Assembly: GCA_948144175.1 (NCBI GenBank)
Contig: CANXME010001258.1
Span: forward strand, 3,829,001 to 3,893,000
Source of the DNA: Closterium sp. NIES-65
Taxonomy: Eukaryota; Streptophyta; Zygnematophyceae; Desmidiales; Closteriaceae
Direction of reading: 5' to 3'
Length of the DNA stretch: 64,000 nucleotides
Of this stretch, positions 1 through 64,000 are shown one piece after another; position 1 is the first letter of the stretch; each line of letters begins with the position of its first letter. The notes below the pieces were generated by a model. That model was not told the origin of the DNA. It saw only the letters and a program-made list of their open reading frames with translations, and made no database searches. Made by a program: the position numbers and the translations under genes.

Positions 1-285
1 TAGCATTGTATATATGTAATCCTGCATATGAACTGGCCTTGTGGCCTTGAACTTGTGCTCGGAATGTGTGGTGACTTTGTGATCCACCCTGAGCTTGCTT
101 TGCTTTGCTTGACTGGTCTTGTGACCCCTTGTTCTCCCCCACTTTGCCTATGGGGGTGTGTCATATTTATATGACATAGCTATTGTAGGCTATAGTGGGG
201 TAGCACATATGGGGTACAGCTTTCTAGGGTTTGTACTTGTACCCAACTTTCCCATAGTCATTTTATTCTCGTTCTAGTGTTCTCA
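1..285 (+). mobile_element. Ty1/copia element, 3' end and 3' LTR (partial)
   Basis: This is the 3' untranslated tail of a Copia element followed by its LTR. The tail (about 1-158) is nearly the same as the tails of the complete copies that begin after 8454 and 16852, and it ends in a purine-rich tract (tatgggggtg) just before the LTR. The LTR is 159-285 (127 bp, TG...CA) and is closest to the LTRs at 9712 and 17068. The rest of the element lies left of the window, so no target duplication can be tested. It abuts a LINE relic directly at 286. Confidence 0.85.
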
Positions 286-800
286 CCCTTCCCCGAGGTC
301 TTATCTAAGTCTGAATTTTCTATCATGTTGAGGTCTCTTATTGTAAGCCGGTTCGCGCTACTAGGGATCTGATCAACAACCGGGCCGAGTGTATCAGGGA
401 TGAAAGAAGAGCGCGAGCTTGGGTCGGCTTGGAAGTATGCTGCTAAGAGGGTGATGGTAAGGCCAGGACTAGTGACATCGACCTTGATGATGCGGTAAGA
501 GGGATGTGTATGGATGTTGGTGAAGTTTAAAGATTGGTTTCGGCTAAGGACGGCTATTTCGCCAGCTCTGGATTGAAGTGAGATTTTTCCTATTATCTGG
601 AATAGAGAGGATGACCAGTATGTGTGGGTTGCTATGATCCGGGTGTCAATGAGGACTACTATGTCGGCTGCATCTCTAACCCATTCCGTTATCTTGGTTT
701 GCTTTGAAACATTACTGATGCCATTGATATTGAGACTCGCACAAGTGAGAAGATGGTTGTGACTCATTTGACCACTGTCTGGCAGCCCCTCTGCATCCAT
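286..800 (-). pseudogene. LINE (non-LTR retrotransposon) ORF2 N-terminus: apurinic-type endonuclease domain
   Basis: The minus-strand reading frame starting at 800 gives about 170 residues with the layout of an exonuclease-endonuclease-phosphatase fold as found at the start of L1/Tx1-type ORF2. It has an early SLNINGIS motif, then ITEWVRDAADIVVLIDTR at the position of the usual catalytic-glutamate strand (here Asp). A GEIAVLSRN strand follows, and then DLNMIENSDLDKTSGKG, matching the usual GDFN motif region. The frame runs to the Copia LTR at 285, where the LINE is truncated, so no reverse transcriptase is present here. The role would be nicking target DNA for target-primed reverse transcription. 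Domain assignment is from motif order only. Confidence 0.7.
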
Positions 801-1288
801 AGGCTGGAAAGAACGACTACACTGTGAGACTAGCTAAGGCTGAACAACCGACTGCTACAGCGAAGGACCGGGTGAGTTTCAGCTTCAAAGACCGTACGAC
901 TTCTTCATGGCGGTATGTAAAAGGAAGAGCAGTCGAACGCCGAAAAGGTAGGCGAAGTGACGCTACGATTTAGCCGATGCACTTTCCCTAAAGTCAAATT
1001 CCATTTCCCAACGATATACTCACGCTCTACGGTGAAAACATTATGATACTTATCATAATGTTGTCCCCCGCAGAGAGAGCAGGACAAGGCTGGGTAGTGG
1101 AGCAGGATCTTCCTGGCGCGATCAGCTGGGTCTGCAACTGCCTGTATCCAGTTACGCTGATCACCCTGATGCAAATAAACCAGGCCCTTAACCACGTTAG
1201 TGTCTGCGCCGGTGACTGGATGCAGAACGCGATGGACGTTGGAGCAGCGTGCAAACGACAGTAACACGTCTTGGCGATGTATGCAGGT
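801..1288 (-). pseudogene. Probable LINE ORF1 3' portion (relic)
   Basis: Upstream of the LINE endonuclease on the same strand, the frame covering about 905-1280 encodes a stretch ending in CSLCGGQHYDKYH. This is a Cys-x2-Cys-x3-His-x4-His cluster that could be a degenerate zinc knuckle, as in ORF1 proteins of L1-like elements. The frame ends about 105 bp before the ORF2 start, as expected for an ORF1/ORF2 pair. A Copia element inserted at 1289 separates this part from its upstream continuation at 8812. Assignment rests mainly on position next to the endonuclease. Confidence 0.4.
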
Positions 1289-1422
1289 TGTCAGAACATT
1301 ATAGCTTATGCTATTGTGTAGGCTATAGTGGGGTATCCCATAGGGGGTACAACCCAACTAGGGTTTCATATTTGTACTCGCTTCATTCATAGTTCACATT
1401 CATTCTTGTTCTAATTTCCTCA
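1289..1422 (+). repeat. 5' LTR of the Copia at 1289-8811
   Basis: Starts TGTCAG, ends CTCA, and is followed at once by the Met-tRNA-type primer site. It pairs with 8678-8811, with about 96% identity by eye. Confidence 0.93.
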
Positions 1423-1436
1423 TGGTATCGAGCAGG

Positions 1437-2575
1437 TTCCCCCTTGGGAGCTGTGCTTAGGGCCCACCACATCGAGATTTTTTTCCTGCCCGAAGCGCGC
1501 TCAGCCCGAGTCGCGCTCCGGGCCCTCACTTCGCCGAGCCGCCCTAGCGGCCCTTCACTGCAGCCCCGCCGCCGTCTCTGCGGCCCCGCCGCCTCTCTCT
1601 TTGCGGCCCCGCCGCCCTTCACGGCGGCCCCGCCACCCGTCTCAGCGGCCCCGCCGCCCGTCTTCGCGGCCCCGCCGCCTCTCTCGCTGCGGCCCCGCCG
1701 CCTCTCACTACGGCCCCGCCGCCCGTCTCAGCGGCCCCGCCGCCCGTCTTCGCGGCCCCGCCGCCTCTCTCACTTTGGCCCCGCCGCCTCTCACTTCGGC
1801 CCCGCCGCCCGTCTCTGCGGCCCCGCTGCCCGTCTCCGCGGCCCCGCCACCTCTCTAGCTGCGGCCCCGCCGCCTCTCCCTGCGGCCCCGCCGCCCGTCT
1901 CAGCGGCCCCGCCGCCCGTCTTCGCGGCCCAGCCGCCTCTCTCGCTGCGGCCCCGCCGCCTCTCACTGCGGCCCCGCCGCCCGTCTCAGCGGCCCCGCCG
2001 CCCATCTTCGCGGCCCCGCCGCCTCTCACTTTGGCCCCGCCGCCCGTCTCTGCGGCCCCGCCGCCCGTCTCCGTGGCCCCAGGCGCCTCTCTAGCTGCGG
2101 CCCCGCCGCCTCTCACTGCGGCCCCGCCGCCCGTCTCTGCGGCCCCGCCGCCCCTCTCGCTGCGGCCCCGAGCCCTACTAGCGGCCCTACAACCCTACAC
2201 CGCCCGCGCCACCCGAGCTGCCCGACCCGCCCGAGCCGCCCGAGCCGCCCGAGCTGCCCGACCTGCCCGAGCCGCCCGAGCCGCCTTACCTGCTGAGGAG
2301 CCGAGCCGCCCGACCCGCCCGAGCCGCCCGAGCCGCCCGAGTTGCCCGAGCCCCCTGAGCCGCTGAGTAGCCGACCCGCCCGAGCCGCCCGAGTCGCCTG
2401 AGCCGCTGTGGAGCCGAGCCGCCCGAGCCGCCCGAACCGCAGTTGCTGCTGAGCCGTCCGAGCAGCCGCGTTGCTGTGCTGCTGAGCTGCCCGACCCGCC
2501 CTGTCTGGTGAGAGCAGCGCTCCTGTCACTGCACTGCCCCTGTCCTACAGGTAGTACTGCTAGGCTACTGTCGTC
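1437..2575 (+). repeat. GC-rich minisatellite leader between primer site and gag
   Basis: Two low-complexity blocks. From about 1555 to 2200, short units of the type gcggccccgccgcc alternate with ctctc or cgtct spacers. From about 2190 to 2500, units of the type gagccgcccgagccgcc follow. Reading frames are open in several frames on both strands only because the units lack stop codons, and no protein is supported. Every complete Copia of this family in the window has a similar but differently arranged leader. Confidence 0.8.
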
Positions 2576-3965
2576 ATGGCTACCCCTAGTGTCCTCGCTT
2601 TTGACGCTGAGGGTCGGGCCATTGACTTTGAGGTCTGGGTAGACGACCTGCAGCTGTTCTTACAGTGCGATAGGGCAGACGGCCTCTCTCTCTTTGACCT
2701 TACCTCTGGCGCCTCCCCTGCCCCTGATGCTGATGCTGACGCCACTATTCGCTCCCAGTGGGCCACGTGCGACGCTGCTGCACGTCTTGCTGTGCGTCAC
2801 CACCTCCCTACCTCCGAGCGTGCGCACTTTAGTCAGTACAAGAGTGCTCAGACCTTGTACAACGCTGTAGTCGCGCGCTACTCCTCCCCTGCCACTGGTG
2901 CACTGAGCCGTCTCATGCTACCGTACCTCTTCCCTGACCTTGCTGCCTTTCCCACCGTGGCTGACCTCATTACGCACCTCCGCACTAGTGACACTCGTTA
3001 CCGCGCTGCACTCCCTGCTGACTTCTGCGCCAAGAACCCCCCCCCCATGTACATCACTCTGTACTTCCTAGTCACTCGCCTTCCTGACTCCCTTCGAGTA
3101 GTCAGGGACCACTTTCTCTCAGTCTGTCCCACCACACTCACTGTCGACCTCCTCGAGAAGGCCCTCTTAGCAGCGGAGAAGAGTATAGTCGCTGTAGGAG
3201 CCTCTCGAGGTGACCCGCGCACCCCCATCTTTGAGGGGTGTTCCCCCTCCCCCCTGCTGCCCTCTGTTGCCTCTGCTGCTGCGGCCGACCTCCTTGGTCT
3301 TGAGTCGGTCGGTGCGGCGTCTGCCCCTAGCGGGAGACGCCGCCCTGGCAAGGGCAAGGGGGGCAAGGGAGCTCGAGGAGCGGGCGGTGGAGGTGGAGGT
3401 GGAGGCGGTGGGGGTAGTGCGGGTGGCGGTGGGAGTGGAGGTGCGGGTGGGGGGGTCGGTGGCGGCGGTGGAGGCGGAGGCGGCGGCGGCGGTGGCGGTG
3501 GGAGCGGAGGTGGCGGAGGAGGCGGCGGTGGAGGCGGCGGTGAAGGCGGCGGTGGAGGCGGCGGCAGTAGCGGAGGCGACGGAGGCCGTGGGGGTGGCGG
3601 TGGAGCTGGTCGCGGGCCTTCGCAGAGGAGTGGCTCCGGTAGTGGCGCGCGCCAGCAGCAGCAGCGCGGTCGTGAGACCCTGTCCCCTCAGCAGCTCCGT
3701 GAGTGGTACACTGCACGCGAGCGGGGTAGGGGTTTTGGTGCGTGCACCTACGTCCTGCGCACCGGCGACCGTGCGGGTGAGCAGTGTGGGGGTCCGCACC
3801 CCACCCAGCGCTGCTTTGGCCGCGTGACGGACGCGTGGCGTCACCAGTTCCCGGAGGCCTCTGAGATTCCTCGCTGGGGCGAGCTGTCTAGGGCGGGTGT
3901 TGCCATCTTTGATCTTGACTTTGATGCTATTCTCTCTGCCATGTATGCTGTGTCTCATAGTGATG
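2576..3965 (+). mobile_element. Copia gag region (element 1289-8811)
   Basis: Capsid-type region starting MATPSVLAFDAEG, shared with the sibling copies at 10862 and 61347 (minus). After about 250 residues comes a glycine-rich tract (about 3375-3610), then LSPQQLREWY and a Cys-x13-Cys-x3-His-x4-Cys cluster at about 3740-3815. This cluster takes the place of the usual C-x2-C-x4-H-x4-C zinc knuckle. Role: particle assembly and RNA binding. Confidence 0.85.
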
Positions 3966-4109
3966 AGGGTGACTGCTACCGCTGTTTCCCGCCCGATCCG
4001 GGCATTGAGGCTGCTGCCCTAGGTGCTTGCAAAGCTGCTGCTCTAGGTGCTAGTGTGTCTGCGTCCTCAGGTACTGGTGAGTCTGCGCTCTCAGGTAATA
4101 CGTCGGCTT

Positions 4110-5310
4110 CGGCCTCCCTCACCTTCACTCTTGACTCTGGGGCGTCTCGCTCCTTCTTTTGGGACCGCACCACACTCACGCCGCTTAGTCGGCCGATTGC
4201 GGTGTCTTTGGCTGACCCCTCCGGGGGTCCTGTACTGTCTCGCTTCTCCACAGTCCTCCCGTGTCCGGCGGCTCCCTGTGGCACCCTGTCTGGTCTCTAC
4301 CTCCCCTCGTTCTCGACGAACCTGGTGAGTGGTGCTGACCTACAGGATGGGGGAGTACACCAGTTCACTCCTGCGCGTCAGCGGGTGACGCACTATACAG
4401 AGGCTAGCACAGGCCGGCACCTGGCTACGTTTACCCGTCAGCCGGGGTCGAGCCTGTACACACTGACCATTGCGTCTCCTCCCGTTACCGAGTCTGGTAG
4501 AGTCGCTTCGTCCGGTCAGGTGTTTGCTGCAGCGCCTAGGTCTGGTCCTGAGTCTTCCCCCTATTTGTGTCGTCTCTTGTCTCATGAGACTCTCCTCTGG
4601 CACCACCGTCTTGGTCACCCCTCTCTGCTTCGGCTCAGAGGCATGGCCTCCCGTCTTCTTGTGTCTGGTCTTCCCCGGTCCCTCCCTCCCCTTCCTCAGG
4701 GCCCTGGCCCTGCCTGTGTCCCCTGTGTCAAGGGGCGCCAGCGAGCTGCCCCTCACTCCTCCCAGTTTCCTCCGACAGAGGCCCCGTTGCAGACGCTTCA
4801 CATGGACGTGTGGGGCCCGTCCCGCGTCCGTGGACAGGGTCACGAGCGCTACTTCCTGCTCGTTGTTGACGACTAGTCGCGTTACACCACGGTCTTCCCC
4901 TTGCGCAGCAAGGGTGATGTCACTGAGGTGCTGATCGACTGGATCCACGCGGCTCGTCTCCAGCTCAGGCGGAGCTTTGGCTCGGACTTTCCTGTTCTGC
5001 GTTTGCACTCGGACAGAGGCGGAGAGTTTTCCTCTGGCCTACTGCGAGCCTACTGTCGCGCACGAGGCATCCGTCAGACCTTCACGCTTCCGGACTCACC
5101 AGAGCAAAATGGGATTGCTGAGCGCCGCATTGGCATGGTCGTGGACGTCGCTCGTACGTCTATGATGCATGCGGCTGCCCCCCATTTTCTGTGGCCGTTT
5201 GCGGTCAGGTACTCGGCGCATCAGATCAACCTCCACCCCAGGGTCTCCAGACCGGAGACCTCCCTAGCCTTACTGTGGACGGGGAAGGTTGGCGATGCGT
5301 CGGCGTTCCG
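4110..5310 (+). mobile_element. Copia protease and integrase region (element 1289-8811)
   Basis: Aspartic protease motif LDSGAS near 4130. Pre-integrase zinc region WHHRLGHPS near 4600, with a following Cys-x2-Cys near 4715. Integrase core with MDVWGP (first Asp, about 4805), a Ser-Asp-Arg-Gly-Gly-Glu block (about 5010) and QNGIAERR (catalytic Glu, about 5105). This order, integrase ahead of reverse transcriptase, defines Ty1/copia. Confidence 0.9.
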
Positions 5311-5319
5311 GGTCTAGGG

Positions 5320-6850
5320 ATCTCGGGCGTTTGTCCGCGACTTGTCTGCGGACAAGCTGTCCCCTCGTGCTGCTCCTTGCATCTTCCTGGGGTTCCCCCC
5401 TGACGCGCCTGGGTGGCAGTTCTACCACCCCACCTCTCGACGTGTTCTGTCCTCCCAGGACGTCAGGTTTGACGAGTCGGTCCCCTACTACCGCCTCTTC
5501 CCCTACCGCACTCCGTCCCTCCCCCCACCCCCGCTCTTCCTTGTACCAGGTCCCCCCAGGTAGACTCCCTTCCCCCTTAGGGTCCTGCCCCTTCAGGTGT
5601 GTCCCAGGTAGACGCAGTCGAGCCTGTCGAGGTCACTGGTGACTCTGGTGCTGCTGGGGGTGCTGAGCCTGGGGGTGCTGGACCTGGGGGTGCGGAGTCT
5701 TGGGGTGCTGAGCCTAGGGGTACTTAGCCTGGGGGTGCTGAGCCTGGGGGTGCTGAGCTTGGGGGTGCTACGCCTGGGGGTGCTGAGCCTGGAGGTGCTA
5801 CACCTGGGGGTGCTGAGTCTGGAGGTGCTACGCCAAGGGGTGCTGAGAGTGGAGGTGCTCCGCCTGGAGGTTCTCCGGGTGCTTCTTCTCGCCGGAAGCC
5901 ACTCTCTCCACAGGAGCGGCGCGAGTGGTTTGCCCGGCGCTGGCGCCGTACTGCTGGTGCTGGAGGTTCTCCGGCGGCTGAGGGTGCTGCGGTCGCGGGT
6001 CCCGGAGGTGCTAGTACTGGGAGTACTGGAGCTGCTGGGCCTACGGGTTCGACTTGAGCTGGTGCTGCTGAGGGTGTTGGCACTGAGACTACCGCTGGCG
6101 ATCCTCCTGGGGGTGCTCCTGGTGCTGCTGGAGGTGCTGTTGGAGCGGGTGCTCCTGCTGAGGGTACTGGTGCTATCCCTGATGCTTCTGGCGTCGTCAC
6201 GCGGCCTTGACCGTACGTTGTTCCACTCCTGCAGCAGGTTCTTGGTCTTCCTCCTTCTACTGGTCCTTCTCCTCCCTTAGAGTGTCCACAGCCTGTCCCG
6301 TCATAGTTACAGCTACAGCCTGCCTCCCCTCTGACTGCTCCTTCTCCCTACGCTGGTCCTACTAGAGGTCTTACTGAGCGTCGTGAGCTTGTGTCTCGTC
6401 CTGCGTCGCCTGATAGAGCTGCTCGCAGTTCGCGCCAGCGTCCTCCTCCTGTCCCTGGCACGCACCGGATGTGTCTGCGTCCGTCTACTGCTCCTCTACG
6501 TGCCCCTTTGCCTTCCCCTCCTGAGTCCTCTCTTCCTACACTTGCCGACCCTGAGTCGGACTCTCTTCGTGCTGCCAGTCCTACTGTCACGCGTCTTCTT
6601 GCTACTGTTGTCACTGACCCTTCTTTCGAGTCTACTGCTGCGTCTGCTCTCGTTACTGAGCTCGTCGACTTTGCTGCTCGCTGTCGCTTAGACTACGCTG
6701 CTAGTCTTGTCGCTGAGTCTGAGTCTGTCTGTCCTCCGTCCGTCGGGGGTGAGTGTGCCCTTGACACGGACGTCCATGAGGACAGGCAGGAGGAGTTCCA
6801 GTGTCTGGCAGCTGCTTCACCTCATCTCGTGTCCGTACTGCTTACCCCTG
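5320..6850 (+). mobile_element. Integrase C-terminus and Gly-Gly-Ala linker (element 1289-8811)
   Basis: After the integrase C-terminal part (GFPPDAPGWQFYHP type) comes a 15-bp-periodic coding minisatellite at about 5640-5880. It encodes PGGAE/PGGAT-type pentapeptides. A Pro/Ser-rich spacer follows up to the reverse transcriptase. Copy number of the pentapeptide differs among sibling elements. Function is unknown and it is probably a flexible linker. Confidence 0.75.
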
Positions 6851-6879
6851 AGGGAGACCCGGATGCACTTGACATCCCG

Positions 6880-8454
6880 ACTCCGCGCTCTTACGCGGAG
6901 GCGATAGAGGGTCCCTACTCCTCTCAGTGGCAGGGAGCTATGGATGCAGAGATGGCTTCCTGGAAGTCCACAGGCACCTACGTTGATGCTGTCCCCCCTC
7001 CTAGGGCAAACATTATCTGTGGCATTTGGATCTTCAGGGTGAAGCGGCCGCCGGATTCTCCGCCTGTCTTCAAGGCGCGTTACGTGGCTCGTGGCTTCAG
7101 TCAGCGGCAGGGAGTTGACTACTTTCAGACCTTCTCCCCCACCCCAAAGATGACCACTCTTCGGATACTGCTGCACATTGCTGCTCACCGTGACTACGAG
7201 CTCCACTCTCTCAACTTCAGCACAGCTTTTTTGCAGGGCAGCCTGCACGAGGAGATCTGGCTGCGCCGCCCACCTGGCTTCACTGGGTCTTTCCCTCCTG
7301 GTACCCAGTGGAGTCTCCGGCGTCCAGTCTACGGTCTCCGCCAGGCGCCACGTGAGTGGCACGACACACTGAGGACTACGCTTGCGGCTCTTGGGTTTGC
7401 TCCTTCTACTGCCAACCCGTTGCTGTTTCTGCGCACCGACACCTCTCTGCCGCCGTTCTACATCCTCGTGTACGTCGACGACTTGGTCTTTTCCATAGCT
7501 GACACTGCTGGACTCGCCTACGTGAAGTCCGAGCTGCAGAAGCGACACACGTGCACTGACCTAGGTGAACTGCGCAGCTACCTTGGCTTGCAGATCACCC
7601 GGGACAGAGCACGCCGCACCATTACCCTAACTCAATCACACATGGTGCTGCAGGTCCTTCAGCGCTTCGGCTTCACGTACTCCTCGCCTCAGGCCACTCC
7701 TCTGTCTACTCGCCACTCACTTTCAGCTCTGCCTTCGGATGAGTCCGTAGAGTCGAGTGGCCCGTATCCAGAGCTTGTTGGCTGCCTCATGTACCTGATG
7801 ACCTGCACACGACCTGACCTTGCATACCCTCTTAGCATTCTTGCACGCTATGTTGCTCCTGGGAGACACCGACCAGAGCACATGGCTGCAGCGAAGAGGG
7901 TGTTGCGCTACTTGTGCAGTACGTCGGGCATGGGGCTAGTGCTTGGAGGGCGCAGTCCAGTGGTCCTCACTGGGCACGCGGACGCTTCTTGGGCTGACGA
8001 CCAGGCTACGCAGCGGTCGTCAAAGGGTTACACCTTCAGCCTTGGTTCCGGCTCTGTTTCGTGGCGGGCTACCCGCTCGTCTTCTGTTCTCGGCTCCAGT
8101 TGTGAGGCTGAGATCTACGCCCGGACTATGGCTGCCCAGGAGCTTCGCTGGCTCACCTACCTGCTGACCGACCTTGGAGAGCCGCCTCGTTCTCCTCCAG
8201 TCCTGTACGTAGACAACAAGGCCATGCTGGCCTTGTGTCGAGAGCAGCGACTGGAGCACAGGACAAAGCACATTGCTCTCCGTTACTTTCTTGCTCGTGA
8301 GCTACAGCAGCGTGGACAGTTGCGGCTTGCGTACGTGGCCTCTGAGGCCAACACTGCTGATGTTTTCACCAAGGCACTTGCGCCTTCTGATCATCAGCGC
8401 TTCTGCACTCAGCTGGGTCTTGTGCCTGTCTTGCCTCACTTGCTCACTTCTTGA
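6880..8454 (+). mobile_element. Copia reverse transcriptase and RNase H region (element 1289-8811)
   Basis: Reverse transcriptase begins near SYAEAIEGPYSSQW and includes KARYVARGFSQ, the LHEEIWLRRPPGF block, PVYGLRQAPREW and the catalytic YVDD at about 7470. RNase H follows, with TGHADASWADD near 7970, DNKAMLAL near 8210 and the terminal ANTADVFTKAL near 8350. These blocks are diagnostic for Ty1/copia polyproteins. Confidence 0.93.
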
Positions 8455-8677
8455 CCTTGCTTGTACTGTCACATATATATACTCCTGCTCTTGCTTGCTT
8501 AGCCTCGTATATATATATATATATATGTGTGTGTGCTCTTGCATGTGAACTGGCCTTTTGGCCTTTGAACTTGTGCTCGGAATGTGTGGTGACTTTGTGA
8601 TCCACCCTGAGCTTTGCTTTGCTTTGCTTGACTGGTCTTGTGAGCCCTTGTTCTCCCCCACTTTGCCTATGGGGGTG

Positions 8678-8811
8678 TGTCAGAACATTATAGCTTATGC
8701 TATTGTGTAGGCTATTGTGGGGTATCCCATCGGGGGTACAACCCAACTAGGGTTCCATATTTGTACTCGCTATATTCATAGTTCACATTCATTCTTGTTC
8801 TAATTTCCTCA
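8678..8811 (+). repeat. 3' LTR of the Copia at 1289-8811
   Basis: 134 bp, TG...CA, preceded by a purine-rich tract (atgggggtg) and followed by the target duplication caggt. Confidence 0.93.
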
Positions 8812-9350
8812 CAGGTTGCAGCACCTGGAACTTCGTCGTCGACAAGACTTCAGCGGAGAGCTCTGCGTACCAGCCACATTTCATTAGCATTTTGACCGCA
8901 TCCATGACTCAGACAATCTTCGCATTGAGCGAAAAAGGGATCAGTAGAACGACAGTTGTCCGAAGCCTGTATTCACTCTCCTTTTCCAAATCCACCAGCA
9001 TCTCATCACCCGAGTCTTCGTCATCCATGAGGATCTGGTCAGCACCACCATGAACAGGTATATCAGCCTTCTCAGCAACAGAAAGGCAAGAGCCACCAGC
9101 CACAGCACTGTTGTCTGATGCGTTAACCATCTTCTCCTCGGTTGACTGATCACTTTCTGTTTGCAGCGGAGCATCTGGAGCAGAAGTCGGAAGAATGACA
9201 CCATTAGAAGAAGGCGCATCAATCATAGCCTTGGAGCGTTATCCCTTGGGGTGAGCCATAGTGCAATGATGAGATTCAGGCCGCGAGCAGACCAAAAGCT
9301 TGACGCTGATACAGGCTGAGATTGCCTGTAATGCCTGATGACTGAGCACA
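8812..9350 (-). pseudogene. Continuation of the LINE relic, probable upstream ORF1 / 5' part
   Basis: The duplicated bases at 8812 show that this sequence was joined to position 1288 before the Copia inserted. A minus-strand frame from 9226 to 8909 encodes about 105 residues with an acidic patch (ILMDDEDSGDEMLVDLEKE). It could be the N-terminal part of a LINE ORF1, but no diagnostic motif is visible. Further right the sequence becomes AT-rich and is better explained by the next element. Confidence 0.35.
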
Positions 9351-9670
9351 TCCTTGTTAAATAGAATAATAATTATAACAACTAAGTAGAATATGAATTA
9401 TAATGAGATAATAATTAGTAATATGGAATTTATTAATTTTATGCCACTGAAGTAACCAAATATTTTATACTCGTAATAATAGGAGGGTAATATTGTTTTC
9501 CCAAATAATATAAAGCAGTAAAGTCAAAACAAAGTATTTAGCTGATTCAAAAATAGTTTAAATTGATTTGGCTTGGAGATAGCATTACTAGAAGTGAATA
9601 AAATTTGACTTCAAATAATTATTTTATGTTTCGCGAAATTGTCAAATAGTCGGCAGGTTATGGGGGAGTT
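9351..9670 (+). mobile_element. AT-rich 3' internal tail of a large-LTR Copia, ending in a polypurine tract
   Basis: A markedly AT-rich stretch in GC-rich surroundings, with no open reading frame of note. It ends at 9660-9669 in atgggggagt, a polypurine tract like the one at the end of the minus-strand element at 20158-20170, and is followed at once by a TGTTG LTR start at 9671. It is therefore read as the 3' untranslated part of a Copia whose coding part lies outside or has been lost. Confidence 0.5.
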
Positions 9671-9711
9671 TGTTGAGTGTAATACATAGTTTGCATGACA
9701 ACCTACCGCCT

Positions 9712-9836
9712 TGTCAGATTTATATGACATAGCTACTGTAGGCTATAGTGGGGTAGCACATATGGGGTACAGCTGTCTAGGGTTTGTACTTGTACCCAAC
9801 TTTCCCTTAGTCATTCCATTCCCGTTCAGTTTCTCA
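9712..9836 (+). repeat. 5' LTR of the Copia at 9712-17192
   Basis: 125 bp, TGTCAGATTT... to ...TTTCTCA, next to the tggtatcgagcag primer site. Confidence 0.92.
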
Positions 9837-10194
9837 TGGTATCGAGCAGCTTCCCCTATGGGAACTGTTCCTAGGGCCAACCACCTTTTTTTCCTGCCCG
9901 GAGCGCGCTCTACACTGCCCGAGTCGCGCTCCCCTCTCACGGCCCCGTCGCGCCGCCCTTTCAACCCTGTCGCGCCGCCTTAGCGGCCCCGTCGCGCCGC
10001 GCTTGCGGCCCCGTCGCGTCGCCCTCGCGGCCCCTTCACATCACGCCGCCCTAGCGGCCGCGTCGCGCCACCCTCGCGGCCCCGATCCGCCGCCCTCGCG
10101 GCTCCGTCGCGTCGCACCGCCCTCGCGGCCCTTTCACGTCGCCCTCGCGGCCTCTTCAAGCCGCCCTCGCGACCCCCCCCCTCCTAGCCGCCCT

Positions 10195-10455
10195 AGCGGC
10201 CCCGTCGCCTACCCCTGCGGCCCCGGCGCCGCCCTTCCCTGCCTCGGCGCCGCCTCTGCTGGCCCCGTCGCCTACCCCTGCGGCCCCGGCGCCGCCCTTC
10301 CCTGCCTCGGCGCTGCCTCTGCTGGCCCCGTCGCCTACCCCTGCGGCCCCGGCGCCGCCCTTCCCTGCCTCGGCGCCGCCTCTGCTGGCCCCGTCGCCTA
10401 CACCTGCGACCCCGGAGCTGCCCTTCCCGGCCCCGGCGCCGCCTCTACTGGCCCC
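10195..10455 (+). repeat. 63-bp tandem repeat in Copia leader
   Basis: About four copies of a GC-rich 63-bp unit beginning gtcgcctacccctgcggccc. It lies inside the untranslated leader of the Copia at 9712 and is followed by gccgagccgcc-type short repeats up to about 10790. The leader ORFs on both strands across it are by-products of composition. Confidence 0.8.
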
Positions 10456-10861
10456 GACGCCGCTCCACCTGGCCCCGCCGCCTCTCCACCCGGCCCCGCT
10501 GCCGTCCCCACGTGGCCCCGCCGTCACCACCGAGCCGCCGGCGCCGCCGAGCTGCTGCCGAGCCGCCCGATCCGCCCGAGCCGCCGCGCCACCTGAGCCG
10601 CCCGAGCCGCCGGGTCGCCGAGCCGCCGAGCTGCAGTTGCTGCCGAGCCGCTGTACCGCCGAGCCGCCCGAGCCGCCCGAGCCGCCGAGCCGCAGTTGCT
10701 GCCGAGCCGCCGTACCGCCGAGCCGCCCGAGCCATCCGAGCCGCCGAGTTGCCGAGCCGCCGAGCCGCCGAGCCGCCCGAGCCGCCCTGTCCGGTAAGAG
10801 CAGCGCCTCTGTCACTGCACTGCCCTTACCCTACTGTTCGCGCTGCTAGCCTACTGCTGTC

Positions 10862-12250
10862 ATGGCTACCCCTAGTGTCCTCGCTTTTGACGCTGAGGGT
10901 CGGGCCATTGACTTCGACGTCTGGGTAGATGACCTGCAGCTTTTCCTACAGTGCGATAGGGCAGACGGTCTCTCCCTCTTTGACCTCACCTCTGGTGCCT
11001 CTCCTGCCCCTGCTGCTGATGCCGACGCCACTGTTCGCTCACAGTAGGCCACACGCGATGCTGCTGCCCGTCTTGCTGTGCGTAGTCACTTGCCGTCCAC
11101 TGAGCGCGCGCACTTTAGCCAGTACAAGAGTGCTCAGACCTTGTACGACGCTGTAGTTGCGCGCTACTCCTCCCCTGCCACTGCTGCACTGAGCCGCCTC
11201 ATGCTATCGTACCTCTTCCCTGACCTTGCTGCCTTTCCCACAGTTGCTGACCTCATTACGCACCTCCGCACTAGTGACACTCGCTACCGCGCTGCGCTTC
11301 CTGCTGAGTTCTATGCCAAGAACCCCCCCCCCCCCATGCACATCACCCTCTACTACATAGTCACCCGGCTCCCTGACTCCCTTCGTGTAGTCAGGGACCA
11401 CTTCCTCTCAGTTTGCCCCACCACTCTCACCGTTGACCTCCTCGAGAAGGCCCTCCTAGCAGCAGAGAAGAGCATAGTCGCTGTAGGAGCCTCTCGTGGT
11501 GACCCTCGCACCCCCGTCTTTGAGGGGTGTTCCCCCTCCCCCCTTTTGCCCTCTGTTGCCTCTTCTGCTGCGACCGACCTCGTTGGTTTCTAGTCGGTCG
11601 GCGCTGCGTCTGCCCCGAGCGGGAGACGCCGCACCGGCAAGGGCAAGGGGGGCAAGGGTGCTGGAGGGGCTGGCGGGGGTGGCGGAGGTGGCGGTGGAGG
11701 CAGTGGAGGGGGTGGGGGTGGTGGTGGGAGTGGTGGCGGGGGTGGAGGTGTCGGTGGCGGCAGTGGAGGCGGAGGCGGCGGCGGCGGTGGCGGTGGGAGC
11801 GGAGGTGGCGGAGGTGGCGGTGGTGGAGGAGGCGGCGGCGGAGGCGGTGGAGCTGGTCGGGGTGGCGTTGCGCAGAGGGTCGGCTCCGGTGGTGGTCAGC
11901 GCCAGCAGCAGCAGCAGCAGCAGCGCACTCGTGACATTCCCCCCCCTCAGCAGCTCCGTGAGTGGTACGCTGCACGCCAGCGGGGTTGGGGTACTGGTCC
12001 GTGCACCTACGTCCTACGCACGGCAGCCGCGCGGGTGAGCAGTGCGGGGGTGCGCACTCCACCCAGCGCTGCTTTGGCCGCCTGACGGGCGCTTGGCGTC
12101 ACCAGTTCCCTGAGGCCACTGAGATCCACCGCTGGGGCGAGCTGTCTAGGGCGGGAGTAGCTGTCTTTGACCTTGACTTTAATGCTATTCTTGCTGCCAT
12201 GTATGCTGTGACTATTAGTGATGAGGGTGACTGTTACCGGTGTTTTCCGC
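10862..12250 (+). mobile_element. Copia gag region (element 9712-17192)
   Basis: Same capsid-type start (MATPSVLAFDAEG) as the sibling. A glycine-rich stretch lies at about 11650-11870, followed by a glutamine run. The Cys-x13-Cys-x3-His-x4-Cys cluster family is recognisable near 12005-12075. Confidence 0.8.
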
Positions 12251-12389
12251 CCGGCCCGGGCATTGAGATTGCTGCTTTAGGTACTGGTGAGGCTGCTGCT
12301 CTAGGTGCTAGCGAGGCTGCTGCTCTAGGTGCTCGTGCGTCTGCTCCCTCAGGTGCTGGTGAGTCTGCTCTCTCAGGTACTGCGTCGGC

Positions 12390-13620
12390 ATCGGCCTCCC
12401 ACACCTTCACCCTTGACTCGGGGGCTTCTCGCTCCTTCTTTCGAGACCGCACCACACTCACGCCGCTTGGACGGCTAGTTGCAGTCTCTCTGGCAGACCC
12501 CTCTGGGGGTCCTGTCCTTGCTCACTTCTCCACTGTCCTCCCGTGTCCGGCGGCCCCCTCTGGCACCCTGTCTGGTCTTTACCTCCCCTCGTTCTCTACG
12601 AACTTGGTGAGTGGTGCTGCCCTACAGGATGCGGGGGTTCACCAGTTCACTCCTGCGAGTCAGCGGGTGACCCACTGCACGGACGCTCGGACAGGCCGAC
12701 ACCTGGCCACGTTTACACGTCGGCCGGGGTCGAGCCTGTACACACTGACCACTGAGTCTCCTCCAGTCACTGCGTCTCGTCAGGTAGCTGCGTCGGGTCA
12801 GGTGTTTGCTGCAGCGTCCAGGTCTGGTCCTGATTCTGCCCCCTGCTCGTGTCGCCTCCTGTCTCACGAGACTCTCCTCTTGCACCACCGCCTTGGTCAC
12901 CCCTCCCTGCTTCATCTCCGAGGCATGGCCTCTTGTGTCCTTGTCTCTGGTCTTCCCCGGTCACTCCCTCCCCTTCCTCTGGGGCCTGGCCCTACCTGCG
13001 TCCCTTGTGTCGAGGGGCGGCAGCGGGCTGCCCCTCACTCCTCCTAGTTTCCTCCGACAGAGGCCCCGCTGCAGACGCTTCACATGGACGTGTGGGGCCC
13101 GGCCTGCGTCCGTGGACAGGGTCACGAGCGCTACTTCCTGCTAGTTGTTGACGACTACTCGCGTTACACCGCAGTCTTCCCCTTGCGCAGCAAGGGTGAT
13201 GTCACAGAGGTGTCGATCGACTGGATCTGCGCAGCTCATCTCCACTTCAGGCAGAGCTTCGGCTCGGACTTTCCTGTTCTGCGTCTGCACTGTGACAGAG
13301 GTGGAGAGTTCTCCTTTGGCCTTCTGCGAGCCTACTGTCGTGCACGAGGCATCCGCCAGACCTTCACGCTTCCAGACTCTCCGCAGCAAAATGGGATTGC
13401 TGAGCGCCGCATTGGCATAGTCATGGACGTCGCCCGTACGTCCATGATGCATGCGGCTGCCCCCCATTTTCTGTGGCCGTTTGCGGTTCGGTACGCGGCG
13501 CATCAGATCAACCTTCACCCCAGAGTCTCCATGCCGGAGACCTCCCCAGCTTTGCTGTGGACGGGGAAGGTCGGCGATGCGTCTGCGTTCCGTGTCTGGG
13601 GATCTTGGGCGTTTGTCCGC
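12390..13620 (+). mobile_element. Copia protease and integrase region (element 9712-17192)
   Basis: LDSGAS protease motif near 12412, HHRLGHPS pre-integrase block near 12885, MDVWGP near 13084, a Gly-Gly-Glu-Phe block near 13300 and QNGIAERR near 13390. The core reads continuously from 13084 into the Gly-Gly-Ala linker. Confidence 0.9.
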
Positions 13621-13849
13621 GACTTGTCTGCGGACAAACTGTCCCGTCGTGCTGCTCCTTGCGTCTTCCTTGGCTTCCCCCCTGACGCGCCAGGGTGGCA
13701 GTTCTACCACCCCACCTCTCGCCGTGTTCTGTCCTCCCAGGACGTCACGTTTGACGAGTCGGTCCCCTACTACCGCCTCTTCCCCTACCGCACTCCGTCC
13801 TCCCCCCCACCACCGCTCTTCCTTGTGCCAGGTCCCCCCCCGGTAGACC

Positions 13850-15240
13850 CCCTCCCCCCTCAGGGTCCTGCCCCTTCAGGTGTGTCTGAGGTAGACGCAG
13901 TCGAGCCTGTCGAGGTTACTGGTGACTCTAGTGCTGCTGAGGGTGCTGAGCCTGGGGGTGCTGACTCTGGGGGTGCTGAGCGTGTGGGTGCTACGCCTGG
14001 GGGTGCTGAGCTTGAGGGTGCTACTACTGGGGGTGCTGAGCTTGGGGGTGCTGAGCCTGGGGGTGCTACCAGTGAGGGTGCTGAGCCTGGGGGCGCTGAG
14101 CCTGGGGGCGCTACGCCTGGGGGTGCTGAGCCTGGGGGTGCTACGCCTGGAGGTGCTGAGCCTGGGGGTGCGGAGCCTGAGGGAGCTGGGCCTGCTCGTG
14201 TGGCGTCTGGCGGTGCTGGGCCTGGAGGTTCTCTGGGTGCTTCGTCTCGGCGGGAGCCACTCTCTCCACAGGAGCTGCGTGAGTGGTTTGCTCGGCGCTG
14301 GAGGCGTGCTGCTGGAGCTAGAGGTGCTTCGGCTGCTGAGGGTGCTGGTGCCGCGGGTCCCGGAGGCGCTCGTACTGGGAGTACTGGAGCTGCTGGGCCT
14401 GAAGGTATGACTGGAGTTGGAGCTGCTGAGGGTGTTGGCGCTGAGGCTACTGCTGTCGGTCCTGGAGGCGGTCCTGCTGGGGGTGCTATTGGTGCTGCTG
14501 GAGGTACTAGAGCTGGGGGTGCTGCTGGCGCTGGTGCTGCCGCTGGGGGTACTGGTGCTGTCCCTGCTGTGTCTGGAGTCGCCGCGCGGCCTCGGCCGTA
14601 CTTCCTTCCGCTCCTTTAGCAGGTTCTTCGTCTCCCGCCTTCTACTGGTCCTCCTCCTCCCTTAGAGTGTCCACAGCCAGTCCCGTCACAGTTACAGTTA
14701 CAGCCAGCCTCCCCACTGCCTGCTCCTTCTCCCTACACTGGTCCTACTGGAGGTCTTGCTGAGCGTCGTGAGCATGCGTCTCGCCCTGCGTCGCCTGTCC
14801 GTCCTGCTCGCACTAGTGGTCGTGGTTCGCGTCACCGTCCTCCTCCTGTCCCTGACACGCACCGGATGTCTCTACGTCCGTCCACTGCTTCTCTGCGTGC
14901 CCCTTTGCCTTCTCCTCCTGAGTCCTCTCTTCCTGCTCTTGCCGACCCGGAGTCGGACTCTCTTCGTGCTGCCAGTCCTACTGTCACGCGTCTCCTTGCT
15001 ACCGTCGTCACTGACCCTTCCTTTGAGTCCACTGCTGCGTTTGCCCTAGTTGCTGAGCTCGTCGACTTAGCTGCTCACTGTCGTCTAGACTATGCTGCTA
15101 GTCTTGTCGCTGAGTCTGAGTCTGTCTGTTCTCTGTCCGTCGGGGGTGAGTGTGCCCTTGGCACGGACGTCCTTGAGGACAGGCAGGAGGAGTTCCAGTG
15201 TTTGGCTGCTGCTTCACCTCATCTCGTGTCCGTACTGCTT
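13850..15240 (+). mobile_element. Gly-Gly-Ala pentapeptide linker (element 9712-17192)
   Basis: The longest linker of this type in the window. About 13920-14220 encodes a run of GGAEP/GGATP-type pentapeptides (15-bp units), followed by an Ala/Gly-rich stretch and a Pro/Ser-rich spacer before the reverse transcriptase. Confidence 0.75.
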
Positions 15241-15269
15241 ACCCCTGAGGAAGACCCCGGATGCACTTG

Positions 15270-16852
15270 ACATCCCGACTCCGCGCTCTTACGCGGAGGC
15301 GATAGAGGGTCCCTACTCCTCTCAGTGGCAGGCAGCTATGGACACTGAGATGGCTTCCTTGAAGTCCACAGGCACCTACGTTGACGAGGTTCCCCCGCCT
15401 GGGGCGAACATCGTCAGTGGCATGTGGATTTTCAGGGTGAAGCGGCCGCCGGGTTCTCCGCCTGTCTTCAAGGCGCGTTACGTGGCTCGTGGCTTCAGTC
15501 AGCGGCAGGGAGTTGACTACTTTCAGACCTTCTCTCCCACCCCGAAGTTGACCACTCTTCGGGTACTGCTGCACATAGCTGCTCATCGCGACTACGAGCT
15601 GCACTCTCTTGACTACAGCACTGCTTTCTTGCAGGGCAGCCTGCACGAGGAGATCTGGCTGCGTCGCCCACCTGGCTTCACTGGGTCTTTTCCTCATGGC
15701 ACCCAGTGGAGCCTCCGGCGGCCAGTCTATGGTTTCCGCCAGGTGCCCCGTGAGTGGCACGACACACTGAGGACTACATTTGCGGCTCTTGGGTTTGCTC
15801 CTTCTACAGCCGACCCGTCGCTGTTTCTGCGCACCGACACCTCGTTGCCGCCGTTCTACATCCTCGTGTACGTTGACGACTTGGTCTTTGCCACAGCTGA
15901 CACTGCTGGACTCGCCCACGTGAAGTCCGAGCTGCAGAAGAGACACACGTGCACAGACATGGGTGAACTGCGCAGCTACCTTGGCTTGCAGATCACCCGG
16001 GACAGAGCACGCCGCACCATTACCCTGACTCAGTCACACATGGTGCAGCAGGTCCTTCAGCGCTTCGGCTTCACGTACTCCTCGCCTCAGGCCACTCCTC
16101 TGCCTACTCGCCACTCGCTCTCAGCTCTGCCTACGGATGGGTCCGTAGAGTCGAGTGGCCCGTACCTAGAGCTTGTTGGCTGCCTCATGTACCTGATGAC
16201 CTGCACACGACCTGACCTTGCATACCCTCTTAGCATTCTCGCACGCTATGTTGCTCCTGGGAGACAGAGACCGGAGCACATGGCTGCAGCGAAGAGGGTG
16301 TTGCGCTACTTGTGCAGTACGTCGGGCATGGGGCTTGTGCTTGGAGGGCAGATTCCAGTGGTCCTCACTGGGCACGCAGACGCTTCTTGGGCTGACGACA
16401 AGGCTACGCAGCGGTTGTCACAGGGTTACACCTTCAGCCTTGGTTCCTGCTCTGTTTCGTGGCGGGCTACCGGCTCGTCTTCTGTTCTCGGCTCCAGTTG
16501 TGAGGCTGAGATCTACGCTGGGGCCATGGCTGCACAGGAGCTTCGCTGGCTCACCTACCTGCTGACTGACCTCGGAGAGCCGCCTCGTTCTCCTCCAGTG
16601 CTGTACGTAGACAACAAAGCCATGCTGGCCTTGTGTCGAGAGCAGAGACTGGAGCACAGAACGAAGCATATTGCTCTCCGCTACTTCCTGTCTCGTGAGC
16701 TGCAGCAGCGTGGTCAGCTGCGCCTTGCGTACGTGGCCTCTGAGGCCAACACTGCTGATATTTTTACCAAGGCACTTGCGCCTTGTGATCATCAGCGCTT
16801 CTGTACTCAGCTGGGTCTTGTGCCTACCTTACCTCACTTGCTCACCCCTTGA
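15270..16852 (+). mobile_element. Copia reverse transcriptase and RNase H region (element 9712-17192)
   Basis: Contains KARYVARGFSQ, the LHEEIWLRRPPGF block, YVDD near 15870, ADASWADD near 16380, DNKAMLAL near 16610 and a terminal ANTADIFTKAL. It is nearly identical to the siblings at 6880 and 52840. Confidence 0.93.
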
Positions 16853-17067
16853 CCTTGTTTGTACTGTTGCAAATATATATATATATAAACACCTGCTCTT
16901 GCTTGTCTAGCCTTATATATTTATGTAATCCTGCATGTGAACTGGCCTTGTGGCCTTGAACTTGTGCTCGTAATGTGTGGTGACTTTGTGATCCACCCTG
17001 AGCTTGCTTTGCTTTGCTTGACTGGTCTTGTGACCCCTTGTTCCCCCCTACTTTGCCTATGGGGGTG

Positions 17068-17192
17068 TATCAGATTTATATGACATAGCTACTGTAGGCT
17101 ATAGTGGGGTAGCACATATGGGGTACAGCTTTCTAGGGTTTGTACTTGTACCCAACTTTCCCTTAGTCATTCCATTCTCGTTCAGTTTCTCA
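17068..17192 (+). repeat. 3' LTR of the Copia at 9712-17192
   Basis: 125 bp copy following the polypurine tract (tatgggggtg), flanked on the right by the target duplication cgcct. Confidence 0.92.
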
Positions 17193-18405
17193 CGCCTATG
17201 TGTCGACATTGAGTGAAAATGAGGTGTTTCGTCTCAATGTAATTTCTTGTGTGTGAATTGCGCATTTATGTGCTTCACGTTTCTGTGTTTACGGCTTGTG
17301 AATCGGCTCAACGGTTCATGAGTTATGTGAGTTCCCGTCAAAGGTTGCGTTCGTGAGTGTTCGTGAAGGTCCCTGTGTGAATGCGAGACTTTGTGTGCGT
17401 TTGCGTTGCTTCGCGAGTTTCCCTAAGCGTGTGTTATTTGTGTGTTTGTGAATTTCTGTGTTCGTGACTGTGTTCGCGAAATTCCGTGAAGTCTGTGCGC
17501 TGTTCATGAATATTTGTGAGTGTTCATGTTTAGTTTTCGTTTTTCTGTTTTCGTGTGTGCTCATGAAGTATCTTGGGTGTTCACGAGGGGTCAATGTTGA
17601 CCCTTAGAATTCTCAAGATGGTCAAGGTCAACAGCGCGAGGAAATCGGTACCCGCACGAGGGGTCCTGATCGCGCGTGTGTGCCCTCAGGCCCGCGCATG
17701 TTCCTTTGCACTGCTGCGATCGTGGCATGGCCCGCGATCGCAACAAAACAGAGCGAATGATCGCCCTGCCCACGCGTAGTACAGCGAACTGTAGAGAACG
17801 ACCGAAATATCGGTCGTGCATGAATGCAGTCGTGGGGGTGCTCGGGATTACGGTTGAAAAACCGTATCCCGCGTTGACTCGACTTACGGATAACTTCGCC
17901 GAAAAGATCGCGCGCGTAAAGGGACAATTTTGATGTAGGAGAAAAACGGTGAAAGCCGTTTTTCAACTGTGAGACTTCGTGAAAACGGTAATCTCGCACG
18001 AGCGTTTATGATTGCGCACGAGAAGTCGCGAACGTTCACCAGGGGAGTCAGCAGGGGAATTTGGCAGACATGAAATTTGAAGACAGTTATTCTACAGGGG
18101 AGAACCAAGCCAAATTCCGAAGCAGCTCGACAACCGTTTTCCTTGGCGCATCTGGCGAAGTCCTGAAGTATAGTTAAACAACTGCTTTGTCCTTTCTTAT
18201 GCTTGTATGCTAGGTGAAATATAAATGCGTGCTTGTGTTCAGTTGTAATCAATCATTTGAGTGAAGTTTTTCTCTATCATCGTATTCTCGTTAAGAGAAC
18301 TTTCTGCACACGACCAGTTCGTCGTCACAACGCTGCGCAAGGAGTTTTGGGAATGCTCTAATGCACGCGATTGTCTTCATACTTAGCGTGTCCCTCTACA
18401 TAACA

Positions 18406-18530
18406 CGGACCCTTGGATAGGGGCTGGCCTTGCCAGGCACCCAAGGACCCTTGGAGGTGACCCCGTGGGGATTGTGAAGTGTAAATTAAAGGTGTGCTTA
18501 GTAGCCTCTAGATCCCAATAGTTTTCAACA
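18406..18530. other. Short unassigned stretch between LTR remnants
   Basis: Contains two copies of the motif ggacccttgg about 35 bp apart and no recognisable gene. It probably holds the uncertain end of the large LTR on its left. Confidence 0.3.
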
Positions 18531-18760
18531 CATATAGGCTACCCCACTATAGCCCACACAACAGAAGTAGCAATATAATTTGACACACCCCCATAGGCGA
18601 AGTGGGGGAGAACAAGGGGTCACAAGACCAGTCAAGAAAAGCAAAGCAAGCTCAAGGTGGATCACAAAGTCACCACTCACTCTGAGCACAAGCAAATGGC
18701 CACAGGGCTGGTCCACATGGAGAGTTATATAAAAGACAGCAAACAGTACAGTGATTGTTG
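18531..18760 (-). mobile_element. Truncated Copia 3' end on the minus strand
   Basis: Read on the minus strand, about 18740-18586 matches the 3' tails of the short-LTR Copias. It includes the gtggtgactttgtgatccacc block and ends in the polypurine tract. A partial LTR (18585 to about 18531) follows, with the shared ctatagtggggtag core. No coding part remains. Confidence 0.7.
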
Positions 18761-18869
18761 ACAACTATAACGTTATGAGGAAGAGATTAAAGCTTGAACT
18801 ACAAGCTTAACTTGGCAACACTTAACATCACTTGCAGCCCTTCAAGTGTGACAGTTTGTCACCTCCTAA

Positions 18870-20316
18870 CCAAGGGCGTAGAAAACAGCATGTGAGTAGT
18901 TATGCCTTGCTCAGCTTGCAGGACGAACAAACTGGTCAAGGAGAATTTCGGTAGCACCAAGGAAATCTTTTTACTCTCGTCAATACGAAGTAGTAGAATG
19001 CGAGCTTGAAAAACGCGAATGCAGTATATTAATCTTGACAGGTACAAGCACTCATATATATAAATTGTACGCATAGGCAGGAGCAAGTAGAAAACAGTTG
19101 TTTAACTAGCTCCCTCGATTTCTCCAAGCTGTATCTTGCAACAGTTGCAGAACTCCTTGAGCATTGGCCGATATCCTCCTGTTGTTAAAAACTTTCTTTT
19201 AATTGCACTTGTAACAATCGCCTCTGCTGACTCAAATGTGTACACTCATGAGACTCGCACGTGGCTCCAATGTAGCTCCAATGTCTTCATGCAAGCTCAC
19301 AGTTATATAACGGTCTTTACCGTTTGAAAAACGGATCAACCGATTTGCACCTGTGTCGAAATGATTCCGCAATGCGAAATCACTTTCGCGAGAAATTTCC
19401 CGTCCCGTGAGTCAGCTCGGAAAACAGTTTTTCAACTGTAAATTCCGAGCACCCCTTGTGCCACACGCACGACCGAGATTTTTCTCGGTCGTGCTGTACA
19501 GCGCGTCATGATCGTAATCATGCGCAATCTACAGTGCGAGACAGGGCCGAAATTGGTGTTGTCTTGTTGCGATCATGCATTACAGTGCACGCCCAATAAG
19601 ACGCGGCCACACGCGTGTATCAGGACCCACACACGGTCCTGATTTTCACAACCTTTTGACTCGCGCGAAAACGGTCAAACATCACCCCCTTTGACCAGTC
19701 AAACTTTCGAGCCCCCCTGCACACCTCTCACTCTCATAAGCCTCGTATGAAATATTCGAGGCATATGGAACTTCGATGTGCCTCGCATAAATCATTCGAA
19801 GCTCGCCCGTATGAGCCTCGTATGAAATATTTCTCATGTGACTTTCATGAGGACTCATTTGAGTTTCATGAGGGCCTCATTTGAGACTTCGTGGGAGTCT
19901 CATTTGAGCGCATCATGTGAGCCTCATTTGAGCCATCATGTGAGCCTCATTTGAGCGCTTCATGGGAACAGTGGAAACGAAACTGAAAATGCACAAACAC
20001 AAAATGCAATTACGAATGAAAACAAAACACACAAAATGCAAGAACAAATGTGCACAGAACATCGCAAGATGAAAATGAAAAATGCGCACACACAAAAAAT
20101 GCAAAATGCGACGCAATCGGCTGGTTGACGTGCAAAAATAAATTTTTGCACCCAACAAACTCCCCCTCAAGCAGTCGCCTGCTTGCACTCTTATTCCTGA
20201 GCCTAGTTAAGGCTCATGCCACTCAGCTTAGCACAGTGCCAATGAGGTTCCTTAGCTAGCCGCTTCGTAAGGAAATCAGCCGGCTGCTGCTGCGTTTTCA
20301 CGTAGAGAGGCTCAAG
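18870..20316 (-). mobile_element. Large-LTR Copia: RNase H end, polypurine tract and 3' LTR (partial)
   Basis: On the minus strand, 20316 to about 20205 encodes the classic Copia RNase H terminus (QQQPADFLTKRLAKEPHWHC...). It is followed by a polypurine tract (gagggggagt, near 20160-20168) and an LTR starting TGTTGGGTGC at 20157. The LTR runs to about 18870 and contains repeated tcaaatgaggctcacatgatg units (about 19810-19970) and several short hairpins. It is a different Copia lineage from the short-LTR copies: the FLTK ending and LTR of over 1 kb resemble common plant Copias. The left end of the LTR is approximate. Confidence 0.75.
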
Positions 20317-20730
20317 GACATCACAAAAACCCCCCTATTATATTGGTCAATTATTGCTCCAACTTTGGTGTTTCCATCCAAAATTGGACCATTAATGGTC
20401 TCATTGTTTGGTACAATATTGGTATAGTTGCTAAGATGAACTTTGGGCTATGTTTGGCCAAAGTTTAGGTGATTCTGATGACCATTTTTTCTCCAAGCCT
20501 ACTCTCAACTTTGTCCCAAGTTGAACCAAGTATTGTCCCAATCTAGAGTCTTCTGTGTCTTGGGTTGGCCCTATACCAAACTGTCATTTGCATGAAATTT
20601 CTGTTTGAAATATTTTTTTATTGCAAAATCAAAATACAGCATAGTGTACCTGTAGATACAGCAAAACAATACATTACAACTGTACTGCTCCTACACTACA
20701 CTGATTAAAGGTTACTAAATCCTTCTGCTA
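20317..20730. other. Unassigned AT-rich sequence
   Basis: Begins abruptly where the minus-strand Copia is truncated. It contains no long reading frame and no structure I recognise. It could be a non-autonomous transposon or plain intergenic DNA. Confidence 0.3.
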
Positions 20731-21715
20731 AAGCTACTGCTGGCTGCTACTGCCACTGCTATGCTCCTCCGCACCTGTCTCCCTGTTGCTGCTACTGGTT
20801 GCTACTGCCACTGCTAAGCTCCTCCGCACCTGTCTCCCTGTTGCTGCTACTGGTTGCTACTGCCGCTGCTATGCTCCTCCGCACCTGTCCCCCTGCTGGC
20901 CCTGCTGCTCCGCACCTGTCCCCCCTGCTGCTGCTACTAGTTGCTACTGCCACTGCTACGCCCCTCTGCACCTGTCTCCCTGCTGCTCCTGCAGGTTTCT
21001 AATGCCGCTGCTACTCCCCTCTGCACCTGTCTCCCTGCTGATCCTGCAGGTTGCTAATGCTGCTGCTACGCCCCTCTGCACCTGTCTCCTTGCTGCTCCT
21101 GCAGGTTGCTAATGCCGCTGCTACGCCCCTCTGCACCTGTCTCCCTGCTGCTCGTGCAGGTTGCTAATGCCGCTGCTACGCCCCTCTGCACCTGCAGATT
21201 GCTACTGCCTTTGCTATGCCCCTCGTTTTCCTGTCATCCTGCTGTTCCTGCAGATTGCTGCTGCCACTAATGTGCCCTTCCGCACGTGTCCCCCTGCTGC
21301 TGTCTCAGATTGCTGCATCCACTGCTATGCCCCTCGTTTTCCCGTCCCGTTGCTGTTCCTGCTGATTGCTACTTCCACTCATGCGCCCTTCTGCACTTTT
21401 CCCCCTGCTGCTGTTGCAAGTTGCTGCATCCACTGATATGCCCCTCGTTTTCTGTCCTCCTGCTCCTGCAGATTTCTACAGCCACTTAAATGCCCCTCTG
21501 CACCGTTCCCCCTGCTCCTGCTGCAGATTGCTACTGCTCCTGCTGCAGATTGCTACTGCCTCTGCTTAGCCCCTCTGCACCTGTCCCCCTCCTGATGTTG
21601 CAGATTGCTACTGCCACTGCGAAGCCCCTCCGCACCGATCCCCCTGCTGCTGCTGCAGATTGCTACTGCCACTACTAAGCCCCTCCGCACATGTCCCCCT
21701 AGTGCTGCTGTAGAT
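20730..21715 (+). repeat. ~55-bp minisatellite
   Basis: Degenerate tandem array of roughly 17 units with the core gcacctgtctccctgctgct followed by a gttgctactgccactgc block. Successive gcacctgtct cores at 20771, 20826 and 20881 are exactly 55 bp apart, and the right half is more divergent with shorter units. Short open frames across it are compositional. Confidence 0.8.
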
Positions 21716-21789
21716 CTCTGTGATCACGGGTTGGGGGTGACAACCCGGGCTGGTGCAGGTCGTGCTGCCTGCGCAAAGAGGCATGGGGG

Positions 21790-21905
21790 ACGGAAGGAAG
21801 GGGACAATAGAGACATGAGGAAGGGGACGGAAGAGATGGGAGGAAGGGGAAGGGGACGGAAGAGATGGGAGGAAGGGGAAGGGGACGGAAGAGATGGTGA
21901 GTGAT
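21790..21905 (+). repeat. 29-bp purine-rich minisatellite
   Basis: About three to four partial units of ggaagagatgggaggaagg plus ggaaggggac, all purine on the plus strand. It lies 3' of the last coding block of the minus-strand gene. Confidence 0.7.
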
Positions 21906-21959
21906 GCAACAAAGCTGGTGCCACAGCACGGCGTTCGTGCCACATGAGCATTGTGTTGG

Positions 21960-24900
21960 AGCCATCTCAGCAAGGTTTTGGTCCTATGGATGACTTACCT
22001 GCACCCTGCTGACAAGGGTCTCCATGTCAGACGCGTCGATGTAGACGCCGTTGGGAAGTTGAATGTGTTCGTGTTGCTGGCGTATGGGACACCATGGTCC
22101 ATGACAGCGATCTCGACCTCCTGCTTCACACGGGTGCACATCTCCTCGTACTGGATCCGATTGTACTCCCACTTGCCGCTCAACTTCCCATCGGGCGCAT
22201 TGTTAAGGATTGGCCACTCGAACTGTAGGAATATGGTGGGGATGAGGTGGGGATGTAGTGGAATAGATGAACAGACAAGGGTTAACACATGAAAACACTA
22301 GATGGCTCACCGCATACGTGGCATCAAACATAGGGTCATGTCCATAAACTCACTGCATATAAGATCCAGCCCAGCTGGCGGGTCTTAATCTTCTCGGTAT
22401 TGACCCCACGGCGCGCCAAAGCCAACTTGATGGACACCGAGAAGATGAGGCTGCCGAACGGGATGAGGAGCTCACGGTGCCAAGCTAGTCCCCTCTCCCC
22501 TGTAATGGGATTGTGTGGTGATAGAAAACAAAGGGATGAAAATTGCTGACTCTATGGTGAATAGGGGGCAACCGAAAGTGGAAAGGAGGAACGAAATCAT
22601 ACATATACATATGATTGCAACACACATAACAGCAACTACGGGATCAAAGGCTGCATACAAACTCACCATCCTTGTAACGCTCAATAAGTTCCTCATCCGT
22701 GTAGAACTCGAGTGGTGCAAGTAGATCTGCTGGTAACCTCTCGATGTAACACCTGTTCGCCTGTCGACCCAACGCCGTGAGCGCCACCTTTCTCATCCAG
22801 CCGTTGATACTAGTCCTAGTTGAAGACAGCTGGTAAAAAAAAACCCCTCTGGTGCTGGCAAAATTGTGCTGAAAGAGCACACGCAACGAGGCAAGAACCT
22901 GCGGGGACACAAACTCGCTAAACCCATGATCTAAGGCCTCCTCCGCAGATGGGTAGAACTGAATAATTGAGGCTTCAATGTTGAAGCAAAGATGTGTTGC
23001 AACACGCCTAGCAAGTTCCTGCAGAGTGGAGGGGGATGGGTGGCAGATATGCAAACAAGAGGTAAGGGTTTGCAAGTGGGGTTTAGTGTTGAGGGTAAGG
23101 TGGGCAGATAGTTGGAGCATGCGTCTAGGTTTAGGGAAAGCTTTAGCTCCCTAGATTTGGATGGGGGAGCAAGTGGGGTTTAGAGTTGAGGGTAGAAGGG
23201 ACAGACTGTTGGAGCATGAGTCAAGGTTTAGAAGCTCCATCTCCCAGTTCTTGGCTGGGTAAGCAAGAGAGGTTTAGGGTTGAGGAGAGAGGGGGCAGAT
23301 TGACAAAGCATAAGTCATGGTTTAGGGTCGATGGTAGTGGGTGCAGACAGTCAAAGAAGAAGTCATGGTTAGGTAAAGCCTCAACTCCCTATACCTGGAT
23401 GGGGAAGCAGGTGGGGTTTAAGGTTAAAGGTAGAGGGGCAGGCAGGTAGAGGGGAGTCAAGGTTTAGGTAAATCGTCACCTCACTAGACCTGGATGGGGA
23501 AGCAAGCGGGGTTTAGGGTTGAAGGGAGAGGGGCAGGCAGGCAGAAGGGAGTCAGGTTTTAGGTATTGCCTCACCCCCTGAGACCTGGATGGGGAAGCAA
23601 GTGGGGTTTAGGGTTGATGGTAGTGGGTGCAGACAGTCAAAGCATAAGTCATGGTTAGGTAAAGCCTCAACTCCCTATACCTGGATGGGGAAGCAGGTGG
23701 GTTTAAGGTTGAAGGGAGAGGGGCAGGCAGGCAGAGGGGAGTCAGGGTTTAGGTATTGCCTCACCCCCTTAGACCTGGACAGGGAAGCAAGTGGGGTTTC
23801 GGGTTGAGGGAAGAGGGGCAGGCAGGCAGAAGGGAGTCAGGGTTTAGGTATTGCCTCACTCCCTTAGACCTGGACAGGGAAGAAAGTGGGGTTTAGGGTT
23901 GAGGGTAGGAGGGATGGACTGGCACAGCGTGAGTCAGTGTTTAGGAAAAGCTTCAACTCCCTAGTTCTGGTTGGGGAAGCAATTGGGGTTTAGGATCGAG
24001 GGGTGAGGGTGCAGACTGGTCGAGTAGGAGTCTAGGAAACACATACGCAGTGTATCACAGGCAACGCACCTTGAAGTCGACTACGGCTTTGTAGACGATT
24101 TCGCGGTGGTTTGCCAGGGGACTATTGCCAGAGGGAAGGTCTTCCGACGAGCTGGTGCTCGGGCCAGAATGGGGAGGTGTTGTTGCAGGCGCTCCGATTG
24201 GGAGGGATTGGCCAGCACCCCGACCCATGGCCGACAACATTTCGGCAAACCTCGCCATCACGCGTCGCTCGAATTGGTCAAGGTCCGCGTTTGTTACACC
24301 ACCACGCTCCCGGCGGCGATCGCCGGATGCCGCCACAAACGGGGTTTTCTTGGCGGGTATGAGATCGAAACGCTTGGTGGCTAGGCTGAGAACCTTCACT
24401 GGTGGCGCAGCTCCGAAGTCCTTGGGTGCTGCTGGGAGGAACGTGACAGAAAGGATAGGAGGAACGTGACAGAAGGGATGGGAGTTGGGTGACGGGAGGG
24501 ATGGGAGATGGGTGACGGGAGGGATGGGAGGAAGGTAGACAGAAGGGATGGGCTGATTGGTTTACGGCAGGGATAGGACGAGAGCTGACGGTAGGGATGG
24601 GACTGCAGGGATGGGAGGATAGGGTACGGCAAGGATAGGGACAACAGGGATGGGACTACAGAGAAAAGATGGGACAGTGCCTTGGGACATCAACAAACAT
24701 GCCACAAATAGAAAGGCCACATAAGGGCAATAGCTCTAGTTCACTGAAACATGCACCTTAACGAGGCAACGTTCTCACCATCGGTTTTGGTGTTGCCCTT
24801 CTTAGCGGTCACTTTAGCCCCACCGCCCGCTTTAGCCTTTACCCCTCTTGCCCCAGCGCCTGCTGCCTTTGGAGTTGCCTTCGTTTTGCCCGCAACTTCA

Positions 24901-25955
24901 CCGGTGTTTCGCTTTTTTGATGCACCTCCAACCACCAAGGCGGACTCCTCCCGTTTCGTCTTTCCACGAGGGCTACTCTCTTTCGCCACCACTTTCTCCA
25001 CCACTTTCTCCTTACCCTTAGCCATGGCGACAGCATGTCTCCCTGGAGGTGGCTTAGCCGGAACCTTAGAGGGTCCTGAACGCGACTGTGCTTTCGCACC
25101 CTTTCCAGCGAGCTTCGAGCTAACAACAGGTTCCTGGATCTCATCAAGTGCCTTCAGCTTCCCAAGCAGCAAAGCTCGTTCCTCTGCCACAGCCTCATCC
25201 TCCACGGCATCACCTTCACTGTCATCCTGCTCTTCCAGCATCTCGTCAAAGCTTGTTTTTTTCGTGACCTCAGGCTTATGAGCATCCGCGCAGGCAGGCA
25301 TTTCCGCCGTACCGTTTTTCTCATTCCTCTCCACTGCCTCCTCCTCATCCCCCTGCTCATCGTCCGACTCTCCACCCTCCTCGTCCGACGGCTCGTCCCC
25401 GGACTCATCTTCCAACTCATTGCCGGACTCCCCACCCTCTTCATCCTCCGCCTCCCCATCTTCCTCTTCCTCCGCCTCTTCCTCCGCCTCTTCCTCCGCC
25501 TCTTCCTCCGCATTTTCCTCCTCATCTTCCTCCGCATCCTCCTCCGCCTCGTGTGGAGCCTCGTGCTCAGCCTCGTGCTCAGCCTCATCCTCACCCTCAT
25601 CCTCAGCCTCGGCCTCAGCCTCGTCCTCAGCCTCGGCCTTGTCTCCCGCCTTGCCGTTGGCCTCTGCCTCGTCCAAATTGTCGCCCTGTCGTTTGTTCCG
25701 CGCAGCTGTAACAGGTTCAGCGTCTTCTTCGGTAGCATCCGCACCTTCTGCGTACCACACTCTCACCTTTCGAGGGCGGTTGGACTTGCGAATATCGCCC
25801 CCAGGTGGGCCCTCACCGCTAGATGACCTGGATTTCGGCTGACCGACAGTTCCCTTTTTCTTCGTAGTCTGCTTGACCTTGCTGGGAGATCGTGCCGAGA
25901 CACCTTTGGCAGAGTTTTTCTTCCCAGACTTCGAGACCTGCAGTTTAGTCGACAT
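21960..25955 (-). CDS. Multi-exon gene of unknown function with an acidic, basic-flanked N-terminal half
   Basis: I do not recognise this protein. Exon 1 (25955 to 24779, starting MSTKLQVSKSGKK) encodes a Lys-rich N-terminus, then a long Glu/Asp/Ala low-complexity stretch (about 25690-25330) and a Lys/Ala-rich tail, suggesting a nuclear or chromatin-associated protein. It ends at a GT donor in phase 1. Exon 2 (about 24431 to 24070; PKDFGAAPPVKVLSLATKRF...) and exon 3 (23018 to 22667; ELARRVATHLCFNIE... to ...EELIERYKDG) join in matching phase. Further coding blocks lie at about 22499-22354 (IPFGSLIFSVSIKLALARRG) and 22222-22000 (FEWPILNNAPDGKLSGKWEY), but phases there do not resolve and the second block switches frame internally. 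The 3' end is not found. Introns carry minisatellites. The upstream ATG at 26075 is less likely because its extra residues look non-coding. Confidence 0.6.
23130..24035 (+). repeat. ~95-bp intronic minisatellite with telomere-like core
   Basis: About nine degenerate units of about 95 bp inside the intron between 24069 and 23019 of the minus-strand gene. Each unit has the order gacctggatggggaagcaag, then ggggtttagggttgagg, then gaggggcaggcaggcag, then gggagtcagggtttaggt. The ggtttaggg core repeats the plant telomere heptamer TTTAGGG once or twice per unit without forming a true telomeric run. Confidence 0.8.
24430..24665 (+). repeat. Degenerate gggatgggag / gacgggag intronic minisatellite
   Basis: Irregular repeats of agggatgggag with interspersed gtgacgg or gtgacag blocks, filling the first intron (24778 to about 24432) of the minus-strand gene. 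Confidence 0.6.
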
Positions 25956-26079
25956 TATGCAGACAGGGCCAGAGAAAATCGGGAAACGCTGGGAAACTCT
26001 AACGTAACAAAGTATATCGGTTTGCACTGTGGATTGGTAAGTGCTACTAGTGTCAAAACATGTCTTCGGAAACATTCAG

Positions 26080-27430
26080 GAGATGCAGAAATGAGCCATC
26101 ATTTAGGAACCGAAAACGTACAGCGTGTTCCGGTCGCGGTCACTTGACGGGTCGGGTACTCAGAGTTTGAAGCAGCCCGATTCGGGAACGGGCGCTTTCT
26201 ACGCGACCCACTTATAACGATTTGGTATGGACTTTCAGTCGGCGCGGCTTGACTCCCGGAAAGAAACTGGACGTGGGTGATACTAGGGAGGCCCTAAAAG
26301 CTACTATGTTCGCAGAGGGTAAGGCTGTACGTGGCGCTATGATACGTGCCATTCTGAGAGGCCGTCATAAACGGACGGAACAGGATATCGTGGAAGCGAG
26401 AGGTCGATTATGTTTGCATAGGAGAGTCGCGTGGGTCGCGGTTCGACCATGTCAGAGGTAAGTCGCTGGGAAAAGCGGGGGAAAAACTGTCTTGCGGTGC
26501 CGAAGGAAAGACGCCCTCGTGAAGGTGTTGGTCTTTAAGCGTCGTGACTGCTTGGCGAACGGTAGCAGAGGACCAGAGAGTCGTGAGAGATGATGGTGGC
26601 AGAGGAACTGCTAGGCGTGACCGTGGGCTGGGGTTCATGGCGGTTGATGATAATGTTGGTTTGATACAGTACAAAACGTCGACAGTGGCCAGCACCACAT
26701 GGCAGAATTGTGGTTTGCGTGGCAGCTTTGTGGTTTGTGCGGCAGGGCAGCTCTGTAGTTTTCATGGCAGCTTGATGGGTGCTTGGCAATGTGGCAGTAC
26801 AGTGCAGAACAGTAAAGTTCCGAACTGACCCTAGGAGTAGTGGTAGGAATTTCGCAACGGTCCACTGACCCTATCAAGGTAGAACTACTTCTCGTCACAT
26901 CCCGTCACTTAGCCTGCAATTGGCAATCGGCGCACCTGGAGATGACCCTTTGGTAAACCGAAAACCTGGAGATTCTGACAACCAGATGTCACAGGCCTCG
27001 ATACGACCAACAGACATACCCCCGTGCCCAGCGATCCAAAAATTGCAGCCAGAATCTGCTCTGATACTGATTCGGCTCTGCACAATGGCCACTAGCATTA
27101 TTTCAACGGGTTCTCTTAGACAGTTCGGGACCCATCCAAATTTGATAGTACACCTGATGTATTTGCATGCACAAGATCTAACATAACTGTGCACTTTTTT
27201 TATCTGTTGAATACTTGTGAGTTTTGATTGTAATTGACAGGGTTCCCAATATGCCAATCACGTCCCAACAGGTGATTCTCATCAAGGAGCAACCTTTCAT
27301 CCATTTACATGCTACATAGAGTCTTGCAAGTTGAAATGATACTGTGGAAGCTCTAGTGGCGAGGAATCTTGTTGTTGACTAGATTCAGTATAAAGCTTAA
27401 ACTCTTTAAGCATCCTAGTATTAAAGTTCC
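26080..27430. other. No gene recognised
   Basis: Between the start of the minus-strand gene and the satellite. A few frames of 60-120 residues exist, but none shows a domain, splice continuity or biased composition. It may contain the promoter of the minus-strand gene, but no motif can be defended. Confidence 0.4.
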
Positions 27431-27440
27431 TATTGGTATC

Positions 27441-29340
27441 AGGAGCCTCCCATCCCAAAATGGGCTTCGCCAGAGCACTTTTGGTTGGTCGTTTGACAAA
27501 CGTGCTAGCCTAAGGCTGATATGTACAAGTTCTGGGCAGGCCTATGGGGAAAAGCGTCGATTGATAGCATATACATTTTGGATTGGGCTGAGCTCCTAGG
27601 AGGATGTTACTAATATTATCAGGAGCCTCCCATCCCAAAATTGGCCTTGCCGGAGCACGTTTGGTTGGTCGTTCGACAAACGTGCTGCCTAAGGCTGCTC
27701 TGTACAAGTTCTGCGCAGGCCTGTGGGGAAATGCGTCGATTGATAGCGTAGGCATTTTGGATTGAGCTTATTCTTTGTGTGGTGGAGATAGTTAGTTCTA
27801 TGAACCTCCCATCTCAATCTCAGCTCCTGCGGAACATTCTAGAATGGTTGTTTGGAAGATGAGCTAGTTTAGCTGATTTTGCTGAGATTTCCGCTGCCTT
27901 ATGGGGCAAGGCATGACTACCTGCCCGCCACATATTGGATTGAGCTAATTATTTGTGTGTTGACTCTAGTTGGTGCTATGAACCTCCCATCCCATTCTCA
28001 GCTCCTGCAGAGCACCCTAGGTTGGTTGTTTGGAAAATAAGTTAGTTCAATGATTTCACTGCGTTTTCCGCTGCCTTTTGGGGCAAGGCACGATTACCTA
28101 CCGGCCAAATATTGGATTGACCTGATTCTTTGTGTGGTGACTCTAAGTAGTACTGTGGACCTTTCACCCCATTTTCAGCTGCTGTGGAACATTCTAGAAT
28201 GGTTGTTTGGAAGATGAGGTAGTATAGCTGAGATGGCTGCGATTTCCGCTGCCTTATGGGGCAAGGCATGATTATCTGCCAGCCACATATTGGATCGAGC
28301 TGATTCTTTGTGTGGTGAATCTAAGTAGTGTTGTGGACCGGTGTCCCCATTTTCAGCTCCTGCGGAGCACTCTAGGTTGGTTGTTTGGAAGATGAGCTAG
28401 TTTAGCTGATTTTGCAGCGATTTCCGCTGCCTTATAAGGGAAAGGCATGATTACCTACCCGCCAAATATTGGATTGACCTGATTCTTTGTGTGGTGACTC
28501 TAAGTAGTACTGTGGACCTTTCACCCCATTTTCAGCTGCTTCGGAACATTCTAGAATGGTTGTTTGGAAGATGAGCTAGTATAGCTGAGATGGCTGCGAT
28601 TTCTGCTGCCTTATGGGGCAAGGCATGATTATCTGCCGGCCACATATTGGATCGAGCTGATTCTTTGTGTGGTGACTCTAAGTAGTGTTGTGGACCGGTG
28701 TCCCCATTTTCAGCTCCTGCGGAGCACTCTAGGTTGGTTGTTTGGAAGATGAGCTAGTTTAGCTGATTTTGATGCGATTTCCGCTGCCTTATGGGGCAAG
28801 GCATGATTACCTGCGAGAGTTTATTGGATCGAGCTGATCCTTTGTGTGGTGACTCTAAGTAGTACTGTGGACCTTTCACCCCATTTTCAGCTGCTGCGGA
28901 ACATTCTAGAATGGTTGTTTGGAAGATGAGCTAGTTTAGTTGATTTTTATGCGATTTCCGCCGCCTTTTGGGGCAAGGCACGATTACCTGCCGGCCACAT
29001 ATTGGATTGAGCTGATTATTTGTGTGGTGACTCTAAGTAGTGCTGTGGACCTTCCATCCAATTTTCAGATCCTGCGGAGCACTCTAGGTTGGTTCTTTGG
29101 AAGATGAGCTAGTTTAGTTGATTTTTATGTGATTTCGCCGCCTTTAGGGGCAAGGCACGATTACCTACCAGCCAAAGATTGGATTGATCTTATTCTTTGT
29201 ATGGTGACTCTAATTAGTGCTGTGGACCTTCCATCCAATTTTCATCTACTCGGAGCACTCTAGGTTGGTTGTTTGGAAGATGACATAACACGCAGGACTG
29301 TACTGCGATTCAGGCCGTCATATGGGGCAAGGCCTGATTT
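27441..29340 (+). repeat. ~178-bp satellite, about 11 monomers, partly in alternating dimers
   Basis: Tandem monomers with starts near 27441, 27621, 27801, 27981, 28157 and onward (spacing 176-180 bp). Two monomer types alternate through the central part. Type A has gaacattctagaatggttg and type B has gcactctaggttggttg, giving a higher-order dimer of about 355 bp. The first two monomers are a diverged variant. The length is close to that of a nucleosome repeat and of many plant centromeric satellites. No coding content. Confidence 0.85.
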
Positions 29341-29914
29341 CCTATCCTAGACGATATTAGTCCAATAGTCAGTAGTCAGTAGGTTTGGTTAAATGAAACC
29401 ATGGTTACAAATTTCTTGATCGTAGGTTCAGTAAATATTTTTGTTCAATTCTATAAACGGCACATTTTGTTATGCATACGTCTTATCACTTATGTGCACA
29501 CCAGGGCTCGTATACAGTGTTGTGTCTAAAACGTGAATAGCATCGCATTTGACTTTCGAGAGTTTGAAGTCGTGGTATGAGGCACAGGGAATCAGGCACT
29601 GCATGCACACACCAACCCTATCCTGAAGGCTGCAAACCTAATTTCATCAAGGTTCCTGATCCGCCTCATCGTGATTCGTGTATTGCATCTCATATCGTGC
29701 CCCCAGGTCGCGCCGTCAGCGACTCGTCGTAATCACATGGCTGTCGCGCCTCTAGCTAGCTCGCACTGTAGCGTTATTTCCCGTCACGATGTCCATCCGC
29801 TACCTTATACTGAATGGCCTTCTCGCTATTCATCGACTCTTTGTAGCGGGTGCGTATTCAAACGCCACGGCGATATGCAGAGGCAAAGGAACGACGGACT
29901 AATGTCGCGCTACC
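29341..29914. other. No gene recognised; upstream flank of the transposase gene
   Basis: Mixed-composition sequence between the satellite and the transposase start codon. No terminal inverted repeat of the element could be identified by eye. If the element is complete on its left, its end should lie here. Confidence 0.35.
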
Positions 29915-32900
29915 ATGGATCGTTCTAGTCCTGTTCGGTGTGCACACTGTGAACGAGAGTTTCCAGACTATTTCGCGCTAGGAAGGCACCGGGCTGGCAA
30001 CACACCCTGCAACCCCAACTATGCAGAGCATCGCGCAGGCAGTGTTCCTAGGCGCCCTAACATAGCCTACATTGTGCCTGCATCGCTCCCGCGCTTCGTC
30101 AGACATGGCAGTTCCGCGCCTCAAGATGCAACTCAGGAGACACTGCCAGCCTCGTCTAGTGGCGTGGGCTGTGAGAGTCGTGTTGATCCTGAGGGATCTT
30201 CTCCACATCCCTCAACGCCCCAGTCATCCAGCCAAGGGACGGAGCAGCCCCCAACCACATGTCCAGATAATCCTGGATCCGACCCCGCTGCCAGGCCTTC
30301 GTTTCCCGATGGCAGCGACATCCATCCCGCTTTGATACACCTGTTAGAGCAACTCGATTCGCTGAATGGCGGCATGGGCTTATCCAACATGGATACTAAC
30401 AAGGTGCTGCAGCTAATTATCCATCCAGAGTTGGCCCCGCTGCTGGTAGAGGGGAATGCCCGTAGCTTCCGGGATGTGGAGAGGGTGCAGAAGGAATATC
30501 TAGCTGACACGGGACGTGGATTCGAGTTGACCACATTTTATGTGGAGGGCTTTCCACCGCAAGTGATGCTTCACCGCGATCCACTGAGGGTGAGTTTGAT
30601 GACGTAGTTTCGGGTACCCGGGATGAAACTGAAGGGCATTGGCTTGACAGTTTGTCCTGGCGGCATCATGCGTCACTCTCGTACTGTGTAGGGTGCTAAC
30701 CGGCTTGTGTACGTGCTGTATATGATATTGCAGGCCCTGGCGGATATGTTTCGGCACAAGCACAATGCGCCTGGCTTCAGAATGGGACCGAGGAGAGACA
30801 AGGACACCGAGGGTGGGCATCGGGCATATTCCACTGCAGAAACTGGCACATGGTGGCAAGAAGCACAGGTGAGTGCTATTGATAGCTATTTGCAGTTGCG
30901 AGAGATGGTGAGTGATGAGAGGGGAGGTGCAGAGATTGTGAGTGATGGGACGGGAGGTGCAGAGATTGTGAGTGCAAGGTGATGGGTAGTTTACACTCCC
31001 CTCACATCACTCGCACCTTGCATATGTTCCAAACCTACCACTCACCATGCATGGTCCCGGCTTTCAGCTGGTGTGCCCTTTTTGAGTCAGCAATGTTTAC
31101 CGCCCAGAGACATTGCCTTTCCCCTTGACCCAATCCATCCATTCTTTGCGTTATGTGCAGGAATTCATTGGCATGGACAAGATTGTTGCGGCGCTGATAC
31201 TATACAGTGATGTCACGCACTTGAGCAACAACGGAAGGAAGAAGGCGCACCCGGTCATGATGACACTGGGGAATATTGCATTCCCAAAACGCTGGGGGCG
31301 GCCTGGGCACTCCCTGCTGGAGCTGTTACCCATCCCACCCTCGAATATGCCGTCGCACTTGAAGGTGGAGCTCTACAACGCGTGTATTGCTAAGCTACTT
31401 GAGCCACTTCTCCGCCTTAAAGACAAGTGAGTGGTGCAAATGCTGGTGTTTATTGAAACTTTATCTATTTGGTGAGTCATGCCCCATAAAAGGAGTGCGG
31501 CACTTGGAAGTAATGAATATTGTTAACCTGCATGTGTTTTCACCCTGTGTCATGGCTGCCCGAAAACTGTGCAGTGGTGTCATGCTGCTAGACTCAGAAG
31601 GCATCGAGCGATGGGTCGTTCCTTTGCTTTACGCTTGGGCTTGTGACTATCCCGAGTCCGGGAAACTGACATGCACCAAATCTGGCCAGGGCTGCATAAA
31701 GCCGTGCAGCCTCGGCTATGTCGACAGGGTACGTCAACATGTACACTCTGGGTGGGGATGTGCTAGGATGGGAGGTGCTGGGATGGCGATGGTGAGTGAT
31801 AGTATGGTGAGTGATGGGATGGTGAGTGCTGGGAGGGTGAGTGCTGGGACGGTGAGTGCTCGTATGTTGAGTGATAGTATGGTGAGTGATGGGATGGTTA
31901 GGGCTGGTATGCTGAGTGCTAGGATGGTGAGGGATGGGAGGGTTAGTGCTGGGATGGTGAGTGCCCAGATGGTGAGTGCTGGGATGGTGAGTGCTGGGAT
32001 GGTTAGTGCTGGGATGGTGAGTGCTGGGATGGTGAGTGATGGGATGGTTAGTGCTCGGATGCTGAGTGCTGGGATGGTGAGTGATGGGATGGTTAGTGCT
32101 GGGACGGTGAGTGCTGGGATGGTTAGTGCTGGGATGGTGAGTGCTGGGGTGGTTAGTGCTGGGATGGTGAGTGCTGGGATGGTGAGTGCTGGGAGGGTGA
32201 GTGCTGGGATGGTGAGTGATGGGATGGTTAGTGCTGGGATGGTGAGTGCTGGCATGGTGAATGCTGGGATGGTGAGTGATGGGATGGTGAGTGCTGGGAT
32301 GGTGAGTGCTGGGATGGTGAGTGCTGGGAGGGTGAGTGCTGGGATGGTGAGTGATGGGATGGTGAGTGCTGGGATGGTGAGTGCTGGGACGGTGAGTGCT
32401 CGTATGTTGAGTGATAGTATGGTGAGTGATGGGATGGTTAGGGCTGGTATGCTGAGTGCTAGGATGGTGAGGGATGGGAGGGTTAGTGCTGGGATGGTGA
32501 GTGCCCAGATGGTGAGTGCTGGGATGGTGAGTGCTGGGATGGTTAGTGCTGGGATGGTGAGTGCTGGGATGGTGAGTGATGGGATGGTTAGTGCTCGGAT
32601 GCTGAGTGCTGGGATGGTGAGTGATGGGATGGTTAGTGCTGGGACGGTGAGTGCTGGGATGGTTAGTGCTGGGATGGTGAGTGCTGGGGTGGTTAGTGCT
32701 GGGATGGTGAGTGCTGGGATGGTGAGTGCTGGGAGGGTGAGTGCTGGGATGGTGAGTGATGGGATGGTTAGTGCTGGGATGGTGAGTGCTGGCATGGTGA
32801 ATGCTGGGATGGTGAGTGATGGGATGGTGAGTGCTGGGATGGTGAGTGCTGGGATGGTGAGTGCTGGGAGGGTGAGTGCTGGGATGGTGAGTGATGGGAT

Positions 32901-35900
32901 GGTGAGTGCTGGGATGGTGAGTGCTGGGACGGTGAGTGCTCGGATGCTGAGTGCTAGGATGGTGAGTGATGGGATGGTTAGGGATGGGATGGTGAGTGCT
33001 AGGATGGTGAGGGATGGGATGGTGAGTGATGGGATGGTTAGTGCTGGGACGGTGAGTGCTGGGATAGTGAGTGCTAGGATGGTGAGTGCGGGTATGGTGA
33101 GTGATGGGATGGTGAGTGCTGGGATGGTGAGTGCTGGGACGGTGAGTGCTGGGATAGTGAGTGCTGGGATGGTGAGTGCGGGTATGGTGAGTGATGGGAT
33201 GGTTAGTGCTAGGATGGTGAGTGCTGGGATGGTGAGTGATGGGATGGTTAGTGCTGGGATGGTGAGTGCTGGGATGGTGAGTGCTGGGATGGTGAGTGAT
33301 GGGATGGTTAGTGCTGGGACGGTGAGTGCTGGGATAGTGAGTGCTGGGATGGTGAGTGCGGGTATGGTGAGTGATGGGATGGTTAGTGCTGGGATGGTGA
33401 GTGCTGGGATGGTGAGTGATGGGATGGTTAGTGCTGGGATGGTGAGTGCTGGGATGGTGAGTGCTGGGATGGTGAGTGATGGGATGGTTAGTGCTGCGAC
33501 GGTGAGTGCTGGGATAGTGATTGCTGGGATGGTGGGTGTTGGTATGGTGAGTGATGGGATGGTTAGTGCTGGGATGGTGAGTGCTGGGATGGTGAGTGCT
33601 GGGAGGGTGAGTGCTGGGATGGTGAGTGATGGGATGGTTTGTTCTTGGATGGTGAGTGCTGGGATGGTGAGTGCTGGGAGGGTGAGTGCTGGGATGGTGA
33701 GTGATGGGATGGTTAGTGCTTGGATGGTGAGTGCTGGGATGGTGAGTGATGGGATGGTGAGTGCACGGATGGTTAGTGCTGGGATGGTGAGTGACGGATG
33801 GTGAGTGCTGGGATGGTGAGTGATGGGATGGTGAGTGCCCGGATGGGGAGGGAGGAATGTGCTGTGGTGGGGAGGAGGGCTGGGAAGTGCTGGGATCAGG
33901 AGTGCAAGCCTCGAACCCTCTGCGATGTCGACCGGGCATATAATCATGCGCCATCTGCAATCTTGGCTGTGAACATTTCATCTCTGTATATGTGTGTGTC
34001 TAACGGTCTCTCTTGCTCGTCCCCTTTATGCTAAAAATTCCAACGCCCACCACAGGAAAGCCTGTCATCTGTGGAGCTACCCAACAACGTTCGCACACCC
34101 GCACAACAGCAGTGGGTTAGAGACGAGGCAGCTGGAGTCCCTGCCGGAGCGGATGACAATCCGCTGAAGTTGTACTCAACGTTCGACATCGACGTAAGTA
34201 TTTGATCCCATGGCAGCTGGAGTCGCCCAGTAGGCTCATAGACACAGCAACCTCTGGTGTCTATTGGTGTCGTGTGTTTCCCTAACCATCGCATTCCCTG
34301 CTGCGCTGTACCACCTGCACAGTGTGCTTTATGGAAGTGGCAGGTTGGTTCATTGCCGTGGGGAAATCCAACCCTAGCTGTCATGGCGGACATCATGCAC
34401 CAGGCAGACCTGGGGATGCTGGACCACATCGTGCAATGCACCAGGCAGACCTGGGGATGCTGGACCACATCGTGCAATGCACCAGGCAGACGTGGGGATG
34501 CTGGACCACATCGTGCAATGCACCAGGCAGACCTGGGGATGCTGGACCACATCGTGCAATGCACCAGGCAGACCTGGGGATGCTGGACCACATCGTGCAA
34601 TGCACCAGGCAGACCTGGGGATGCTGGACCACATCGTGCAATGCACCAGGCAGACGTGGGGATGCTGGACCACATCGTGCAATGCACCAGGCAGACGTGG
34701 GGATGCTCGACCACATCGTGCAATGCACCAGGCAGACGTGGGGATGCTGGACCACATCGTGCAATGCACCAGGCAGACCTGGGGATGCTGGACCACATCG
34801 TGCAATGCACCAGGCAGACCTGGGGATGCTGGACCACATCGTGCAATGCACCAGGCAGACCTGGGGATGCTGGACCACATCGTGCAATGCACCAGGCAGA
34901 CCTGGGGATGCTGGACCACATCGTGCAATGCACCAGGCAGACCTGGGGATGCTGGACCACATCGTGCAATGCACCAGGCAGACCTGGGGATGCTGGACCA
35001 CATCGTGCAATGCACCAGGCAGACCTGGGGATGCTAGACCACATCGTGCAATGCACCAGGCAGACGTGGGGATGCTGGACCACATCGTGCAATGCACCAG
35101 GCAGACCTGGGGATGCTGGACCACATCGTGCAATGCACCAGGCAGACCTGGGGATGCTGGACCACATCGTGCAATGCACCAGGCAGACGTGGGGATGCTG
35201 GACCACATCGTGCAATGCACCAGGCAGACCTGGGGATGCTGGACCACATCGTGCAATGCACCAGGCAGACCTGGGGATGCTGGACCACATCGTGCAATGC
35301 ACCAGGCAGACGTGGGGATGCTGGACCACATCGTGCAATGCACCAGGCAGACGTGGGGATGTTGGACCACATCGTGCAATGCACCAGGCAGACCTGGGGA
35401 TGCTGGACCACATCCTGCAATGCACCAGGCAGACGTGGGGATGCTGGACCACATCGTGCAATGCACCAGGCAGACGTGGGGATGCTGGACCACATCGTGC
35501 AATGCACCAGGCAGACCTGGGGATGCTGGACCACATCGTGCAATGCACCAGGCAGACCTGGGGATGCTGGACCACATCGTGCAATGCACCAGGCAGACCT
35601 GGGGATGCTGGACCACATCGTGCAATGCACTAGGCAGACCTGGGGATGCTGGACCACATCGTGCAATGCACCAGGCAGACCTGGGGATGCTGGACCACAT
35701 CGTGCAATGCACCAGGCAGACGTGGGGATGCTGGACCACATCGTGCAATGCACCAGGCAGACCTGGGGATGCTGGACCACATCGTGCAATGCACCAGGCA
35801 GACCTGGGGATGCTGGACCACATCGTGCAATGCACCAGGCAGACCTGGGGATGCTGGACCACATCGTGCAATGCACCAGGCAGACGTGGGGATGCTGGAC

Positions 35901-38900
35901 CACATCGTGCAATGCACCAGGCAGACCTGGGGATGCTGGACCACATCGTGCAATGCACCAGGCAGACGTGGGGATGCTGGACCACATCGTGCAATGCACC
36001 AGGCAGACCTGGGGATGCTGGACCACATCGTGCAATGCACCAGGCAGACCTGGGGATGCTGGACCACATCGTGCAATGCACCAGGCAGACCTGGGGATGC
36101 TGGACCACATCGTGCAATGCACCAGGCAGACCTGGGGATGCTGGACCACATCGTGCAATGCACCAGGCAGACGTGGGGATGCTCGACCACATCGTGCAAT
36201 GCACCAGGCAGACGTGGGGATGCTGGACCACATCGTGCAATGCACCAGGCAGACCTGGGGATGCTGGACCACATCGTGCAATGCACCAGGCAGACTTGGG
36301 GATGCTGGACCACATCGTGCAATGCACCAGGCAGACCTGGGGATGCTGGACCACATCGTGCAATGCACCAGGCAGACCTGGGGATGCTGGACCACATCGT
36401 GCAATGCACCAGGCAGACCTGGGGATGCTGGACCACATCGTGCAATGCACCAGGCAGACCTGGGGATGCTGGACCACATCGTGCAATGCACCAGGCAGAC
36501 CTGGGGATGCTAGACCACATCGTGCAATGCACCAGGCAGACGTGGGGATGCTGGACCACATCGTGCAATGCACCAGGCAGACCTGGGGATGCTGGACCAC
36601 ATCGTGCAATGCACCAGGCAGACCTGGGGATGCTGGACCACATCGTGCAATGCACCAGGCAGACGTGGGGATGCTGGACCACATCGTGCAATGCACCAGG
36701 CAGACCTGGGGATGCTGGACCACATCGTGCAATGCACCAGGCAGACCTGGGGATGCTGGACCACATCGTGCAATGCACCAGGCAGACGTGGGGATGCTGG
36801 ACCACATCGTGCAATGCACCAGGCAGACGTGGGGATGTTGGACCACATCGTGCAATGCACCAGGCAGACCTGGGGATGCTGGACCACATCGTGCAATGCA
36901 CCAGGCAGACGTGGGGATGCTGGACCACATCGTGCAATGCACCAGGCAGACGTGGGGATGCTGGACCACATCGTGCAATGCACCAGGCAGACCTGGGGAT
37001 GCTGGACCACATCGTGCAATGCACCAGGCAGACCTGGGGATGCTGGACCACATCGTGCAATGCACCAGGCAGACCTGGGGATGCTGGACCACATCGTGCA
37101 ATGCACTAGGCAGACCTGGGGATGCTGGACCACATCGTGCAATGCACCAGGCAGACCTGGGGATGCTGGACCACATCGTGCAATGCACCAGGCAGACGTG
37201 GGGATGCTGGACCACATCGTGCAATGCACCAGGCAGACCTGGGGATGCTGGACCACATCGTGCAATGCACCAGGCAGACCTGGGGATGCTGGACCACATC
37301 GTGCAATGCACCAGGCAGACCTGGGGATGCTGGACCACATCGTGCAATGCACCAGGCAGACGTGGGGATGCTGGACCACATCGTGCAATGCACCAGGCAG
37401 ACCTGGGGATGCTGGACCACATCGTGCAATGCACCAGGCAGACGTGGGGATGCTGGACCACATCGTGCAATGCACCAGGCAGACCTGGGGATGCTGGACC
37501 ACATCGTGCAATGCACCAGGCAGACCTGGGGATGCTGGACCACATCGTGCAATGCACCAGGCAGACCTGGGGATGCTGGACCACATTGTGCAATGCACCA
37601 GGCAGACCTGGGGATGCTGGACCACATCGTGCAATGCACCAGGCAGACCTGGGGATGCTGGACCACATCGTGCAATGCACCAGGCAGACCTGGGGATGCT
37701 GGACCACATCGTGCAATGCACCAGGCAGACGTGGGGATGCTGGACCACATCGTGCAATGCACCAGGCAGACCTGGGGATGCTGGACCACATCGTGCAATG
37801 CACCAGGCAGACCTGGGGATGCTGGACCACATCGTGCAATGCACCAGGCAGACGTGGGGATGCTGGACCACATCGTGCAATGCACCAGGCAGACCTGGGG
37901 ATGCTGGACCACATCGTGCAATGCACCAGGCAGACCTGGGGATGCTGGACCACATCGTGCAATGCACCAGGCAGACCTGGGGATGCTGGACCACATCGTG
38001 CAATGCACCAGGCAGACGTGGGGATGCTGGACCACATTGTGCAATGCACCAGGCAGACGTGGGGATGCTGGACCACATCGTGCAATGCACCAGGCAGACC
38101 TGGGGATGCTGGACCACATCGTGCAATGCACCAGGCAGACGTGGGGATGCTGGACCACATCGTGCAATGCACCAGGCAGACCTGGGGATGCTGGACCACA
38201 TCGTGCAATGCACCAGGCAGACGTGGGGATGCTGGACCACATCGTGCAATGCACCAGGCAGACCTGGGGATGCTGGACCACATCGTGCAATGCACCAGGC
38301 AGACCTGGGGATGCTGGACCACATCGTGCAATGCACCAGGCAGACCTGGGGATGCTGGACCACATCGTGCAATGCACCAGGCAGACCTGGGGATGCTGGA
38401 CCACATCGTGCAATGCACCAGGCAGACCTGGGGATGCTGGACCACATCGTGCAATGCACCAGGCAGACGTGGGGATGCTGGACCACATCGTGCAATGCAC
38501 CAGGCAGACGTGGGGATGCTGGACCACATCGTGCAATGCACCAGGCAGACGTGGGGATGCTGGACCACATCGTGCAATGCACCAGGCAGACCTGGGGATG
38601 CTGGACCACATCGTGCAATGCACCAGGCAGACCTGGGGATGCTGGACCACATCGTGCAATGCACCAGGCAGACCTGGGGATGCTGGACCACATCGTGCAA
38701 TGCACCAGGCAGACCTGGGGATGCTGGACCACATTGTGCAATGCACCAGGCAGACCTGGGGATGCTGGACCACATCGTGCAATGCACCAGGCAGACCTGG
38801 GGATGCTGGACCACATCGTGCAATGCACCAGGCAGACCTGGGGATGCTGGACCACATCGTGCAATGCACCAGGCAGACCTGGGGATGCTGGACCACATCG

Positions 38901-41900
38901 TGCAATGCACCAGGCAGACGTGGGGATGCTGGACCACATCGTGCAATGCACCAGGCAGACCTGGGGATGCTGGACCACATCGTGCAATGCACCAGGCAGA
39001 CCTGGGGATGCTGGACCACATCGTGCAATGCACCAGGCAGACGTGGGGATGCTGGACCACATCGTGCAATGCACCAGGCAGACCTGGGGATGCTGGACCA
39101 CATCGTGCAATGCACCAGGCAGACCTGGGGATGCTGGACCACATCGTGCAATGCACCAGGCAGACCTGGGGATGCTGGACCACATCGTGCAATGCACCAG
39201 GCAGACGTGGGGATGCTGGACCACATTGTGCAATGCACCAGGCAGACGTGGGGATGCTGGACCACATCGTGCAATGCACCAGGCAGACCTGGGGATGCTG
39301 GACCACATCGTGCAATGCACCAGGCAGACGTGGGGATGCTGGACCACATCGTGCAATGCACCAGGCAGACCTGGGGATGCTGGACCACATCGTGCAATGC
39401 ACCAGGCAGACGTGGGGATGCTGGACCACATCGTGCAATGCACCAGGCAGACCTGGGGATGCTGGACCACATCGTGCAATGCACCAGGCAGACCTGGGGA
39501 TGCTGGACCACATCGTGCAATGCACCAGGCAGACCTGGGGATGCTGGACCACATCGTGCAATGCACCAGGCAGACCTGGGGATGCTGGACCACATCGTGC
39601 AATGCACCAGGCAGACCTGGGGATGCTGGACCACATCGTGCAATGCACCAGGCAGACCTGGGGATGCTGGACCACATCGTGCAATGCACCAGGCAGACCT
39701 GGGGATGCTGGACCACATCGTGCAATGCATCCGCGCCCAACACCTAACGATGATGAAAATTCTGGATTTGTGAGTGCCCCTTGGACCACCCGCCTGGACA
39801 TGCACAATGCTCTATTCAATAAACCATGGCTACAATGTTGGCATGTCAAGCCCACATTTGTGAGCACATGGTAGTGTGTCAGCTCAATTTTATTCCATCC
39901 TGATCTGCCGCCCCCCATATCCGAAATCTTTCCATCACACCATACGTAGGCGTCTTCTACGGCTCACCCTGGAAACACGGATCAACTCTTTGCGTTTTCC
40001 GAAGAGCGAATACTTCAAAACCGGGGCACAAGTCGCAGCTTTTGAACATCGATCGGTCATGCAGGTATGATGCTTTGAGGCCTAAACCATGGAGTGGTGG
40101 AAGGGGGAGGGTGGGAAGAGTGGGGCGAGCTGGGCAGGGACGGAAGAGGAAGGGGAGAGAAGATGGGCTGGTGGAGAGGGCACTGCTATGTTGATTCATG
40201 CAAATGTAGTGATGTGACGGTCTGTTGTTAAGCTCGTCTGTAAACTCGCTTGAAGTCATTCATGGGAAGAAGATCCTTCAATCTTTTCTCTCACCTTTCC
40301 TACTCACCATGCTGCATGCATCCAGGTGATGATCTTTTTGGTGGCTGACGTTGTCGGCTCGCCCCAGCTGGAGGCCATCAGAGCATACCTTGACTGGTAT
40401 CTCTGCTGCAACGCCGCCTCTCACACCGAGAGAAGTCTTTCCGAACTACAAGCCAAATCAACAAGGTACCTTACCAAACGATACAACCTAAACCATCTAA
40501 CTCCCCTAGCGATTCCATCCCTAACACATTGAACGCTTATCCATATACTCCTTCATTTATTCATGCTCCCACCCATCCCAGGCTGGTGAAACTACTCACG
40601 ACTGCCTTCCCCGAGCAGAAATCAAAGTGGAACCTCATCAAAACACACTTGATGACTCATTTCATCCCTGGAATTTGACGAGCTGGGAATGTGCAAGAGT
40701 ATAGCACCAACCTCTTCGAACACCTGCATAGCACCTTGCTGAAGCAAATCTACAGGAGATCGAATAAGCGGAAAGTGGACACGCAGATCATGAAGCACCA
40801 CGAGATGAAGCTTGACTCCATCAGCAACGTGGCCACCGACCAAGGCGTACAAACGGCTATGCAAAAGGTAGGTTCTGTGAGAGGAGGTGCTGAGATGGCG
40901 AGTGCGGTGATGGGAGGGTGAGTGCTGAGATGGTGAGTGCGGTGATGGGAGGGTGAGTACTGAGATGGTGAGTGCGGTGATGGGAGGGTGAGTGCTGAGA
41001 TGGTGAGTGCGGTGATGGGAGGGTGAGTGCTGAGATGGTGAGTGCGGTGATGGGAGGGTGAGTGCAGAGAAGGTGAGTGCGTTGATGGGAGGGTGAGTGC
41101 GGTGATGGGAGGGTGAGTGCTGAGATGGTGAGTGCGGTGATGGGAGGGTGAGTGCTGAGATGGTGAGTGCGGTGATGGGAGGGTGAGTGCTGAGATGGTG
41201 AGTGCGGTGATGGGAGGGTGAGTGCTGAGATGGTGAGTGCGGTGATGGGAGGGTGAGTGCGGTGATGGGAGGGTGAGTGCTGAGATGGTGAGTGCGGTGA
41301 TGGGAGGGTGAGTGCTAAGATGGTGAGTGCGGTGATGGGAGGGTGAGTGCTGAGATGGTGAGTGCGGTGATGGGAGGGTGAGTGCTGAGATGGTGAGTGC
41401 GGTGATGGGAGGGTGAGTGCAGAGAAGGTGAGTGCGGTGATGGGAGGGTGAGTGCGGTGATGGGAGGGTGAGTGCTGAGATGGTGAGTGCGGTGATGGGA
41501 GGGTGAGTGCTGAGATGGTGAGTGCGGTGATGGGAGGGTGAGTGTTGAGATGGTGAGTGCGGTGATGGGAGGGTGAGTGCTGAGATGGTGAGTGCGGTGA
41601 TGGGAGGGTGAGTGCTGAGATGGTGAGTGCGGTGATGGGAGGGTGAGTGCAGAGAAGGTGAGTGCGGTGAGTAGGAGTGCCAGGCGGGACAGCTCGGGCT
41701 GAGTGGCAAGGAAAGTTTGCTGGCAGGTCCTTGGTGGGTAGCAGGGGAAGAGTTAGCTCAGGGCAGGAGAGGGGGCAGTGAAATGAGGAAGTGCAGGGCA
41801 GGGAGTGGAGCAAGGGAAGGGGGAGAATGGTGTGCTTGTTGCTGCTGGTTGCTGCGATTCAGAGATTTGTTTCCAATCTCTGCCTTTTCTGACACGTGTC

Positions 41901-41965
41901 AGGCCATCGAGGATGGAGCTCGGGTGATGGTGAAGGAGTCCCACTTCTTCCCCGTGAATCACGAA
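29915..41965 (+). CDS. Plavaka-like (KDZ superfamily) DNA-transposon transposase, ten exons, interrupted at its 3' end
   Basis: Exons (all GT-AG): 29915-30589, 30734-30868, 31161-31426, 31575-31728, 34056-34193, 34323-39769, 39950-40063, 40326-40465, 40582-40867 and 41903 to about 41965. Phases match at every junction through exon 9. The start encodes a zinc finger (CAHCEREFPDYFALGRHRAG). Exons 2-4 carry the Plavaka-type blocks GTWWQEAQ, LYSDVTHLSNNGRKKAHPV followed by GNI (candidate first Asp), and CDYPESGKLTCTKSG (candidate second Asp). Exon 6 has ADIMHQADLGMLDHIVQ. Exon 8 has SHTERSLSELQ, and exon 9 has EYSTNLFEHLHSTLLKQIYR. Family members move DNA by cut and paste. Exon 6 is enlarged by a 41-bp array (separate entry) that leaves TAG at 35631 and 37107 in the transposase frame, and exon 9 has TGA at 40676. 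The gene therefore looks inactive. Its 3' end abuts a Copia fragment. Confidence 0.75.
30869..31160 (+). repeat. Intron 2 of the transposase gene with incipient GTGAGTG repeats
   Basis: Starts at the donor gtgagtgct. Between about 30905 and 30985 it has three loose copies of ggtgcagagattgtgagtg-type units, resembling a short early form of the arrays in introns 4 and 9. It ends at the acceptor gtgcag before 31161. Confidence 0.6.
31790..33850 (+). repeat. 15-bp intronic minisatellite built on GGTGAGT (about 137 units)
   Basis: Fills most of intron 4 (31729-34055) of the transposase gene. The consensus unit is ggtgagtgctgggat, with variants gtgat, ggtta and gggac. The unit length is a multiple of three and lacks stops. 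This produces an apparent 805-residue frame on the plus strand and two long His/Thr/Pro frames on the minus strand, all rejected as genes. A block of 540 bp (36 units) is duplicated in tandem without visible difference: 31861-32400 equals 32401-32940 over the first 525 or more bases. Confidence 0.9.
34395..39724 (+). repeat. 41-bp tandem array, 130 units, inside transposase exon 6
   Basis: Consensus unit atgcaccaggcagacctggg plus gatgctggaccacatcgtgca plus a boundary a, 41 bp. From the first atgca at 34395 to the final atgca at 39725 is 5,330 bp, exactly 130 x 41, so there is no net indel. Two main unit types differ at one base (gacctgg or gacgtgg, Leu or Val in the transposase frame). Rare single-base variants mark higher-order copies. 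Because 41 is not a multiple of three, all three forward frames read the same circular 41-residue peptide, and the reverse strand gives one other, so both strands look open throughout. The 129 extra units add 5,289 bp, a multiple of three. Confidence 0.97.
40875..41675 (+). repeat. 35-bp intronic minisatellite built on GGTGAGTGC (about 22 units)
   Basis: Lies just inside the 5' end of intron 9 of the transposase gene (donor at 40868). The unit is gggagggtgagtgctgagat plus ggtgagtgcggtgat, so each contains two GGTGAGTGC motifs. Shorter 20-bp units occur where the ctgagatggtgagtg half is missing, for example near 41095 and 41260. Apparent minus-strand frames rich in Ser/Pro/His/Thr are by-products. 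Confidence 0.9.
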
Positions 41966-42388
41966 GGAGTCCCCCCACTCTGAGCGTACCAATCACGAAG
42001 CTGCTGGGGCGTAAGGGTCTCGCGCGGATGCCGGTGCAGCTGCATCTGGCCACTGCCAGAAGCTCCGCACTGAACAGCTCCACTATGACTGCTACTATGG
42101 CCGCCGCCACAACACCTACTGGCGTACCACTCACAAAGCTGCTCGGGCGTAAGGGTCTCCCGCGGACGCCGCACTAGCTGCATCTAGCCACCCCCAAAAA
42201 CTCCGCACCGAACAGCTCTACCGCGACTGCCACGACGGGCGCCGCCACCACTTCAGCGGTTGTCACCACCGCCGTCACCGCTCCGACTGCTACCACGAAG
42301 AGAAGTTATAGCGGGCCAAGAAAGGAGGCGAGCGACCAGTAGGGCAGTACGGAGGGAAGGCAGAAGCACGAGCAGCAGTAGCAGTAGT
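41966..42388 (-). mobile_element. Copia gag-region fragment
   Basis: On the minus strand this encodes two related blocks of the kind GQMQLHRHPRETLTPQQLRDWYAQSGG, matching the gag segment just before the Cys/His cluster in the Copia at 48476. No LTR separates it from the transposase exon at about 41965, so the junction mechanism is unclear. A short sequence shared by both sides (cttcgtgatt) lies near the junction. Confidence 0.6.
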
Positions 42389-42519
42389 TGTCAGAAGTAC
42401 GAACGAGAATCAATGAACTAGCAGCATGCAGGAGTACAAGTAGGAAACCCTAATTGGGTTGTACTCTTTATGGGCTACCCCACAACAGCTTACACCATAT
42501 GCAGCAAATGAGTTTGACA
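42389..42519 (-). repeat. 3' LTR of the minus-strand Copia at 42389-44313
   Basis: 131 bp, TGTCAAAC... in the sense direction, ending ...TGACA next to the gag fragment. It carries the shared tagggttt and gtggggtag cores of this LTR group. Confidence 0.8.
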
Positions 42520-44313
42520 CACCCCCATAGGCAAAGTGAGGGAGAACAAGTGGTCACAAGACCAGTCAAGAAAAGTAAAGCAAGCTCAGGGTGGATCACG
42601 AAGTCACAACACACTGTGAGCTCAAACAAATGGCCACAAGGCCAGTTCACATGCAGAGTTATATAAAGCAGAACAAGCAGTACAGTGATCAAAACATAAC
42701 AAGGGCAAGCATGCAGGTATAAGCATATAGATCACAGTACAAGCAAAGTCAAGAAGTGAGCAAGTGAGGCCAAGTAGGCATAAGTCCTAGAACAATACAG
42801 AAATGCTGATGATCACGAGGCTGAAGTGCCTTGGTGAAGATACCAGCAGTGTTGGCCCGAGAGGCTAGGTACGCAAGATGAAGCTGTCCACGCTGCAGCA
42901 ACTCTCAAGCAAGGAAGTAACGCAGAGCGATGTGCTTCGTCCTGTGCTCCAGTCTGTGCTCCCGACACAAGGCAATAATGGCCTTGTTCTCGAGGTACAG
43001 AACTGGAGGAGAACGAGGCGGCTCGCCCAAGTCGGTCAGCAGGTAGGTGAGCCAGCGTAACTCCTGTGCAGCCATGGCCCCTGCGTAGATCTTAGCCTCA
43101 CAACAGGAATTGAGAACGGAAGATGAGCGGGTAGACCGCCAAGAAACAGAGTCGAAGCCAAGACTGAAGGTGTAACCCTGTGACGACCGCTGCGTAGCCA
43201 AGTCGTCAACCCAAGAAGCGTCCGCGTGACGAGTGAGCACAACTCAAGCCCGCCCTCCAAGCAGGAGCCCCATGCCCAACGGACTGCACAAGTAGCGCAT
43301 CACCCTCTTAGCGGCATTCCAGTGCTCTGGTCGGTGTCTCCCAGGCGCAACGTAGCGCGCTAGGATGCTAAGAGGGTATGCAAGGTCAGGACGAGTGCAG
43401 GTTATCAGGTACATGAGGCAGCCCACAAGCACTGGATACGGGCCACTCGGCTCTACGGGCTCATCCGAAGGCAGAGCTGAGAGCGAGTGACCGGTAGGCG
43501 GAGGAGTGGACTGTGGCGAGGAGTACTGGAAGTCGAAGCGCTGAAAGACCTGCTGCACCATGTGTGACTGAGTCAAGGTGATGGTGCGGCGTGCTCTGTC
43601 CCGGGTGATCTGCAAGCCAAGATAGCTGCGCAGCTCTTCCAGGTTTGTGCACGTGTGTCTCTTTTGCAGCTCTGACTTCACGTGGGCGAGTCCCTTATTG
43701 TCGGAAGTGGCAAAGATCTAGTCGTCGATGTACACGAAGATGTAGAGCCGCGGCAACAAAGTGTTGGTGCGCAGAAGCAGCGACGGGTCAGCAGTCGAAG
43801 GAGCGAACCCAAGAGCTGCAAGTGTCGTCCTCAGCGTTTCGTGCCACTCGCGAGGCGCCTGACGGAGACCATAGACTGGCCGCCGGAGGCTCCACTGGGT
43901 ACCTGTAGGAAACGACCCAGTGAAGCCAGGTGGGCGGCACACCCAGATCTCCTCGTGCAGGCTGCTTTGCAACAAAGCTGTGCTGAAGTAAAGAGAGTGA
44001 AGCTCGTAGTCACGCTGAGCGGCGACGTGCAGCAGAACCCAAAGAGTGGTCATCTTTGGGGTAGGGGAGAGCTGTGGAAGAAGTCAACTCCCTGTCTCCG
44101 ACTAAAGCCTCGAGCAACGTAACACGCCTTGAAGACATGCGCAGAACCCGGCGGCCGCTTCACCCTGAAAATCCACATGCTACTGACGATGTTCGCCCCA
44201 GGTGGGTGAACAGCGTCGACGTATGTGCCTGTGGACTTCCAGGATGCCATCTCTGCGTCCATGAGTGACTGCCACTAAGAGGAGTAGGGACCCTCAATCG
44301 CCTATGCGTAAGA
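42389..44313 (-). mobile_element. Ty1/copia element, 3' half with 3' LTR (broken, partial)
   Basis: Minus-strand Copia. LTR 42389-42519 (131 bp), then the 3' untranslated tail to about 42760, RNase H (about 42800-43260) and reverse transcriptase (about 43290-44313, with KACYVARGFSRRQG near 44130 and a Tyr-Ile-Asp-Asp-type active-site block near 43725). It is interrupted at 44313 by the plus-strand Copia LTR, and its 5' half lies beyond the window. It is more diverged from the siblings than they are from each other, so probably older. About four or more breaks. Confidence 0.88.
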
Positions 44314-45687
44314 TGTCAAACTTATATGCGATCATCTGTGTAGGCTGTAGTGGTGTAGATAATATGGCTGTGTAGGTTTACTACTTATACCCACCTGCTT
44401 CCTAGTCATTTTCATTGCCTCGTATTATTCTCACATGGTATTGAGCGGGTTCCCTAGTGGGACCGTTTTTTAAGGGCCCACAACTTAAAATTTCTTATTT
44501 TCTTGCCCTGCTCGAAGCGCGCTCCCGTCCCTGCCTGCCCGGTCGCGGGCCCCGTGAGCCTGCCCTGCCGTCGTGGCCCTGCGTGAAGCTGACGCGGCCC
44601 TACCTGCCGCCGTCGCGGCCCTACCGGCCGCCGTCGCGGCCCTGCCTCCCGCCGTCGCGGCCCTGTCGGCCGCCGTCGCGGCCCTACCTGCAGCCCTCAC
44701 AGCCCTACCCTGCCGCAGTCGCGGCCCTGCCTGCCGCCATCGCGGGCCGTGCCTGCAGCCGCAATTGCGGCCCTTCCTACAGCAGCAATCGCGGCCCTAC
44801 CTACCGCCGTAGTTGCGGCCCTGCCTACAGTTGCCGTCGTTGCGGCCCTGCTCTCCCTACAGCTGCCATAGTCGCCGCCCTGCACAGCCGCCTGATGCGG
44901 CCCTGACTTGCAGCCGCGTCGCGGCCTTGCCCTGCCGCCTCGTCGCGGCCCTGCCTTTCGCGGCCCCTGCCCTGCCGTCGCACCACGGCCCTGCCCTTCC
45001 AGTCGCGGCCCGAACCCGATCCCGCCCCTAGAAAGCGCACCGCCGCACCCGCGCCGCCCTGCCTAGCCGCGCCGCCTTTCCAAGCTGCGCCGCCCTGCCG
45101 AGCCGCGCCGCCCTGTCGAGTCGCGTTGCTACAGCTGCTGCTGCTGCTACTGCTACTGCTGCCATGGCTAGCCCCAATGTACTTTCCTTTGATGCTGAGG
45201 GTCGAGCAGCTTTTTCTGCAGTGCGACTCTAGGGACGGAGTCTCACTGTTCGATCACACGTTCGGCGTCTCTATTGCACCTGCTGCTGATGCTGACAGTG
45301 TAGTTTGCTCGCAGTGGACCACGCGTGATGCTGCTGCTCGTCTTGCTGTTCATAGTCACCTGCCGTTTGCTGAGCGCGCGCACTTTAGCCAGTACAAGAC
45401 TGCTAAGACTCTGTATGATGTTGTTGTCGCACGCTACTCCTCCCCTGCCACTGCTGCTCTCAGCCGACTCATGCTGCCGTACTTGTTCCCTGACCTCGCC
45501 GCTTTTGCCACAGTCGCTGACCTCATTACCCACCTCCGCACCAGTGACACCCGCTACCGCGCTCCGCTTCCTGCCGAGTTCTGCGCCAAGAACCCCCCCT
45601 TTGTACATCACCCTCTACTACCTCGTCACACGGATACCTGACTCCCTTCGTCCAGTCCGGGACCACTTCCTCTCCCTTTGCCCCACC
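44314..45687 (+). mobile_element. Ty1/copia element, 5' LTR, leader and gag start (partial)
   Basis: LTR 44314-44435 (122 bp) followed by the primer site tggtattgagcggg at 44436. A leader of gtcgcggccctgcctgccgc-type repeats runs to about 45125. The gag start (MASPNVLSFDAEG near 45163) carries YSSPATAALSRLMLPYLFPD about 90 residues on. The element is cut at 45687 by the Gypsy LTR, and the remainder lies beyond the window. It was itself inserted in the minus-strand Copia. Broken, with at least one or two breaks in the part seen. Confidence 0.88.
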
Positions 45688-46055
45688 TGTGAGAGTACGA
45701 CGGCTTATGCTGGCTTTGCTAGCTTGTCTAGCCTTTATTACGCTAGATCTAGCTTGGGTTTTTAATATCATGCATAGATATGCTTGATTTCCTAGGTTAG
45801 GAGCATTACTATATTTTATTATAGTTATAGCACCGAACCAGGTTACGTGTACCGAACTCAAGCCTATTCGGTTTCCACCGAATTGCTTTCTACTGAGTTT
45901 GGGAAGGTTCTGTTCGGGACGCTTCGCGACCCTCTGAACATTCGCGTAACACCTGGGTAATTGGCCTTGTGTCGAGACTATATATAGCCTCGTGTTGTAC
46001 CCAGGTGAATCATTCAATTCATTTTCTCTTTTCTGAGCTCGATCCAAGATCCTCA
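45688..46055 (+). repeat. 5' LTR of the Gypsy element
   Basis: About 368 bp, TGTGAGAG... to ...ATCCTCA. It contains a TATA-like tatatatag (about 45980) and is followed 3 bp later by the Met-tRNA-type primer site. The right border is placed from the CA dinucleotide and the primer site. Confidence 0.75.
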
Positions 46056-46259
46056 CCTTGGTAATCAGAGCCTATTTGCACGCGAAGTTTTTCAACCGCT
46101 AAAACCTAGCTTTTAAAACCGCGGGAACGACGACGGAAAGCGCCGATTTCGGGTACGAAACCAGTTCCACACCTGCTGGGACCAGACGCGAGCGCCACTC
46201 CAGCGAATAGAGGCGCTTCTCGCGAACCAGTCAGCAGCCCCCACGGCAGCAGCGAACGC

Positions 46260-47130
46260 AACGGCGAATGCAGCAGCGATGTCAGGAGCAGTAGCGACAT
46301 CAGCAGTAGTAGCGACATCAGTAGTAGTAGCGACGTCAGCAGCAGCAGCGGCGACACCGACACTTCAACCAGCAGCAGCGGCAGCAGCTACAGTAAATCT
46401 TGAGGCAGCACGTCCGAGGCTACCGGAAAAGTTCAATCTGAATGCGAGAGACACCGACGTTTGTCGATTCATCGCGACTCTCGAAATTTACTTCGAGGCC
46501 GTTGGCTGTATGACCCCGACACACGATGCAATGCGGATTCGGCTCGCAGCAACACTGTTACGAGGCTCGGCGCTTGAGTGGATTTACAATAGCAACGAAG
46601 TCTGAGGCGAGGGGTCATGGACGCAGCTTCGGGAAGCTTTAATTCAACTCTTCGAACCAATCAACTCCAGCTACATGGCGCGGCAGCTGATTCATCGGCA
46701 TAAACAGTTCAGCAGTGTAACACAGTACACGCAGCACATGAAGAGCCTCTTCAACCAAATTACCGACCTGACCGAAGGGGAAAAAATCCAAGCATATAGT
46801 GAGGGGCTAAAAATGGGAGTCCGCCGACATGTAATTGCCACGAACTACAACAACTACCGTGACATGGTATGTGCAGCTGAGAGATTCGCTGCGCTGATGC
46901 GATGTGAACCCGAGACACGACGTCACGTGCCGAACCGATCATTTGGCACGAAGCGATCGGCACCACCCACGACCGCCGACCCGATGGATATCGACAAGAT
47001 CGACGCGAAGCAACGGCGGACAAAATATGAGAAGTGTGAATTTTGCGGTGCAGCAGGACATCGATTCTTGGCGTGTTGGAAAATGAAGAAGGCACGAGCG
47101 GAGCTGCAGGGCAATAACAGTGCGACCTCC
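46260..47130 (+). mobile_element. Gypsy gag region with CCHC zinc knuckle
   Basis: An Ala-rich start, then the capsid-type (retrotrans_gag) blocks RLPEKFNLNARDTDVCRF, LRGSALEWIY and FNQITDLTEGEKIQAYSEGL. A standard Cys-x2-Cys-x4-His-x4-Cys knuckle (CEFCGAAGHRFLAC) lies near 47035-47080. This contrasts with the unusual cluster in the Copias of this window. Confidence 0.88.
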
Positions 47131-47639
47131 ACGAGGGGGAAAAAGGAGGACACGATTGCGCGAATTCAAAACGCCACGACCGGCCGGCAACAGGGGAACT
47201 CGCCGAGAAAAATGGAGGCTCCGCGAACAAAGACTCTGCACCGACATGGAAACTCCAGCCGAACACCCCCGAGAGTAAGAATATTCCCTCTCGAGGTTTT
47301 CAAGCCTTTAAAATATTCAGGGGAGATTTCAAGGCCAAGAAAAAAGCCTTCAGACAATATTCACGTACCTAAGAAGTTGGGCAATCCACTTCGGAGCGTT
47401 GAAAAGGGTCGTGCGTTCCGAGGAGCTAATATTCTCTCCCCGCAGCAAAGTGTTAAGGCTCCCAATTGCCCACAGGTGAAGCCTACACAGCTGCAAAGGC
47501 TTACGGGTAGGTTCCAGGCCAAGACGAAGCTGAATCAGCCTTGGATAAATCCTTCTACCCCTACTCAGTTGAAAACTGATATGGAGTCAGCAGCTTCGAG
47601 CGCAGGACCAAGGGATGATCTATTCGACGTACCCTACGA

Positions 47640-48473
47640 TCCTATAAGCGAGACCATCTATGGTTACTCGGAGCGGCAACAACCACTAGTACTCGATGTG
47701 ATCTGCAACGGGCGACGCCTCCAGGCACTGGTGGACAGCGTTGCGTCTCACTCGGTGTGCGACCACGGGACATTGGAGAAAATAGGAGAATCGTTGGAGG
47801 AGACCAAGTTCATGGCAACGATGGTGGATGGTACGAAACTTCCCATCCACGGCGAAGCATCACTGCTGCTGCACATAGGGGCGCTGAGGTTGAAGCCGAC
47901 GTTGCCGGTCACAAACATCAAGGGTTTAGATTTCATCTTGGGGCGAGATTTCCTGAAGCGGTTCAACCCCAAGATCGACAGGGTCAACAGAAAGGCATGC
48001 ATCTACAACAACGGGAAATGAGTGGAGCTGCGAAGCTAGACGGATACAGGAAACGTTCCTGAAACGACACTGGCACGGTTCGAACGGACAGTGAACGAGA
48101 GTAACGCAGGTTACTTAGCACTGGTTATGGCAGCAGCAGAGGAGGAGAAGCTGAGTACGGAGCTACCTGCAGCAGTGAAGGAGGTCCTGGAGCAGTACAA
48201 GGACATAATACCCGACGACCTACCTGCAGGCGTACCTCCAGCGCGCACCCACAAGCATGTGATCGTGGAGGAGCCAGGTGCGATACCCGTCTCACGTGCA
48301 CCATACCGACTTAGTCCGACCGAACTGACAGACATAAAGAAGCAGATAGAGTATCTACTGGATAGCCCATCCACCTCTCCCTACGGTGCACCAGTTCTCT
48401 TCACTCCAAAACCAGACGGCAGTTTACGGATGTGCATCGACTACCGCGCACTGAACAAACAGACAGTTAAAAC
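47640..48473 (+). mobile_element. Gypsy protease and start of reverse transcriptase
   Basis: Retropepsin-like block LQALVDSVASHSVCD near 47720-47765 with a later LDFILGRDFL near 47930. The reverse transcriptase start follows, with [40 protein letters not shown] and ALNKQTVK, up to the Copia insertion at 48475. Confidence 0.85.
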
Positions 48474-48475
48474 CA

Positions 48476-48608
48476 TGTCAGAATGCTATATAGCTTATAC
48501 ATTTGTGTAGGCTATAGTGGGGTATCCCATAGGGGGTACAACCCAATTAGGGTTAGTACTTGTACTCACTCATTTCATAGTTGATTCATTCTCGTTTCAA
48601 TTTTCACA
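48476..48608 (+). repeat. 5' LTR of the Copia at 48476-54728
   Basis: 133 bp, TGTCAGAATGC... to ...TTTTCACA, joined to the primer site. Confidence 0.93.
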
Positions 48609-49499
48609 TGGTATCAGAGCAGGTTCCCTCGTGGGAACTGTTCCTAAGGCCCTACAACTGCTTCCGCTGCTACTCGATCTCTCGCACGCCCCGCGGCGTG
48701 CGACCTATTTTCATCTCTACGCGCGCCGTTGGCGCGCGGCGATTTTCTTTCTGGCGCGCGCCCCAAGGCGCGCGACCCCGCCTCTTTCGTCGCGGCCCCG
48801 CCCCTTGTCGCGGCCCCGCCCTACGTCGCGGCCCCGCCCTACGTCGCGGCCCCGCCGTGAGGCGCGCGACCCCGCCTCTTTCGTCGCGGCCCCGCCCCTT
48901 GTCGCGGCCCCGCCCTACGTCGCGGCCCCGCCCCTCGTCGCGGCCCAGCCACTCTCGTCGTGGCGCCGCCCTTCGTCGCAGCCCCTGCCGCCCTTCGTCG
49001 CAACCCCTGCCGCCCTTCGTCTCGGCCCCTGCCGCCATTCTCCACCGTGGCCCCGCCACCTCCCTTGCGGCCCCGCAACCCTGCACCGACCCGGCCCCGC
49101 CTCTGCTGGCCCCGTCGCCTGCCCCTGCGCCCCTGCGACCCTCCTTCACCACCGAGCCGCCGGCGCCGCCAAGCTAGTGCCGAGTCACCCGAGCCGCCCG
49201 AGCCGCCCGAGCCGCCCGAGCCGCAGCGCCACCTCAGCCGCCCGAGCCGCCGAGCTGCAGTTGCTGCCAAGCAGCCGTACCGCCGAGCCGCCGAGCCACC
49301 CGAGTCGCCCGAGCAGCCGAGCCGCCCGAGTCGCCCGAGCCGCCGAGCCGCAGTTGCTGCAGTGCCGCCGTGCCGCCAAGTCGCCGAGTCGCTGAGTCGT
49401 CGAGCCTCCTCTTCCCACCACTGGTGAGCCCCTGCCTTACTAGCGCGCTGCCTACTGCTTGCTTGGCTGCCTGCCTCACTGCTGCTACTCCTGCTCCTG

Positions 49500-51200
49500 C
49501 TTCTACTGGCGGCGGCCAGATGCAGCTCCAACGACGCCCACGCGCGTCACTCACGCCCCAGCAGCTTCGTGAGTGGTACGCTCAGAGTGGAGGGTCTCTC
49601 AGTTCTGTACGCTGCTCTTACGTGATTCGCACTGGTGCTCGGACTGGTCAGCCTTGTGGGACGCCTAGTCACACACCCTCCCGCTGCTTTGCCCGTCTGA
49701 GCGACGCCTGGCGTACCGAGTTTGGCGACGAGGCTGAGCTCCCCGACTGGGTGGAGTTGCTTAGGCAGAGCGTAGATATATTTGCTCTTGACTATGATGC
49801 TATTCTCACTGCCATGTATGCATTGCCTACTAGTGCTGACCGTGCCGGTCACCTGTGCGTACCGCCTGACCCGAGTCTAGATCCTGCTCCTCTAGCTGCT
49901 GGTGCGGCTGCTGCTCTGGGTGCTACTGTGTCTCCTGCTCCAGGTACATGTGCGGCTGCTGCTCTAGGTGCTAGTGAGTCTGCTTCCTCAGGTGCGGGTG
50001 AGTCTGCTCTCTCAGGTACCGCGTCGGCTCCGGCCTCTCACACCTTCACCCTTGACTCGGGGGCTTCCCGCTCCTTCTTTCGAGACTGCACCACACTCAC
50101 GCCGCTTGGTTGGCCAGTTGCAGTCTCTCTGGCAGACCCCTCTGGGGGCCCTGTCCTTGCTCACTTCTCCACTGTCCTCCCGTGTCCGGCGGCCCCCTCT
50201 GGCACCCTGTCTGGTCTTTACCTCCCCTCATTCTCTACGAACTTGGTGAGTGGTGCTGACCTGCAGGATGCGGGGGCTCACCAGTTCACTCCTGCGAGTC
50301 AGCGGGTGACCCACTGCACAGACGCTCGGACAGGCCGACACCTGGCCACGTTTACTCGTCAGCCGGGGTCGAGCCTGTACACACTGACCACTGCGTCTCC
50401 TCCAGTTGCTGAGCCTGGTAGGGTAGCTGCGTCGGGTCAGGTGTTTGCTGCAGCGTCCAGGTCTGGTCCTGAGTCTGCGCCCTGTTCGTGTCGTCTCCTG
50501 TCTCACGAGACTCTCCTCTGGCACCACCGCCTTGGTCACCCCTCTCTGCTTCGGCTCATAGGCATGGCCTCTCGTCTTCTTGTTTCTGGTCTCCCCCGGT
50601 CCCTCCCTCCCCTTCCTCAGGGCCCTGGCCCTACCTGTAACCCCTGTGTCGAGGGGCGCCAGCGTGCTGCCCCTCACTCCTCCCAGTTTCCTGCGACAGA
50701 GGCCCCGTCGCAGACGCTTCACATGGACGTGTGGGGCCCAGCCCGCGTCCGTGGACAGGGTCACGAGCGCTACTTCCTGCTAGTTGTTGACGACTACTCG
50801 CGTTACACCGCAGTCTTCCCCTTGCGCAGCAAGGGTGATGTCACTGAGGTGCTGATCGACTGGATCCGCGCAGCTTGTTTCCAGCTCAGGCAGAGCTTTG
50901 GCTCGGACTTTCCTGTTCTGCGTCTGCACTCGGACAAAGGCGGAGAGTTTTCCTCTGGCCTTCTGAGAGCCTACTGTCGCGCACAGGGCATCCGACAGAC
51001 CTTCACGCTTCCGGACTCTCCGCAGCAAAATGGGATTGCTGAGCGCCGCATTGGCATGGTCATGGACGTCGCTCGTACGTCTATGATGCATGCGGCTGCC
51101 CCCCATTTTCTGTGGCCGTTTGCGGTCAGGTACGCGGCGCATCAGATCAACCTTCAACCCAGGGTCTCCAGGCCGGAGACCTCCCCAGCCTTGCTGTGGA
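49500..51200 (+). mobile_element. Copia gag C-terminus, protease and integrase (element 48476-54728)
   Basis: GGQMQLQRRPRASLTPQQLREW, then a Cys-x13-Cys-x4-His-x4-Cys cluster (about 49615-49690). Protease LDSGAS lies near 50055, WHHRLGHPS near 50520, MDVWGP near 50724, the HSDKGGEF block near 50930 and QNGIAERR near 51025. All are in one continuous frame. Confidence 0.9.
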
Positions 51201-51479
51201 CGGGGAAGGTTGGCGATGCGTCGGCGTTCCGGGTCTGGGGATCTCGGGCGTTTGTCCGCGATTTGTCTGCGGACAAGCTGTCCCCTCGTGCTGCTCCTTG
51301 CGTCTTCCTGTGGTTCCCCCCTGACGCGCCTAGGTGGCAGTTCGACCACCCCACCTCTCGCCGTGTTTTGTCCTCCCAGGACGTCACGTTTGATGAGTCG
51401 GTCCGCTACTACCGCCTCTTCCCCTACCGCACTCGGTCCCTCCCCCCGCCCCCACTCTTCCTTGTACCAGGTCCCCCCC

Positions 51480-54379
51480 AGATAGACCCCCTCCCCCCTC
51501 AGGGTCCTGCCCCTTCAGGTGTGTCCCAGGTAGATGCAGTCGAGCCTGTCGAGGTCACTGGTGACTCTGGTGCTGCTGAGGGTGCTGAGCCTGGGGGTGC
51601 TGTGCCTGGGGGTGCTGAGCCTGGGGGTGCTACGCCTCAGGGTGCTTTGCCTTGGGGTGCCGGGCCTGGGGGTGCTGAGTCTGGAGGTGCTCCGCCTGGA
51701 AGTTCTCCGGGTGCTTCGTCTCGCCGGGAGCCACTCTCTCCACAGGAGCTGCGCGAGTGGTTTGCCCGGCGCTGGAGCCGTGCAGCTGGTGCTGGAGGTT
51801 CGTCGGCTACTGAGGGTGCTGCTGTCGCGGGTCCCGGAGGTGCTTGTCCTGGGAGTACTGGAGCTGCTGGGCCTGCAGGTTCGACTGGAGCTGGTGCTGC
51901 TGAGGGTGTTGGCGCTGAGACTACCACTGGCGGTCCTGCTGGGGGTGCTTCTGTTGCTGCTGGAGGTTCTGAAGCTCCTTGAGGTGCTGCTGGAGCGGGT
52001 GCTCCTACTGGAGGTGCTGCTGAGGGTGTTGGCGCTGAGACTACCGCTGGCGCTCCTGTTGGGGGTGCTCCTGGTGCTGCTGGAGGTTCTGGAGCTATTG
52101 GTGGTGCTGTTGGAGCGGGTGCTCCTGCTGAGGGTTCTAGTGCTGTCCCTGCTGCTTCTGGCGTCGCCACGCGGCCTCGACCGTACTTCGTTCCACTCCT
52201 GCAGCAGGTTCTTGGTCTTCCACCTTCTACTGGTCCTCCTCCTCCCTTAGAGTGTCCACAGCCTGTCCCGTCCCAGCTACAGTTGCAACCTACCTCCCCT
52301 TTGCCTGCTCCTTCTCCCTACAGTGGTCCTACTGGAGGTCTGGCTGAGCGTCGTGAGCCTGCGTCTCGCCCTGCGTCGCCTGTCCGTGCTACTTGCACTA
52401 GTGGTCGCGGTTCGCGTCAGCGTTCTCCTCCTGTCCCTGGCACGCACCGGATGTCTCTTCCTGCTCTTGCCGACCCGGAGTCGGACTCTCTTCGTGCTGC
52501 CAGTCCTACTGTCACGCGTCTCCTTGCTACTGTTGTCACTGACCCTTCTTTCGAGTCCACTGCTGCGTCTGCCCTAGTTGCTGAGCTCGTCGACTTTGCT
52601 GCTCACTGTCGCCTAGACTACGCTGCTAGTCTTGTTGCTGAGTCTGAGTCTGTCTGTCCTCCGTCCGTCGGGGGTGAGTGTGCTCTTGGCACGGACGTCC
52701 TTGAGGACAGGTAGGAGGAGTTCCAGTGTCTGGCAGCTGCTTCACCTCATCTCGTGTTCGTACTGCTTACCCCTGAGGGAGACCCGGATGCACTTGACAT
52801 CCCGACTCCGCGCTCTTACGCGCAGGTGATAGAGGGTCCCTACTCCTCTCAGTGGCAGGCAGCTATGGATGCAGAGATGGCTTCCTGGAAGTCCACAGGC
52901 ACCTACGTTGACGCTGTCCCCCCTCCTGGGGCGAACATCGTCAGTGGCATGTGGATGTTCATTGTGAAGCGGCCGCCGGGTTCTCCGCCTGTCTTCAAGG
53001 CACGTTACGTGGCTCGTGGCTTCAGTCAGCGGCAGGGAGTTGACTACTTTCAGACCTTCTCTCCCACCCCGAAGATGACCACTTTTCGGGTACTGCTGCA
53101 CGTTTCTGCTCACCGTGACTACGAGCTGCACTCTCTTGACTTCAGCACAGCTTGCTTGCAGGGCAGCCTGCACGAGGAGATCTGGCTGCGTCGCCCACCT
53201 GGCTTCACTGGGTCTTTCCCTCCTGGTACCCAGTGGAGTCTCCGGCGTCCAGTCTACGGTCTCCGCCAGGCGCCACGTGAGTGGCACGACACACTGAGGA
53301 CTACGCTTGTGGCTCTTGGGTTTGCTCCTTCTACTGCTGACCCGTCGCTGTTTCTGCGCACCGACACCTCTCTGCCGCCGTTCTACATCCTCGTGTACGT
53401 CGACGACTTGGTCTTTGCCACAGCTGACACTGCTGGACTCGCCTACGTGAAGTCCGAGCTGCAGAAGAGACACACGTGCACAGACCTGGGTGAACTGCGC
53501 AGCTACCTTGGCTTGCAGATCACCCGGGACAGAGCACGCCGCACCATTACCCTGACTCAGTCACACATGGTGCAGCAGGTCCTTCAGCGCTTCGGCTTCA
53601 CGTACTCCTCGCCTCAGGCCACTCCTCTGTCTACTCGCCACTCGCTCTCAGCTCTGCCTTCGGATGAGTCTGTAGAGTCGAGTGGCCCGTACCCAGAGCT
53701 TGTTGGCTGCCTCATGTACCTGATGACCTGCACACGACCTGACCTTGCATACCCTCTTAGCATTCTCGCACGCTATGTTGCTCCTGGGAGACACCGACCA
53801 GAGCACATGGCTGCAGCGAAGAGGGTGTTGCGCTACCTGTGCAGTACGCCGGTCTTGGGGCTTGTGCTTGGAGGGCGGAGTCCAGTGGTCCTCACTGGGC
53901 ACGCGGACGCTTCTTGGGCTGACGACCAGGCTACGCAGCAGTCGTCACAGTGTTACACCTTCAGCCTTGGTTCCGGCTCTGTTTCGTGGCGGGCTACTCG
54001 CTCGTCTTCTGTTCTTGGCTCCAGTTGTGGGGCTGAGATCTACGCCGGGGCCATGGCTGCACAGGAGCTTCGCTGGCTCACCTACCTGCTGACCGACCTT
54101 GGAGAGCCGCCTCGTTCTCCTCCAGTCCTGTACGTAGACAACAAGGCCATGCTGGCCTTGTGTCGAGAGCAGCGACTGGAGCACAGAACAAAGCACATTG
54201 CTCTCCGCTACTTCCTTGCTCGTGAGCTACAGCAGCGTGGACAGTTGCGGCTTGCGTACGTGGCCTCTGAGGCCAACACTGCTGATGTCTTCACCAAGGC
54301 ACTTCCGCCTTGTGATCATCAGCGCTTCTGCACTCAGCTGGGTCTTGTGCCCGTCTTGCCTCACTTGCTCTCCTCTTGA
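51480..54379 (+). mobile_element. Copia linker, reverse transcriptase and RNase H (element 48476-54728)
   Basis: A short Gly-Gly-Ala linker (about 51580-51700) is followed by two related Ala/Gly/Pro-rich blocks (about 51880-51980 and 52010-52140). Reverse transcriptase from about 52800 has YVDD near 53395. RNase H has ADASWADD near 53905 and ANTADVFTKAL near 54275. Confidence 0.9.
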
Positions 54380-54595
54380 CCTTGCTTGTACTCTCACATA
54401 TATATATATATACCTGCTCTTGCTTGTCTAGCTTTATATATATGTGTGTACTCTTGCATGTGAACTGGCCGTGTGGCCTTGACCCTGTGCTCGGACTGTG
54501 TGGTGACTTTGTGATCCACCCTGAGCTTGCTTTGCTTTGCTTTACTTGACTGGTCTTGTGACCCCTTGTTCTCCCCCAGTTTGCCTATGGGGGTG

Positions 54596-54728
54596 TGTCA
54601 GAATGCTATATAGCTTATACATTTGTGAAGGCTATTGTGGGGTATCCCATAGGGGGTACAGCCCAATTAGGGTTAGTACTTGTACTCACTCATTTCATAG
54701 TTGATTCATTCTCGTTTCAATTTTCACA
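54596..54728 (+). repeat. 3' LTR of the Copia at 48476-54728
   Basis: 133 bp, preceded by tatgggggtg and followed by the duplicated aacca, after which the Gypsy reverse transcriptase resumes. Confidence 0.93.
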
Positions 54729-54733
54729 AACCA

Positions 54734-55161
54734 AATACCCCATACCGCGCATAGACGACCTACAGGACCAACTGCGTGGTGCAACAGTCTTTTCGAAGTT
54801 GGACCTACGGTAGGGTTACTAGCAGATAGAGATGGCAGACAACTCGGTCCACAAGACGGTGTTCCGTACCAAATACGGCTCCTACGAATACTTGGTGATG
54901 CCGTTCGGACTCTGCAACGCACCAGCAACATTTCAGGCAGAGATGAATCACATCCTACGGTCCCTGCTGGACGAGTGTGTGGTGGTGTATCTGGACGACA
55001 TTCTCATCTACTCCAAGAATATGAAGGAGCACGTGGAGCATATGCGGAAGGTGATCGAGATCCTGCGGAAAAACAAGTTCTACGTGAAGCTGTCGAAGAG
55101 CGACTCTGCACTGAAGAAGGTGCAGTTTCTCAAGCACATGGTGAGTGCCGAGGGCGTACAC
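54734..55161 (+). mobile_element. Gypsy reverse transcriptase, central part
   Basis: Contains [41 protein letters not shown] and the catalytic block VVYLDDILIYSKN (about 54985-55020). It continues to the palm/thumb region, where the minus-strand Copia begins at 55162. Confidence 0.92.
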
Positions 55162-55288
55162 TGTGAAAGAACAAGGAATGAATAAACTAGAAAAGCAGGT
55201 TGGTACAAGTAGGAAAACCTAAAAGTGTTGTACCCCATATTGTCTACCCCACTACAGCCTACACAGACTATAGCATATGAGTTTGACA
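55162..55288 (-). repeat. 3' LTR of the minus-strand Copia at 55162-62443
   Basis: 127 bp, same LTR group as 62318-62443 and 63362-63487. Confidence 0.93.
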
Positions 55289-55519
55289 CACCCCCATAGG
55301 CAAAGTGGGGGAGAACAAGAGGTCACAAGACCAGTCAAGCAAATTAAAGCAAGCTCAGGGTGGATCACAACGTCACCACATAGTCCGAGCACAAGAGCAA
55401 GGCCACAAGTCCAGTTCACATGCAAGATCATATATAAAGGTAAACAAGCAAGTGCAAGTATAGAAAGATCACAGTACAAGCAAGGTCAAGAAGTGAGCAA
55501 GTGAGGCCAAGTAGGCACA

Positions 55520-57100
55520 AGACCTAGAATCGTACAGAAGCGCTGATGATCACAAGGCGGAAGTGGCTTGGTAAAGATATCAGCAGTGTTGGCCTCAGAG
55601 GCCACGTAATCAAGGCGTAGCTAACCACGCTGCTACAGCTCACGAGCAAGGAAGTAGCGAAGAGCAATGTGCTTCGTTCTGTGCTCCAGTCTGTGCTCCC
55701 GACACAAGGCTAGCATGGCCTTGTTGTCTACGTACAGAACTGGAGGAGAACGAGGCGCCTCTCCTAGGTCAGTCAGCAGGTAGGTGAGCCAGCGTAGCTC
55801 TTGTGCAGGCATGGCCCCCGCGTAGATCTCAGCCTCACAGCTGGAGCCGAGAACAGAAGACGAGCGGGCAGACCGCCACGAAACAAAGCTGGAGCCAAGG
55901 CTGAAGGTGTAACCCTATGACAACCGCTGCATAGCCTGGTCGTCAGCCCAAGAAGCGTCTGCGTGACCTATGAGAACTACTCGACGTCGCCCTCCAAGCA
56001 CTAGCCCCATGCCCGACGTACTGCACAAGTAGCGCAACACCCTCTTCGCTGCAGCCATGTGCTCTGGTCGGTGTCTACGAGGAGCAACATAGCGTGCCAA
56101 GATGCTAAGAGGGTATGCAAGGTCAGGTCGTGTGCAGGTCATCAGGTACATGAGGCAGCCAACAAGCTCTTGGTACGGGCCACTCGACTCTACGGACTCA
56201 TCCGAAGGCAGATCTAAGAGCGAGTGGCGAGTAGACAAAGGAGTGGCCTGAGGCGAGGAGTACGTGAAGTCGAAGCGCTGAAGGACCTGCTGCACCATGT
56301 GTGACTGAGTCAGGGTAATGGTGCGCTGTGCTCTGTCCCGGGTGATCTGCAAGCCAAGGTAGCTGCACAGTTCACCCAGGTCTGTGCACGTGTGTCTCTT
56401 CTGCAGCTCGGACTTCACGTGGGCGAGTCCAGCAGTGTCAGCAGTGGCAAAGACCAAGTCGTCGACGTACACGAGGATGTAGAACGGCGGCAAAGAGGTG
56501 TCGGTGCGCAGAAACAACGACGGGTCGGTAGTAGATGGAGCAAACCCAAGAGCCGCAAGTGTAGTTCTTAGTGTGTCGTGCCACTCACGGGGCGCCTGGC
56601 GTAGACTGTAGACTGGCCGCCGGAGGCTCCACTGGGTACCAGGAGGAAACGACCGAGTGAAGCCAGGTGGGCAGCGCAGCCAGATCTCCTCGTGCAGGCT
56701 GCCCTGCAGGAAAGCTGTGGTGAAGTCAAGAGAGTGAAGCTCGTAGTCGCGCTGAGCGGCTATGTGCATCAGCACCCGAAGAGTGGTCATCTTCGGGGTG
56801 GGAGAGAAGGTCTGAAAGTAGTCAACTCCCTGCCGCTGACTGAAGCCTTGAGCCACGTAACGCGCCTTGAAGACAGGCCGAGAACCCGGCGGCCGCTTCA
56901 CCCTGAAAATCCACATGCCACTGACAATGTTCGCCCCGGGTGGGGGAACCTCGTCGACGTAGGTGCCTGTGGACTTCCAGGAAGCCATCTCTGCATCCAT
57001 GGCTGACTGCCACTGTGAGGAGTAGGGACCCTCGATCGCCTCAGCGTACGATCGAGGAGTCGGGATGTCTGGTGCATCCGGGTCTCCCTCAGGGGCAATC
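55520..57100 (-). mobile_element. Copia RNase H and reverse transcriptase (element 55162-62443)
   Basis: Sense order runs from right to left: SYAEAIEGPYSSQWQ near 57050, KARYVAQGFSQ near 56850, YVDD near 56465, then RNase H with GHADASWADD near 55950 and the terminal block near 55570. Confidence 0.9.
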
Positions 57101-57639
57101 AGCGTGGACACGAGATGAGGCAAAGCAGCAGCAAAACACTGGAACTCCTCCTGCCTGTCCTCAAGGACGTCCGTGCTAAGAGCACACTCACCCCCGACGG
57201 ACGGAGGACAGACAGACTCAGACTCAGCAACGAGACTAGCGGCGTAGTCTAGACGACAACGAGCAGCAAAGTCGACAAGCTCAGCAACCAAGGCAGACGC
57301 AGCAGTGGACTCAAAGGAAGGGTCAGTGACAACAGTGGCCAGGAGACGCGTGACAGTAGGACTGGCAGCACGAAGAGAGTCAGACTCCGGGTTAGCAAGA
57401 ACAGGATGAGAGGACTCTGGAGGAGACCGCAACGGGACACGTAGAGGAGCAGTGGAAGGACGCAGTGCCATGTGGTGTGTGCCTGGGACCGCAGGAGGAC
57501 GCGGACACGGAGCACGACCTCTAGTGCGAGCAGCACGAACAGGCAACGCAGGACGAGACGCAGGTTCACGACGCTCAGCAAGACCTCCAGTAGGACCAGT
57601 GTAGGGAGAAGGAGCAGGTAGGGGGGAGGCGGGCTGTAA

Positions 57640-58480
57640 CTGTGACTGCGACTAGACAGGATGTGGACACTCTAAGGGAGGAGCAGGACCAGTAGAGGGC
57701 GGGAGACCAAGAACCTGCTCTTGGAGCGGAATGAAGTACAGCCTCACCCGTGTGGCGCCTCCAGAATCAGCAGGGACAGCACCAGTACCCCCAACGGCAG
57801 CACCAGCGCCAGCAGCACCTCCAGCTCCAACAGCGCCAACTCCAGCACCCTCAGAAGCACCAGCGCCAGCAGAACCATAAGCGCCAACACACCCAGCAGC
57901 TCTAGCTCCAGCAGCTCCAACAGCACCAACTCTAGCAGGACCGTCAGCTCCAGTACCGCCAGCAGCTCCAGCAGTACCTCTAGCAGGACCAACTCCAGCA
58001 GCCTCAGCAGCACCCCAAGTCCCAGCAGCTCCAGTACCGCCAGTACGAGCACCTCCAGGACCAGCAGCAACAGTAGTACCTCCAGCTCCAGCAGCACGGC
58101 TCCAGCGCCGGGCAAACCACTCGCGCAGCTCTTGCACAGAGAGTAGCTCCCGCCTCGACGAAGCACCGCCAGAGGCCACACGAGTAGACCCAGCACCCCC
58201 TTGCTCCGCACCACCAGGCTCCGAACCCCCAGTCTCAGCACCCCCAGGCTCCGCACCCCCAGGCTCAGCACCCCTTGACTAAGCACCCCCAAGCTCAGCA
58301 CCCCTAGACTCAGCACCCCCAGGTTCAGCACGCCCTGGCTTAGCACCCCCAAACCCGGCACCCGCAGGCTCAGCGCCAATAGCAGCACCAAAGTCAACAG
58401 CTACCTGGATAGTCTCGACTGCGTCTACCTGGGACACACCTGACGGGGAAGGACCCTGAGGGGGGAGAGGGTCTACCGGG
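57640..58480 (-). mobile_element. Copia Gly-Gly-Ala linker (element 55162-62443)
   Basis: Pentapeptide-encoding 15-bp repeats (plus-strand ccccaggctcagcac type) at about 58190-58370, then an Ala/Gly/Thr-rich segment at about 57760-58110. It is the same linker position as in the siblings but with a different copy number. Confidence 0.75.
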
Positions 58481-58749
58481 GGAGGACCTAGCGCAAGGAA
58501 GAGCGGCGGCGGGGGGAGGGGCGCAGTGCGGTAGGGGAAGAGACGGTAGTAAGGCACCGACTCGTCAAAGGTGACGTCCTGGGAGGACTGAACAAGGCGC
58601 GAGGTGGGGTGGTAAAACTGCCAACCAGGCGCGTCAGGGGGGAAGCCAAGGAAGACGCAAGGAACAACACAGAGGGACAGCTTGTCCGCAGACAAGTCGC
58701 GGACAAACGCCCGAGATCCCCAGACCCGAAACGCAGACGCATCGCCAAC

Positions 58750-59925
58750 CTTCCCCGTCCACCGCAAGGTGGGGGAGGCTCTGGCAAGGAGACCCAGGGC
58801 TGAAGGTTGAGCTGATGTGCTGCGTACTGAACCGCAAACGACCACAGAAAATGGGGAGCAGCCGCATGGATCATGGACGTACGAGCGACGTCCATGACCA
58901 TGCCAATGCGGCGCTCAGCAATCCCATTTTGCTGTGGAGAGGCCGGAAGCGTGAAGGTCTCGCGGATGCCCTGTGCACGACAGAAGGCTCCCAGATGGGT
59001 AGAGGAAAACTCCCCGCCTCTGTCAGAGTGCAGACGCAGAACAGGAAAGTCCGAGCCGAAACTCTCTCTGAGCTGGAGACGAGCAGCGCGGATCCAGTCA
59101 ATCAACATCTCAGTGACGTCACCCTTGCTGCGCAAGGGGAACACCATGGTGTAACGTGAGTAGTGGTCAACCACCAACAGGAAGTAACGCTCGTGACCCT
59201 GGCCACGGACGCGGGCGGGGCCCCACACGTCCATGTGAAGAGTCTGCAGGGAAACCTATGTCGGAGGAAACTCGGACGAGTGAGGGGCGGCGCGCTGCCG
59301 CCCCTCAACGCAGGGAATGCAGATAGAGGCAGGCCCCGGAGGGAGGGGAGGGAGGGACCGGGGGAGACCGGAGACAAGGACACGGGAGGCCATGCCTCGG
59401 AGACAAGGCAGGGAGGGGTGACCAAGGCGGTGGTGCCAAAGGAGAGTCTGGTGGGACAGGAGACGACACGAGCAGGGAGCAGACTCAAGACCAGACCTGG
59501 ACGCTGCAGTAGACACCTGACTCGACGCAACTACCTGACCAGACGCAGCAACCAGAGGAGACTCAGTAGTCAGTGTGTACAGGCTCGACCCCAGCCGGCG
59601 GGTAAACGTGGCCAAGTGTCGGACCGTCCGAGCACACGTACAGTGGGTCACCCGCTGACTCGCAGGAGTGAACTGGTCAACCCCCCGATCCTGTAGATCA
59701 GCACCACTCACCAAATTCGTAGAGAACGAGGGGATGTAGAGACCTGATAGGGTGCCAGAGGGGTCCGCCGGACACGGTAAGACACTGGAGAAAGTAGGCA
59801 AGGACAGGAACCCCAGAGGGGTCCGCCAGGGAGACCGCAACCGGCCGACTAAGCGATGTAAGCGTGGTGCGATCTTGAAAGAAGGAGCGGGAAGCACCCG
59901 AGTCAAGGGTGAAGGTGTGCAAGGC
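58750..59925 (-). mobile_element. Copia protease and integrase (element 55162-62443)
   Basis: LDSGASRSFF near 59910, WHHRLGHPS near 59430, MDVWGP near 59230, SDRGGEFS near 59015 and QNGIAERR near 58920, in the right-to-left order expected for a minus-strand Copia. Confidence 0.88.
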
Positions 59926-59949
59926 CTGAGCCGACGTGGTACCTCAGAG

Positions 59950-61347
59950 AGCAGACTCACATGCACATGGGGCAGCAGACGCACTAGCACCTAGAGCAGC
60001 AGCCTCACCAGCACCTAGAGCAGCAGCCTCAATGCCCGGGTCAAGCGGAACACACAGGTAACAGTCACCCTCATCACTAGTAGACACAGCATACATGGCA
60101 GCAAGAATAGCATCATAGTCAAGATCAAAGATAGCAACCCCCGCCCTAGACAGCTCTCCCCAGCGAGGGTACTCAGTGGCGTCAGGGAACTGGTGACACC
60201 AAGCATCCGTCAGGCGGCTGAAGCAGCGCTGGGTGGAGTGCAAGCCCCCGCACTGCTCACCAGCGCGTTCGGCGGTACGGAGGATGTAGGTACAGGGACC
60301 AGTGTCCCCACCTCGCTGAAGCCCAGCGTACCACTCACGAAGCTGCTGGGGGAACAAGGTCTCACGAGTGCACTGCTGCTGCTGGCGCTGACCACCACCT
60401 AAGCCGCCCCGCTATGCAGAGCCACCACGACTAGCTCCACCTCCTCCGCCGCCACCGAAGCCCCCACCCCCGCCACCACTCCCACCACCACTCCCACTCC
60501 CTCCGCCTCCTCCACATCCACCTCCACCGCCCACGCCAGCCCCTCCAGCGCCCTTGCCCCCCTTGCCCTTGCCAGTGCGGCGTCGCTCGCTAGGGGCAGA
60601 CGCAGCGCCGACAGACTCGGTGCCAACGAAGTCAAGGGCAGCAGCAGAGGCAACAGAGGGCAAAAAGGGGGAGGGGGAGCACCCCTCAAAGATAGGGGCA
60701 CGCGGGTCACCTCTAGAGTCTCCTACAGCGACTATACTCTTCTCAGCTGCCAGGAGGCGCTCCTCGAGGAGGTCAACGGTGAGTGTGGTGGGGCAAACAG
60801 AGAGGAAGTGGTCCCTGACCGAGCGAAGGGAGTCAGGGAGCCGGGTGACTATGTAGTAGAGGGTGATGTACATGGGGTGGGGGGGGGTTCTTGGCGCAGA
60901 ACTCAGCAGGAAGCGCAGCGCAGTAGCGGGTGTCACTAGTGCGGAGGTGCGTAACGAGGTCAGCGACAGTGGGAAAGGCGGCAAGGTCAGGAAACAGGTA
61001 CGGTAGTATGAGGCGGCTAAGAGCAGCAGTGGTAGGGGAAGAGTAGCGTGCAACTACAGCGTCGTACAAGGTCTTAGCACTCTTGTACTGACTAAGTGTG
61101 CACGCTCAGCGGTCGGTAAGTGGCGACGCATAGCAAGATGGGCAGCAGCATCGCGCGTTGCCCAGTATGAGCAAACAGTGCTGTCAGCATGAGCAGGCGG
61201 GGCAAGAGAGGCACCAGAGGTGAGATCGAACAAGGAGAGTCCATCTGCCCTATCGCACTGTAGGAAAAGCTGCATGTCATCGACCCAGACCTCGAAGTCA
61301 ACAGCACGACCCTCAACATCAAAGGTAAGGACATTGGGGGTAGCCAT
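59950..61347 (-). mobile_element. Copia gag region (element 55162-62443)
   Basis: Start MATPNVLTFDVEGRAVDFEV at 61347, YSSPTTAALSRLILPYLFPD near 61040, a glycine-rich tract at about 60540-60420, and a Cys-x13-Cys-x3-His-x4-Cys cluster at about 60295-60220. Confidence 0.85.
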
Positions 61348-61439
61348 GACAATAGTGGTCTAGCAGGGAGGGCTCTCAACAGTCCGGGTTGGTAGGGCCG
61401 GGGCGCCCCGGGAGGAACAGGGCTGCAACAGCGGTGGCA

Positions 61440-62250
61440 CCGGCTCGGTAGTGGCAGTGGCGGCTCGACGGCGGCCTCGGCGGCTTGGCGGCTCGGCTGC
61501 AGGCGGCTCGGCTGCTCGGGGGCTCGGCGGCTCGGCTGCTGAGCGGCTCGACGGTTCGACGGCTTGGCGGCTCGGTGGCTCGGCTGCTTGGCTGTTCGGC
61601 TGCTTGGCGGCTCGGCGACTCGGCAGTGAAGGGGCCAGGGAGGGGCCGAAAGGGGGGGCGGTGACGGGGCCGCAAGGGGCGGCAAGGGGGCCGCAAGGGG
61701 CGGCGACGGGGCCGCTAAGGGCGGCGACGAGGCCGCTAGAGGGTGGTGATGGGGCTGGGAAGGGCAGCGACAGGGGCCGCTAGGGGCGGCGACGGGGCCG
61801 CGAAGGGCGGCGACGGGGCCGCGAGGGGGGGGGGGGGGGGGGCGACGGGGCCGCGAAGGGCGGCGACGGGGCCGCGAGGGGCGGCGACGGGGCCGCGAAG
61901 GGGCCGCGAGGGGCCTGGAAGGGCGGCAACGGGGCCGCTAGGGTCCGCGACGGGGCCGCGAAGGGGCCGCGAGGGGCCTAGAAGGGCGGCGACGGGGCCG
62001 CTAGGGGCGGCGACGGGGCCGCGAAGGGGCCGCGAGGGGCCTGGAAGGGCGGCATCGGGGCCGCTAGGGGCGGTGACGGGGCCGCGAAGGGGCCTCGAGG
62101 GGCCTAGAAGGGTGGCGACGGGGCCGCTAGGGATGGCGACGGGGCCGCTAAGGGTGGCGCGAGGGGGCGTGAGAGGGGCCTCTAGGAGGGCTGGACAAGA
62201 GGGCGGCCCACGGGGCGCGCCTCGGGCAGGGGCAACTCGCGCTTCGGTCA
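61440..62250 (-). repeat. GC-rich minisatellite leader (element 55162-62443)
   Basis: gctcggcggctcggctgc-type repeats (61450-61630), then gggcggcgacggggccgc units (61640-62170). The latter include blocks of about 114-bp period near 61880-62100. The frames across it are compositional. Confidence 0.75.
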
Positions 62251-62317
62251 GAAAAAAAAAAACGATTTTCAGTGGTGGGCCCTAGGAAGTTCCCATTAGG
62301 GAACCTGCTCTATACCA

Positions 62318-62443
62318 TGTGAAAGAACAAGGAATGAATGAACTAGAAAGCAGGTGGGTACAAGTAGGAATACCTAAAAGTGTTGTACCCCATATTGTCT
62401 ACCCCACTACAGCCTACACAGACTATAGCATATGAGTTTGACA
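62318..62443 (-). repeat. 5' LTR of the minus-strand Copia at 55162-62443
   Basis: 126 bp. The primer site lies immediately to its left, and the duplicated tacac and the resumed Gypsy sequence to its right. Confidence 0.93.
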
Positions 62444-63361
62444 TACACGTGGACCCGCGGAAGATCAAAGCCGTCAAGAAGTGGAAAGTTCCAGAGAACG
62501 TGAAGGAGTTGCAGCAGTTCCTAGGCTTCGCCAACGACTACAACAGGTTCGTGCTGCAGTATGCTAAGACAGCAGCGCCACTAACTGACCTACTGAAAAA
62601 GGACACGCCCTACAAATGGGATGCTCCTCATCAGCAAGCCATGGAGCAGTTACAAACACCACTGACTACAGCGCCAGCACTCATCCTACCGGACCCAGAC
62701 AAGGACTACGTGGTGGAAGTAGACACTAGTGACCAAGCAGTTGGAGCAGTACTGAAGCAGGATCACGGGCGCGGTTTGCAGCCCATCGCCTACCTCAGTA
62801 AGAAGCTACACGGAGCAGAACTGAACTACCCCATCCATGAAGCCTTAGCGATAGTCATAGCCTTCAAGGCATGGAGGTGTTACCTAGAGGGAGCTAAGAC
62901 TACAGTATACACTGACCACTGCAGTCTCAAATACCTGAAGTCGCAGCCGACGCTCTCACGACGAGAGAGGTGCGGTGGGTGGACTTCCTGGAAACTCACT
63001 TCCACTACGACATCGTCTACAAGCCGGGCTACACAACAAGGCAGACGCGTTGAGCCACCCCATACATGTAGTAGGCATCCAGCTCGACGGGATCAACCCT
63101 CTGCTCAAGGGTCTATTCCAACATGGATACTCTGTGGACGCAGAGATCGCTACAGCACAGACTAAAAAAATGTTACAGTGGGAGAACGACTTAGTAGTAA
63201 GGAAGGGTTCAGGAAAGATTTGGGTACCGAATTACGCCCCGCTACAGGTTTCACGACGTACCTTACGCGGGACATTTCGGGAGCAACAAGACGCTAGCAG
63301 GGATAGCGAAGTATTACTACTGGCCCACAATGGCAGCAGACGTGCAGCAATTCGTCACCTC
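62444..63361 (+). mobile_element. Gypsy RNase H and integrase N-terminus
   Basis: Reverse transcriptase tail KELQQFLGFANDYNRFV, then DYVVEVDTSDQAVGAVLKQ and VYTDHCSLKYL (RNase H, about 62705-62950). The H2C2-type start of integrase follows (GKIWVPNYAPL and later blocks, about 63215-63361). It is ended by the Copia LTR at 63362. Confidence 0.88.
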
Positions 63362-64000
63362 TGTCAAACTCATATGCTATAGTCTGTGTAGGCAGTAGTG
63401 GGGTAGACAATATGGGGTACAACACGTTTAGGTTTTCCTACTTGTACCCACCTGCTTGCTAGTTCATTCATTCCTCATTTCTTAACATGGTATAGAGCAG
63501 GTTCCCTAGTGGGAACGCTTCTTAGGGCCCACCACTGAAATCGATTTTTTTTTTCTTGACCGGAGCGCGAGTCGCCCCTGCCCGAGGCGCGCCCCGTGGG
63601 CCGCCCTCTCGTCGCGTCCCCTGCCCTTAGCGGCCTGTCGCGCCCTCCTAGAGGCCCCTCGCGCCACCCTTAGCGACCCCGTCGCCACCCCTAGCGGCCT
63701 CGTCGCCACCCTATACGGCCCCGTCGCCGTCCTTTGCGGCCCCGTTGTCGCCCCTCTAGGCCCCTCGCGGCCCCTTCGCGGCCCCGTCGCCGCCCCGAGC
63801 GGCCCCGTCGTCGCCCTTCGAGGCCCCTCGCGGCCCCTTTGCGGCCCCGTCGCCGCCCCTAGCGGCCCCGTCGCCGCCCCCTATCGGCCCCATCGCCGCC
63901 CTTCGCGGCCCCGTCGCCACTTCTAGCGGCCCTGTCGCCGCCCTGACTGGCCCCGTCGTCGCCTCTAGCGGCCCCGTCGCCGCCCCTTGCGGCCCCGTCG
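63362..64000 (+). mobile_element. Ty1/copia element, 5' LTR and leader (runs off the window)
   Basis: LTR 63362-63487 (126 bp, same group as the element at 55162). The primer site tggtatagagcagg starts at 63488. A leader of cggccccgtcgccgcccctag-type repeats continues to the window edge. It is inserted in the Gypsy integrase. The target duplication cannot be tested, and no coding part is in view. Confidence 0.9.

Follow-up and report, generated by a model that had tools for sequence, protein, structure and literature searches.

In the Haber-Louis model (1998), as it is cited in PMC3389668 and PMC6947457, a unique motif with flanking direct repeats of 5–10 bp gives rise to a minisatellite unit, and slippage, conversion or unequal exchange later enlarges the array. 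Transposable elements (TEs) have also been described as a source of tandem repeats (PMC6947457; Tetris, PMC4079207; CACTA survey, PMC8978399), and in the open-licence literature, by titles and the opening lines of abstracts, no minisatellite is described in a transposase exon. The first step in the birth of a minisatellite is usually lost; at the locus reported here, one-unit relatives, the nearest of them ∼1% diverged, are found beside arrays of 9 and 130 units. The borders of the array lie exactly where the 5-bp repeat model predicts them, and the setting allows birth, growth and frame effects to be counted. Our results pertain to one assembly (874 Mb, 2,400 contigs), in which the window, i.e., the whole stretch of 64,000 nucleotides that was analysed, occupies contig C1255 at 3829001-3893000. 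Light-harvesting (PF00504) and GRAS (PF03514) domains are present in this genome and would point to a green lineage among the streptophytes.

The array and its host exon

The preliminary description of the window had placed an array of exactly 130 × 41 bp inside one coding exon of a Plavaka-like gene, with copies of the 5-bp repeat ATGCA at 34395 and 39725. All of this was borne out: TRF (score 10299, matches 98%) and cutting into units gave 34395-39724 as 130 × 41 bp exactly, followed by a partial ATGCA; both ATGCA copies stand at the positions claimed; and the borders of the exon were located at 34323, which is preceded by CACAG, and 39769, which is followed by GTGAGT. The array is non-random, well above chance expectation, and its units fall into ten types, with the consensus in 83/130, a single C>G at position 16 in 33/130, and eight rarer types among the remaining 14/130. 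The array and the gene around it comprise the following features.

29906..30604, + strand: first exon region, with a weak C2H2 zinc-finger-like stretch (E 0.056, below cut-off)
31089..31700, + strand: upstream Plavaka transposase exons (PF18759, by Pfam matches)
34056..34195, + strand: exon immediately 5′ of the array exon (borders approximate, by eye)
34323..39769, + strand: Plavaka exon containing the array, 5,447 bp (acceptor and donor borders matched across relatives)
34395..34399, + strand: ATGCA, left 5-bp direct repeat bounding the ancestral unit (present in 15/15 single-unit relatives too)
34395..39724, + strand: 41-bp unit ATGCACCAGGCAGACCTGGGGATGCTGGACCACATCGTGCA in 130 tandem copies (TRF and unit cutting; 129 junctions counted)
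39725..39729, + strand: ATGCA, right copy, which is the partial 131st unit (intact in 6/15 single-unit relatives and in the 9-unit copy L011)
40676..40678, + strand: TGA stop in a downstream exon (common to L011 only)

Because the array exon by itself matched no Pfam family, the gene is called Plavaka on the strength of its neighbouring exons and of the conserved motif in this exon. Upstream, 31089-31427 matched PF18759 with an E value of 3.2e-10 (40.2 bits, above the family cut-off of 26.3), and 31366-31700 matched it with an E value of 5.2e-5, below the family cut-off. The pattern DIMH..DLG...HIV is conserved at ≥90% per column in 21 loci (19 distinct peptides, one match per locus), namely 20 picked from the best-scored 150 of 1,091 candidates plus C2049, and the array unit thus overlaps a conserved transposase motif. 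Searching the genome with PF18759 gave 133 matches from 123 of the 1,397 candidates scored; members of the intron-split family were not among the matches listed. A quick inverted-repeat scan of three sequences returned only short candidates of 16–29 bp and no clear pair.

All 17 copies of the family carry, in the stretch examined, at least one minisatellite with GTGAGT-bearing (splice-donor-like) units, the lengths of which vary greatly. These minisatellites lie in introns in the window, as judged by eye, and most likely do so across the 17 copies. With minisatellites in 17/17 copies and ones in this exon in two, the family is array-prone and the exonic array is the rare case.

Single-unit relatives and the descent of the arrays

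Assembly-wide, the tandem junction GACCACATCGTGCAATGCACCAGGCAGAC (≤2 mismatches) was matched 137 times (reversed control, 0), and all matches are accounted for: 129 lie in the window and the other 8 in L011, a further copy of this transposon on contig C1817 that has an array of 9 units. This second, shorter array was absent from the preliminary description, where the window array had been called a satellite. That term is too strong. At ≤2 mismatches the junction is found at two loci only, both within this transposon, and not at many places unlinked to the transposase; a spreading satellite is ruled out by this whole-genome search, and the array is instead a young local minisatellite at two loci.

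The left flank with the start of the unit (≤3 mismatches) occurs at 18 places in the assembly, all of which were fetched: the window copy, the 9-unit L011, 15 single-unit copies (L012-L026) and a distant Plavaka locus on C2049 (L033). A genome search for one-unit Plavaka copies, suggested in the preliminary description, thus yielded 15 of them, and the origin proposed there, from a single transposase-exon motif within a 5-bp direct repeat, is supported by this one-unit state in 15 of the 17 family copies examined (window included). The borders of the array exon were found in 16/16 fetched copies (L011-L026; two mismatches allowed in the acceptor and one in the donor); the exon that they enclose measures 158 bp in every single-unit copy and 486 bp in L011. 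Among the best-scored 150 of 1,091 candidate matches to the exon protein, only the matches in the window and L011 end at residue 42, the others reaching 49–53. In seven of the 15 single-unit copies (L012-L018) the unit matches the array consensus at every letter, and in six of these (L012-L017) it is followed by a second ATGCA, L018 having ATACA there; in the other 8/15 the unit ends in GTGGTGTGCA, without a second ATGCA. The unit borders of the array are the two ATGCA repeats that surround the single unit in L012-L017, and the nearest relative of the window copy, L015, is among these six copies with ATGCA on both sides.

The flanks of the window array are 98.5% (left) and 99.1% (right) identical to those of the single-unit L015, versus 96.6% and 97.7% for the 9-unit L011; further upstream, 29903-30607 matches L015 at 98.4% identity, gap-free, and 34050-34200 matches it letter for letter. 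Trees of 16 copies paired the window copy with L015 (support 97/96 and 97/95); the concatenated trees excluded L017, the distal left flank of which is unalignable, and all trees excluded C2049. The grouping of both array copies as a clade was rejected (p-AU 0.0005, or 0.0013 once the columns beyond -500 on the left, at the intron-array edge, were dropped). By itself the left flank left the window-L015 pair unresolved, and the right flank resolved it (95/89). Sites -445, -23 and +106 are common to the window and L015 alone, the latter two being close to the array. One site, +952, is common to the window and L011 alone: it is a C>T in a CpG that creates the TGA at 40676 (the exon was readable in 16/17 copies, and L014, checked by flank alignment, has no TGA). 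No other character was found that speaks for common descent of the array copies or for gene conversion between them, and six other non-sister pairs likewise share one or two exclusive sites. Because the window copy pairs with a one-unit copy and the array clade is rejected, two separate births of the same 41-bp array seem to be the simplest history; the fewest state changes on the tree are two gains, from which we infer that the births were independent.

We think it likely that the array arose from the single exon motif by way of its flanking 5-bp pair and was then enlarged, and that this happened separately in the window and C1817 copies. Slippage or unequal exchange between the flanking ATGCA repeats would have produced the first duplication, and from two units onward more slippage or unequal exchange, block duplications included, would have led to 130 units. 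The C1817 copy would have had a separate, identical start that stands at 9 units today. Slippage, unequal exchange or repair synthesis would be the molecular step, and reversal to one unit by loss may have taken place in some copies.

The exon of L015 contains six direct-repeat pairs of ≥5 bp at 15–80 bp spacing, the ATGCA pair and five others, so reuse of the same pair was not forced and is mildly surprising if the births were independent. Arrays were present in 2/8 copies with an intact 5-bp pair versus 0/9 of the remainder, a difference that is not significant (Fisher p about 0.2). A broader reading, which we hold tentatively and consider rather doubtful, is that arrays are born repeatedly at the exon motif, the same 5-bp pair having given the same array at least twice, and that Plavaka elements in this genome are a source of minisatellites; if this were true, excision-gap repair or the G-rich transcribed introns would be possible routes.

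Tandem duplications can revert. With unit and borders alike in both arrays and the stop at 40676 common to both array copies, a single birth therefore has to be weighed, in which the subfamily ancestor already had an array or two-unit seed that collapsed in most copies, or a short seed was moved by gene conversion; a seed of few units could have passed from one copy to another within a conversion tract lying between -23 and +82. However, one birth would require four exact collapses (L014, L012/L016, L018 and L015) versus two gains, sites -23 and +106 tie the window to L015 alone, and the arrays of the window and L011 have a single unit variant in common, a C>T in the CpG at position 36, all of which makes this history improbable in our judgment.

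Growth of the array and decay of the element

Beyond the two births that we favour, the later growth of the window array has left traces in the order of its units. The array contains at least one large block duplication, and probably two in all.

34682-36075 and 36158-37551 (span 34682..37551), + strand: block duplication 1, at a 36-unit shift, with one in-frame TAG in each copy
37593-38453 and 38782-39642 (span 37593..39642), + strand: block duplication 2, at a 29-unit shift, with a run of 24 units

Units 8-41 recur as units 44-77, the two copies showing 2 differences over 1,394 bp. This run is 34 units long (≤2 unit mismatches), whereas 300 arrays with shuffled unit order gave runs of 16 on average and of 22 at most. 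Units 79-99 recur unchanged (861 bp, 0 differences) as units 108-128, and the run of 24 units here barely exceeds the longest shuffled one, 22. The preliminary description had the array homogenise after its birth; this holds in part, as large block duplications did contribute to the likeness of the units, but that likeness is mainly due to the youth of the array. In the trimmed tree the end branch of the window copy has a length of 0.0037 changes per column; a birth on that branch would make the array young.

The identity of 83/130 units might also suggest that a small circle of at least one unit was copied by a rolling-circle process and reinserted into the exon. We regard this as very unlikely, since no single higher-order period extends array-wide (long repeated runs occur at 36- and 29-unit shifts only) and since growth is confined exactly between the original 5-bp repeats, with the 9-unit array bordered alike. 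Slightly less probable still is that misassembly made the copy number or the array itself. The blocks are near-identical (2/1,394 and 0/861 differences), and the exact count of 130 could thus be wrong by one block; yet outside the blocks the unit variants are irregularly ordered, the second array at C1817 has variants of its own, and the contig extends for 3.8 Mb before the window. A second allele for length polymorphism was not found in the assembly, where the junction of the element with the adjoining Copia-type sequence occurs once.

The 129 added units amount to 5,289 bp, which is divisible by three as the preliminary description had calculated, and the TAG codons that it reported at 35631 and 37107 are indeed in the frame of the exon. 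They lie in units 31 and 67, which are the same variant unit 1,476 bp (36 units) apart, and because they occupy two copies of one block, the block was most likely gained after the frame had closed. In L011 the 8 added units total 328 bp, which places that array out of frame. All six frames of the consensus unit are free of stops, so the openness of an array built from it is uninformative on selection. From the array to the end of the gene, the open reading frame is interrupted by TAG 35631, TAG 37107, TGA 40676 and a break in the element.

41958, no strand: break point of the window copy (no match in the window to the sequence with which L015 and L014 both continue; Copia-type sequence is next)

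Past the equivalent of 41958, L015 and L014 have ∼1.2 kb more in common, and a 1,450-bp piece of the L015 continuation matches the window only as far as 41958. The sequence 3′ of this point encodes a Copia-type reverse transcriptase on the opposite strand (RVT_2, 1.7e-19). Judged by its sequence, the window Plavaka copy is a dead element, and because of this the growth of the array would represent neutral mutation in unconstrained DNA. L015 is itself damaged elsewhere: the stretch that matches 31614-31787, comprising an exon end and its splice donor, is missing, and the 15-bp intron array begins inside that exon. The preliminary description had raised selection as a possible reason for frame keeping. 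That the array is kept in frame by selection to give a long repetitive protein, for which one could cite the frame preserved by the 129 added units and the stop-free consensus, can be dismissed, since the unit itself is open on either strand, an in-frame length is a one-in-three chance, the 328 bp of the other array shift its frame, two in-frame TAGs sit in a duplicated block the duplication of which was most likely later than the stop, and the TGA at 40676 and the break at 41958 lie downstream.

Comparison with known systems

This locus shows that a 5-kb array can form from a conserved coding motif in an element that no longer functions. As in Plavaka (PF18759), the transposase exons match and the motif DIMH..DLG...HIV is kept in the 21 further loci; unlike Plavaka, introns with minisatellites of their own interrupt the coding part, and the window copy is broken. 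The likeness to the Haber-Louis model, in the form in which it is cited, lies in the 5-bp direct repeats that flank the single unit (L012-L017) and in the one-unit state of relatives. The locus differs from that model in that 15 relatives still show the one-unit state, a conserved transposase-exon motif supplied the unit, and the start seemingly took place twice. An incomplete unit (the final ATGCA) closes the array, as one further model has it; because this terminal unit is just 5 bp, it fits the Haber-Louis model and that further model equally. As in the TE-derived tandem repeats, the unit was supplied by a transposon. The cases named in PMC6947457, PMC4079207 and PMC8978399 involve SINEs, LINEs, LTR elements, MITEs, a Helitron and a foldback element; unlike those, the present array lies within a transposase exon and is still inside its element.

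Minisatellites in the introns of the Plavaka gene

By eye, minisatellites were placed in introns of the Plavaka gene of the window:
window 30901-30974, sense-strand GTGAGT units
window 31788-33850, sense-strand GTGAGT units
window 40887-41667, sense-strand GTGAGT units

The units of these minisatellites are 15, 30 and 35 bp long, carry the splice-donor core GTGAGT on the sense strand and exhibit a strong G skew (0.73-0.88); the arrays of the window, again judged by eye, start about 18-60 bp past the 5' splice site. Arrays of GTGAGT units were found in 17 of 17 family copies (the window copy and L011-L026), the shortest measuring 129 bp and the longest no less than 3,301 bp; some arrays are truncated where the stretch examined ends.

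In L015, the single-unit copy nearest to the window copy, the exon end and splice donor matching window 31614-31787 are missing (around position 5283 of its stretch, L027), and the 15-bp intron array starts within the exon. The matching stretch is retained both in L014, another single-unit copy, and in L011, the nine-unit copy on contig C1817. The state of L015 thus shows that intron arrays can encroach on exons.

Stop codons in the downstream exon

A TGA at window 40676-40678, created where a CpG has mutated from C to T, is common only to the two array-bearing copies, the window copy and L011. Two single-unit copies, L012 and L016, have another stop in common in this same exon.

The upstream region and other tandem repeats

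Two features lie upstream of the transposase:
window 25366-27422, region common to L014 and, partly, L011
window 27437-29283, tandem array of a 178-bp unit present about 8.6 times

The former, in which a minus-strand reading frame rich in lysine and acidic residues was noted by eye near 25957, possibly represents a second gene belonging to the Plavaka element. Arrays with a unit of 178-179 bp are also held by the single-unit copies L024 and L025.

Further tandem repeats were located near other Plavaka loci and in the C1817 copy:
L033 (distant locus C2049) 1-1615, long minisatellite near the Plavaka locus, 31 bp x 52
L034 (another locus) 4360-6595, long minisatellite near the Plavaka locus, 30 bp x 74.5
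L011 5096-5195, 48-bp exact duplication, 2.1 copies

The last exemplifies a tandem duplication of very recent origin.

Subfamily 2 copies with identical flanks

The compared flanks of L019, L020, L023 and L026, subfamily 2 copies on different contigs, are identical, pointing to either recent movement or duplicated haplotypes.
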